DNA of 64,000 nucleotides from Daphnia pulex. Taxonomy: Eukaryota > Arthropoda > Branchiopoda > Diplostraca > Daphniidae. Below the pieces are notes generated by a model that was not told the DNA's origin, did not search any database, and worked only from the letters and a program-made list of their open reading frames with translations. Position 1 is the first letter of the stretch. Each line of letters starts with the position of its first letter. This document shows, piece after piece, positions 1-64,000 of this stretch. Both the position numbers and the translations under genes were made by a program. The DNA lies in contig NC_060022.1 in the NCBI RefSeq assembly GCF_021134715.1, positions 3,539,001 through 3,603,000 on the forward strand, in the 5' to 3' direction.

Positions 1-1375
1 TCAGCTTCATGTGAAGACAGCGTGGTGGACAGCGTGGTTGACAGAATGGTACCCAAATCTTAAAGCTTCAAGATTCGTCTACAAATAAACGACACTTAAG
101 ACTTTCGGGGTTATATCACGTACAAAAACAAATAATCGCGCTCACCATAGACAACTCTTCAGAGCATAAATAGAAAGACATCTCTGCCAAGGAACCCACC
201 TAACTTCAAAACTCCAACAATCAGAACAATGGCGTCTCTTTCTCTCAAGTCTCAACACGCTTCTAATCAACTGTAAAGAAGTCGAATCAGACAACAGCTT
301 TCGATGACTGCCGCGAGATGGGCACGAACTAGACGACTTCGCCATCTAGGGGTGGGGAGTAAAAAGTTTCCTAAACCGTTAACGGTTTAACGGTTGACGG
401 ACATGTTAGTGTAGCAGTGTAGCACTACTGTAGCTGTAGCCTCAACATAATGCTTCTTCACACCTTCAATATAATGCACCTTCAATAACGCTAAACAGTT
501 AACACATTTTTTCCTCGAATTCCCCTCCCTAAGTCGTCGAGCTACTACTAATTTAATTGAAAACAGAGCATTAAAACATTCGATTGAACGAATCATCAAA
601 TTGTGGGATTGCTGCATTGTGTCCTGGCATACCGATAATAAAAAATCGTGAAACCGTCTAAGGTCAAATTTACGGGGCAGGGGGGATAAACCTTTATTCT
701 GATTTTTCTCGGATTATTCTGATATTTGTCGGACACCTCCATACTTCAATAATGCATAACCATCAATAAATTTAGACACGCAAGTTAGTTAAGACAATTC
801 TCGTGGGAATAAAACCAATAAAAAATTAATTTTTTCCTTGAAAATATATTTTAAGGGCTGAATTAATTAGAAATGCCTATTCGTGCCACTCCGACACGTA
901 GGCCAAAAAAAGGAATAAATCAATACAGAAACAATAAGATATGACGTAAACATATCACACAATCCAATCATTTAAAAAATTACACACAAAAAATTATGGC
1001 ACTGACCAAGTTGTACCTAAGTCTATTACAATTTATACGTGCAGTGCCGAGAAGTTTCATTAGCTTCATTTTGCTCGAAAAAAAAGGAGTGTGAATGATT
1101 GTTATCAAAAGGAGTCGACGTTATTGGTGGATTTGAATAAAATGTTTCCTGGAATTTAAATGTAATAAAAGTCAAAATACTGTTCAAAAATAACAAGGCA
1201 AACTCAATTTTATACCGGTAGCAGGGATGAAAATAAATCGTCGTTTGCTGAATTAATAAGTGCTGCGCCAGGAGCCACCACCAAGTTTGGGTCACTTCTC
1301 ATCCCACTATAAGAGCCAATTAAGCAGAGCATTCACTACAGACTACATTATTAATTAATGGTAAAATAAAATAGT
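1..1375. other. No clear gene; AT-rich flank
   Basis: I see no convincing coding exon here. A 67-codon minus-strand reading frame at 142-345 (basic, Ser/Arg-rich, two Cys) could be a stray exon of a gene lying to the left, but it has no recognisable domain and no clear splice partners. The minus frame at 1026-1295 is hydrophobic and low in complexity and looks accidental. The only compact structure is a 16-bp perfect palindrome at 373-388. The region from about 1300 to 1375 is probably the 3' UTR of the minus-strand PAS gene that follows. Confidence 0.4.
373..388. repeat. 16-bp perfect palindrome
   Basis: AAACCGTTAACGGTTT reads the same on both strands. It is followed at once by two more partial copies of the AACGGTT core (388-398). 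Cores of the AACNG type resemble Myb-family binding sites, but no gene start is placed next to it, so any role is a guess. Confidence 0.4.
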
Positions 1376-3518
1376 TTACAGGTAGTTTTCTGGACTGCTG
1401 TCCCAACTGGCATCGGGATATTGCTGCTGCTGTTGCTGTACAGGCAATTGACTGACATCGACAATCAAATTCTCTTGTGAATTATTGTATAACCCAGTCT
1501 GTAACGCAGAGTAATAAATTTATGTCATGTACGTTTACAAATTTAATATAATATTACAATACGTTTTATGTCTTATAAATAATTATTTGAAATACTTATT
1601 ACTCACACTGTAGAACACAGGCTCTGGCGTTTGAGAAGAGTTCATGTCCGTCAGCAGTCTGATTTGATTTTGATTAAGAGCTTCGTTGTACCTTGGAAAA
1701 ATCATTTATTAATCATTTTTAATCATCAGATTATTTTCGTGTGAAACTATCGCCAAACAGGTTATTGGAATTCAATTGAAACTTACGCTGTGCTTACTGG
1801 ACCTATCGTCATGTCATTTCGACTATACGTCGAGCTGTTGCCGTAACACTCGATTTGATTAGACAAATAGTTAGAGCTGACATGCATAATCTGATGGCCA
1901 TCGGAGCTATGTTGAGACGCTTGCTTATTGATACATGATTTCTGGGCCATAAGTCAAATAAATAACACCTTGGGTTAAAATAATTGTTGTCATTTATGGA
2001 ACTCACCAAAAGTTCTAGCAACTGAGTTTGAAGTCGTTTCTGAGTGTCCCGTATTAGACTTTCGCCTCCGGTTTCCCTGACTGTGCTTAAGATGTTAATT
2101 ACTCCTGTGTTTTCATGCTGCCTGGTCAGCTGAATTATACACTCAATGTAGATGTATCCATCCGGATTTTGCCTTTTTAGCCTGTAAGTACAGGGCTCGT
2201 TGCATTTTCCCATCGTCCCTGGAAAAAAAAATATTAATTATATTGTACTTCAAGTGGAATTAAGTGTGTAATAATTATCTTAAACTCACACAGAGAGAAA
2301 GCTGTTTGGCTCCAAAAAACATCGTCAGGATGAAGAAATTCGGTTGGATAGCGATTAAGAGCATCGTGAATTCCGGTGACTGCAACGAAACTGTTTGTTT
2401 AATTTTAAATAAAAGAATAATTAACAGATGAACATATTATTAGAAAATAAACAAATACTTCTCGCAGAAATGAGTGAACCTTCCGGTAATCAAAGAGAGC
2501 CATGCGGTATAAAATCTTGGCTTGGATTGCATCGACTGTAGCGGTCCAGTCTTGCACCTTTTTGCTGCGATTGAACAATTGCTATTATTATTCAATGGCT
2601 GTAGCGCCCTTTTACAAGCCCTCTCGCTCGATGGGCTTTCTTTGGCGACTTGCTGGAAATCCAAAAGATTTCCTCGGATTAGGACGCCAGTAAGCATGAT
2701 GCGAGTAGGAGGAACATCTTCGTGGTTTGACCCTTTTTTCTTCTTCTGCTGTGCCGGTTTAATTAGACATTCAACCGGACCGAAATGATTAAATTCCCAT
2801 GGCTTTAAACCTGTAAGGATCAATACACATCATTTTAAATTAAAACATTTCGAATTAGAATGTGTACGCTGTATATACTGGGGCTTGCCTTTGAACACAT
2901 TTATCAATTGATTTTTTAAATTCCCGCTACTATCGAGGTTGATAACGTCCGACAACTTGGATCCAACCGGTTGAATTGGCTGTAAGCGAATTCAAAATAT
3001 TTTTTTGAGATTTTTTTAAAATTATGAATGTCTAAAGCCAGAAATAAAAATAAAACCTGATATGGAAATTCTTCTCCGTAGTCGATTATGTCGATATCAT
3101 TCTCGGACCAAGCTATAAGAGTCGTCTTACTACAAGCTCTCTAAAACAAAAATGTTGCATTAAACGTTTACTACGCCACATCTACTAGGTAGAAAAGCAG
3201 TCTAACGTACCTGCCATTCGTGGCCATCGTTGTCCACGCCGAAGATTTTATTATACATAACATATCGAATTATGCAAACCATCACATACTTTAAAGTTTG
3301 CTCGAACGTTAGGATGAATGTAGGTCTCGGAAAGCTTAAAAGCGAGACCACCAAACTTAACAGTTTACTACAAGCTATTTTATGCTGTAGTCGACGTTGC
3401 TTCTCTGTTTCGATCCTGTTGTGAAAGGAAACCATGGATTAAACACTGACCACTTCATTCCTTTAAACTTGTAATAATAGCTAGAGACTTACTTGTTACA
3501 ATTGGATCCGTTTTCCAT
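1376..3518 (-). CDS. Divergent PAS-domain transcription factor (bHLH-PAS-like)
   Basis: Ten exons join in one open frame of 477 residues: 3518-3493, 3415-3211, 3140-3057, 2979-2889, 2810-2459, 2390-2290, 2218-2007, 1941-1787, 1691-1607 and 1498-1376. Every junction keeps codon phase. A basic stretch (KIETEKQRRLQHK, about residues 9-21) followed by a hydrophobic segment resembles the basic end of a bHLH, but helix 2 is not canonical. Around residues 240-345 a PAS fold is recognisable: GRFTHFCEN, then FLHPDDVFW, then YRLKRQNPDGYIYIE. This is the H-P-D-D and dG-Y-hydrophobic pattern of PAS-B. The C-terminus is Gln/Asn/Ser-rich (QQQQQQYPDASW), like an activation domain. Family members bind DNA as heterodimers in the nucleus. 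Intron 4 (2888-2811) appears to use a GC donor. Sequence divergence prevents assignment to Clock, cycle, Met, HIF or ARNT. Confidence 0.65.
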
Positions 3519-4306
3519 TGCAGTTATTTAACACTTGGACGTTTATAGTGGCAATTTTCGAGGTTTTACACTGTATACTGTAGACGTAGTGGACTTGGTG
3601 GACAATGTCCTCTATTGCCAATTTGTCTAGACAGGCTCTTCTCATCCTTGAATAATCACCTGGCGGTGATTCATGAATTTCAACTGATACACAGAATATC
3701 CTACATACACAGAACGTGTCACTTGTTTTCTTTCAAAAATTTATTGCCAGCATCTGAACCGCAATGTCTGCTAGAATAATAAAATGAAAAACAAATAAAT
3801 TATTCAATTAAATTTAAAATGCTGTTCCAGAAATCTGACAATTCGTGGAGGCGGTAGATTCAAAATGCGATATTATGTTTCCGATGTTGCGGTCTCTTGC
3901 GGTAAACCCCCTGTATTAATTTAATTTTAATTGAGTTCCTGCGCAGTATTATTATTCAAAGAAAGCCGAAATTGTTTATGAAAGACTGTTTCCAATTTGT
4001 TAGCGCTAGTGGTTTCATGGTTATTTTAACAACATTAAAGCAGTCTACTTTTGAGAAACGGTCTATCACCGACATTGAGAATTATTCTTTACCGATTATA
4101 CAATAATGTTTATTTTATTTTTTCGAGTTTTATTGATGAATAATGTTCTTTAAAATGATTATTCACAAATTATCAAATTTTTAACACATTTGGAATAAGA
4201 ATAATTATTTTTAAATGATGTACAATGGCTCCAAACGAATGTGCCGTTTCATTACCGGATCCAAAGAGTTCATAAGTAGCCCACGTATTGCTAGTATTTT
4301 CGTAAG
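3519..4306. other. Divergent intergenic region
   Basis: This 788-bp interval separates the start of the minus-strand PAS gene from the start of the plus-strand bestrophin-like gene, so it should hold both promoters. I see no clear TATA box for either gene and no additional reading frame worth naming. It is AT-rich with scattered poly-A and poly-T runs. Confidence 0.4.
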
Positions 4307-5593
4307 ATGGTTCCTACAGCTTCTACTATGAATAACAAAGCTCTTTTACAAGCGAGGCAAACCAGCAGAGATAAGCGGCTGATGTCGAATCCGGGCACTT
4401 CTGCTCGAGTAGCCCAGGCGTTACAATCCCGTGGTAACGAAGTTATCTACAACATTGAAACAGAAAATGATCCGCTCAGCGATTCATCCCCGAAAGCGGA
4501 AGAGAACAACAATACCGGAGATCCAGCAGCAAAGGGCGGTGAGAAACAGCTAAGAACGGCGGTTGAGGCAACGACGATAGAAGTCGAGAAGAATATCAAG
4601 AACGAGAGTCCCGCGACCAACGAACAACCAAACGAGGCTCATCATCCCAGCACAATCTTGAAGCAATATCTTGTTCCGTTGTGGATTCTCTTGGCGTACT
4701 TGGCTGCCTTCGGCCTCAGTCGGGCCTTCTACAATTTCGCCCTGTCCGACGACGACAAAATGGCATTCGACATGTGGGCAGCCTATTTCAACAGTCTCCC
4801 TTCAAACCTGAACACCATTTGGTTCTTGGGGATGGTGCTGAACCAGATGCTGTCAAAGAGATCCACTGCCACGATCCAGAACGTGTTACCGGGCACGACT
4901 CACGTCATGGAGCTCTTCGAAAGGGCATTGAAAAAGGGAATACCGAAAAGGCATCAGCATGTCGAACGCTTTTCACGATACATTCTGTTGATGTGGTTGA
5001 TGACAGCACTCCAATTCAGCAAACCTCTCAAGAAGGAATACTCGAGCTGGGCGAAAATCCAGGAAACGTTGGGCTTAAACGACGCCGAAATCCAATCGCT
5101 GCAACGGAAAGGAAAGAAAGGCGAACCTTTGGCCTTGGTGGCCTATGACTGGACCAAAGTGTTCCTGGCGGAAATCGACGATAAGAAATTTTTTACAAGC
5201 CCTGGAGAGGTGGCACAGATGTATCAAACTGTCTACTTGTTAAAGAAAAACTGCGGAACGGCTTTAAAATTTTCTAACCGGGAATTAGTGCCGAGGTTTA
5301 TGTTGTGGATCAGCCGGGCTGTTTTACATCTTTTCGGATGGATCAGTGTGTTCGGCGTTCAAACGGAGATCAAATGGGAGGGAAAAAGTGAGAAGTGGTA
5401 TTTACCATCACAATTTTTTCTACCGTATTTTCTCGTCTGCTTTGCCTATGCAGCTACCCGAATCGTCAGCCATCCCTACGACAACAATGAAGACGAAGAC
5501 ATGGTTCAAACTTTGAACCAAAAAATAGAAAACCGTAAGAGATTTCTGAGAGTGTACGACAAAAAATGTGTCGATGATTTTATAATGGAGTAA
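4307..5593 (+). CDS. Intronless bestrophin-like anion channel family protein
   Basis: A single exon encodes 428 residues. The first 110 or so are hydrophilic and predicted cytosolic. Hydrophobic segments follow at about 123-142 (LVPLWILLAYLAAFGLSRAF), 168-182 (IWFLGMVLNQML), 222-240 (RYILLMWLMTALQF), 342-356 (a long helix ending in LHLFGWISVFGV) and 375-390 (FFLPYFLVCFAYAATRI). The last is followed by HPYDNNEDED, which aligns in place with the NPFGEDDDDFE acidic cluster that forms the calcium clasp after the last helix of bestrophins. The spacing of the other segments also fits the bestrophin (RFP-TM) plan. Bestrophins are pentameric calcium-activated chloride channels. Lack of introns next to intron-rich genes suggests a retrocopy origin. 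The pore-lining residues are poorly conserved, so channel function is uncertain. ATG 4307 is the first in frame; 4328 is an alternative. Confidence 0.55.
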   Translation: MVPTASTMNNKALLQARQTSRDKRLMSNPGTSARVAQALQSRGNEVIYNIETENDPLSDSSPKAEENNNTGDPAAKGGEKQLRTAVEATTIEVEKNIKNESPATNEQPNEAHHPSTILKQYLVPLWILLAYLAAFGLSRAFYNFALSDDDKMAFDMWAAYFNSLPSNLNTIWFLGMVLNQMLSKRSTATIQNVLPGTTHVMELFERALKKGIPKRHQHVERFSRYILLMWLMTALQFSKPLKKEYSSWAKIQETLGLNDAEIQSLQRKGKKGEPLALVAYDWTKVFLAEIDDKKFFTSPGEVAQMYQTVYLLKKNCGTALKFSNRELVPRFMLWISRAVLHLFGWISVFGVQTEIKWEGKSEKWYLPSQFFLPYFLVCFAYAATRIVSHPYDNNEDEDMVQTLNQKIENRKRFLRVYDKKCVDDFIME

Positions 5594-6025
5594 TTTTGTT
5601 CTTATAACGTTTTGTTTCCCTCCGAACTTCCTAAATTCTGTGCAACTCGAATGTCGCCAATACATTTCATTGAAAGAAAAAATATTTTTTCGTATTTTTA
5701 TTTTCCTTTTGATAATTATCTACGGTACCCCAAGTTCATACATGTCAAGGTGAATAGAATTCATACATTCCTATCTGTTGATGCAATGGAACTTGGAGAT
5801 TACGCCTATCTAAATCTTATCAATGCGGAGCCAATGAATTGATAACAAAAAGATGACGTGCGCTGGCGCTTGGACTTGTGCGTATTATCGCACATTTGGT
5901 GCAAATCAAGTTCAGTTTTCAACGCAAGACATTTATTAAAATCAAGGTGACGGATTAATATTACTCGCTCAAACTAGCCACTCAAGTCTACAGGCGATCA
6001 GGATTTAAGGTTAAGTCAATCGGAC
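5594..6025. other. Intergenic; 3' UTR of the bestrophin-like gene and upstream region
   Basis: This stretch contains the 3' flank of the bestrophin-like gene and the promoter-proximal DNA of the RPA70-like gene. The 76-codon frame at 5612-5842 has no domain and is probably chance. Confidence 0.35.
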
Positions 6026-6037
6026 GTTTATATAAGG
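6026..6037 (+). promoter_or_regulatory. TATA box candidate for the RPA70-like gene
   Basis: GTTTATATAAGG lies about 60-70 bp upstream of the ATG at 6097. A start point around 6055-6065 would give a 5' UTR of only a few tens of bases. The fit to the TATA consensus is good; use is inferred. Confidence 0.4.
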
Positions 6038-6096
6038 TGGTCTCATGCACCTGCAGTTTCGTTAACTATTCAGCAGACACTCAATCAAGACAGAAT

Positions 6097-8092
6097 ATGG
6101 AGGAAGATCTCGACGAGACAGTCAGAAGTAATCTGAGTGATGGGCCTTCCGTATCTTCCCAAGAAAAAGGTTTCCCCATCAGCGGCTTGCATTATCTCAA
6201 AACCGACCACCAAAAGTAAGTAAAAAGGCATATTACAAATAATTTAAACCCACAAATAATATCCTACTTTATATTGCGATGAATATGAATAACCGGACAG
6301 TTGGCTGATCAAAGTCCGAGTTACAAAGAAAACTGGCAAAATATTAGTAAATAACGGGATAAGCGACGTGAAATATTTCAAGATGAATTTGATCGACTTG
6401 TGGAAAGGCGAAATAGAAGCCATGGCGTTCGGAGATGAATGCGATCGATTCTTTGAAATATTTGAGGTACGTGATAGAGGATGCACCGTGTGTGTAGCTC
6501 GGTATTACATCTCATTGGCATCAGCACTCAAATATCTATGCTCACAATAGGTTAACAAATGCTTTTCAATTTCAACGGCCGTATTGCAACCAGTCGGTTC
6601 GCGCAGCAGCCTGCAGCATGAATCAATACTAAAATTAAATCATTTGACCAAAGTACCGTACATCCATTAACAAGTTTTTATAATCCCAATTTTGAATTAG
6701 ACGAGATCATGTTACGTCATGATTTAACAGGTGGAATGTCTTGATGACGACGATTCTATCCCCAACGCAGAATTTTATTTCGTGCCCATCAAAACAATTT
6801 TAACGATGAAGCCCGGGAGTTTTGTAGGTCAGCCCTATCCTAATATTCTTAATCAAATACATCTCAATTTAAATTATTTGCATTTAATTATTTCATTGTA
6901 CAGATGTTATTGCTGATGCGTCGTTCGTCGGGAAAGTGTCCATGGGTCTGTCTCAATCCACTCAGCGACATTACACGAAACGTAAATTAAATCTGAACGA
7001 CGACGTCAGTGGCGATTCGATCGTTTTGACCGCGTGGAACGATCTGGTCAACGATTTGAACCAACACGATTATTTCGGCGACTCCGTTTTGCGCATCGCC
7101 GTCAGAGGTGCGCAAATTGTCGAGTACAAGGGGAAACTTGAACTCGGCACCGTCTCCACTACCATCTTGAAAGTATTGGCTATACAGCGTACTTGTGTAA
7201 TAACGACCTTGTGATTGATTGGAAGCGATTTGATATCGTCTATAGATAAACGAAGAGCTTAAAGACATACCAGGATTCTTCAATATTATCGGACGGAGCT
7301 CGCAAATCGCGCCGATTTTTGAAAAAAGCTACGAATCTTATGCCATCTGTTAGTATCCGTCTGAAACGCATGAAAAAAAAAACGGAAAAAATTCAAGCAA
7401 CATTAATTTTTAAAAATTACTGCACATATTAGGCAAAGACATTGCGACTTTTCAAGAAATTCAAGATCTGAAGACACCCTATCGTCCTGAGCGTTACTCT
7501 GTTCGAGCAATGATCTCTATAATTATCGAAAATTCGCCATTCTATGAGGGATGCTATTTCGAAGGTTGCAGAAAGAAGGTAATTTAATTAATCAATTTGT
7601 TTCTGGTGTTTTATTTTTTACTGCAATTGGTTGTCGATTAATTTGTCCATGTTGTTACATGTTACGTCACCATTTACCCGCAGGTGAATTTCAATATGCT
7701 AACCAACAATTATTACTGTTCAAAGTGCGATGTGGAAAATCCGGAATTCCGTTGGTGTCTCATCCTGAAAGTAAATTACTATCGAAATCAAATACAAATC
7801 AATTAATTTGCTATTATTTCGCTAAATAGTTTCAACTGAATGACATTAGTGGCAGCCAGAGAGTCACCTGTTTCCAAGAGGGTTTAGAAGATCTCGTTGG
7901 TAAAGTGCCAAATATAAATCCGTACAAGGCGAACAAAAGGAAAAAAAATTATGACAATCACAACTGATGTGTGTTCAACAGGTAGATCGAAGCTTGAGCT
8001 GTTACGCCACTTTTGGTTTTCATCGCGTCACGAGTTATTCTGGCAGCAAATCAACGACTGTCTACGATTTCGATATTTTCACTTTCGACTGA
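6097..8092 (+). CDS. Short replication protein A 70-kDa-like protein (RPA1 paralogue)
   Basis: Exons 6097-6215, 6301-6466, 6731-6827, 6904-7172, 7246-7348, 7433-7578, 7684-7770, 7830-7899 and 7986-8092 join in one frame of about 387 residues. A 42-base extra exon at 6551-6592 is possible and also in phase. NWLIKVRVTKKTGK matches the start of DNA-binding domain A of RPA70. The stretch from 6731 to 7172 matches domain B. GCYFEGC, 15 residues later CSKC, and then RVTCFQEGLEDLV match the zinc-containing domain C. RPA70 binds single-stranded DNA in replication and repair. Compared with a usual RPA70 (about 600 residues), the N-terminal protein-interaction domain and linker are absent, most of the second half of domain A is missing, and the end is about 15-20 residues short. 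Trimerisation through domain C may still be possible. The last acceptor (7985) was chosen because it keeps the conserved frame; the acceptor 4 bases upstream shifts it. Confidence 0.75.
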
Positions 8093-10210
8093 AATTCGAG
8101 CCCATTTCATACGTGGTAAGTCAAATCAAATTTTGTTTTATCTAAAAAAAAAATGCAGTGTTGCAAATTTGCTCTTTTTTAAACCGGTTGGATCGGAATA
8201 AATTAGGGCGATTTCCCGCCCAGCGTCGTCGTCCTCAGCGCTGGCCGAATCGATCAAATTTCTCACTGCCAAAAGATGATTCACGAGTTGCGTCACGAGC
8301 GCCACAATCGAATGTTACCCACTCCGCGTCCACTCAGTAAACCAACGGGATAAATAGATCGCCATTATCTTCAATTGCAAATTCTATTCAATTATCCAGC
8401 AACTTTTCCAACGTTGAAAAATCAAAGGCTGCTTCATGAGTCTAGACTCCGCCATATATAACTGTAAACCCAAAACACTTACATATTTCAAGGACTAAAT
8501 AATTTTGTTTTGGTTTTTCAAAACGGAAAGCGATAACAATGTATTAAAATTTGAATGGAGAGAGCGAGCGCAGAGTTGTAATATTAACGCTACATTGTTT
8601 CTAAAAATAAACAAAAATGTACATAAACCGACGTGATGGTCTCCGGCATATTCTTTTTTTTTTTTTCGATTACTGTACAAATATAATATTATAGGCTGGA
8701 ATTATATGTACGCAGAGCTGTGTGTAATAACTATAGCCTACGGGTTTTGCGTTATATTTGATGTCTGAGGCCAGCCCCTGGGCGGATAAGTCTCTTCCTC
8801 GATTCCGCTTTGCTATTATTACCAGACCCGGTCTATACCTTGTTATTTCCGTTATGTTTCCGTCAAATGCCCAAACAAAAATCGCATGTGCTTTTTTTCC
8901 CCCTATAGACCGCGCTCCGGGACAGCACACAGCACAGCAACAGCAGTGTGTATATCATGTCCATACTATTATACAACATATTACTGGAGATTCTTTTTTT
9001 CGTGTAATAATTTCAACTGCTGTTTTGTGCTCGTCACCGTTCGATTTCACGGTCTTTTCCTTCTTGCACATGGCGTGTGTGCGGTTAATAACGCCGACGA
9101 TGACTCCGTTAATCTAGAAGAAACGCTAATGGCAATTGTTGTTCGGAATATAATGGTAACAACACACACACAAAACTATGGGCAGCGTTGGAGTCCGTTG
9201 GAGTCGTGAAACAACAGCAAAGTCCATCGCGGACAGTTGCGAGAAAAACGTCTGGGCACGAAATTGCGCCAACCTGCGATACTTTATTGCCTATCTCCCG
9301 CAAAAATGTGTACGAAAGGTTTTCACGGTTTGCCGGGTGTCTTAGCTGAAACAATTGGCACCGTAAAAAAACAAAAATCCAATCCGCTGTCTTATTATTC
9401 CATCAACTTTTTTCAATTTTGGAAAATAAGAATTTCTATTCTGCCAGACATCGTTTTATTTATTAAAAAGGATTTTTCAATATAGAAATGAGGTGAGAGA
9501 GTGCGTTTATTTATATGATAACCCCTGGCTATAAGTCTGTAACCATCGCAAAGTTTTACGGCGTGACATTTTATCAAGTCGAAATATCTACACACCAAAT
9601 ATTTATGACACCATATTTCTGTACTGTCTAACCTCTTGTATAAGGCGGCGTCTTTGAATAAAAAACTATCTTCTCTCTCTCTCTCAGCATGCAGCAACAG
9701 TCCGCCAAATTCAAATGTGATGAGCTCGTACATTTTAGCGAGCTCTCACGTGATGGGCCGTGAATGTGTTAGTACCGTACGCCCATTTAAAAGATGTGTA
9801 TAACTGTCACGGTGATGATGATGGACGACCAACGGCCCTCATTTCTCTTTTCAATAAGAGGAAAATAGCCAAACTATTCAAAAATACCAACAAGGCCATA
9901 GGGATTTATAGCGCCCTGTATTACATTATGAAATGTTTCATTTTCACGGTGGCGTATTATTATACACAGTCGTGGTGTTGCGCAAGCGGTGGGGAATTTA
10001 CAGGAATTTATTAATGAACTCAAATGAACGCAACATGTCGCTTAATAGACGAATGATTATTCCTTATCTGGCTTCCAAGAAGGTCCTGGAGAGTCTTATT
10101 GTGGCAGTTTCGGTCTAAAAGTAATTATGTGTCGATTATTAACCAGGAAGTGAAGTGACGGTGTGGCGGCAAGACCCGGCAAGACCCTCTTAGAAAAATT
10201 GTGTTGCAAA
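8093..10210. other. About 2.1 kb without a supported gene
   Basis: Frames at 8158-8340 and a short plus frame ending near 8351 (reading MIHELRHERHNRM) look weakly protein-like and could be relics of a longer RPA70-like 3' end or another exon, but nothing can be assigned. The rest is AT-rich with poly-T runs and short AC repeats (for example near 9162-9173). No promoter, RNA gene or repeat array was recognised. Confidence 0.35.
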
Positions 10211-12934
10211 GTTGCACTTTGCTAAGTTCAAATATTTGTGAATTTGATTGTTTACTCACAGGCAAAGTTGCGAGGTATACAAAAACAAGCCTGATCTGCA
10301 GTCGTTCTACACGTGAGCAATTTAAAGAACCCTAACTGATTCAACAAAGACGACAAAAGAAAACCAAGTTCCCTTCAATCGCCTAGCTCAGGAATAATCG
10401 TACTACGTACTCCGCAACGATTTATAATCAATGCCATCAAATACCCCCAAAAGGAAGAATAGAGACGAAATTTGTCCTACCTTTAAGCCTGGGAAATACA
10501 GCCAGGCATCCACAGGAACTCCATCCACAGAAAAGTTGAATCCACCAGGAGGGATAGGTAAACGGGAGTCCTAGTGAATACACCCACACTCGCATGGGCG
10601 TACACAGGGACATCTAAAGAAAGTGGAAGAAGAGATCAGCAACTCGGCCAAGACTGGAAATTCGTCCAATTAAACAGGATGCTGTTTATCTAAAAAAAAA
10701 TTTTAACAATGAGTTACAAAATATGTACAGAAACAATAACAAGCAAGGAAAAGTTGAAATTGAGGTAGTGGGTAAAGCAGGGGTATACTTTAATTGTTAA
10801 TAAACAGCCGAATTGGAGGTTCATTGCACTTGTGCAAATCATACATCATTAAAAAATCTGGCAGGTCACATGCAGGCTAATAAAAGTAACGAAAATTATT
10901 ACCTATAGCAATGATGCTGTGATTGTCGACTGATGACAGGAGGGCTTCAGTCAAATCATGTGACTGGAGGTCCAGCACAAGCAAAACTTTGCTGTTACGG
11001 AGGCTGGCTCAGGTCTCAAATCTGCACAGAGGAAAAGGTTACATTATTGTGCAAACAAACTGCCATGCATGGACAAGGGGATACACAATGCTTGTCAGGA
11101 AGTAACAATTCACAAACTTGGAACAAGTTTAACTCTTCTATTCAAGCTCCCATAGTCATCCCATTTTTATTCTGAGTATTTACCCGCCAAACAGCATGGA
11201 GTGGAGAGCATGGAAAGCTATGCGACACCACAATTCACATTTTTGGAATTTTATCATCGTGCATCTACCTACGTCCAAAACAGTGATCGTTCCGTTTAAC
11301 GGTTTTACCTATACCATGTTTTTTCTATGAAATCTTATTCTCTTTATCGAACCTTGTATCACGCTTGTGTAGTTGAAACGAAAACAAAAGCAGATAACAC
11401 TAATATGCAACACTTAAGATATCGATTAGAATTTATTAGAAATCGACCCCTAAACCAAACCGCAAAAAAAACGATAAATCGCTCAACATCCGCTGAAGGG
11501 ATCGGGATAATTTCCGTGTCAATTTGTCCTTCATAAAAATTTGACTAAATACGCCCACCCAAGGATAAAAAAGAAAACCGGTCACTAATAACACAATTAA
11601 GTACACAACAGACCCAAAGCCAAGAGGGAACAGTTTCTATCGATATCTTAACAAAAATGGCTAATTAGAATATTAGTGTCGTCTGCTGGCGTTTTATAAT
11701 TAGAAGTTTCGAAAAAGAGAGGAAGTTCAAGCTCAACTAGTACCATGGGTATATGGAGACATACTAAATGTCATACTAAATATCACTTCTATACCCATTC
11801 TCGAACATAACTTACAAAGAAAATGGAATTATCACTTTGAAACGCTCACGTGGCAGCACGAAAAGAGCTCAACAAATAAAATTACGAAAATGTGTAATGT
11901 GGTCGTCGTGTCAACTCTGGTCTCGGCTCTTAATTTTAATACTCACTCGATGCTGTTTAAACAGGTAAAACTAAGAATACTAATAGAATGATTTTGGGAG
12001 CTAAAAGTTCAAGAGAAACCTGCTCAAATTTTGTGAAATGTTAGTTCCTGCATTTGCATTCATCATGTATATAAGCCTCCTGACAATGCATGGCAGATTT
12101 TGTTTGTGCTATGCATTAACCTTTTCCTTTGTGCAGATTTGAGACCTGCGCCAGACATCATAACAATATGAAATGCTAGTTTTGCCTGTGCTGGTATTGA
12201 TTTGTCTTCAACAACAATCGCAATACCAACACTTGGGTAATGATTTTCGTTACTTTTATTCCTATGACTTGCTAGATATTTGTGAATGATATGCACAAAT
12301 GACATGGATTACATGGAAACCTTTAATTCTTCTGTTTACTAACAATCAGGGTTAACCCATGTCTCTTTTTCAACTATTTCTACTTTTAGTTTCTGTAAAT
12401 GTTTTTCGTAAACTTATTTTTTATTTTTTATGTAGATAAACAACAGCATCCCTCTTGATTATTGGAGAAAACGATGTTGGCCGACTTATACAGATCTCTT
12501 CTTCCCCTTCCTTTAATTGTCCTTGTGTACACCCATGTGAGTGTGGGGGTATTCACAAGGACATAATGCTTCTTCCCGACTGGTGGATTCAACTTCTCTG
12601 CAGATGGATGAAGCACTTGTGGATGCCTGGCCAAATTTCCCAGGCTTAAAGGTAGGACAAAGTATCCTTTATTCTTCCTTTCTGATTATTTGGTGGCATT
12701 GATTATAAATCGTTAACAGGTAGTACGGAGTACGATTATTCGTGAGCAAGGCGGTTGACTGGAACTGTTTTCTCTTACCGTTTTTGTTGACTCAGTTAGG
12801 GTTCATTAACTAACTCATTTATCGAACGACTGTAGATCAGGCTTGTTTTGTGTTTTGTACCTCACAACTTTGTCTGTGGGTAAACAACCAAATTCAAAAA
12901 TATTTGAACTTTGAACACTTCAAGCAAAGTGCAG
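10211..12934. mobile_element. Old inverted-repeat (foldback-type) mobile element
   Basis: A left arm (about 10211-11105) and a right arm (about 12080-12934) are inverted copies of each other, each about 0.85-0.9 kb. Anchors include CTTTAAGCCTGGGAAAT near 10484 against its reverse complement near 12640, GTTGAATCCACCAG near 10535 against 12585, and CAGGTCTCAAATCTGCACA near 11010 against 12136. The arms differ by roughly one base in four or five and by indels, so the element is old. The middle, about 1 kb, is unique. Both arms carry broken reading frames that look like traces of a coding segment (for example the minus frame at 12428-12634), but no transposase motif is visible. It could be one element with long terminal inverted repeats or two copies of one repeat family inserted head to head. 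No target-site duplication was obvious. Confidence 0.6.
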
Positions 12935-13996
12935 CTACAAATTTTGTATCAACATCGACACCTCCTCGTTGATACTTTAAATGATTGAACTATAGAGACA
13001 TCAATTTCTTTCGTTCCGCCTTGGACAACTGATTAAAAACTAGTTTGAAAAATTCCCTAGGATTCTGAAATCAATTGGTGGTCCTTATCAGAGTGCAAAT
13101 GTTGCATAACGACACGCGACTCGATCCTTTTAAAAGATAAGAGCATCTTGTTATCTTTCCCATTTTTATCGTCTCTGTTTATTCCTTGCCTTGTTGTGAA
13201 CGGTGGATCACAACAAAAGAATCAGGTGCGCAATACGGAAAATCAAAACAAACGTCGTCGTCGTCGTTCACCGTGAAATCCTCATCAGTTTCTTATAGAC
13301 AGACAAATTGCGTGTAATCCATCACAACTGTCGTCGTCCGTGACTTTGGAGTTAAAAAACTAACGGCCCCTGATGGCAGAAGTTGCGTCGCCAAGGTAAA
13401 ATACTTCGTCATGTAATTCGATATCGTGATCTTGATTTGATTGACTCGGAGAAAAAAACGCATCACGCTGGTGTGTCTGATGTAATAAATCAAATAACAT
13501 TATCGAGATATTGCCGTTCGTGAATCACAACAACTGGTCGCTCGCCGATGCGACTCGCCAGTCTCGTTTCTCACGCTTGGTTTCTTCGTGAATTCACGCA
13601 CTTGGTTGTATATATTACTTAAACTTGTCAGACTTGCGACTGTATAGCCTTCCCTTATTATTCGCTTCCCAACAAAATGTAGAAGAAGAAGAAGTAACCG
13701 AAACCGCACTATAGACTCTCGGGCTCCTGTTGTTGTTGTTGTGCATTTGAAAGAGTCAATGAACCGACACAACGGGTACACACACACACAGAGAGAAAGA
13801 AAGAAGAATCGTTATTTCGTTCGTGCGTTTTTTTTTCTTTTTCTCGTCTAGATTCTCGCGCCTTTGTTGCTCTTTTTCTATTTACTCGTCAAGAAAAATT
13901 TTTCTTTTTTCTCTGGTTTTTCTTATTCCCATTTTTATCTCTGCGTGTTTCGCGTCTTCTTTCGTAAGCGGACAACTTTTTCCTCTTCAAATTGTT

Positions 13997-14031
<35 letters not shown>

Positions 14032-17000
14032 AGAAGAAAAGGAGCTGGAGGAATAAATAAGGAATCTAGCATTTCAATCCCTGCTGAGTGATGTGATGAA
14101 TATAACAACAGCCAGGCCAGGAGAACCCTGTTTTTTGTTTCGTTTGTTTTATCAAAGTTCTCGATCGCCCGCGTGCGCCAGCGCGCAACATTTGAAATCA
14201 TTTAAGAAAACACGGACGAATAAGGAATTGAAATAAAAGAAGAAGAAGAAGAGGGAAAACGACATAGAAAAATCGAAAGGTGGCCGGACCTATAGATTTT
14301 TAAAAATAAAATAAAATAGAACTAGACGAGTTTTGTTTACAGGATAGAGAAATGCAAATGAGATTGGTTTCCTCAATGTCGTTAGATTTTCAGTGGCTCT
14401 TTTAGACCCAACTGGGAAAAACGATAAACTTGTTGTCCTTTTTTTTATAAAACAACAACAGAAAAAAGGGTGTGGCAGTTGTTAATACCGCTGACGGTGA
14501 ATTTAAATTTAAATCATTTGCCACGCAACAGGTTGTTTTTATTATTTCTCCAATGATGGGAGTTGATTTCCAGCCGAGTGCTGAAATTGAAAAGGGGAAG
14601 AACAGAAATACAGTTAAATCGACTCCGCAAAAGGCGAAGAACAGCAACCGGTTATTTATAATATTTCGACGTTAAATTGGCTGTTGGTGTATTTTGTGTG
14701 CAGCATTTCTTTTCATTTCTTTTTCATTCATTCCCTTTTGTTTCATATCGACCCTTAAAAGAAAGAGAGACGTTTCTTCTATTTGACATTCCGTACAAAA
14801 ATGAACGTTCCATCCGTCTATGTAGACATTCGCTCGAACGGAGCCGATTGTTGCCACGGTCCCGTTCGACACATTCTTTTTTAATTATAATGCATTCAAA
14901 ACTATCAAATAAAATATATCGGGGTACAGATAGCGGGATGTTTGCGGCCGGGTCTCTCCTATACACAACTTTCTTTCATTCTTTTTCTTATTTTCGCCCA
15001 AAGCTAAAACTTCTCAAACCAGAATATAATCCTCTATTTTTTTTTTTTTTTTTTAAAGAAATCCCGGGGGGTGATGTGATTCATTATAATAATATCGGTA
15101 CTCTATTGTGTGAACGTCTATACACGAAAGAAAGAAGAAAAAAAAACTACAGTAAATGGGATTGTATTATATCCATATGCACTTTGAAGAGATATTCAGT
15201 TTGATGGTTATGTTACCAGGCGCAATGGCGGTTGTAATAAGGCCCGATCCCGTTCGGCACCACTTCCGTTCGTCGCGGGTTTCCGTCCTGTCCCGCGCGC
15301 GCCTTTTCTCTCTCTCCGTTGCGCAACTGAAAATAACAGCTCGCGGGAGTTCCTCCTCCTCCGTATCTAGAAATCATCCGTGTAGAGGCAAACAACAACG
15401 AAAAGGCTAGACGCCCTGCTGAGAATTGCTATTTAACACGTCGTGATACCACAGCACGTATCACACACAAGCGCAGGCTTCTTCTATCCCATCCAACGAA
15501 CGAACGAACGAAGAGCCGATATTATAATTGGGGGTGATGTGTATTATAAAGATTCACCGTTCATCCCGCCGTTGGCTTCGACGTGTGGAATATTATAGAC
15601 TTGTTTTTTTTTCTTTTTCTTCTTTTCTTTTTTCCTCGGTGCGGGATTTCAACTTCGAAACATTTGTGTGATTTTTTCCTTTTTCTTTCACGAAGAAGAA
15701 GCCAACACTTACACGGGCCGTTAGCAGACCGCAAGAAGGCGAAAACCGGTAAAATCAAAAAATTGTTTGAAGGAAATTTTTGTTCATAGAAGATTCCGAC
15801 AGAGTTCGTGAAATGATCCCGCGGGAGAAACAAAAAACAAACAAACCAAAAAACAACGGGGAATTTCAGATAAGAGAGAGAAAGGAAAAAAGAAATTGCG
15901 GTGTTTTATAATATGTAGGAAAAGAGTACACATTTTTTAAAAATAAAAATGTCGTGCACTAATAAGAATTAGCCGACTGTAATACGTGAGTGTCGTTGGC
16001 GAGAGAGCAAGTGTGTACGGTCTCTCTCCGTTAGATTCGTCGGTTTGTTTTTCTTTTCCCTTCGTCGTTTCGTCTCGTGCCATCGAACCGTGAAGTCTGT
16101 CCTATTGACTATACACTAGTAACTATATACAATGCGTGCCAAATAACCTATAAAACGAAAGGAGGGGGGGGGGATTCACTCCACCCCACCCAAGAAGAAA
16201 AGGGAAAAAAAGGCAACGGGAGAAATTCACGGCCGTCTCGGCACACCAGTCATCCGCGGCGCGCAACAGGACAAAATGTAACAACAACCAGAAATCGAAA
16301 CTACTATAATATCGAATGATATATTTCAGCGCCGATTTTAATTTGAATTTCATTTCAGTAATTGCGCAATTCGTTTGAATCATTTGGATTCATCGATATT
16401 CTCTTGTTAACATTTAAGATTCGTCACGTCGTTTTGATATTCCCCCGATGAGAAGACGTTCGTTTACACGAGAATATTCTGGGCGTGAGTGAGAGTGCAA
16501 TGACCCCGGCGATTCCTGCTGACGTCATTTTCTCCGTCTAGCGTGCTAAGGCGTGGTCCGAGAAATTGGTAATCTCGTCATAATAAAAGAACAAAAAGGC
16601 GATCCTTTGTTCGACTCGATCAGTCTCCTTTTCATTGAGAATCTAAATCATTTAAACCGATTGATTTAAATGGTATAACATTTCAATTTCAACCGAACAC
16701 AAAAATGGAATGATCCCACGCCCGAGCGTGAGCAATTTGAACGATGGGAATGAGAAAAGAAAATGAACTGTACCGAGCAAATGAGATGAGTAGCTACAAC
16801 AACTTCCGAGCGGTGCGTTCAAATCCCCCCCACGAATAAAATTCCAACCGGAATTTTTGTCTTTTTTTCTCCGTCTTCCGGTTTGCGCATTATTACCTGT
16901 GAGACTGCAAGGTCGTATATCTTTCTTCACTTTTCTCGTCAGTCAAAAGAAAAAGAAAATCCTCTTCTTCTTAGTTTTCCGTTGCTGCCGTCCCCTGGGA

Positions 17001-19651
17001 TTCTCACCACGTCGAGCAGAGTTTGATGGTACGTGCGTGAGTTGTCGTCATTCCGTGATGTCTCTCCCCCACTCTTCTCTCTTTCTCTCTCTTCCCACCA
17101 CGAAATAACATGTTGCTCCGACAAGGCAAAACTCATCCACCACCAACAAAGAGTCCATCCACATCCCAAAAGCCAAACGGGATTCGGAGCCTCCAGGCAT
17201 TTCTTGAAGGGGGTTCTTTTCTTCACCCACTACTTGAAAGTAAGAGAGAAAGACAGGGGGGAGATGTACACACACACGCTCAGGTAAGAAAAAGGTGGTA
17301 GTGGTGGGGGGGGAATCCAAGATAGAAGAACATTTATATCTATGGAAATGGAATAAATATTTAAAAAAGACTTCAGCCTAAAGGAGGCAAGAAGGGGGAG
17401 GGAGTTATTGTGCGAAGGAGGGGTCGTCAAGCAAAAAAAAAAGAAAAAGTATTTGGTGCGAGGAAGAAGAAGAAGAAGAACAGCTATGTGGTGTAGACCC
17501 AAAAGAAATAATACGCAACTACACACACTACACACACCAGAGGTAGGAAAGAAAAAAAGAAGGCAGGTAGGCAGGTCTTGTATCCCTCCTCCTCCTCCTC
17601 TTAAGCTTGGTAGTATAGTCTTTGGCCGGCTAGAGCTTCTTCCTCTTCAGTCCCGTTGCGATCGTCTTCCGAGTCGCTTCATTATTATTCCCGTCCAGTT
17701 TGGTGTCGCCCGCGTGTTGACTTGAGTCGTGCAAATCATTTCTCGTTCAAATCGTTTCGTCGTTTTCAAATATTTTTTTGGGACCCAAAAACAAAAAAGT
17801 CATCGACACTTTTTGTGTGTTGTAACCAAAAACGCCCTGAAAATTCCGGAAATCAAAGTGTTTGTGTGTGTGTGTGTGTGACATTGACAGAATAACCAAC
17901 CCAAAAGAAAAAATTCAAATCTAAACACGCGCGCCGGCAGTAGTGGCATTCACCTTTCGATTTTTCCTCGGCTTGTCACAGCCCCAAAAACAGCCGTGTG
18001 TGTGTGTGTATGTGTGTGTGTTTGTGTGTGTGATCGTTCACTGATCAATTCACGCCTTGGGATACAAGCACACATCGACTTGTCTCAGTCTGTCTACCTG
18101 TTGGAAGAAATTCATTCAGTTTTTCTTTCAGCTGGCCGGAATTTTCGCTTCATCCGGGAATTTCAATTTCTAATTCAAGGTCGGTTATTCGCTCAATTTG
18201 TTTTTTTGGATTAAATAGAAAGAAATGGGATTGATGGGCAAAATGTTTTTTGGGTTGTTGGCTGCAGCGGGGGTAAGGTGGTGGTGGTGCGCACGTATGG
18301 AAAAGAGAAGGTCATCGAACCCGGCCAAGGCCTTTTGGCATTCGTCCCAAAAATATTTTTTCCTGTCGTGAATTTTTGGTTGTTAATAAGATGGGCGGGG
18401 GATCGTATGACTAGCCAAAATCGATTCAATTCCCCTAGAAAACCAGTCGATTTTCTTTATTTCGCCTGTAGAAGATCAAAATTCAGGTGGGCGCTCAAGT
18501 GTTATTCAACTCTGGAAACGAGTTGGCCAGCAAAGTTGGAATGAATTCTATTATCCAAATTAAGGAAAAAAAGAAAAGAATAAAAAATCCTGTCCTTGTC
18601 ACATACCTGTATCCCTACTTGGCCAGGGGGTTATCTAGTCCAGAGAGAGTCAAAAGTCTCTCATCTTCTTCTTTTTATAAAATAAAATACAAAAACAAAA
18701 AACTCGATTCCCGTGTGACAAGAAAAGCGAACGAGTTTTTGTTTCGGTTCTTTTTTGGGTGGCCAACGAGATTCCCGACATTTCCCTTTTGGAACAGGTG
18801 AATTGATATCCCTCCCTCCCCTTATTTCTTTCAGTTAGTTTGGGACTGGCGGCCACGATTTGGGTTCTCTACACAGCGATGGATGGTGGCCATGTCTAAA
18901 AATGGCCGTGATTTTTTCTTTCCTCTTTTCTTCGTGTCGTGTTGTAACCGCCCAGCCAATAGCACCGGGTTTTTGGTTATTACGAATTTTCAAACGTCGT
19001 CGCGACGCGCCAAAAATTTAAAAGGAAGAAGAATGCGCCCCGTGCGAGTAGTTTGTGCGCAGCAGCGAAAAATAAAAAAAGGAAAACTTTCTCTCTACAC
19101 ACGCCATTGACATTGAGACAGAAACGACCGGCGAACTTGGCAATGAAAATGTTCAATTTTGTTCATTTTTCATCCGGTTTTCTATTTCACTTTTAACGTT
19201 TCCTTATAATTTTTTGTGTGAAAGTGGACATTTGTAAAAATGAAATTTAAAAAAAAAGAATTAGAAAAAGGCTGGGCCTTGGTCGGAGGTCGATGACCTG
19301 CTCCTCCTACTTTGCATGGGGCTGATGCTGCCCAAAGGTGTAGAAGAAGGGAACAATTTCAACGGAGAGGTTGCACCACCACCACCACTCCTCGCCATCT
19401 TCTTCTTCTTCGTGTAACTTTCTGGCCGTGACCTTGCTGTCCTTGCGCTCTGCCAAAAAACAACAACTTTTCTCTCTTCTCTCTTTCGGGAAAAAAAAAG
19501 AAAATTCACGGACAACTCAAAGTCCGGTCGTGCCGTCCTTTTTTGCGTGCTGCCCATTTGATGATTACATGACGACGTTATTATTATTGCGCATCGCCGT
19601 AATTACACGATATCATTGTGATGATTATATATTTATTTTGATTTCTTTGTG
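12935..19651. other. Long non-coding, simple-sequence-rich region upstream of E78
   Basis: No reading frame here has a domain; the apparent frames are driven by poly-purine or poly-pyrimidine runs. Visible low-complexity tracts include poly-A at 14003-14026, GA-rich runs near 14240, a G run near 16161, CT-rich runs near 17071-17095, TG repeats at about 17862-17880 and 17996-18031, and (TTC/GAA)n patches. The sequence is probably promoter, untranslated first exon(s) and first intron of the E78 gene, because a good splice acceptor with a pyrimidine tract lies at 19650-19653 just before its coding exon. The exact transcription start cannot be placed. Confidence 0.4.
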
Positions 19652-19653
19652 CA

Positions 19654-19869
19654 GGAATGATGTTGAAGATCAGACGACGCTGGAAGAAAAGAAGTTGATA
19701 TCGTCCAATTTGACCCTCGAAATCTTTTTTTCGTCACGACATTTTTGATTCGTCGCCCGTCTAATCCATTGAGAGCTGAAACGTCGGACCAGACACACTC
19801 CTAGACGATTTGGGTGAATTTGATTGAATTGAATTAAAGAAGAAAGAGAGAAAGAAAGCGGAAGAGAAA
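19654..19869 (+). other. 5' UTR part of the first coding exon of E78
   Basis: TTTCTTTGTGCAG ends at 19653 and looks like a splice acceptor, so an upstream untranslated exon is likely. A short upstream open frame, about 14 codons starting with two adjacent ATG near 19658, lies in this leader and ends well before the main ATG at 19870; such frames can lower translation. This is inferred from sequence only. Confidence 0.35.
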
Positions 19870-22800
19870 ATGGATGTGTTCAAAATTGACCAATCGATGG
19901 GCGGATTGGGTTCCGGTTCGCGAGTGACGGAATCGAGTCGCCACCACCAGGTGACGACGGAAGTGAGTTTCGACACGACTTCCGACTTTAATTTGAGCTT
20001 TTTCGACTCGTCGTCGACGCCGCCGACGCCGCCGCCCAACGGCGGAGTGTCGACCGGAGCCGGGGCTTCATCGTCATCGTCGTCGACGTCGTCGTCGGGC
20101 GTCGTCCTCAAGGAGGAATACGACGAGCCTTCGCCTCCGCCACAGCAACAACAGGACGGCGGAGTGTTTGACGCTCTCTCCGGCGGTGGCGATGGCTGCG
20201 GCATGTTCAACAGCCCGCCGCCGACGACGCCACCGTCGCCCGGAGGCCTCGATTCCGCCTCGAATCCGCTCAGCGGCGTCGGCGTCGGCGGTGACTCGGG
20301 CGTCAAAATCAAAAGCGAATTCGACGTGACCAACAGTTTCAACGGCGGCCAGCAACAACAACATCGAGCCCTCGTCGCTCCGCCCAGGTCGTCGCTCAGC
20401 CTCTTCCCACCGCCAAAGGCCGGCAACAACAATCCACCGCCCACGCCGCCCTCCACCCCAATCACGCTCAAAAACGGTAAGGAAAAAATACAAATCCCGT
20501 TCCGTCTCATTCCGCCAACACGGAATTGCGCGTTAACCTTCAGATTGACACAATCAAGCAGACGAACGCCCCAAGGTTGACTGGCTGACTGATTGGCCAA
20601 AAGAGAAAAACAAAGCTTTGTACACTATTCGTTCGTGTGCGTCTTTGGTATTTTTTCTTCGTTCAAAATTTTGGTTTTTTTGGCGATTGTCAATGCGCAC
20701 TGCAGCACTCGACGGGAGGGAAAGAAATGGTTGGTTTGTTTCAGGGGTCCAATCAGCTGGGCACGTGTTCCCAGTCAGGCGAAAGGATAGATCTTCTTCT
20801 TTGAGAAGAAGAAGGGAAAGTTCAACGACCTCGCGGAAGCAACAACAAACCTCGGCTAGTCCGTCTTTTGTTAATTTTTCCTCTTCCGAGAAGAGCGGCG
20901 CAGAAAACAATCAAATTCAGTTTAAACAACAAAAATCAAATCATCTCGACGTATTGACCACGCCCTCGATAAATTGAGTATGAAGAAAACAAAAAAATTT
21001 TGATTTTGATTTTGAATGGATGGGAATGGAGAAAATGTGATGATTCCGAACGAGGGGAGAAAGAAAGAAAAAGGAAAAACATTTTTTAAAAAGTGAAGGA
21101 AACAACACGCAGGTAAAAGAAGAAGAAGAAGAATGAGAGAGGGAAAGTTCATCGACCTCACCTGTGTGTGTGTGTGTGTGTATAAGGATGCCTTGCGTGT
21201 CTTATTTAGTTGCTATGCTACACCCCCGGCCTGTTGTGTGTGTGTGTGTTTAAAATTCTCAAAGGTAAAAAAGGAAAGAAAAGAAAAATCTGCGCGTTGT
21301 CTTTGGAAAGATTCGATTTTCAGCTCGTGACACAAGTCATTGCCACACGGATGATGGCCGTATACGTGTGTGTGACTGTGGATGTGCAAAATTAGCATTC
21401 TACACACGGCCGTAATTTCTGTTGAATTCACGCTGAGGTAAAATGATGTAATGGCCGATGACGGGGTGAAATCAGACGCGAATGTCAAGGTCCGTCATCA
21501 CTCGACTGTCTAATCGAGTCGAGTTATGATCGGCAAAAAATAATCAAACTTTTTGTTACTCGTACGTAGAAGAAAAACAAAAGAATGGATGGAATAAAAG
21601 AGAAGTAAAAGGTCGACGAACTCTGGGCGAGAGAGTGACGGAGTTATTCTATTCTATTCTTCTTCTCCGGTTATAAAAGACTTTTGGTGGTACCGTTAGG
21701 AAAACCAGCCCAAGGTCTTCCCTCCAGCTCTTTTCATTCTTCTTCCTGGCTTGTTTTTCTTCTTCTTCTTTCCCTTTTTCGATGGATAGAACCACAAGTT
21801 GGGAGGGGGGAGGGATCACGAGTGTATATTGCGGGTTTTTTTTTCTTCTATCCCCCCCCCCAACCACTTTGATGGTACATCCCAGAAAATAATTTAATGA
21901 AGAAGAAAAAAACTGTTCATTGGACACCGTTGACTGGATAACGGGGGTAGCAGTCTATCCGGAGTTTATTGGTTTTCAATTCTTTGTTATTCCCGTTTTG
22001 TTTTTCACATGTACTTTATAATGACAACCCACCACCCCTCGTATAGCCCCCCTCAATTTTTTAATACGACCGACTTTGTTTTACGACATCAGGAAGTTCC
22101 CATCCGAACGTTAAGACACACACAAAAAACAATTAACGAAAATTTGTCGTTTCCCAAATTTTTCTTTTTTGGTTAAGAAAAAATAATGAAAATAACAGTT
22201 TTTTTTTTTCGTTTTTTTTTTATTTATTTCTGGTGATTGCGTGGGGTTGTTGGATACGGTTATTGGTACAGTTAACCGGTTTCCATTTGGTTGCTTCCTC
22301 TAAGTGGTCTGTGTGTGCATGTGCAAAGGACGGCGAGATGCGCCAGTGCGTGACAGGTGGTTGTTTTTTTTCGCTCCCCATAATGTTGCTGGGTTTTTAT
22401 TTTATTTTATTTTTCGCCTTTTACGGAAGGAAAAAGAAACGGTAACGATGGACACACATCAGCGATCGTTATTCGTAGATTATTACCGTTGGTCCTTACA
22501 TTTCGTTATACTTTCGTCGACTCGAAACAGAAGGTGATTCCGTTGGGCGGGTGACGTCATCATTCACGTCCAAGATGTGATGGACTTTGCCGAGTATTAG
22601 TCCACAACAGATGGTCTTGTCTATTATTATAAGAGAACACATTCCGCCTAAATGTTTAATGAGTTTTTGAAAAAGATTTCGTATTTTAAACAAGTGTTTT
22701 TGTTTTGTTTGTTATTGTTGCAGAACCCGGTTTGCTGGGGTCGTCGTCGTCGGCCGAGTCTAACGGCGCCGGAAGCAGTAAATCTTTCGTCCCGTGTAAA

Positions 22801-25045
22801 GTTTGCGGAGATAAAGCCTCCGGCTATCATTACGGCGTAACATCGTGCGAAGGCTGTAAAGTGAGTTATGATCCAAGCTAAAAAAAAAAAATGTATTTCA
22901 ACAAAAGAAAAAGCAACTACTAAACTTGCGTAGAATTATTATTATCGTCGGTGATGAGAGTTTGTTTGTTAAAGGGAAAAATTCTTAAAAAAAAGTAATA
23001 ATTTATTTGATTTGAATTATGCACGAAAAGGGTTTCTTCCGGCGGAGCATTCAGAAGCAGATCGAGTACCGGTGCTTGCGTGATGGCAAATGTCTGGTCA
23101 TCCGTCTCAACCGCAACCGTTGCCAGTACTGCCGTTTCAAGAAATGTTTGGCCGTCGGCATGTCCCGCGACTGTAAGTTGTTTTAACTTTTACCCCTCCA
23201 GCCAAATAAAATTACAACATAAAAGAAAAACTGATTTCATTTGTTTTTTTTGTCTGTTTTACCGTTCACAATTCCGGTTTGTTTCCCATCCAAGTGGCAA
23301 AACAAAGTTGAATTTTTGGGGGGTTCCAAAAGTTAGACGAAAGAATTCAAATTTAGATTTATCGCAATTTTTTCGTTTATTTGCGTGAATATTATAGCGG
23401 TGCGTTACGGACGAGTGCCGAAGCGATCGAGGGAGCGTGGCGGATCGACGAACGGAGACGATTGCAGCAACGGGGCCGGCATCCGCAGTCCCGGTGGATT
23501 CGCAGATCCGTCAACGCCAGACAGTTCCGACAGTTGCGGTCTGCAGGGTCAGCAACAAATGCAAATCAGCTCCAACAATAACAACAACAGCAACAGCAAT
23601 GGCAGCATCAGTCAACAACAACAACTTCACCAACAACAACAAATACAAATACAACAGCATCAACAACAACAGCAGCAGCAACAACAACAACAGCAACAAC
23701 AAAGAGACCCGGAGAGCCGCCAGTTAGCCATTTACGACACGATCCTAACCGTGTCGCAAGCCCATCACGCCCATTGTGCCTACACAGAAGAGAAGACCCG
23801 CAACATTGTCCGCACTCCCGTACCCATCGTAAGTTTAATTTTAACGATGTTTTTCCTCTGTATCGCATTTATTTTTCCCGCTTTTAAAAAATGAAATGAA
23901 AAATTCCCGTTGATCTAACGCCATGCCAATAACATTATACCGCGTAGTGGACGTAACTGTAATAATACCAACTGGCCAGTTATTTTTTCCATCTACCTGT
24001 TAGTTGTCTGTTGTTCTTTATTAACTGGAAACTAACCATCGCCGTTTTTGCTCAACTTATTCATTTTCTTTTTTAAATTGGTTGATTTTTAAAATTCGGT
24101 CGTTTTTTCTTTCACATGGGCGACAGGTGATGGACGAAGGTGGGAACAACGACAACGCGGATGAGACCCGACGAATAGCCACCTGGTCGGCGCTGGCCAC
24201 TCACATGACGCCGTCTATCCAGCGCGTCGTCGAATTCGCCAAACGTGTTCCAGGTAAAAAAAAAAAAAGAAATTTTCTCAGTCAACTCATTTGAACAAAT
24301 GTTCTAATAAAATGATTTGAATTGGTTTTGAAAAGGTTTCCCGGAGTTGAGTCAGGACGATCAGTTGATCCTGATCAAGATTGGATTTTTCGAAGTGTGG
24401 CTGGGCCACGTCAGTCGACTGATCAACAGCCAGGAAGGAACGATGACATTGACGGACGGTGTGACCCTGTCCAAGCAACAGATGGACCTCATCTTTGACG
24501 TAATTGATTTATAAAAAATAAAATAAAAGTGAATTTGAAATGATACGAAAAAATTTGACCTTTTTTCTCCAGGCTGATTTCATCCAGACCGTCATGGGAT
24601 TCGCCGAAGGCTTGAACCAAATGTCGATGAACGATAGTGAAATGGCTCTTTTTTCGGCCGCCGTTCTCCTATCGCCCGATCGGCCCGTCATTAACGACGC
24701 CAAGGGCATCGCCCAGTACCAGGAACGCATCACCGACGCTCTTCGATTACAGGTGCGTCCGTCCTCCGCTCTTTTCTCTATTTGATGCGCATCCATTTCG
24801 ATTTTACTTCATCATCTTTTTTTTCTTCTTTTCTCATTTGAATTTCTAAGTTGTTGAGAAATCACGCCAGCGACCCGGGCCTGATCAACGCCGTTCTCCA
24901 GAAGATTGTCGAGCTGAGGGCCATTGGCCACCGACATCAGTCGCAGCTGGACTGGTACCGTCGCCGATGGAGTTTGCTCATTCACCTGCCCCCGCTCTTC
25001 GCCGAAATGTTTGACATCCCCCGCAGCGAGGAAGATCTGGCTTGA
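19870..25045 (+). CDS. Eip78C: Nuclear receptor E78 (ecdysone-induced protein 78C, NR1E)
   Basis: Eight coding exons (19870-20476, 22724-22860, 23031-23172, 23398-23828, 24127-24253, 24336-24499, 24573-24752, 24851-25045) give 660 residues with all phases consistent. The A/B region (1-225) is Ser/Pro/Gly/Gln-rich. The DNA-binding domain begins at [20 protein letters not shown], has P-box CEGCKG, the second zinc module with [20 protein letters not shown], and the C-terminal extension [13 protein letters not shown], which is diagnostic of E78 and close to E75 and Rev-erb. A hinge with long poly-Gln and poly-Asn follows. The ligand-binding domain ends in [10 protein letters not shown], an intact AF-2 helix. 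In insects E78 is an ecdysone early gene acting in metamorphosis and oogenesis; the role here is inferred. The DNA-binding domain is split by introns exactly after the first zinc module, as in related genes. Two LKEE and IKSE motifs in A/B fit the sumoylation consensus. Confidence 0.95.
21163..21182 (+). repeat. GT dinucleotide microsatellite in E78 intron 1
   Basis: A run of about ten GT units follows CACCT in the first coding intron. A second shorter GT run lies at about 21236-21249. Both are simple repeats with no assigned function. Confidence 0.7.
23563..23702 (+). repeat. Poly-Asn/poly-Gln coding repeat in E78 hinge
   Basis: CAA, CAG and AAC codons run for about 140 bases inside exon 4 of E78, giving alternating Asn and Gln tracts. 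The mix of CAA and CAG breaks up a pure triplet run, but the tract is still likely to vary in length between strains. It lies between the DNA-binding and ligand-binding domains. Confidence 0.85.
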
Positions 25046-28000
25046 AAACCATGAGACAGTGTCACGCTTCTTTTCTCTTCTCTCAATTCTTCAGAGGAAT
25101 TTTTAAAATTTTATTTTTTAAAGAGGGAAAAGAAAACCAAACAACCGATGGAAAGGGATGATGATAAACTTTTTGATTTTTATAGTTTTGAAATAGGATA
25201 TTCGGACTCGAACGGTTCTCAAACCCATCCATCCATAGAATTATATATGTTTACACGAATAATAATTTTCACAATTTCGCGCTCACGAGTTTCATATATT
25301 TTCCCCCCAGAAAAAAAAAACAATCGAGAAAATCTTTTGAGAACCTATTTTAAGAAATTGAGATTTTTTTGCTTTAGTTTGTTATTATATCATCACACCG
25401 TGTGTACATATAATTACCAAATATTTTTTAAATAATGATCAAGAACAATCCGATTTTTTGATCTTCTTATTCTCACGAGTTCAAACCTTTTCCGTCCTTT
25501 TCTCCCTTATATATTTTTCGACATTTTGAAATGTTTTTGTTTTGTTTTGTTCCCCAGGTGATTTTTGTGTGTGTTTGCCTTTTATTCAAATGTGTTGTTT
25601 TTCATTTTCTACGAAATATTTCTCATTCTTCATCGCATTTTAAACACATTCGTCTCTCCCAAATGTCCCAAAGAAAAAAGTTCACCAACCCGACAAGTTA
25701 AAAAAAAGGATAAAAAAAAAAGAAATAACCCCGAATGATGAAATGAAAACTAATTTATATCATTTCCTTTTTTTTATATATATATACATATAAAATATAA
25801 ATATATATATATATTCGGTATATATAATATTCCCACATGCTGTTGTGTAATACGCTCTTATTCCATCTGATGCCCCTATCTCTCTCTCTTTCATTCACGT
25901 ATATAAGAACACACGCACTCACACAACCCAGTTTGATGTACGACGGTGAAAATATGTTTGTTCTATATTTAATTCTCTATACAGTTTTTAAAAATAATCA
26001 TTCGAGACTCTCGTTATTTATTATCTTTTTTTTATATTGCACATCGCGGCGAAATAATGACGTGACAAAGATTTTTGAAACAACAAAAAATGAAATTGTT
26101 CGAATAGTTTTCTCGACTGATGTGATTCGGGATTGAACGTGATAAGTGCGTCCGGTATATTTGCATTTTCACATTCAATCCGCGCACGCAAGCGCACGCA
26201 AGGATCTGGAATGATTTCAAACCTGAATTTTGTTCTCCACAAGCTTTTAGACGATTGGCTGTGCGCTTGTTTGTGTTTCCCTTATGCGCGTTTCAATTGG
26301 TACGTACACGTTGGCGGGCATTAGTTATAGGTCTATCTTCCTTCAAATGTCTATTGTTACGATGGCGAGCGAGCGGTTGTTCTGCAATCGCGTATAACGG
26401 GCCGGGACGTATATACTACATCGTCGAGCTGTGTAATAACAACTGCACATCCTAGCGGCACAAAAATCGGAGAAAGGAAGAAAAGAAATAATGTACGAAA
26501 ATAAACCCCGACGTCGAAAATAAGCTCAAATTATAACATATAACTCGGCAATACGCTGATGCCATTATGGCTTCAAGAACCTTCTTTTTGCTATTACAGA
26601 AAAAAACGAAAGAATAACGTTAATAACTCTCGCGCGGTTCTCTGTGTTTCCTTCACGACACTCTCTCAGAGAGCCGGAGGAACATACGTATTCTCTGCTG
26701 AGAAAAAATAAGAAAAAAGCTTCAGGTGAATCGTGACCGCGCGTTCCCTCATTAAACCAAAAAGAATAAGCGGAGAGAACCCCCGGCCGAGAGTCAAAAT
26801 CCCGTTGGCAATTGCAATCGTAAAAATCACATTCTTATTATACCATTGAAACCGAGAAATTGAACGTGGTTCATCCCCCTCAAATGAAACAAAAAGCTTT
26901 TGCCGTATAGTTGAATTTCATCCCCATACTTGTTGATCCAAAACAAATAAAATAATAATAATACACTCTACTGCGTTCCCTTTTTTTTTGTTATTGGTTG
27001 TTGTCAATCACGGCCACAGTATCCCGTTCAGACACTCTCTGGTTATGTCAAACTAACCGTTGATTATTATGTACATTTACAGCTGCGGGAATCGCAAGTG
27101 AAACGGATAAGAAACAATGTTAGATTTGCTGACGCGGTTCGCGGGTGAACATGTAAAAAAATCAGACAACACAAATGACGTAACCGTATTCTCCTCTACG
27201 ATTGCGAACTGTTGACAATGACTCGTTAAAAAGAAGAAAAACCAACGGCGAAAAGAATCGTAACGAGAAAAATGCTAAACCGCAATCCTCACTGGGTTCC
27301 GTTATACAAGTCGTTCTTTTATATTATTTCTTATCCAACGGGGGCCATTTCTTCCAACAATCTATACTACTACTTTCCAACATGTATAATATCGGAGCAT
27401 GTATATTTTCTTATTACTCTTGGTTTCTGGGAGGAAGAAAGACAAAATATAACGTTACTTATTCGTTTCTGCGGTCGATTGAACTTTTTATTTTTATTTT
27501 TTTGTGTGTCTCCTAATTATTTTGTTTTCCCTGTAGGAAACATTTATTATTCAAAGAGCTTTTGCGTGACCCAGCGAAACCAAAAGGTTTTGACTTGTTG
27601 GTTATTTTCCCTATAGTGCTTTCGGATGGAAAAAGTATGTCTAACTTTTTTATACCTTGAAATGGTGAAAATAACATGTAGGAAATTAGGAATTCAATTT
27701 ATTTAAAAAAAAAGGAAAACTTTAAAGTAGTGGCAACGCTGTTTTCTAGGGGCAAATTGATTATCGACCCCCCCCCTCCTTGTTGTGTTGTTTCCGGTCT
27801 TTTTTTATTTGGAGGAAATTTTTAATTTTGAAGGGGTGGTTTTCCCTTTGTTTTTTCTCGAGGAACCATAGCATCTCGTCAACGTTCTTTTAGTTGGACA
27901 GGTAAATAATATCGTTGACAGTCCAGCCAGTTGTCACGCCCCGTCGTCTTTAAAATTTTGGCCGTTTGACACATCGAAATTAAGGTACGACTAGTGCCTC

Positions 28001-28519
28001 CCGTTGGACGCCAACGCATTGCATTGGCCAATTCATTTGTTGTCGTTCATTATTTTTGTGATTTGGATTTACCAAAAAAATCGTTGATCAGGGTCTTTTG
28101 GCCTGTTGTTTCCTTCGTTGTCAAAGAAAGCGTCTCCGTTTGTCGCCATTTGTCAGAGAGAAAATTGTTAGTATATATATTTTTTGAAAAAGTCAGTGGC
28201 TGTTTCTACTTCCTTAGTATTTGACCGTTGGCGGCGGTTGGTGATTAGTAATTCAAAATTCCCTATCTCCTTTTAGCGGTCGTGAGTACCCGCCAAAAAA
28301 TACGTTTCGCTTTAACGTAACTGCTAGTCATATTGACAAGAACTGTGCAGAGACTATCACTCTGCAGTTTTGGTTATTTTTACAATTTTCTGACTTCATT
28401 TTCAACTATTCAAACCTTTTGCATTTGAAGAAAAGCATTTCAAGTTGATATTTCAACAAATATATTGTACACTTTCATCAAATTCAGTGAGATAAGCTTT
28501 CTGTGATTTCTAAGTGGGA
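25046..28519. other. E78 3' UTR and intergenic DNA before Sfmbt
   Basis: Directly after the E78 stop come AT-rich sequence and a TA-rich microsatellite (about 25777-25828), typical of a long 3' UTR. Possible polyadenylation hexamers occur (for example near 26498 and 26945), none decisive. Frames at 27202-27616 and 27994-28224 have no recognisable domains. From about 27900 the sequence is probably the promoter and leader of Sfmbt. Confidence 0.35.
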
Positions 28520-31500
28520 ATGGGTCTTGCGTCTAATGGTGTCAGTTCAGTTGACAAGCGAACACCTGGTATAGAGGAGTGAGTAGGCCTGTTTGTCCAT
28601 GTCTGGCATGTGTGACAATGTTAATATTTTGACGTTTTAGGGCAACCAACAAATCTTCTGAATTTCACCTGGTGTCCCATTCACATTATGAAGATTCTGA
28701 TGGGGAAGATGCCAATCATCTCGGGTCCAAGTAAACATGCAATCTCTTTCATTGTGAAAACAACATGTATAACCGACAACTTATTTTTCCCAAACAGGAA
28801 AATCAAACCTGTCGATGGTCTAATTCTTAAAACACCCATAGCCTTCCAGAAGGATTCCGACTTGGATATGATCCCTATTCGTAAAGAGGGGATGGCAGTT
28901 TGTGAAAAGTGTGGAGCAATTGGCGTTAAACATTCATTCTACACCAAGGAAAGGAGATTTTGTAGTCAAGCGTGTGCTAAAAGTTTCAACGAAAGCCCGC
29001 ACATGAGTTCCAATAATTCAGGTAATTCATCATCACATTAATAATCTATACTGACATCGTGTTTCATACTTTTATTGCATTTATAGAGAAACGTCTTAAT
29101 TTACAACCCGGGCAGCAGCCTGTCAACAGGAAGCTGGGCCAACCAGCAGAAGATGTTCATGTGTATTCCAACAAAAAACGGCTGCTCTTGGCCAAAGAAG
29201 TACCTGGATCAGACAAAGACAAGTCCGACGAAATTATCACTCTATTTTTGTTTTCAAAATCAGTCGAAAGTAAAAGGAATGCTTGTTCTGTTTTTTTCCA
29301 GGTATGGATTCGATTGGGTGGAAATGCTGACTGAACCGGGCTTTGTAACACCACCCATTTCCTGCTTCCGTCATGCTCCTTTATGTGATACTTGGGCATC
29401 AGATGTCAGCGTCGGCATGAAGGTATATTGAATAAAACGGACTCAATTAAGAAAGAATAAAAGACGATTGTACGTTTGTTGCGATTCAATTTCCAGGTCG
29501 AGGTTGAAAACACTGACACCCGGCAAGCAACAGCCAACAGTGATCCACAATCGTATTGGGTGGCATCTGTCATCAGCCTGATGGGTTACAAGGCCTTGCT
29601 TCGCTACGAAGGCTTCGGCAATGACGATTCCAAAGATTTTTGGGTCAATCTGGCAGCTGAAGACGTCCACCCTGTCGGTTGGTGTGCCTCTAAAGGGAAA
29701 CCACTGATACCACCACGAACTATCCAGGTACGAAACTCATTAAATCTCTTCCAACAAGCTATTCGGTTGATATTCATGTCAATTTAATTTCACTAGGACA
29801 AATACACCGAGTGGCGAGAGTTCTTGGTGAAACGATTGACGGGGGCCCGTTCATTGCCCAACCAGTTTCACGTTCGGGTACTTGAAGCCTGTAGATCTCG
29901 CTTCCGACTCGGAATGACCGTCGAGCTTATTGATCGCAATCGCCTATCCAGCGTAAGTGAATCATTGTCGACTGTGATGCCAACTCTTTTCTGATGTAAC
30001 AGTTTTTGTATTTTTGACAGGTGAAAGTAGCCGTCATCGATATGATCGTTGGTCGTCGGTTGCTCCTCCGTTACGAAGGTTCGGTTCCCGATGAAATGGG
30101 ATTCTGGTGTCACGAAGAATCTAGCCTGATCCACCCTGTAGGCTGGTCGCAATCTGTTGGTCACCACATCGATGCTTTGCCAGCCTACCTGGAGCGATGC
30201 GCCAAAAAAGTCTTTTTTCCTAATGATGCCACCAGCGAACTATTCAACGAAATGAAACCGACACAAGGCAATGGAGCGCTCAAGTTTAAAGAAGGCATGA
30301 AGCTGGAAGCGGTGGATCCTCTCAACTTGGACCACATCTGCGTTGCGAGTGTTGTCAAGGTCTTGCGGCAAGGATACTTGATGATCCGCATCGATCGACA
30401 AGAGGCTGATGCCGGCGATGATCAGGTTGAAGATCCCGGCGAGTTCTGTTATCATTCGAGTTCGGCTTGTATCGCTCCGCCTGGATTCTGCGAGGCGAAC
30501 GCAATCACTTTGAAACCGCCGGAAGACTACGAAGGTCGCTTTCGCTGGGGAGACTACTTACGACAGAATAAAGCCACTCCAGCACCGGAATCCCTTTTTG
30601 GCGGGCGAGACGAGAACATGCCGCAGTTACGCGTAGGCATGCGGGTCGAAGCGGCCGACTTGATGGATCCTCGCCTGGTTTGCGTTGCTACGATTGCACA
30701 AATCGCTGGCCGGCTAGTTCGTATCCACTTTGACGGTTGGAGTGATGACTTTGATCAGTGGATGGATATATCTTCACCAGAGATCTACCCAGTCGGTTGG
30801 TGCGAGTTGGCCGGCTACCGCCTCGAAACTCCTATTGCTCCTGGTATGATTTAATTGTTGTTTTAAGTTTTACTTTTTAACTGAGTCAATTCTTCTAGTA
30901 GTTGTGGCGCCAGTCGTAAAGAAGGGAAGGAAGCCCGGCCGAGGTGGAAGAGGAAAATCCAGAGGAGGTGCCAGGGGCGGCGGCCGGTCTCAAAATATCT
31001 CTACCTCAACTGCTGCACCAAATGCCGTGGTTAACAAAAGGGAAAGATCGCCATCAGCGGATTCTTCAAAGGCAGCAGTGCGCGGGAAAACTGCAAAACT
31101 CATTCCCTTGTCAACTAAGAAATCTCAGGAAAGCCCAAGGAGTCTTCGCTCACGTGGTGGTCAGAATCAAAACTGTCCATCACCGGCCGACGAGGCTCCG
31201 ACTGCCATTCAAAACCCCCACCAGCGGTCTACCAGACGAAGAACAGAACCTGACGATGCGGAAATGAGCAATTCGAGTTTTGGAAGTCCTAACAGATCCA
31301 TGCCGCCAACTTCAGCAACCGTCCCGAAAGCAGAGAGCCACGCAACCGGAGAATCGAACGATTACAATGGCAAGCGCATCCCTAGGCTGATTGACATTTC
31401 TGCGGCCCTTCGAAGAGAAGCATTGTCCGGTGTATCACCCCTCGAATGGACTACCCAAGACGTGGCTCAGTTTTTACGAGTCAACGACTACACTGCCTAT

Positions 31501-31740
31501 TGCGATACATTTACTAATGCAGTGAGTATAACATTTTTTAATTTGAAAGATTGCAGAGTGTAGTCATTTTTATTTTCTTCACAGTCGGTGGACGGACGAG
31601 GACTCTTGTCGATGAGCAAGGACCAGGTGTTACAACTTACCAACATGAAACTGGGTCCCTCGCTCAAGATTTTTGACCTTGTCAGTCAACTCAAATCAAA
31701 AGTTGGCCCCGGTTCTCGTCAGCAGAATGCTAGTAATTAG
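28520..31740 (+). CDS. Sfmbt: Polycomb-group protein Sfmbt (FCS finger, four MBT repeats, SAM)
   Basis: Exons 28520-28578, 28641-28730, 28798-29021, 29087-about 29249, 29302-29422, 29497-29727, 29797-29952, 30021-30843, 30899-31521 and 31585-31740 give about 881 residues. An FCS zinc finger lies near residues 83-115 (CEKCGAIG then RRFCSQACAKS). Four MBT repeats follow between about 180 and 622, each ending in the motif P-V-G-W (HPVGWC, HPVGWS, APPGFC in the third, YPVGWCE). A basic Gly/Arg-rich linker follows, and a SAM domain at about 800-868 (WTTQDVAQFLRVNDY, then LGPSLKIFDLV). The order FCS-4xMBT-SAM is that of insect Sfmbt, which joins the DNA-binding protein Pho in PhoRC, binds mono- and dimethyl-lysine histone tails, and recruits Polycomb complexes in the nucleus. 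The exon 4 to exon 5 join is uncertain: the frame needs a weak donor at 29250. Exon 9 has tandem acceptors three bases apart. Confidence 0.92.
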
Positions 31741-33408
31741 TCACCAGGTCCCAACTCTCTTCTTTGTTTCATTTAACCTAGAAAATGACTACAAACGGTC
31801 TTAATTCCTCTTCATCCCTCGCCCTTCAATCGGTTCTTTAAAGACTCTTTACTTCCCTGCCAGCTTCAGTTGAGTTGATAGCAAAGATGGAATTTTTTGT
31901 GATTCTTCACTTGATTCCACTTGCCGTTTTTTTGTATATGTAGCGCGTGTCTCTTTCGACACGACTCACCCGTCTTAATTAACACCTGCACACCTCGCCC
32001 ATGATCGAACCCAACGTAAGAACCATTGGAAAAAAAACGGGTTCCCTATCGGTTGGTCGTGGTAACACAAACAATTTCTTACTAACAACCAAACGATCTT
32101 TTTTGTTTTAAAAAAGAAACATTTTTGGTGGCACACTTGAAGTTAAAATAAAAAAGTGTTCTTTTTGTGATTTAATCTTGTTTTTGTTTTTCTATCATCT
32201 TTTGGCAGTGGTGGCTAATAGGCATCCACTTTGGCGAAGCGTTTCCAGGAAAAAGGAATTTAGAAATATTGACGACAAAAGGTTACATAAAGTTAGTTTC
32301 CTCCGATCAATACTCGCGAGAACTCAAAATTCAATGAAATAGATGTGTTGCACAGTATTGAATTTGCATGACAGGACTGATTTCGCCTAAGGTGCTTAGC
32401 AGTTAAACATTTATTTGAAAATGTGATATTGAACTAGTGTTTCCTTTTGTGAAAACAAATCATTCAATCGGATTTCCCAGTTTCGATATGCGTCATAGTA
32501 TTTTAGTCGGCGAAAGCTGAACCGTTTTAACAAAGTTGTGTAAGCCTCTGTTAGAAAATAATAATGAACGATAGTCGCACTAAGATGCAGCGAGGAGCTT
32601 TGTCGTTATTATCCTACGCGGAGAAACCCACAATCAATATTTAACAAGCTCTAGCAAACGGCATATTTAATAATAACTGACGATGAACGCAATAATCCAT
32701 TCCCTCTTGTTCGGTTATTCCGTATGATGTTCAGTTGACGTGAAACTGCCAAATCTTACGAGACCGCATGCAAATTGATTTGTTGACAAGAAACAAAATG
32801 AACTCTTTCACTTCTTATTCTTCCATCCAGCCCTCTGTAAAATGTCTCGAGATCGTGTATTTTTATGTCAATTACGAAATAAATTGGCCCCGACTAGCGG
32901 AAATAGGGAAACAAAATGGTAGAAAATGTCATGTTGGCCAGATTCATTTAGGAAGAAAAAAACTACAAAAAGAAAAGGATTGATCGAAGAACGCAGCTCG
33001 CAATACCAATTCCGTCAGCAATATTTGCACACACTTTTGAGTAAAATTTAATTAAAAAAAAAAAACTTTTGTTGTTGAAGTAACTGTTTACTGAAAATCA
33101 GTTTGTTGCTTACTTATGATTTGACCGCAAATGTAACTATAAATAGAGGTGAATCTTTCAGTTGTCTTATTATAGCCATGCAAAGTTGCCCAATGTGATA
33201 ACTGCACTGGCCCGTCGCCCTGCCGGCCCGGCCGTCGGTCCGTGTCCGCCGTAGCTGTGTAAAATAGGGCCAATCCGTCAACGTTGTAAGCGATTGGACC
33301 GTTGCCGAATCTAGGTGGCAGCACTGGTGATCGGGTACAGCAGTCGTACTAAAGTTCTTGGGATTTTGCTACGTGACTTAAGTTTCTCGACGATTCATCT
33401 ATTCCAAA
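31741..33408. other. Sfmbt 3' UTR and intergenic DNA
   Basis: The sequence after the Sfmbt stop is a probable 3' UTR with an AATAAA hexamer near 32148. Frames at 32768-32983 (+) and 33088-33324 (-) show no domain. A GC-rich patch at about 33205-33260 and a pyrimidine-rich stretch lie just before the next gene and may be its promoter. Confidence 0.4.
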
Positions 33409-34160
33409 ATGCGTCAATTTACTAAAGTTATCGCCCAAGCTGGTAAGAAAATATTGTGTTAAAATTTTGCTTTTCAAAGAGCCTGTTCAACAAACGTGAG
33501 ATGGTATTTTGGCCGCTTGTATGTCCTTGTGTAATCAATGTACGTTACAGTTATTTAAGATGGCTGTTATTGTTAATTTACTGTGCTTAAACTAATGATT
33601 GATATGAATTTTTGCAGGACGTTTGACTTCACAGCCGGTTCGTAATGGCTCGTACGTATCACACATTAAAAATGCCACCATGAATGAAATGCCTGTTCCC
33701 GCTGGCTCTTGGGCTGAGTATAACAGTGCAAAACAACAAACCTACAATTTACATCTGGTGGCTGGATTAGCAGTGACGATTGTCACCCTTATAGTGGTAA
33801 GTGGTTTATTTATGATTTTGAGGTTATTTATAGCGACTTTGAAATAGCATCTAAAACTAGTATAGTATAACGTTATCTAAACAAGATAATGTAGTTATCT
33901 GTAGTTCGGAAACAGTGTGTATAACACCTAACATTTGGGAAATGCTTTTGTAGTGGTTTTTTCATAAAAGTAATTAAATAGCTTATCAAGTGAATAGCCA
34001 AGTAGTTTAATGACTTCTAGTCTTGTCACAAATATGGTAGAATTTAGCCAGTCATTTGGTATAAATTTCTAATGGTTTCATTCGTCTTGTTTTTCTGTAG
34101 GGCGTACAAACAGATGCTTTCTACCTGAACTGGGGTCCCGAGATGAAGAACAAGAAATGA
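33409..34160 (+). CDS. Small mitochondrial membrane protein (Deltamethrin-resistance prag01 / COX7B-like type)
   Basis: Three exons (33409-33442, 33618-33796, 34101-34160) encode 90 residues. The N-terminus (MRQFTKVIAQAGRLTSQ) is basic and amphipathic, like a mitochondrial presequence. Then comes MPVPAGSWAEYNSAKQQTYN, one transmembrane helix (about residues 55-72, HLVAGLAVTIVTLIV), and a short tail FYLNWGP. The pattern P-V-P-x-G-S-W followed by a tyrosine and one helix matches my memory of the small arthropod family labelled Deltamethrin resistance protein prag01, whose members resemble single-pass cytochrome oxidase subunits of the inner membrane. The exact subunit identity is not certain. 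Splice sites and phases agree. An AATAAA signal lies at 34250-34255. Confidence 0.65.
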
Positions 34161-34249
34161 ACCATTTCACAAGTCTCCTGTAAATGACCATAAGACTTTG
34201 TAGTCTGAAGAGTTCAATTAGCAAATTATGTTCCTCAGAATGTCACTCG

Positions 34250-34255
34250 AATAAA
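34250..34255 (+). terminator. Polyadenylation signal of the small mitochondrial gene
   Basis: AATAAA lies 90 bases after the TGA at 34158-34160, a normal 3' UTR length for a small housekeeping gene. Confidence 0.55.
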
Positions 34256-34260
34256 CAACC

Positions 34261-35949
34261 TAAATTAATTGGCGTTCTAAAGCTTATTTAATTACTTCGG
34301 TTACATTTTATTTGCACTTATAGTTTGAATGTTAACCCATGGGTCAAACAGAAATCAGTCTGAAAGTCTTTCTTACTGTAAAAAAATTCCAAGAAGAACT
34401 CCTAATCTTCTTTGAATGAAAGTTGTTGTGATTTTTACGCTTCCCACGCAAAGAAGCTGAACTCTTGCCACACGATCGTGTCGTTTTGGGTTAATACACA
34501 TGAACGATCTTTATTTTGGAATTTGCCGAAAATGCTGACAACGAAAAGCTTTTTCTGCCCCGAGTCCCTAATGCCTAGATGTTTACTTCCGATGTGCAGG
34601 TGCCGTGTTGGGAATGTTCTCTTTCCCTTTTCTGTAACAGTGCGGTAACAAAGAGAAAGAGGCAAAAGCCACAAAGAATCGATTCCGAACCCTGACCACA
34701 ATATGTGGCATAAATAAATCCAACTTGCGTGTCTTTTTAAAAAAACGGTAGATATCGATTACGCTCGTGCATGCCATTTCTTCTTTAAGGGAAAGAAGAG
34801 TGAACTTGACGTTGTCACTCTTTTTTTAACATTTAAATGGTCCCCCAAGTAACTTAGAGTGTCACGATATTCGCACATTTTTTCGGTGGGGGGCTTTGGT
34901 GGCTGCAAAAAGATGCGTGTTTATTACTCATATCCAACCAGGGAGCTGGAGTTGACGGAAGAAGTAGCAACTTTAAATGAGAAAAAACGACATTTCATTT
35001 ATTGCCCTTCTGAAATCGCCAGTTTGTATGTCAAATTCAGAGCGACCCGATCGTGTCTCAGTTGAAAAACTTTTAAAGAAAACCATATGCTTTCGTTAAC
35101 AGTTGACGTCACGCTCCCTTTTTAAAAATCATCGCTCCAAGACTTTTCGGTGCGTTGTCATTTATACTCTTGAGTTTGGAAGGCGAATAATTTCAAATCT
35201 ACTGTATATTCCGCCTTTCGATCATTACTGATCACTTTTTGAAGAACTGAATCTCTCTTATTAAAAGTAGATTCATTAATGTTTGTTTCAAAAGATCATT
35301 ATGCGGCCAAGCTCAAGGGTGTAGCGAGCCTATAGACCGTAGGCGAAACTTGTGAAAAAGAATCCCGACAAGTATGTAGGACATGTATAATCCAAGCTAT
35401 CGGAGCGGCATTGTATGAAAGAGTATTAAGCTGGTGGAGTGGATGGCAAGTGTGTATTCCAGTTCGCTATCGAATATATAGGTATTCACCCCGTTGAGAA
35501 ATACACTTTTGTATAGCCGGTATATATATTCACCATAATAATTTTGAATTAGCAACATCACGGAAAGCGTTTTATGGTCGTTTGTGTGCTAAAGTTTTTT
35601 TTTTGTTTGCAGAGGCTCGAGTCATATAATTCAAACACATCGGTGAATACGTAATTTTGTATGCGGCTGAATGAACCGCGACAACGAATAAAGAATTGCG
35701 TATGAAAGAGGAGGAGAAGAAGAAAAAAAGATTATGATTAGGCGGGTGGGAGGTAAACAGCAGATCATAAAAGACAACAATAATTCCGAGTTAATAGTAA
35801 AAACGGGGTTGTTCGGTATAGCGCTAAAGCCAATAGAGGAAAGAAAACAATTGAACATGAAAGCGAGCGCAGTGAACTGTTTATATGACGACGTGAGTTA
35901 GTTCCTTTCCCTTTTCGTTTATCTTGATATTGTTATATGGTGTCTCCCT
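34261..35949. other. About 1.7 kb without a supported gene
   Basis: Only short frames without domains (for example 34412-34648 +, 34435-34701 -, 35631-35858 -). The right end, up to 35949, is the likely 3' UTR of the sulfakinin gene on the minus strand. Confidence 0.4.
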
Positions 35950-36678
35950 TCAGCGGCGTCCGAATCGCATGTGCCCATAATCGTCAAAATCACGCTTGCC
36001 GTAGCGCATGTGGCCGTAGTCGTCCGGCTGTCGCTTGCTGGCTGCTTGACGGCCTTCTGGCAACACGAGCGGGACATCTTCATCTGCGAAATCCTCGTCA
36101 CCGAATCCTGTCGTCTCGTCGTCGTCGTTGTTGCTCTGCACGACGGCTGGTAGTTTGGCCTGGAGTTTAGGATTGCTGCTGCCCAGTTCCACTGTAGATC
36201 TGGCCAACTGGAACGAATTGCTGGGCACACCGTTCTTGGTTTTCTCCTTTTGGGATGAATCAATTAAACGAGAGAAAGTTGTAGTCGTTACATTGAAAGG
36301 TTAACTAATCAAATTTTCATTGAGGGGGTAGGGCAGCTATAGGTGACGGTTGATGCAAGTTTTAACACGCAAACACGGAAATCCTTTTTCATCCTCACTG
36401 AAAACTTTAGTAGCTTTTGATCAAAGTTGATATTTTACCCCGCCCATGGGATCGAATGCAATTGTGTTTTCTTGGCCTACCTTGTCGCCGATCCTAGAGC
36501 GAAATAGGAGCCAACGTAGCCATGAATCAATTGATTTGCTGTGCGAGGTGGGATTCGGCGAGTGCAACAAACGGCGACCCGTGGCTGTTGATGACGAATC
36601 GGCGGGAGCTGCAGTGGCCCGGCCTACTCCCAGCACGAGAACCGCCGCCAAAACCGTCGCCAACATGGTCAATTTCAT
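35950..36678 (-). CDS. SK: Sulfakinin neuropeptide precursor
   Basis: Two coding exons (36678-36481 and 36246-35950) give a 164-residue precursor. A signal peptide occupies about residues 1-23 (hydrophobic core LATVLAAVLVLGV, cleavage near ATA-AP). The C-terminus carries two peptides set off by dibasic KR and RR sites: QPDDYGHMRYGKR and DFDDYGHMRFGRR, then stop. Both contain the D-D-Y-G-H-M-R core; the tyrosine after the acids is the usual sulfation site, and the Gly before the basic residues supplies the C-terminal amide. Sulfakinins are cholecystokinin-like brain and gut peptides that act on G-protein-coupled receptors in satiety and gut movement. The second peptide is canonical (RF-amide); the first ends RY-amide, which is unusual. 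A non-coding first exon (about 36845-36753) and a TATA box lie upstream. Confidence 0.93.
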
Positions 36679-36752
36679 CCTAATATAAAATGCAATTATT
36701 AATCAATTGCCACATCAATAACTGATTGATTGATTGATAGTCAAAATATACC

Positions 36753-36845
36753 TGAAATGTGTTTGATAGAACTCCACGGGACGAGATATGTAGTCGAAGG
36801 AAAGTTGCTATTCACAGATAGTCTCGTCACACTAGAGAGATGGCT
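36753..36845 (-). other. Non-coding first exon of the sulfakinin gene
   Basis: On the minus strand a GTATAT donor follows ATTTCAG at 36751-36752, and an acceptor (TATATTAG) ends directly before the start-codon exon. With the TATA box at 36867-36875, transcription should start near 36840-36850, so this exon is 5' UTR. Positions of the left part are exact; the start is approximate. Confidence 0.5.
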
Positions 36846-36866
36846 ACTAAACGGATGGTGCAGTCT

Positions 36867-36875
36867 CCTTTTATA
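36867..36875 (-). promoter_or_regulatory. TATA box of the sulfakinin gene
   Basis: TATAAAAGG on the minus strand is a near-perfect TATA element, placed about 190 bp upstream of the ATG and upstream of a predicted non-coding exon. Peptide-hormone genes often have TATA promoters. A start site about 25-30 bp downstream is expected. Confidence 0.6.
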
Positions 36876-39550
36876 CCCGACGTAGCAGCCCAGGGACTTG
36901 ACTGGGCTGGTTCAACTGTCTGCAGGAAAAGGATATAGGCCGGAGATGGTGCACGGCGGCAGTTAGCTGCGCATCGGACGTCATCCGATGGGGGGCCAGC
37001 CTACATACACACATATAGGAGTGTGCACATCGGCGGGGGTTGATCCTCAAATCCTCCGAGACACCAACTCTTGTGTCTATGCTTCTTCTTCTCTGACATT
37101 CGTTCCTCCACTTTCTCCAATTTCTAACCACATGTTAGTTGACACTGCCTTACCGTCCTCTGACAGGCCACCGTGCAACTCAAACAGCACGAAAACAATT
37201 CTCTTCTCTACGTGCACATATAGCCTGTAGCTGCTGTTTTCCTGCCTTTTTGCAACCAGGGAACAGCTTATATTGGAACACAAATGACGTCATGCTCTAT
37301 CAATTGGATAGTATCCATTCAATGACATGTAGTATATGTCTCGAGACTTTTCTTTTATCGGCATGTCAATGCCAAGCACTTGTCTTAACGTCGATAGTTA
37401 ATGCGCTTCCGAATTCATCAGTAATGAGTTTCTTTGGCGGAAATGATTCTTTTCCAAACGCTCTTCCGTAATAATGCGTAGAGGCCAGAAGTCGATATAA
37501 CGGAATCGAGATACTATAATTGACCTGTAAAAATAAAAAAAAAAAAAAGAACTTGTTCACCGTACTAATCAGCACAGCATACAACCCAATTTAGATCTAG
37601 ATTGGGTGAAGACGCCGCTGGGACAGCACGCGGAAGCCCAACGGGATGCACCGCACGTTATTCTTAGACGATTCGGCAGCAGTCGGCCCATCGTGTGATA
37701 TATACTAATCCAACCAAACCCAATTGATCATTAGTGTATGAAGGTAAAATGATGGCAATATCGGGCAATATGGAGCCAAATAGCACCGGCACCGGGTCGA
37801 GCCTCTAATCAACGGAAGTCTCCTGCAGCACATACTGTGCTGCTTCTGCTGCCGGGCCTTCCTCTTGCCCATCCACAGCACATACTATACGTATACAGTA
37901 GACTGTACAAAACATTTGAAACATAATCTAACTTGGGCTATTATAAGTGCTGACGTAGCTGCTGGGGCTTACATGCCTGATCAATCGCCCCAACATAATT
38001 ACCGGAGAGTCTACACACACACACACACAGCACACAACGAATTATGAAAAAAAAAATATTTCTTTGTTGCCCTTTGCCGTGTTTTATTCCCGTTCCATCG
38101 TCTCCGCACGTCCTTAAACGGACGACGCTTCCGTCAGACTATTAACAATGTTTAACTTTAGCGTCTTGACTGAACTCTGTCTTATTATAGGCATAATTGT
38201 AACTTGAAGCGCGGTCCAAATAGAATTAGCGCAGTATATAACAGCATCCAGTGGATGTCCAAATTGTTCGTCGAATGTAATTTGATAAAGAGGAGACGCG
38301 GAGCAGTCAACAGGCTGATGCGCTCTGCTCATGCACCTCTCGTCAGTTCGTCGATTACGGTCATCACGTCGATGCTATGGAAGGAGAAACAAGTCGGCCG
38401 ATAGATGACATATTGACATAATACAGTAATGGATGGGCACGGAACCGGAAAGAGAGCCGACTAGGAGCTTGGCTACTGCTGCTGCTGCTGTATAGGCAGT
38501 TGGAAGCAGAATGATCGTCCTACGCTACAGCCCTACGTGCACAGCAACACAATGTTCTTTTCTCACGGGGGTTGTTCGCGTATTAGACGGTTTAGTGAGT
38601 GCGGATGAAGTAAAATATGACTGTCAATCACATAATTATCTGATTCCCAGAAAGGAGGTCTAAAAGTGGGTGGGCAGCCGACCACGAGTCAATAAGGGCC
38701 ACTCATGTAATCGTTGTCAGGTTTGTCTTTTATCCAAGATAATCGTAGAAAAATAGAGAATCGCCCGTTAATACGGTATAACCGATTAAAAACAACATTA
38801 TCAAAATACTCGGAAATCCCCGATTATGGGCCTCCTGTTTGTTTCTAAATTGCAAACGGACTTAATCCTTCTACCTGAGCTGACAAGTAAAGGACGGACG
38901 AGGTCCTCTGACGTGTGTACATAACGATCCCGTTGTACTTTGGGGAATTGTAAATGGATAACGATACGTGATGGGCTTTATAAGTAATAGCTATTTGGTA
39001 TGGCGTTATAGTAAATGCGACCAAAATGGCACTGAAACTTATCGTATATTAGTATCGTGAAAGCTAAATAAAGACATGACCTTATGAAGCGGTCCTGGCC
39101 TGTATAGTGCTTGCACATGTTGCGTAGAGGCGAAATTTGACCCTCCATAGCTTTAAAATATTCGCTTTTTTCGAAATAAAATTATCTTTTTTTGTGCTTC
39201 TAGAGGAAAACAAATTTGATGCACAGCAACAGCACATTGTTTTGACGCTCGTCGTGTCTCATGTGTCATGGGACTCCTGGCATTTACATTGAGATAGTCA
39301 TTCTTGGCTGAAATGTTGTTATCTAACTTGGGAAACGTCTAATTTTCTTTTAATTAGTTCATCAGGAATTAAAATTTTCTCGTTTTCAATAAATTTGCAA
39401 ATCTGTTTTCGTAAAAAGTTTTAAGAGGATATGGCGCCCTTGGATCGAAAATAGTATTTTTGTTTAGTCTGCTTTGTTATTGGGGTGTGTTTTCTTTTTT
39501 TGTTTTTGTTTATATTTTTATGGTTGGCACGCTAAGTTAGATAGTTAGAT
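36876..39550. other. About 2.7 kb intergenic
   Basis: The first few hundred bases are probably upstream control DNA of the sulfakinin gene. Simple repeats occur: an AC run at about 38014-38030 and a CTG run at about 38475-38489. Reading frames such as 37139-37471 have no domains. The last stretch before 39551 is the folliculin promoter, with no clear TATA box. Confidence 0.4.
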
Positions 39551-41107
39551 ATGGAAGTAGCTATTTGTCATTTTTGCGAACATCACGGGCCGAGTGTAAT
39601 TTTTCACACTCGGTTGGTGACTGAAACTGATAGTTATACCTCCAGCCAACTGTCAACCCCACCAGCACCAATTTGCTGCACGGTACGTAAGAGATAAAGT
39701 TAATAATTAACGATCTGAATTGATTTGTCAGCTATCTACAGGCATGCAATCCTTTTGGAAATGATCATCCAGGATATACAAGCAATGAAGCCACTAGCAA
39801 CAAATCAACTATCAGTTCAAATAGGTACACTTCAGACATTGTGAAAAACCAGTTGCAACAGGCATGTTTCAGGAGCCTGAGTTCTGAGGTTTGTTTTATA
39901 TTTGTCTCTTCTAATAACATCAGTTCATTTCATCAAGTATTTTTGTGTCTAGGTGAGCCCATCCAAAGAAGGGCCAATTTTTTTCAGTGATTCAGGCATT
40001 GACATTCATGTCATTTCCCACACGTTTTTCCTCAAAGACTCTTCAGCAAGAGGGTTCCAGAGATGGTTTAGTGTCATTGCCTTAGCCAATGAGAGTGCTA
40101 TCTTGCTGAAGCTGTGGAACACACTTGTTCCTGAGATGAAAGAAATCATTAAAGATCTACAGCAGATGGCAGCCGAAGTTTACAAAAGAGAGGAAGAGCA
40201 GTGCTCACACAGGATGCTGCGAAGCAATTTTCACATAGCTAATGTTGGGGCAGCAAGGTCTCTGCAAGATATTTCAGGCAATCCAGCCATTCTGCTCAAG
40301 TTGCACATCCAGTTCTCACGATTGATCTTGCTTGCCAACTGCACTCCCAATCAAGTGAATTTGACAAAAAAGTTTAAGGTTAAATAGGTTTATTAATACA
40401 AATACATCATTTTCATGTAGGTAATAAAATCAAAAGTTGTAGAAGCTACAACCAATAAAATAGAAGACAGTGTTGCGGCCTTAATCAAAATTTGTGAAGA
40501 AATCGGACCTCACTTTAAAGCTTTCGCCAGGCACATTTTGAAGGTCTGATAAATTAATATATCTTTTCTTTCTCTGGTTTGTTTACATATTTTGTGCTGT
40601 ATAGGGAGGATCAACATCCATATCTTCAGATGATTTATGTGTTAAAGAAAGTTGTATCAGTGCTCTTCAATACCTAGTCCCAGTGCAAGCTTCCAAAAAC
40701 TTCATTATTGCACAACACACACTTCAAACTACGTCTCAACCGTGTCTTTTGATATCTAACAAAGGTCACTCAATCACCTGTATACTTAATAACTGTGAAG
40801 GGTATAATAAAGGTAAGTTCTATTTTGCAGCAAAATCAGTGAATTGTTTAATACAAATAATTTGTCTCTTCCTCCAACAGCATCATGTATTGTAAATCGA
40901 TTGGAGAACATCTTGTTGGCGGAGGACGTCTCGCCATCATTCATCCATAAGCAGATAACAAACATTCGAGAACAATTGCTTTTTGCAGCAAAAAAAATGC
41001 AAGAGTTGAAGAATGCGGATCAGAACAAGGTGCTACAGTTTTTTCAATCTTTTGGATATGATACTGGAGACCTTGACATTTTTCATCACTGGAGCTTATA
41101 CTGTTGA
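39551..41107 (+). CDS. FLCN: Folliculin (FLCN), short arthropod form
   Basis: Six exons (39551-39682, 39742-39888, 39953-40378, 40421-40543, 40605-40812, 40881-41107) encode 420 residues. The N-terminus AICHFCEHHGPSVIF, then HPGYTS, ACFRSLSSE, EGPIFFSD and SHTFFLKDSSARGFQRW, followed by AARSL, is the folliculin longin domain. The second half (from about residue 235) is a divergent DENN-like region ending in FAAKKMQELKNADQNKVLQF, equivalent to the C-terminal helices of FLCN. Folliculin with FNIP forms a GTPase-activating protein for RagC/D at the lysosome and so controls TORC1 and TFEB signalling. The protein is about 160 residues shorter than human FLCN (579), mostly in the linker and DENN part. 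The longin-domain arginine used for GAP activity should be in the conserved RGFQRW block or nearby; I could not place it without alignment. Its stop region overlaps the next gene. Confidence 0.92.
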
Positions 41108-42079
41108 TGAATCTGGTTCATTTTGTTGGATTTGAGCCTCCTTGTGTACATTTCTTTTGTGGACAGTCAAGTCATACTTGACCCGAAAGCATTTGGAGCA
41201 CTTCTCACACATGTAAGGCCTTTCTTGACTAAAAAAAAAGTTATATATATAAATAGTACATTGTTACAAAATAGTTAGCCTTTACAGTGTTTATGTGCAT
41301 CATACCTGTGTGTCTTGCAGTGCTTTGCCAATCCCAATACATTGTTGAAAGATTTTCCACATGTTTCACACACATAGAATTTAGATTGATCATGAAAGGT
41401 CATATGCTTTTTCAAATATGCCTTATCAACAAAGCCTAAAAATAGCAGTTCAGAAAGATTTCAAATTATAAACCTCATGTATAAGTAGATGTTTACCTTT
41501 ATTGCAGGTGGGGCACACATGTGGTCTCTCTTTGGAGTGATGTCTCATTTCATGGAGCTGAAGATCACGCTTAGCACTGAACATTTTCTTACATTCATCA
41601 CATTTAAATGGCTTTTGAGAACTGTGTCGAATCAAATGTTTTTCTAAATTGTTCTTTCCTGCTATGTTTTTCTGGCAAACTGGACAGGCATGAAGAGAAG
41701 CACTCCTCTTTGTGGCACTCCTTATAGAATCAGGTGATTCATTGGCACTGTCTTCCAGTGCATCTGGATAGGTTATAGATATAAGTGTAGAAGCCAAGTC
41801 TTCTTTGGAATGGTCGTCAAGGAAATGACTTTGTAAGGCATTGCGACCTTCGTTAGTCTCAAACGAACACAGATTGCATTCCATCTTAACATACTCTGAC
41901 TTCTGCGATGCTAATTTACTCCTCCTGCTTCTTCTCGTTTTTCTGGTGGCGGCTTGAAGGGATGGTTTGATGTCACTTGGAGCTCCCGTATTTTCGGGTT
42001 CATCAGTCATTTGAGGTGAATCAATATTCAATTGAACTTCAACCGGAATCTCCCCGAAGTCCTCCATTTCCAATAACAT
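41096..42079 (-). CDS. C2H2 zinc-finger protein, six fingers
   Basis: Three exons (42079-41497, 41435-41306, 41228-41096) encode 281 residues. Residues 1-65 are acidic with a basic KTRRSRRSKLA patch. Six C2H2 fingers follow: one atypical (CNLCSF, then H-x4-H), then fingers starting CPVCQK, CDECKK, CPTCNKG, CETCGKS and CEKCSKC. The last ends H-KRNVH. The fourth is split by intron 1, and the linker between fingers 5 and 6 is split by intron 2. Such proteins are nuclear and sequence-specific DNA binders; the target is unknown. ATG 42079 is followed by a second in-frame ATG at 42067. The 3' coding end overlaps the folliculin coding end by 12 bases, tail to tail, and the 5' end faces exportin-4. 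Confidence 0.88.
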
Positions 42080-42422
42080 GAAATGTCACAACAAAGTCCC
42101 GATCGTTCAATCGTTCCTACTCTTTTTCCTTCCTTTTCACCTAAAAAACCTTCTGCTGTTCATTAAAAACTAAAACTACCATCTACCGGTAAATATTTGT
42201 AGTATAACGAACAGGCTGGTCCAGGTAATAAAAAGGAAGGAAAAAAAATTTGGCAAACGTGCCTTCGCCCTTATGTCTTTTTTTTTTACATGAGCTCTAT
42301 TACCTATCAAAATATGGATTGGAATTCTTTTCAAACTGTTCATTGATTTTGCCGATCAATCAATTACGTTTTGGATACGTTTTGGCTTAAAGACATTAGA
42401 TACAATTGTTTACTAAGGGGAA
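42080..42422. promoter_or_regulatory. Shared divergent promoter interval (zinc-finger gene / exportin-4)
   Basis: Only 343 bp separate the two start codons, so one compact region must drive both genes. No TATA box is evident on either strand, as expected for broadly expressed genes. The T-run at about 42278-42287 is the only low-complexity feature. Confidence 0.5.
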
Positions 42423-45400
42423 ATGGAACAAGGAATTCGCGAGCTGGAAGCTGCCGCTGGAGTGCTGCTGGTAAACTATTTCAAGTATACATTTTTTTAT
42501 TTCAGTGTACTAATTTTGATTATTTTTTTTCATGTAGGCACCACCAAACTGTGTGACGAATGAACAAAGACATGGGGCAGAAGAGGTCTTTATGAACTTT
42601 CGAAAGATAAAATCACCATTTGTTCTCTGCAAATGCATTTTAGGTATGACACTGTAACTAGCAGAATGTGAATTGATTTAAACTTTTAATATGATGTTTA
42701 GATGCGAGCACCTCTGATTTGGTACTTTTCGAAGCAGCTGGCTTACTCAAGGATTCCTTGATACGGGAGTGGAGCTCTGTGTCAGAACAAGATCTGAAAA
42801 ATCTAAAAACCTATTTGCTTAACTATGTGGTGCAAAAGACAACTCTGTCTGCCTATGTTCGTGAGAGAATTCTACAGGTTGTTGCCATTATGGTAAAAAG
42901 AGGAAGTGTTGAAGATTTGGGTGCTGACAGAGGACAAATACTAAATGATGTGGAACAACTGGTCATCAGTGGAGATAGTAATCAGCAAATGATTGCATGC
43001 AGTGTTTTGGCAGCTATCATGCAAGAATATTCAAGCTCGGTTAAGTCATCGGACGTAGGACTGCGATGGGAGATACACTTTAGGGTCAAACGTCAATTTG
43101 AAGGCACCGATTTGAAAAGGATCTTTCATTTTATTGTTCAAGCTCTACGTACTTTTGGGAGTGACGATAGGCAAATGAATAGAGAATCATGCCTATTATT
43201 AAGCCGTTTGCTTGCCATAGCAGAGTCTGTCCTTAGTTGGTTTTTTGCACCGACTACTATGCTTCCGAAGCGATTAATTGGCGTTTTTGAAGCTGATCAG
43301 AACCCATCGTTGAGGCCAGGTATTAACATTAACACTAAATTTTGTAAAAATCTTCCAAAGTAACTAAATATTTTCTTGCCTTTCTGTTGTAATTTACAGG
43401 CCCTCAATGGTCAGAAGTTTTTTTAGATCTGGCTGTTGTAGAACTTTTTTATAGAATCCATTACAAAGTTCGCCACTTGCCTGATTTATGCCATCACACT
43501 CTGAACTGTCTAACCCAATTAGCTTCGTTGAATGGACCAGTGATGGCTAACAAAGATGTACGTGTTTCGTACATCTCTCATTATTTGACTCAGTTTGTTC
43601 ACTTTGTTGGCGGTGTTGAATTGCGCGCTCAAGAATGCCTAGGTGTATCCTCCATCTTCCGAAAGCTTGTGCTCTTTTTTCCACCTGATACTTTGGCAGC
43701 TTTGAATCCTGACCTACTGCAAACAGTTTTTCTCCACTGCACACGACTGACATGCAAATTCGCTGAACAGGCTGAAAGGGAATCAGCCTCACCGTCTGAT
43801 GATAACCTTTCAATGGAAGCGTTTGATAATATGGTTATAGGATGGGACTCTTTAGGTATAATTTTTATTTGTCCTTCTTTTCGTTATTTCAAATTAAATG
43901 TTTTTAATATTTATTTAGGAGTGGACTCTGCGTTTATCAAAGAAGAATGGCGCATTGAAATCCTAAATACTTATATAAAATGTCATTTAGGATCACCTGA
44001 CGGTATTCGAGGTGATGGGGCCAATGAAGAAACAGAGGAAGACATTGATGAAACCGAAGAAGATGATAAAACCAAATTTCGTGACCAATTAAGTAGCATT
44101 GGTGCATTCAGCCGCTCTGTAGCTTCTCATAGTCTAGTGTTACTAGCTCGTTTACTGGAGGATCGAATTACGCGATTCAGTACACAACTCCAGCGAATGC
44201 ATGGCCAATCACTTAGTCAAAGCGATCAGCATCAGCTAGGATCTCTGTTCGAAGATCTCCATTGGCTCTTACTCATCTCCGGTCACACACTCACGTTAGA
44301 TTCTGACGGGGAAACTGCCATCATACCGCAAGAAATTTTGCAGCATAGTATCGCTCAAGCTCCAACCGTCAACGTCGAAACGACACTTAAGGTAAATTTC
44401 CTCATTATTAGGTTCTTAACACTATTCAGAGTTTCCTCTAACCTATTTGTGTGAAGGTTATTGCTTCTCCCGGTAACCGTGCGATGGACATTGCAGGAAT
44501 GGAAGAGTCTTGTGATCATGTGGCTCGTTTGATTGCTGCTGTGTTGCGGTTATGCGAAGTCGAACGGCGTGCTTCCGATGCAGGTATTTGTTGAATTATT
44601 CTCCTGCATAACCGAAATTCATTTCGCTTTTCGAATTAGGGTTAGCTCACCTTCTGAGTCCGGAAATGGGTTCAACTATTGTTTGGTGGCTGCGTCGTTT
44701 TGCACTGACCTATATGTTACCAAACGAGAACTTGTACATTGAGTTCAGCCCGTCTTTTTCGGCCGCCTTTGGACGAGATTCTGAAGGAGCTAATTGGATT
44801 ATCGGATTTCTCTTGAATAAAGTTGAATCCAACTTACGAACACAGACGGCCGAATCCGCATTGATGAACGAAACATTACAGCTTCTAATGGCCCTTGTTG
44901 ATACTAGAGAAAAGAGAAATGTGGTTATCAACAGTGGGCCATTCTGGACGTTGGTTCGAATGCATAACAGTAATGAACTTCTTCAGCTTGGCGGGAGTGC
45001 TAGGCGGAAATTCTTTCAGGCACTTACGATTGCTGGTGCTGGGGCTAATAGTCCACTCGGTGGATTAGGTGATCAAAACTATTTTTGGAATCAAGTCCTC
45101 AAGCCACTAGAAGATCGTTTGATATCTCTCATCCAATCAGAGAGCCTTAATCGTCTAATTCATCAAGATGATGTTCGCTTTTCTGTAAGCACGGCTTTGG
45201 AATCACTTATAGGTAAAGGAGATTGAATTAGCATTAAAAGTGCCCTGCATAACATTCTGCTTATTTAGGTGTCGTCATGGGAAGTCAGGTTGCCACTGTT
45301 CAGATGTTATTTGCATCCCTACAACCCGTTCTTCGTGAACTGCCAAAACTTATCCATGCTGCCCACAATTACAATCTCATAGTAGAGTTGATTCTGGAAC

Positions 45401-46573
45401 TTTTAAGTACCTGTGCCCGCATAATGCTCATTTTTCTATCTCAAGTATGCTACAAAAAATTTATTTCTATTATTTAGCAATAGTATTAACACCCATTTTT
45501 ATGTTGTAGTCTGACAGTGAAAAACTCTATCGTTTAGCTTTATCTTCAACACAAGCATATGCATCTCATACTAGCGGTCGGGTTACACGTGAAGCATCTG
45601 CTGAAGAAGATGCTCACCGTGACCTACTTCTGTTTATGGAATTATTAATGAATTTGTTGTCCAAAGATATTATTGACCTGAGTCCATTTGCTGCAGAAGG
45701 AACGCCCATATCTGCATCAGAGGTACAGTCTTATATTTTATTTCTTTATATTGTACATATTTCATATATTTGGCTGAAATGTAGGTTTGTCTTCATGGAT
45801 TAAACTTGTTGATGCCGCTGATGAATGCCGAGCTACTTCGCTTCCCTCAGCTGTGTTGGCACTATTACAAACTTATTACTTTCGCTTGTGAAATATGTCC
45901 TGCAAAAATAGTGTCCTTGCCGTCCCCAATGTTGTCAAACCTTTTTGCATCCTTACAGCTGGGTATGACCTCCTTCGGTTCTGATGTCGCGGCCTTCTGT
46001 TTTGAATTTATTCAGGTAAAAAAAAATGACAAATGAACCAACACAGACCCTTTAAATTAATGTTGTTCTAGGTTTTGTCAACACATTTAGCCAAGAATGA
46101 TAGGACAAGTGCTGCCTATGAAGCAATGAAACCATTTTTGAAAGTATTTAGCCATCATTTATTTTGTTTCTTTAATTGTTGATGTTAAGAACTTCTGTAA
46201 AATTTCCAACAGATTGTACTAGAAATGATACTTTGCCAGCAAGTGAGTTCGGATCTCCTGAACGTTGCCAGTGGAACATTTTATGCCCTCATTTGTGCAT
46301 ACCAGGTAAATAGCTTTCGAATTTTACATTTTTAGTACCACAATTAGAAACAAAAGAGTAATGTTTATATTTCTGTAGACCGATTATCAGCTTCTCGTAG
46401 AAGAATTGTTGTCTCGACAAGAGGAGGAAGCCTGCCGGAATCGTTTAGTGAATGCCTTTAACAACTTGACGGTTGGAGTACCCTTGAATGCTGAGCGATT
46501 AGGGCGCATAAAATTTCGCGATAATTTCGATGCCTTTATTATGGAAGTCCGCAGTCTTTTGATAGTTAAATGA
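42423..46573 (+). CDS. XPO4: Exportin-4
   Basis: Thirteen exons (42423-42470, 42538-42643, 42702-43319, 43400-43855, 43919-44391, 44457-44583, 44640-45212, 45269-45444, 45510-45722, 45785-46015, 46072-46143, 46213-46305, 46379-46573) join in phase to 1126 residues, close to human XPO4 (1151). Diagnostic stretches include the N-terminal HEAT repeats with [16 protein letters not shown] and [12 protein letters not shown], then [17 protein letters not shown], and [20 protein letters not shown]. Exportin-4 is a karyopherin-beta of the nuclear pore pathway. It binds RanGTP and carries eIF5A and SMAD3 out of the nucleus; import of some Sox factors is also known. The acidic insert near 44020-44075 (many Glu/Asp, [13 protein letters not shown]) is typical of a flexible loop. 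Start ATG 42423 is the first in frame. All introns are 55-90 bp. Confidence 0.95.
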
Positions 46574-49210
46574 TTGCTTGTGTAATTATTGTGCCTTTTT
46601 TTCTTTGGAAGTAAGCCAGTTGATTCCTCAACTATGTTTCGTTTATCTGAATTCCTACTTTTCAAAAAGTAAATCCATGCAAATACATCGAGGGCTGATT
46701 TTATTTAATTGTCGCACGCACAAAATCTCTCTCTCAAAAAAGAAAGGATCCCGTATTTTTAATGCCACCTCACGGAGTAAACACAATTTTCAGTATGTGT
46801 AGGTAGCCTAGTGGCACGTATCGTTGAGTAATTATGTATCTTAGTTATCGGTACGCCTACCTGTTTCGCTTTAACACTTTCATTGATGCAAAATCATTCA
46901 TCAGCCTTTGTTACGAGTTGACGACCCCCTTATTTTTGTCGATATGTAGTCATCTCACCAGTAATAAGACCAGTTCGCCATCAGCCGCTAAAAGCCCCAT
47001 GTGCTCATTTAATAATTAGGGTATTACAAAACTGATTGATTGATTGGATGAACCATGGTGAATGAACCATCTAATTTGACAGAAAGTGATTTACAGTAGC
47101 TTACACAAACTGGGGAGGGGAGTAGAACATTTTTTTTCTTTTTCTTTCAAAAAGTTTGGTTTCAAGAGCCACTAGTAGATGGCGCGAGGGTCTTCGTTAA
47201 AGAAGACAAACGACAGTCGACCATTTTCTTTTAGAGTTTTTCACTGAGTCTGAGAGGAAATGTATCGTTGCTCATTGCGGTTTACTTTTTGTTTTCCTTT
47301 TTCGTAATAAATGGTAATTCCTGCTTGGATGCATTAAGGTTACGGAGTGTAAATGTTTTGCGGTTTAATTTACAGGTAATATAGACTGAATTTCTACTTG
47401 AAAATTTGATCATCGCATCATGTGGCCTTATTAACTAACTGCTGGTCATTTTCGAAGTAGGCAGATGATTTTGCCAAAATGTCGCCTCATGCAACATGCA
47501 ACCTGTTCCGCATGTACGTTTTGTCACATGGAGAACAACCAACCAGATTAAGTCTGTGCTTTCTTTATTGCTGTCCAAGTTTGTTTCGTCACATGGAGAA
47601 AAAAAATAAGTAAGTAATTATGTTGATTAATTTTCTAAGCATAAGGCTACAAATTGAGTTAGTCGATGACTAAAGTATTAGGTCCAAAGTATTATCCTTT
47701 GCTTCTCTGTCGTGGAATTTTCAGCTAAATCAACTGAAATGTAGTTTACATGATTTAATTATTCATTCAGCAAGTAGGGCTTGAACGTCCTACATCCTTA
47801 ATTTCCATTGGTTTTGAAGTGTTTGAACTACATTTTTAAATTTTGGAAAAGCTTGTCAACTAAACTCCTTTATAACTTTTCTCAAAGTAATTGTGAGGGA
47901 TTGCATAGTTTAACTTTACTTCTGTCGTTTTGTTTTGTCACATGAGACTTCATTCCTAGATAGTAATTGTTTTTTTTTTCTCAAATAGGACTAGCAGGCA
48001 GGTGAAGTCTTAGCTTCATCTTCATTGCAATCTAATTCACACATGGATTTTTTCAGCCAGCCTGGTGAATGATAAAATTTTTATCTTGACCTTGTAATGT
48101 TTCATCAGTCACCTTTTAAAATCTGGAACTTCAGCCATCCAATTGTTTAAGCTGCATGGAATTCTCATTTTCCTATGCTGAGAACTTCAACAACATGTAG
48201 CTACACCAATTGAAGACCAGTAAGTTGATTATCTTATTCACTTTATTCGAAAATTAAATGTGTTGAGTAAGATGTAAAATTTCAAAAGTTTTCGGGAACA
48301 AAGCTTTGCTTTTATTGTTAAGTTTTTGGGATTTCATCAAAACAGTTCTTTCTTTCAATCATGTATTTAGTTACAGATTGTGTAAAGGGGAAAACAGTTG
48401 TACACAAGATAGTTTGATACAGAAAAAATATTTCTTTCAGTGGAGAGTAAATAGTTCCAATGAATTAGTATTTAAATCTTAGATGAGTCATCTACTTTCA
48501 TGTAAATTTTGTTTCAACAATAGCTATCAGATAATATTTTAAGAATATTTTATGTTTACATTAATTTCACTTGCATTGCAAGCATTTGCTGAAGATTAAT
48601 TCACTTCATTTTGGTTATAGGTTTATCGCTTATGTTCGCTTAGTTGCTGTCCGATGTGGCACGTTGTTGCTGCCTATTCCTTAGAAAGATCTTTCTGCAT
48701 CAAGTTCAACTGGTCGTTCCTTGGTGCTGGTGTCCTGTTACCGAAGTTGCATCATTATTTTGTTAAATTGTCATCGTGACTATTGCAGTTTAACGTTTAG
48801 AAGTTCAGAAGCAACAAAAACATATTTGGGATGTTAATGTCAACAAATAATAAACAAGTTTCCGGGATTGGGAAAGGAAAGTGGAGGATGTTGGAGGGGG
48901 GAGGGAGGATATTTAAAGTTTGGATAGAAGTTCAATTAATTTATAACCCTACAAACGTATTCCTACCAATCAATCTCCATACCCCACAAACATAAACCTT
49001 CCAATCCTTCAAACCCCGAAAATATACACCTACCAACCCTTAAATTTATACTCATAACCCTATAAACCAATGTTGAACCTTAACCATATAATATCTGTAA
49101 TAAATAAAAATAAATATATTATCTGAACCAATTTTTATTTTCTTTTTAAAATGTTAAAAAAATTTCAATAAACAGAGCGTCCGGTTCAAAACATATTTCT
49201 TCTGTACAAG
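46574..49210. other. About 2.6 kb without a supported protein gene
   Basis: No frame here has a domain. Three copies of a short motif TxGTCACATG(G)AGA occur near 47521, 47588 and 47937. Several AG/GT pairs with pyrimidine tracts could mark exons of a non-coding transcript, but this is speculative. A purine-rich patch (48866-48912, with runs of G) is followed by a G-poor, C/A-rich stretch (about 48940-49130). Confidence 0.35.
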
Positions 49211-49627
49211 TTAAACGCAACCCGCCACCACCGCTGCGGCAATGAGACAAAAAGCGATGTTTAGTTTTGCGGAAATCTGCGTCAGTCAAGTTACAAATTT
49301 TTCAAACAACTTCTGTCAGATCTTGCATTTAGTCTACTGGTGCAAATAGCGATCCTATGTGTTTGGTAGTTAAGAAAATGGTTGTTTAAAAAACAAACAA
49401 TGGTGAGTATTTCTTGCTACTCAGGACACCCTATTGTTTGTTTTTTAAACAACCATTTTCTTAACAACCAAACACATAGGATCGCTATTTGCAATAATAG
49501 ACTAGATGCAAAATTCTACGCCAGTTGTTGAATTAGAAAAATTTGTAACTTGACTGATGCAGATTTCCGCAAAAAATAAACCATGGCTTTTTGTTTCATT
49601 GGGTAGTGGGTTGCTTTGTTTAACTCG
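49211..49627. mobile_element. Foldback hairpin (MITE-like inverted repeat)
   Basis: Two inverted arms of about 190-198 bp (49211-49402 and 49430-49627) flank a loop of about 27 bp. The inner 80 bases of each arm are nearly identical: the block with AAATAGCGATCCTATGTGTT near 49345 is mirrored near 49490, and AAAACAAACAATGG is mirrored by ATTGTTTGTTTTT. Outer parts differ by scattered substitutions. There is no coding capacity. This is the form of a non-autonomous foldback element; its transcript would make a long double-stranded RNA hairpin. Confidence 0.75.
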
Positions 49628-51444
49628 CACATGCAATTGTAGGTTTTGTCTACGGCCCCCAGAGATAGTATCTGGACCGAGAAGAAGAGAGAAGTACGAG
49701 GCAAGTTTTACTGGGGAGATGTAGTCATACTAGGCTTCCGGGTTAGACTCATGACCCTCCAAAAGTTTTCATCGGATCATGCGCCTTCCAAGTCCCCGTT
49801 CGACCAGAGCCCTCCCCTCCTCCTGGTTTCACAGCGGGTGAGTGACCACCGGCGGGCGTTGGTTAGTGGTTAGTTAGGGAAACGGGGCCACAGAAAAGAA
49901 GGGAGCCCAGGTATGCACTTGCAATTTAGCTAACTACACAATTTATCAGTCTTGGATTACAGCATTTTCTCGTCGGTTTTCACCAGTGGATGAAGTCCAT
50001 GACAAGTAGCGAAGGATTACCCTGTAAGCAGAATGAACATTTATTTAGATGACAATAATATTCAAACAAGATTGTAGCGACAGAATAAGCAATACCTCAA
50101 ATAAAGATGCCCCGCTTAAGAAAGTAAAAAGGGAGATTCAAGGGTAGCAGCCACCAGCCAACAGGTTAGTAAACAAGGGACCTTGTTGACTTTCTTGAAA
50201 GGACATGACTTCTCATTAAGTCTGCCATTCAAATTTCGAAACCTGGAGTTTAGAACCTGTAAATAAAAAAAGAAAAATAAGTCAGCTTGTTTATAATTTG
50301 TGTTATCATGAGTTTGACGTATATGATCTAAAAGAATAAACAATTATCAGTAAACACTCAAAAGCGTCTCTTAAACATTAGATAGACGTAAGTGGAGATC
50401 AATACTTTATATACATGTTAGACTGCAATGGAAAAAGTTCAGTGACATGATAATTGATAAGTGAACTTACACATGAAACCACCAATTAGTTATCCAATCT
50501 TCTCTCGAGAAGATGAAATGAGAGATTGGTCTATGCTGAGGTTGGTGATCTAGCAAGTCCAATACAAACAGCAGATAATTATGACTTCTAATAAAAAACG
50601 AGAAGAATATATGTTTCAGCATTACATGAAATGCATAAAGCTAGTGTTGGTTATTACCTGTATCATTTCCATGGCTCATTCAGTAGAAAACAATGATTTT
50701 GAACAAAATAGTTGACGGTAGGCTGCACGACGGCCACGACCCTTTCACGTTTCCTCCTATAAGTTGATGAGAAACATAAGGAAACATTAAGGTTATCTAA
50801 CATTTACACGGAATAGAACACACACTGGAATTCTTGCTATTTCAGGCACAACATAGTACCTGGCAGGTCACATAGACTGTATGTGGCTTAGGGATTGATA
50901 TCATTTGGATTCATTTTATGAGGTCTTTCTTTTCATTGCTGGAACATTCATAAGGAGAGACAACTTGCACAGTCACACTGTATTTGAATGCCTTAGACTG
51001 GTTGTTGTATTTACAATTTGATTTCATGCACTGCAGTGCAGCAGACGAACTTCCGGGAGAACTAGAAAAGCGGTTGATGCCAATTCATGACAATTCTGAG
51101 AGCGGCAAAAGGTACTTACGCAGCTTAACGTTGTAAACTAATATTTGCACAAGGCAGATACAACACATTCGCAAAATATAATTAGTTATTAATAGTCATA
51201 GTTATGACAACAATGAAAACGCAGGAAATTGTCTTTGAAAATTCTAAAATGGCAACGCAGGTAGAGCTTCAGCGGCAGATAGTGATGTTTTTGTTTACAT
51301 TTCTACGCATTTCTACGGTCTTCGAGAGTCTTTTAGTCAGAGGGTCTTATACGTCTTATTACTTATAAGTATTTTAATAGCCTCGTACATTCTGTGACTT
51401 TTTGCGTAATTGAAGTGGGATATATGTGTAAAATCTAAATTTAT
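49628..51444. other. About 1.8 kb without a supported gene
   Basis: A relatively GC-rich stretch at 49640-49880 has a short open frame (49646-49873) but no known domain; it may be a worn-out repeat. A perfect 14-bp palindrome, TGCACTGCAGTGCA, lies near 51027-51040. The final few hundred bases are the promoter region of the next gene, with no TATA box seen. Confidence 0.35.
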
Positions 51445-52095
51445 ATGATGGAGACTTCTCATAATATAGTCCATTATGGTGGCTGTCATTGTGGTCAAGT
51501 GCGATTTAAAGTAGTAGCCCCTTCGATTGTAGTTGTCTTTGACTGCAAGTAATCCAATTATAAACTTATTATACGTTCGTTCCTTTCTTATTTTGCATTA
51601 TTGCATTGAATTATTTATTTCTAATAGTTGTACCATATGTACCAAAAAGCAAAACCGGCACTTCATTGTTCCATCAGTTAATTTTACTTTACTCGAAGGA
51701 AAAGACCAATTGAGTACATATACCTTTGGGACTCATCAAGCGAAGCATCAGGTTATTCTTTTATTCATTGCCAATCAGTTCATCTTGATTCTATTACTTA
51801 CTTTATATGTTTAAAATGTTTTTATTTTATCAGTTTTGTAAAACATGTGGAGTTCAGAGTTTTTACTTTCCAAGGTCTAATCCTGATGGAATTGGTAATA
51901 ATTTCAGTTAAATAAAATATAATACATGGGCCTTTAAAAATAATGTAAATTTTGAATTGATAATAAGGTATAATGCCTCACTGTGTTGATCAAGGAACAA
52001 TAGAGGATATCATCATAAAGACATTTAATGGCCAACAATGGGAAGATAGCATGGCACAATTTCCAGAAATAAAAAAATTTTCAGACCTCTCATAA
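51445..52095 (+). CDS. CENP-V / GFA-fold zinc protein
   Basis: Four exons (51445-51548, 51628-51751, 51834-51894, 51968-52095) encode 138 residues. The zinc-binding cysteines of the family are all present: GGCHCGQVRF, DCNCTICTKK and FCKTCGVQSF. Between them is HFIVPSVNFTLLEG, and the family feature of Gly-Thr-His (FGTHQAKH) is also present. The C-terminus continues IMPHCVDQGTI. Members with this CxC, CxxC, CxxC layout include vertebrate centromere protein V and bacterial glutathione-dependent formaldehyde-activating-like proteins. The short length and animal context favour a CENPV-like name, but centromere function has not been shown for most animal homologues. Two consecutive in-frame ATG codons start the gene (51445 and 51448). 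It ends 120 bp from the oppositely oriented Vps33A gene. Confidence 0.88.
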
Positions 52096-52215
52096 AAAAG
52101 AAGGGGCAACTGGTCTGGTTAAGTAGAGCACTTAACTCTTAATACACAGCAAAAATGTATGCAACACTCTTTTCATTTAGATGTAGAATTATGGGGTAAA
52201 TATATAACATTAGAC

Positions 52216-54773
52216 TTAGACTAGAGAGTTACCATTTAAAGTTTCAGATAAACTAGTAAGGAAACTCTCACCATTTATTATATTTGTCGTGGCAATCAGA
52301 TAATCTGTAGGTGCTAAAAAATTTTAAGGAAAAAAAAAGTTATTGTTTAAGTTGTTATTTGCAAAATATGTTGAACGCTAATTACTTACCATCATCCCTT
52401 TTAGATAGAAATCTAAGAGCAGAAATCTCTGCGTAGGTACATCCACCGAGGAAGAATACTAATGTGACCTTGGTTTCTTCAATCGAACTATGGACACTAT
52501 TTCTAGAATTTCCTAAAATACAGTCGAAGTGTGATTATAAGGTCTCATAAAAACTAAGAAACGGAAACAAACTTCTTAAATCAATGGAAATTGGTTGAGT
52601 TTCTTGAACCAAATGTCCTGGAATCAAATTAAGCACATCGGAAATCTGCTTCCATCCGGGCTTAGCTGCCCATTGAATCAATCGTACACTTAGTGGCGCG
52701 TAAATAGAATGTACATAGGAGATGTCAGTAGGTGTGATTTCATTGACGTCATCTACCGTAAGATTCAGCGCTCTCCGTATAACAGTAAAAGGACGATTAC
52801 TTTGCTGCAATCGAAGGAGACCACAAGCTTCAAGATTGTGAAGCGTAATCATGTGCTGGAATCCGTAAGCGTGAATAATTTCTCTTTTGTAGTGTTCTAA
52901 GACGCGCGGCTTCAGGCCACTATTGGCAGCAGATTGCAGACAAATCAAGCGAAGAATCTGTGATAATTATAAATGTAAAATAAAGGGAAATGGCAAAATG
53001 TATCCAACTGCCACTTCAGTTACCTTAGTCAATGGTTCCTGCTTACAAATGAAATCTTCAATGTATGGACAAACTTTGTCAGTATCAATTCCATTCAAAA
53101 GGTCTTGCTCCACTTGAAGGGCCTCTTGGAATGCTTCTGAAATAGTTATTTCTTTAATCAATTCAGCGACAGATGTATCTGTAAAAAAATTATGCGTAAT
53201 ACAGCTTAAATAATGCGTAATACAGCTTAAATAATGGCCAGGAAAAAATACGACAAAGTATTTACGTAGTGCTAAAGACTGTTTGGTGGCTTGCATCTGC
53301 GGTAGTTTTGCTACAAACTGCTTCAACTCGCTGACAGTTTTTGCTTCGTGTCGTTCTTCATACTGAGCTGAAATAGCTTTAGCTTTGCGACTGAGTGCAG
53401 TACCCACGGCTGAAAAGTTCTTGTCCCTGTGCAAAATAAATAACTTTAAAACTGTCGGAAGCAAAATTTGTCTGATTCAAAATTTCACCTCAAATCAGCG
53501 TAAAGCTCTTCGGCCGAGTTTAGAACAACAGATTTAACAGAGCTATCATCAGAGCGAGGTGACTGGCCCGCAGGTGAAGAGGCTTGAAACTTTTCTCCTG
53601 GAAGCTTGACTGTATCTAAATAACAATGAAACCACAAAATGCAAGTAAAATAATTGTTTTACACAGAAGCTAACAATACTTTCTTACTATGTTTTATTCC
53701 ATAGAATTCGTCGATAAGACCCTCATAGGTCAACTGAGTGACAACAGGAGTTATCAAATCTACAGTCCTATCAATGATCATGAGAGTGTCGAACAACGGA
53801 GACATGGGGGGATCACAGTCTACCCCAATATCACGTCGCATTCGAGTCATCAATTCGAATACGTTACGGGCATGGCGTCCCTTACCCACAACGTTGGGGA
53901 AAATGCCATATAAACTTTGGAGGGACATTAACCCATGAGCAATTTGGTGTAAGGAGCTGATTTCATTATCAACATATAGATCCTGGGAAGAAATTTGAAG
54001 AAATCAATGACAAGCAATCCCTTTCAAAGTTTGGCTCATAAATAAATACCTTGAAAACATTATCGAGTTCCATTGAAATGACATCACTATCCAGTGGGAA
54101 AAAATCAACAGGCAGTTCATCAATAGAAGTAAGAGTTCCATACACTCCTTTGTCCTAAATGAAGTAATAATTTTGTCAACAATTTCTTCTTCGCTGATTT
54201 AAGTAACTTTAACCAACCTTGAGCCGTTGCTCACATACTGCACTTCGTCGGGAGACAAAAATTAACTGATATTCCTTACTAGCAGAATGTCCTTGGCTTT
54301 CTTCGCTGAAATGTAAATTAACTAATTGTTGTCTATTTAAAGTTAAAATATGTAGATTATTCATACCTGTGCAAGTTATCTGCAATACAATCCATCAGCT
54401 CAACTTCAGGTCTTGTGATGAACAGTATATTTTTAACAGATATGGAAGGCAAACGCCCAGGTTTTAACTGGAACATTTTTACAACATCTAGTTCCTTAAG
54501 AAAACTGTATTCTGCCACCAAACCAATGGGGCCAGTGAGTTGTTCATCCCAAAATATCGCCTAGCATAATTGATGAATTTACGTAAATTTCTTAAATGGA
54601 ATAGCACACACCAAAATACCTTTGTTCCACTGAACTTCTCTAAAAGAGAAACAATATCCTGTAAAAATAACAAAACTGTTGACAAAATTTATTTTTACTG
54701 TATAAAATTGTACCTTTCTTGCCAACTCTCTCAGCATACTAAAGTTGACTTTGCCAGCTGATAAATGAGCCAT
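52216..54773 (-). CDS. Vps33A: Vacuolar protein sorting protein 33A (Sec1/Munc18 family)
   Basis: Twelve exons (54773-54714, 54658-54620, 54560-54367, 54305-54218, 54154-54050, 53982-53688, 53615-53489, 53426-53266, 53178-53024, 52957-52573, 52512-52390, 52313-52216) give 609 residues, close to human VPS33A (596). Characteristic parts are the N-terminal [48 protein letters not shown], the [11 protein letters not shown] motif of Sec1/Munc18 proteins, and the C-terminal [18 protein letters not shown]. Vps33A is the SM-protein subunit of the HOPS and CORVET tethering complexes that drive SNARE-mediated fusion at late endosomes and lysosomes (the fly gene is carnation). The last intron before the C-terminal exon and all phases fit. 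Intron 8 holds a 21-bp tandem duplication near 53190-53235. Confidence 0.95.
53190..53235. repeat. 21-bp tandem duplication in a Vps33A intron
   Basis: ATGCGTAATACAGCTTAAATA occurs twice in direct order with a 21-base period. It lies inside the intron between exons 8 and 9. It is a simple local duplication, perhaps polymorphic. Confidence 0.8.
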
Positions 54774-55301
54774 GGCTGCTTTGTTAATAAAATTTGACTT
54801 ATAAATTGGTAAACAGATTCGATCTGTTAGATTTAATTCTTTAAGATACGTCTAAGTACGTCGCTATTAACTGTCCAGATTCTAGATTTCTTAAGCGAAG
54901 GGTTTCCGAGCTTTTGTTTCTTTGTTTCTGATGAGGAAATATTTCGATTATTTCGTAAATGATTGGTATTGATAGTTGCTTTAAAGTATATAGTCAACTA
55001 GTAAATAGACCCAAGCTGAGAAACAGTGACCACTGACAAGTATCAGCACAACTGACAGCTTACAGTTGTAAACACTGAACAGCTGAGATAGGAACCATAC
55101 AGTGTTGCCATTTTCCGAAACGGCTATCCTGGACAGTTGGCAAAAGCGGCAAAAGCAAAACACGGATTATGGAAACACATATTACACTTTCCTCTCATTA
55201 GTCATTTCGCTTATCATAAAGTACATTAAATAAATTCATAATCATTGAACTCCTATTTTATTGGACGTCCACAAAAACAATCACCTTGTTTTAATGGTGT
55301 T

Positions 55302-57671
55302 TTAAAAATGGCGCTCTTCTGGCTTCAACTTGACAAAAGTTTCACTGACCTCCCACAGCTTCTTGGCTAATTCGAGGTCTTTTGCCAACTTGGACGTTTT
55401 AGCAATCTGTGATTTTAAAAAAATTGTATTTTTAATTCGAAAAATATTTAAAACTTGCATTGCAAATATTATTTCCGGTACATCTTTATCAACTTTTAGA
55501 TTATCGTTGTATGCATCAGCTTTGATTTGCAGGCATCTATATTATTAATAAATGTTTTTTGTTTTAAGTTAATATTTTACCTTACAATCGCTGAAATATT
55601 CTCCTGTAACGTTGGCGACTTCGTCAGCCACAGCCAAGTGAATACTTGTCTGCGCACCTTCTTTGGCCGACTGAAATATAGAAGGTAGACAGTTATAACG
55701 TTCAACGGATATGTAAATCAATCTCAGTAATGAATGAGGAAACAAAATTGAATTCTCAGTTTTCTCGTCTTAAACCTTTGAGAAAATAGAAGACACATGT
55801 GATGCAATTTTCACTAAAGTCTCATAAGGAAGGAAACGACCAAATTCAGTTTGAACGACACCCGGATGAAGAGCATTGACAGTAATGTTTTTACCTATAA
55901 GAAAAAATAATAAGTTAATATACATTTAATTTCTAGTGTATGTATGCTTGATGAAAATGAAGTATTCACAACTAATTAAACAGTGGAATGAGATTTTTTA
56001 AAATGCAGCAGAAAAAGAAAAAAAAATAAAAAACCTTAAAGAAAAGTGGAATGCAGACCGCGGCTACCATCTGGAACCCTAATTAAATTACTCGAGTAAT
56101 ATTTGGCTGAATCAGAATACAACAACATATAAAAAATGATGTTACATGTTGGAGCGTTGCGAAAGATTTCAGTTTTGACAGCACCAGGATGCAAACAGTT
56201 GACGGTTACACCTTATCGTATGCAACAATTGAATTTAAAATTGAGGTGATTAAAAATATCAAAATTAGCTTGAACTATCAAACAACAAGGTTGCTTCATT
56301 GTTGATCATTTAAATTTACTTGTACTTTAATTATTATACCGGATTTGATAACGAGAGGTGCGAGATGTCGAGTACAGAGAACTTGGCACAACTTGGAATA
56401 AAAGTATCTGGTAAAAAGTTGATAAGCGTTAAAATCAATCTGTGAAAGTCAATATAAAAAAGAAGCCAATATGTACACTGTGCCGGTATTGTAAGACAGT
56501 TCCGAATTTAAGTTGTTCAAGTCCAATGTGTTAGTCTGGGAGTGCGCCATGGAAGAGACGAATATAATACGAGAGGGAGCAGATTTTTTCAGCAAACCTT
56601 AGGTGAGGCACATACAAGAGCAAGAAGAACATGAGAGTTTTGTGCATCTGAATGGGTTTTTATGTTACTTTATATGTCATGTTTCGACCTAATTGTTATT
56701 AGGACTCTAAATAACTTTTCATTCCACCGTTGAATATTGGAATACTCATTCACCGAGCATGAAAAATTAACGAATAGCTGAATTCACCAAAAGGTTCGAG
56801 TTTCTTGGCCAGTTCTTTGCTAAATAAAACGTTGCAAAGCTTGGTGATCCCATAAATGTTGAGAATTTTATTATCGGATGGATCACGTTCAAATGTGAGA
56901 TCATCCAAGTTCAGTTTTTTTATCCATCTGTGAGCGGTTGAACTAACGTTGATGATGCGGACACTTTTTTCCACTTCTAGTTTGGTTCCAGCAGTTTTCA
57001 TCATCAACCCTTCAGTTTAGTTGAAATGATTTGATATCGACACATGAATGATGTATCGACCATATTGATTTCCTTCCACAGAAAAAACGCCACAAATAAG
57101 AGACTTACCTAACAGCAGATTGGTCAAAAGGAAGTGCCCGAAATGATTGCTCTGCATCTGAACCTCGAGTCCATCTTCTGTCAACTTCTTCTCAATGGTA
57201 GCGCAGCCAGCGTTATTGATTAGGACGTCTAAACGAAGCTCACTCTTGAGAATGTCTGCGGCAAACTTGCGGACGGATTTGAGCGACGTCAAATCAAGTT
57301 GGCGAATAAACACATTTTTGTTACGTGACTCACGAATGATGTCCTCTGCAGAAAGATGTGATAGAGAAAAACCAGCAAGATGAAATTAACCTATATAACG
57401 TTCAAGTGTACAAACCTTTTGCAATGGCTGCTTTCTTAGGATCTCGACATGCCAGAATGACTCGTGCTCCTCTCTTTGCCAGATCAAGCGCCGTTTCCTT
57501 GCCGATACCGGTATTTGCTCCTGTGATGATGACAGTTTTCCCAGTCAACTTCTTCGTACTGGTGCAAACTCCCGTCGTCAGGATGAGATACGCTTTTATG
57601 ACACCCAATACAACCAAAATTAGTAATCCAATTTGAGTCATAATGGACAACGAACACACGGAATTCAACAT
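55302..57671 (-). CDS. Retinol-dehydrogenase-like short-chain dehydrogenase with two alternative catalytic exon sets
   Basis: Isoform A (342 residues) uses exons 57671-57416, 57345-57109, 57009-56788, 55894-55776, 55670-55581 and 55406-55302. Residues 10-35 form a membrane anchor ([18 protein letters not shown]). Then come the cofactor motif [15 protein letters not shown] (Arg typical of NADP preference), NNAG, catalytic Ser in VSSTAHR, YGITK as the Y-x-x-x-K pair, and HPGVV. The C-terminus has [10 protein letters not shown] and EYFSDCK, as in RDH11-14 enzymes. These reduce or oxidise retinoids and other lipophilic alcohols and ketones at the endoplasmic reticulum or mitochondrial membrane. 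A second set of four exons between exon 3 and exon 4 (see the separate entry) can replace exons 3-4 in phase. A downstream start at 57641 is possible. The true substrate is unknown. Confidence 0.9.
56035..56597 (-). CDS. Alternative catalytic cassette (four exons) of the SDR gene
   Basis: Exons 56597-56477, 56407-56340, 56211-56146 and 56078-56035 lie inside the intron between isoform-A exons 3 and 4. Joined, they read from [20 protein letters not shown] (catalytic Ser region) through [12 protein letters not shown] (Y-x-x-x-K) and [17 protein letters not shown] to [15 protein letters not shown]. The first acceptor needs one carried base and the last donor ends in phase 0, exactly like the exons they would replace, so exon 2 can splice to the cassette and the cassette to 55670. 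The full isoform B would have 328 residues. All donors and acceptors are GT-AG, though two donors are weak. The alternative reading is a nested relic of a duplicated gene, but the open, phase-correct set with both catalytic residues argues for use. Confidence 0.75.
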
Positions 57672-58717
57672 TTTTCTAAAGTGGATTGTGTCAGCAGTTT
57701 GTCAAGACTATGGTGAAGTTTGAAATGGAGAGTTATCTCTGCATGTTAGTTCTACCTTGGATATGAATATTGTACGGTTATCATTATAGATACTAAGTGT
57801 TTATGTCTCATTGGTCTATCTGGCTTGAAGAGTAAACAAGATAACAATATAAGTACAAATTCCAAAAGAATTAACTGATGTCCTTCATCTATTAAAGTAT
57901 GTTTTGAAATGACTATACAACCTTTAGCCCTTTGAAAACTTGTTTCATTGAATGTGTAAAAAAAATTATGTTCAATTATGAAAAACTTGTTTTGCGTAAA
58001 ATTATCTACGTTACTTTAATGAAATGAAATACTGTACAATACAAGAAGGTGCATGGTCATTATGGCGACAGATCACTCTTGGGACTTGACGTGTGTGTGA
58101 CTTGACGTGTTAAACTGTTAATTTTCTTTTTTAAAAACAAAATAGCAGACGATATATGAATGCAAAATAATTGATCGATCTTTTCAACCCGGAAACCACC
58201 CCATATATCGATTAACTAACCGTTCCAAAGGCAGTTTAATCTATTGCCCCCGCCATCCGCCGGATGGATCGTAAATCGTATAAAAAACACCGCTACGAAC
58301 GTTAACAAGAAGGGATCTCTAAAAATCTCTAAAATATTCTAGTATTCTGAACAAATTATATGGGGGTGCAAGTGCAAGGGCTGTTAGGCTTATCTAACGA
58401 AAGAAGCTGTTAAGCGTAATCTCTCTGCAGACAACAAAGGCCTTTTTTTGTTTAAATTTTTATAGAGCAGTTATGGGAACTGAATCTGGTATTTATTTTT
58501 TTATTTTTCCTCGATGAGAACCAATGCGAAATAATTTGGTGTTATGTAAACAAAACCTGGACGGTGACTTTTAGGGTTTTACGAACCGTGAAATGCCGAT
58601 GTACTTTACATGGTGAGGCATTTCCGGTATCTGAAGGTCTTGTGATATTCGTAGGCATAGTCGTAAAACAAATAGTCATATAATAATGAATTTATGCAAA
58701 ATGCATAGTCATATAAT
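57672..58717. other. Intergenic, about 1 kb
   Basis: This stretch follows the start of the SDR gene and should contain its promoter. No TATA box is clear. A short direct repeat, ACTTGACGTGT, occurs twice near 58083-58108. No coding frame is convincing. Confidence 0.35.
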
Positions 58718-59125
58718 ATGCCGTTAAACTTAAATACATATTGTTATTTGATTCGTGAGTGCTGTGGCCAAAAAATGCAACTCGTAAAGAACGATGTGAT
58801 GGACACAGATGGACAATATACACACGTGTTGGAGGCTGGTTGGAGGTATTTGCCAAAGAATTGTAGCTTGAATCCTGAAAGATTTCCTAAAGTGAATTCC
58901 TTTATTTTCCGTAGATCAAAAATTTCGATTGGTCTCAACATCGTCTTTATAGGAAGGATAATCCGGTTTTTCTTGAAACGATGCCGACTTCTATGGGCGT
59001 TGGCTTCTCTCCGTATGAGCAATCACATGGCCACCGGCCCATTGCGGGAGCAACAACACGTTCCAGCTGTTTCCCTAAATGTTTTCTATTTTCGCACCGC
59101 TGAAATCGTTCTGAAGGTGATGTGA
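58718..59125 (+). CDS. Uncharacterised ORF, low confidence
   Basis: A 135-codon open frame reads CCGQKMQLVKNDVMDTDGQY and GWRYLPKNCSLNPERFPK in its first half, which looks like real protein with paired cysteines, then turns into a basic hydrophobic stretch. A second frame at about 58916-59095 reads DNPVFLETMPTSMGVGFSP and also looks protein-like, so the locus may be a broken gene or have an unrecognised intron (the obvious splice pair would leave only 23 bp, too short). I recognise no family. Cysteine-knot growth-factor-like sequence was considered, but there are too few cysteines to support it. Confidence 0.25.
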   Translation: MPLNLNTYCYLIRECCGQKMQLVKNDVMDTDGQYTHVLEAGWRYLPKNCSLNPERFPKVNSFIFRRSKISIGLNIVFIGRIIRFFLKRCRLLWALASLRMSNHMATGPLREQQHVPAVSLNVFYFRTAEIVLKVM

Positions 59126-59999
59126 AGGTGAGTAACATGTGAATAACAAACCAGTTCAGTAATCATTCCCTCATTTCAGGACACCATGAAACCGAAAAAA
59201 AAAAGAAAAAATTTTGAAGGGCGAGCAGTTCCAGTTTGATTTTTACGAGTGTGGCTATTTGAAATTGCCAGTCACCATGAGTCCATGACTATTTCGAATT
59301 CATAAGGTGAAGTTTAAAAGTAAACAGAATTTCCTACACGATTCGAAGGCTATTCATTTCGTTGCTCTCAATATCCAACATCATGGTTGTTCGAAGTGTG
59401 ACACTCATCGTCCTTTACTTAATTCAAGTAGTACGACAAACAGGTTTTTTCAATGAAAACAGAAATGCCTAATTGACTATTAAAAATGATTACGTAAGAA
59501 GTAAAGTAATAAAATTGTAACTAAATATTGCAACTTGTTCGTTTTTAATTCAATCAGTAAAAAAAAATTGTTCGCCCTTGCCAGAGTTTTAAATGGACCT
59601 ACTGGTCGTTTGTTATTACTAAATAATATAAGATGAAAAATTTTCGCAGAAGAAATTTTTATGGAAATTTTTTTAAATCGGAAAAAAACCGGTTGATACA
59701 TGCGCAGTAACTGCCAAACTGGTTGCCATTGAAGCGTATTTGCCTTTTGGGACTAAAGGGCATATTTCGTCATATTCTGATCAGATTGTTGTTTGTCGGT
59801 TGACCAAAAATTTGGCTTTTCAAGTTTACTATTCGAATTCAATTCTGATTCAATTATAGCCTTGGCATGAGTTGGGCGAAGTTTCGGAGGAGGTTCCAGA
59901 ATGTTTGATTTCAAGGGCATTGCCACTTATATAATTTGCTTGCACTAATGTTACCTGATTGCAGTGGGAAAATCCCAAGAGGCGTGTCACCGAGTTAGG
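59126..59999. other. Intergenic; upstream of the repeat-protein gene
   Basis: AT-rich with no supported gene. The minus frame at 59480-59701 is basic and without a domain. The last 300 bases are the probable promoter of the secreted repeat-protein gene. Confidence 0.35.
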
Positions 60000-60007
60000 T
60001 ATAAAAG
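60000..60007 (+). promoter_or_regulatory. TATA box of the secreted repeat-protein gene
   Basis: TATAAAAG lies 76 bases upstream of the ATG at 60076. A start site near 60028-60035 gives a leader of about 45 bases, typical for strongly and tissue-specifically expressed arthropod secretory genes. Confidence 0.6.
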
Positions 60008-60075
60008 AAGTGAGAAAAAGACTCTATCGACATCAAACAGTTACATCCACTTCTACAAGCAACTCCAGCGCAATC

Positions 60076-60876
60076 ATGAAAGTCGTGGTAAGATAATATT
60101 TGATGTTACTTCACTTAAATCTAAAAAAAAAAAAAAAAAAAAAATCGTGAAAGAACTTGCTAGAATCAAAATTGTGCGAGCAAAGCTTTACATTTTTGCC
60201 ATGCCTATTCGTTTAGATCGTTTTAGCGTTTTTGGTGGTTCTGGCGGCAGCCGTTGAAGAAACGCAACAGGTCAAAGGAGACGCAACTCTTTTAGATTTG
60301 CAAACTGCTGAGCATCGCCACAAGGGATACAAGGGACGCAAGGGCCGCTCTGTCGCAGAAGAAGCAGCTGACTTGGAAGCCGCTGAACATGGTCATAAGA
60401 AATTCAAGGGACGCAAGGGCCGCTCTGTTGGAGGAGAAACTGCCGACTTGGAGGCCGCTGAACATGGTCACAAGAAATACAAGGGACGTAAAGGCCGCTC
60501 TGTCGAAGGAGAAACAGCCGACTTGGAAGCCGCTGAACATGGTCACAAGAAATACAAGGGACGTAAAGGCCGCTCTGTCGAAGGAGAAACAGCCGACTTG
60601 GATGCCGCTGAACATGGTCATAAGAAATTCAAGGGACGCAAAGGCCGCTCTGTCGAAGGAGAAACAGCCGACTTGGAAGCCGCTGAACATGGTCACAAGA
60701 AATACAAGGGACGCAAGGGCCGCTCTGTCGTAGAAGAAACTGCCGCTGAAGATCTAGAAACGGCAGAGAAGAAACACAAAGCCTATCGCGGAGGATATGG
60801 TGGTCATGGAGGATATGGTGGACACTCTGGAGGATACGGTGGCTATGGCGGCCATTACGGTGGATACAGAGGTTAA
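60076..60876 (+). CDS. Secreted tandem-repeat protein with R-x-x-R sites and Gly-rich tail
   Basis: Two exons: 60076-60087 (MKVV) and 60217-60876. They encode 223 residues. The start was chosen because joining exon 1 to the acceptor at 60216 completes a signal peptide MKVVIVLAFLVVLAAAV. The next acceptor, at 60226, would shift the frame. The mature part holds six units of about 25 residues with the consensus DLEAAEHGHKKYKGRKGRSV plus EGETA. Each unit contains RKGR followed by SV, which fits the furin consensus R-x-x-R. The tail (about residues 190-223) is rich in GGYGGH. There is no cysteine in the repeat. Histidine- and glycine-rich secreted repeat proteins occur among cuticle proteins and antimicrobial peptides, but I cannot name a family. 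It could be a polyprotein releasing several peptides or a structural protein. Confidence 0.85.
60366..60756 (+). repeat. 75-bp tandem coding repeats
   Basis: The block beginning GCTGAACATGGTCA recurs at a 75-base period (at about 60381, 60456, 60531, 60606 and 60681), with an earlier diverged unit at about 60306. Units 3 to 6 are nearly identical, including synonymous positions, so recent unequal exchange or gene conversion is likely. Copy number may vary between individuals. Confidence 0.9.
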
Positions 60877-61411
60877 GTTGTGCAGTTGCTCTTGTTAAAC
60901 GTCCCTTATATGTTCTCCGTTATTACTTTACTAACATAGTGTGGAAGTGAGTTTGTCTAAATAACAATTTGGAATCAATGCATACATCCTCTCCGTGAAA
61001 TCACGAATACAATCGATCGACATTTTAGAGCATTTTCATTCATTTTCTCTTATTAACATGTCTTTTGATCATTCTGACTGAAAGTGTTTCAGAAATTAAT
61101 TCTTCACTTCTAACTGACAACCTGGTTATATAACAGATAATAACCAATTGTCAACCAAAAATACTTCTTTTGTCATGCCATTAAAAATACTCGTGATTTT
61201 CTAGTTTACAAAATAAGTTGATGGCTTGATTGGTGATAAGATTTAAATATTCAATTGTTGAATTGTATCACAAGCAAGTAAAATTGAAAGTATCAAAAAC
61301 AGGAAAATGCGAAGAGAATCAGTTAAACTGATGTAGAACGGAAAAGGTTGTTACGTAACAATAACTTATCGGATTTATAGAAACTCCGGTGCAATAATAA
61401 TTAACATAGTT
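60877..61411. other. Intergenic between the repeat-protein gene and the TRPA gene
   Basis: Holds the 3' UTRs of two convergent genes. No coding frame or RNA gene is visible. Confidence 0.45.
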
Positions 61412-63936
61412 TTAAGGTGAGATATCATTTTGGGAAGTGAGTGTGATTAACATTCTTTTTATGTCCATTAACTCTGACTGAATGGAGCGCTTTAGCACTG
61501 TCGTCTTTGTGGTTTTGCGCGACAACGATCTACCTAACCTGCCGTACGGTCCGTCCAGATGATCTCCACTACCGTCGGCCTCCCCTTTGTGACTTTTGGG
61601 GTAATCCAATTCGGAAACGGATGAATCGGAATCTTCATGATTTTCGCCAGAATCCTGATCCTGAGCGACGCCAGAATCTCCTTTGTGCTCGACGTTCTCC
61701 AACGATCCGGAATCGGGAAGCGGTACGGCTGTCGACGATCCGACTAAACCTTGTTCCAGGCTTTCGATTCTCTGCCGGAGAGTGCCGATGGACGCTACGC
61801 ATTCGTGCAGTAAATTGTAGGTGTCACTGATCGTCATACTCTCCAACGGAGCCCGGCCCTCTTGCACTATGACCACGGCCCGCTCGACTGTAGACGACGG
61901 CAAAACGACCGTCTTCATTTTCCGTCCGGCCGGACTAAAAGTGAAAACGGGCTCCAGGTTGATCCACGAGTTTAACCACTGCATGATGCTGGAGCAGAAG
62001 AGTAGCCATCGCAGGAACCTGTTGCTGACAATGTCCTCCAAGTAGACGATGTATTCCGCCTGTTTGCGCAACCTCTTGACGCGCCCTTCATTCTGAAGTC
62101 CTTGGATGTCGTTGACGGCCAAACCGATAAGCAGGTTCATCAAAATCAGTGAGACCAGAATGAGGAAAAAGAAGTAGATGACGTGGGCCGTCCCTTGTAA
62201 GTTGAAATTGCCTTCGGTCAAATACCTGAGGAAAACGAGTGTATTCAATTAAGTGTCTAGGAATTGATTTCCTTATTCGTCAATCTTGAAATCTTTTTAA
62301 GGAGAAAAAAAAACTCACTCGTCGTAACCGGTGTCACCAATCATCATGGCAAATGTGCGCAGTAGTGAAGTCCAAGGAGAGCCGAAAGCTTCGTGTCGAT
62401 CTTTGAAAATCAGATGGAAGCTGAACGAAAAACCGGCCAAGAAGAAGAAGAAGACGAAAATGAACTTGACAAGATGCTGGGCCACGGCGTAAAACATCAG
62501 GGCGTACACTCCAAAGGTCGGCAATCTACAGATACAATAAAATTTATGTACCATCCATTAGGAGTTCATTATAATGGGTTGATTTATTTTGAATTACCTT
62601 CCAAGGAGTAGAGTGACTTCCGACCAGCCAAGAAGAACGGCCACAGCTGAGACATGATGGACCCAGTCTGGCCAAGGAGGAGCCGAGAAAATGACAATCG
62701 TCGAAGTGACCAGAGCCCCGATTTTGATCCAAGATTCCGGTTCGCGGAAGTATTGATAGTGCAGCGAGGTAAACTGTATCACCTCTTGAAAGATGATGAT
62801 CAAAATGACGATGTTTAGCGACAACTGCAATTGCATGACGCTTTCCGGCTCGGAAGCAAAGCGATTGGTTACTTGAACGTCGGATCCTGCCACCGTTTCG
62901 CTTAAGTTCAGTGGCGGAACTGTCGTTGTCGTTGCGGAAGAGGGGCCTGGATCATTCCAGACGCTCGACAGGACGTAGGCCGACACTCCGGCCACCAGGA
63001 TCAAATACAAAATGATGTTGGAAAAGAAAATAAATCGAATCTTGCGCCATTTCAGAAATAGAAAGGACTCGATAACCGGGTGCTGGAGCAAATCGGCCGT
63101 TCGACGTTGGCGTCTGTCGTCCATGATGTCCTCGATGACTCCCATCTGCTGAAACTTGTGTTTGGTCAGCAGGACGGAATAGTCGAACTTGATGCGACAG
63201 GCCACTTCACTCGGATCGATCCCGTTGGAGATGATGGATTCGTCCAGCCTCTTGCTCAATATTTTCGCTCCGTTCGGCAGCTGCAGGATCAGCGTTGCCG
63301 CGCTCAGTCCCGTTTTAGTCTTGGCGCCAAGATCGGCACCGGCTTTCAGCAGAAGTTGAATGCACTCGGCTGATCCACGGTAAGCGGCTTTGTGAAGCGG
63401 CATTCGATCCTTAGAGTCCGGCAAATTGATGGCGTCTTTAGCGCCCGGCTGGGAAAGAAGATACTTGAGAGTGGAAGCTTGTCCTTTGATGGCACACGCG
63501 TGAAAAGGTGTTCCACCTTCATTGTCCTGAGCTATGAGATTAGCTCCATAGGCCAGCAATAATTTAGTCGACTCCAGTCGACCGAGTGTCACGGCCTGGT
63601 GTAGTGGAGTGACTCCCGAGTCTGGATCTTTAACATTCACTTTGGCTCCGCCTCTGATCAGCGTTTCCACACTTTCAGTATACCTGCAATTATAAGGTCA
63701 ATCATTTTTCAAATTCAATGGACAAGGATTTCAAATGACAAAAGTATATACCCTGAAACTCGTCGGTGTCCTTTGATGAGGTAACCACCTCCCAGGAGAA
63801 GCAAAGCAGTGGCACCTCTTTTATCAGTAAGATTAGGATCGGCTTGGTAATCTAACAAAGCCTGGATGCAGCCCGTCGCTCCTCGCTGGGCCGCGTAGTG
63901 CAGGGGCGTCCGTCCTCGAGCTTCACCAATGTTCAC
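61412..63936 (-). CDS. TRPA-type ankyrin-repeat cation channel, 3' part
   Basis: Exons 63936-63752, 63683-62598, 62525-62319 and 62225-61412 give 763 residues in frame; the 5' end lies beyond the window, and 63937-64000 is intron. About five ankyrin repeats open the visible part (TPLHYAAQRG, TPLHQAVTLG, TPFHACAIKG, MPLHKAAYRG). Transmembrane helices S1-S6 follow, with S1 after WRKIRF and S6 in FLILVSLILMNLLIGLAV. The pore loop is LRTFAMMIGDTGYDE, close to the M-M-x-G-D motif of TRPA channels. After S6 comes ND-IQGLQ, like the TRP-domain helix. The C-terminus is long and Ser/Asp-rich with a predicted coiled coil (TLRQRIESLEQGL). Such channels sense heat or chemical irritants at the plasma membrane. 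The arrangement fits the painless, pyrexia or TRPA1 branch; the name cannot be fixed. Confidence 0.9.
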
Positions 63937-64000
63937 CTACATTTTTATCGGGCGCCAGATGTTGTCATTATTTGATATTGCAACATGAAATCGAGATTTA

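Follow-up and report, generated by a model that had tools for sequence, protein, structure and literature searches.

A classical SDR gene of Daphnia pulex, retinol-dehydrogenase-like, carries two alternative catalytic and substrate segments between a shared beginning and a shared end. The gene lies at 57671-55302 on the minus strand of the window, by which is meant the whole 64,000-nucleotide stretch of DNA analysed here. As far as the sequence can tell, there is a good case that both catalytic segments of this one gene work, and the gene probably makes at least two enzymes through alternative splicing. The fuller reading, in which products A and C would arise by splicing under the control of a stem between two introns, in a gene descended from an ancestor that already held both segments, is considered likely.

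Gene structure and protein products

Ten exons follow one another on the minus strand in the order e1, e2, e3, c1, c2, c3, c4, e4, e5 and e6. Common to both products are e1 (57416-57671), which holds the start codon, a hydrophobic N-terminus and the TGANTGIG cofactor motif, e2 (57109-57345), with NNAG and NHFGHF, e5 (55581-55670) and the last exon, e6 (55302-55406), with the stop codon. Set A consists of e3 (56788-57009), its first part, with a Ser and YGITK, and e4 (55776-55894), its second part. Set C lies between e3 and e4 and is made of c1 (56477-56597), with a Ser, c2 (56340-56407), with YFYSK, c3 (56146-56211) and c4 (56035-56078), the borders of c1 and c4 being taken from a splice-aware alignment. 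A first-pass annotation of this DNA had claimed that a four-exon set with its own Ser and Y-x-x-x-K stands between exon 3 and exon 4, and the set is indeed present and intact; each of the splice points proposed there (57109, 57009, 56597, 56035, 55776 and 55670) was found with GT-AG borders. None of the ten exons contains a stop and all borders are GT-AG, such that both sets give open frames through GT-AG introns to the common stop codon, with 342 aa for product A and 328 aa for product C. These full-length frames bear out the claimed phase compatibility of both sets with exon 2 and with the exon at 55670.

The names of the classical SDR motifs are TGxxxGxG, NNAG, the catalytic Ser and Y-x-x-x-K. 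The two cofactor motifs, TGxxxGxG and NNAG, sit in the shared exons e1 and e2, while alignment places a Ser within a VSS stretch in each set and Y-x-x-x-K as YGITK in e3 and as YFYSK at the start of c2, after a split codon. The swapped part runs from after one 13-residue stretch to before a second one, and includes the catalytic Ser, Tyr and Lys together with what follows them. In SDRs, the second half of the protein shapes substrate choice. Products A and C would share their N-terminal anchor and cofactor half but differ in the substrate half. The Pfam family adh_short (PF00106, cut-off 26.6 bits) matches both products, at 106.4 bits for A and 116.2 bits for C; the match on product A stops at residue 190, before the Tyr of the Y-x-x-x-K seen by alignment, and that on product C extends to residue 248. 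Among the best 60 of 475 and the best 60 of 429 matches of the two products to solved structures, the closest chain is 3rd5 for both, and the best matches are SDRs other than retinol dehydrogenase. Over the variable columns, window A and window C are 40% identical (p-distance 0.60).

Two stretches of the minus strand, at 57015-57071 in intron 2 and at about 55083-55160 just downstream of the gene, resemble the last exon or exons of this gene family. Their scores (24.3 and 22.7 bits, respectively) are both above the best obtained from 52,950 bases of the same window (21.6 bits), and that of the intron 2 scrap is reached by 0 of 100 shuffles. Both noticed after the fact, these e6-like scraps are perhaps the remains of an older tandem copy. 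Elsewhere in the window, a neighbour gene of the Sec1 family lies at 52535-54560 on the minus strand, with Pfam Sec1 matching each of the three exons tried (slightly below the cut-off in one case); we take it to be VPS33A-like. On the plus strand, an open frame at 60217-60876 without a Pfam match contains a 75-bp tandem repeat in 5.9 copies.

Paralogues carrying a single set

The genome searched has 13 contigs that add up to 133,188,837 bases. Contig 13 (15,333 bases) carries mitochondrial genes, and for a GH7 cellulase piece of the genome the best solved chain is 4xnn, from D. pulex, at 228.9 bits, the next one reaching 144.8. A search with the set-C segment returned 10 matches: 3 are its own exons in the window, 6 fall on contig 2 (E 4.1e-10 to 9.2e-4) and the last falls on contig 3, which speaks against a chance resemblance. 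With product A, 62 matches were found. From these matches, three paralogues were annotated on contig 2 and three on contig 6. The contig 2 genes, near 12.010, 12.050 and 12.546 Mb, have only set C in three of three cases, and the contig 6 genes, which form a tandem cluster at 2.633-2.638 Mb, have only set A, again in three of three. Among the annotated genes, the window gene alone has both.

The layouts of the single-set genes are those of the window gene read with one set or the other. Window set C and the three contig 2 genes share an identical eight-exon order with identical phases (250-256, 237, 121-136, 68-74, 66, 44, 90 and 105 nts), and window set A shares an identical six-exon order with the three contig 6 genes (226-256, 237, 222, 110-119, 90 and 105 nts), in which the homologue of e3 is a 222-nt exon and that of e4 a 110-nt exon in every case. 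The difference in intron positions between the two cassettes that had been pointed out at first, two exons against four, thus holds and recurs at matching layouts in the paralogues. The other set as a whole would not fit into the introns of the single-set genes, and no convincing remnant of it was found in them, the top matches among those listed (18.9 and 18.5 bits) scoring below the best from unrelated window DNA (21.6 bits).

Some of the related loci show damage or unusual signals. In the contig 6 tandem genes (locus L053), e1 of one gene, C6b, is interrupted by a single in-frame stop, and the remaining two genes have a GC donor after e2. Near 12.543 Mb, a decayed set-C copy (locus L051, 1511-2603) is without e2 and has stops, and a fragment at 1924-2289 of locus L052 has only pieces of c1 and e6.

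Selection on the two sets

When dS in the codon model is linked to the shared exons of the same genes, the window branch has an omega of 0.132 for set C (p 1.2e-12 for omega = 1) and of 0.096 for set A (p 2e-31); the branch time of set A sits at its upper limit, which leaves only the direction of that estimate safe. In this model with linked dS, purifying selection is apparent on both sets. The untied codon test gives omega 0.082 for A (p 2.5e-11) and 0.297 for C, where omega = 1 is not rejected (p 0.11). When window C is compared with the three contig 2 genes, the differences at codon positions 1, 2 and 3 are 25, 19 and 52; 25, 20 and 51; and 31, 14 and 44, such that in each comparison position 3 differs more than either of the other two. 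Among the four set-C rows, window C has the shortest protein branch (0.17 vs 0.24-0.45).

Possible splice products and splice signals

Exon e3 and the pair c1-c2 have phase 1 at either end, and c3-c4, like e4, starts in phase 1 and finishes in phase 0. Joining e2 to either e3 or c1, and either e4 or c4 to e5, keeps the frame, with the SDR motifs in both products. The exon lengths do not correspond one-to-one, 222 nts standing against 121+68 and 119 against 66+44. Because the phases are alike at both choices, mixed products are also in frame, at 339 aa for e3 with c3-c4 and 331 aa for c1-c2 with e4. The early suggestion that one gene could make two enzymes is upheld to the extent that both sets are intact, are conserved in the linked-dS model and each reproduce, with the shared exons, the layout of one paralogue class; the number two does not stand in the same way, since the phases allow four products.

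Twelve exon combinations were examined for frame. The frame survives when e3 is joined to c1 (402 or 405 aa), so that phase is no bar to double inclusion on that side. Joining c4 to e4 gives an early stop 131 nts before the last junction, and such a transcript would be removable by nonsense-mediated decay. Skipping one or both of the alternative positions leads to a stop 46 nts before the last junction.

Splice sites were scored with models built on 36 donors and 36 acceptors of the paralogues, a small and after-the-fact comparison. No acceptor of the gene is weaker than those of e3 and c1 (3rd and 6th percentile), and the e2 donor ahead of them is strong (86th percentile). Both acceptors, at -1.0 for e3 and 0.8 for c1, score below their homologues in three of three single-set genes each. 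The c1 donor is weak as well (2.6), as it is in two of its three homologues (2.1, 2.6 and 5.9).

Predicted pairing between the bracketing introns

The intron between e3 and c1 (56787-56598) and that between c4 and e4 (56034-55895) are predicted to form a duplex of -51.2 kcal/mol, a feature that the first-pass annotation had not mentioned. Shuffles that keep the dinucleotides have a mean of -28.6 kcal/mol (s.d. 4.3) and none of 1000 is as strong. This is the only one of the 36 intron pairs of the gene for which 0 of 200 shuffles are as strong, and in a larger run 2 of 19,861 shuffles equal it, which corresponds to about 0.004 when the 36 pairs are allowed for, the stem having been picked from an earlier pairing listing before the 36 pairs were compared, in one species. 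The core of the stem, with its left arm at 56708-56760 in the e3-c1 intron and its right arm at 55944-56000 in the c4-e4 intron (both on the minus strand), is predicted at -42.1 kcal/mol. Compared as DNA, the two arms have 45 identities, 6 mismatches and 8 gap positions, and their local score is reached by 1 of 2000 shuffles, or by 0 of 2000 when G-U pairs are counted. The predicted stem is retained in both the minimum-energy and the centroid fold of the 1,234-nt RNA from e3 to e4, folds computed without shuffle controls for an RNA of this size. Gapless 17-nt matches of such strength are nothing out of the ordinary for the region, with 2 in the real sequence and 0-3 in 20 shuffles of it. A DNA search of either bracketing intron against the rest of the genome, which would miss diverged copies, found no match.

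Because the stem brackets c1-c4 exactly, it could loop out set C as a unit and bring e3 beside e4. In the proposed mechanism, formation of the stem would remove c1-c4 as one unit, place e3 next to e4 and lead to product A; in its absence, the weak e3 acceptor would be passed over and c1-c4 used, leading to product C. The stem accounts for the skipping of set C and not for that of e3 and e4.

Origin of the two sets and alternative explanations

Which genes the four-exon cassette groups with had been raised as a check at the outset, and the answer is the paralogues of contig 2, the two-exon set grouping instead with those of contig 6. In the tree of the variable segment, window A joins the contig 6 genes (99/98) and window C the contig 2 genes (100/100), and forcing window A and window C together is rejected (AU p 2.6e-5). 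As the two sets fall with separate paralogue classes, the duplication is not private to the window gene. The shared exons place the window gene with contig 2 at only 88/92, and grouping with contig 6 is not rejected (AU p 0.098). When the distance between A and C is scaled to three outgroups, it is 0.64 (0.52-0.77) in the shared columns and 1.05 (0.85-1.29) in the variable ones, an order reversed in 0 of 1000 column resamples; a cruder ratio test is less clear, as A-C gives 2.22 (1.57-3.19) against 1.30-1.72 for the other comparisons, and 16.6% of resamples are reversed against the largest of these. Together with the trees, this gap agrees with the original proposal that the duplication is old. 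Since it is larger in the variable segment than in the shared exons, it favours a dual ancestor with complementary loss, and the divergence of the sets probably predates that of the genes, in line with what such an ancestor predicts. In this history, an ancestor would have carried both sets, the contig 6 genes would have lost C, the contig 2 genes would have lost A, and the window gene would have retained both. The main alternative to an early parting is that the substrate half evolved faster after the split, which could mimic the pattern. The position and phase of the intron between c1 and c2 are also found in outgroup o58, one of four outgroups, which hints that the four-exon form may be the older one. 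The most specific version of the proposal, namely a surviving dual-segment gene in which the long stem would switch the four-exon set as a unit, giving two SDR enzymes, or four with free choices, with single-set descendants of both classes in the same genome, is offered tentatively, the chances being somewhat against it.

The window gene could instead be a chimera, descended from ordinary A and C paralogues, which later gained the other set either by entry of c1-c4 into intron 3 or by addition of e3 and e4. Alternative splicing would still follow, and the paired introns may in that case be a worn inverted repeat from the insertion. It is consistent with such an origin that c1-c4 lie together in one intron with imperfect inverted repeats around them, as an insertion might leave, and that the AU test does not reject a placement of the shared exons with contig 6. 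However, neither bracketing intron has another match in the DNA search of the genome, and the distance of window C to the contig 2 genes (0.49-0.71) is close to that seen for the shared exons (0.41-0.50), which argues against a recent copy; a recent insertion of c1-c4 copied from contig 2 was ruled out on these two observations. The greater A-C divergence in the variable than in the shared columns also weighs against a chimera, and adding e3 and e4 would have required two exact insertions. Overall, this origin is considered unlikely.

Another possibility is that only one set is used and that the other is a relic, its frames open by chance or because the loss is recent. The weak acceptors of e3 and c1 could mean that one set is simply little used, and the untied codon test on C leaves room for it. 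The linked codon model nevertheless points to constraint on both sets, the ten exons are free of stops with GT-AG borders, window C has the shortest protein branch of the four set-C rows, and the copy of set C that has truly decayed in the same genome has lost e2 and carries stops; a relic is thus quite improbable. It would also be conceivable that the choice between e3 and c1-c2 is independent of that between c3-c4 and e4, giving four enzymes, all of them in frame (342, 328, 339 and 331 aa). Against this free combination, which we rate as improbable, A stays with A and C with C in the paralogues, three of three in each class, and the stem encloses c1-c4 as a single unit. Finally, complementary flanks favour circular RNAs in general, and the complementarity of these introns could serve to release c1-c4 by back-splicing as a circular RNA instead of as part of an enzyme. 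Codon-level constraint on c1-c4 points to protein coding, and a circle could form alongside the mRNA, so that back-splicing as the sole role of the set appears very improbable. Two alternative segments in one SDR gene remain the preferred reading.

Relation to known systems and significance

No SDR gene in which catalytic segments alternate is known to us. Full-text literature searches that combined mutually exclusive exons with SDR or retinol dehydrogenase, or retinol dehydrogenase with Daphnia, returned nothing on point among the matches listed; prior publication is still possible. A cofactor-using enzyme in which one N-terminal part is joined to different C-terminal parts is GSTD1, which differs from the window gene in having another fold and alternatives that are terminal and not internal. 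In Anopheles gambiae, splice variants of GSTD1 are documented in the portion of the report drawn on here (PMC1761136). Ketohexokinase, according to excerpts of another, has forms KhkA and KhkC that use alternative exons 3A and 3C and differ in fructose affinity and tissue use (PMC6464065). The window gene resembles it as a small-molecule enzyme with alternative exons, but swaps a multi-exon catalytic segment instead of one exon pair.

Criteria for mutually exclusive spliced exons have been set out with Daphnia muscle myosin among the examples, where, in the sections consulted, adjacent clusters are described without a constitutive exon between them and RNA pairing between introns is named as a possible mechanism (PMC3228551). 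The two sets of the window gene are similar to the exons treated there in their equal phases, GT-AG borders and sequence similarity. Those are single exons of similar length, in contrast to the window gene, where one exon stands against two and the pairing brackets a whole set. In an RNA-seq study of D. pulex, mutually exclusive exons account for 2% in the table of splicing types, and the word "dehydrogenase" is absent from the main text (PMC7318467).

The closest parallel is FYN, in which, in the passages of the report used here, a tandem duplicated exon substitution is described and FGR, SRC, YES1 and FRK retain one exon each (PMC9741552). As in that system, homologous alternative segments occur in one gene and single versions in paralogues; unlike it, the sets of the window gene are nested, comprise two exons against four and would exchange the catalytic half of an enzyme, with splicing deduced here from sequence. 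The swapping of homologous exons with single versions in paralogues is thus already known from FYN and SRC, and the putative SDR catalytic-set case is a variant of it.

For annotation, the gene carries a warning, as a gene model with one set only would lose an enzyme. Swapping the substrate half by splicing and keeping the cofactor half would be a cheap route to new chemistry. The presence of the dual gene and of each single-set class in the same laboratory animal makes it possible to test whether splicing and gene duplication can stand in for each other, whether SDR catalytic halves are freely exchangeable and whether an RNA stem can switch a multi-exon set as a unit.
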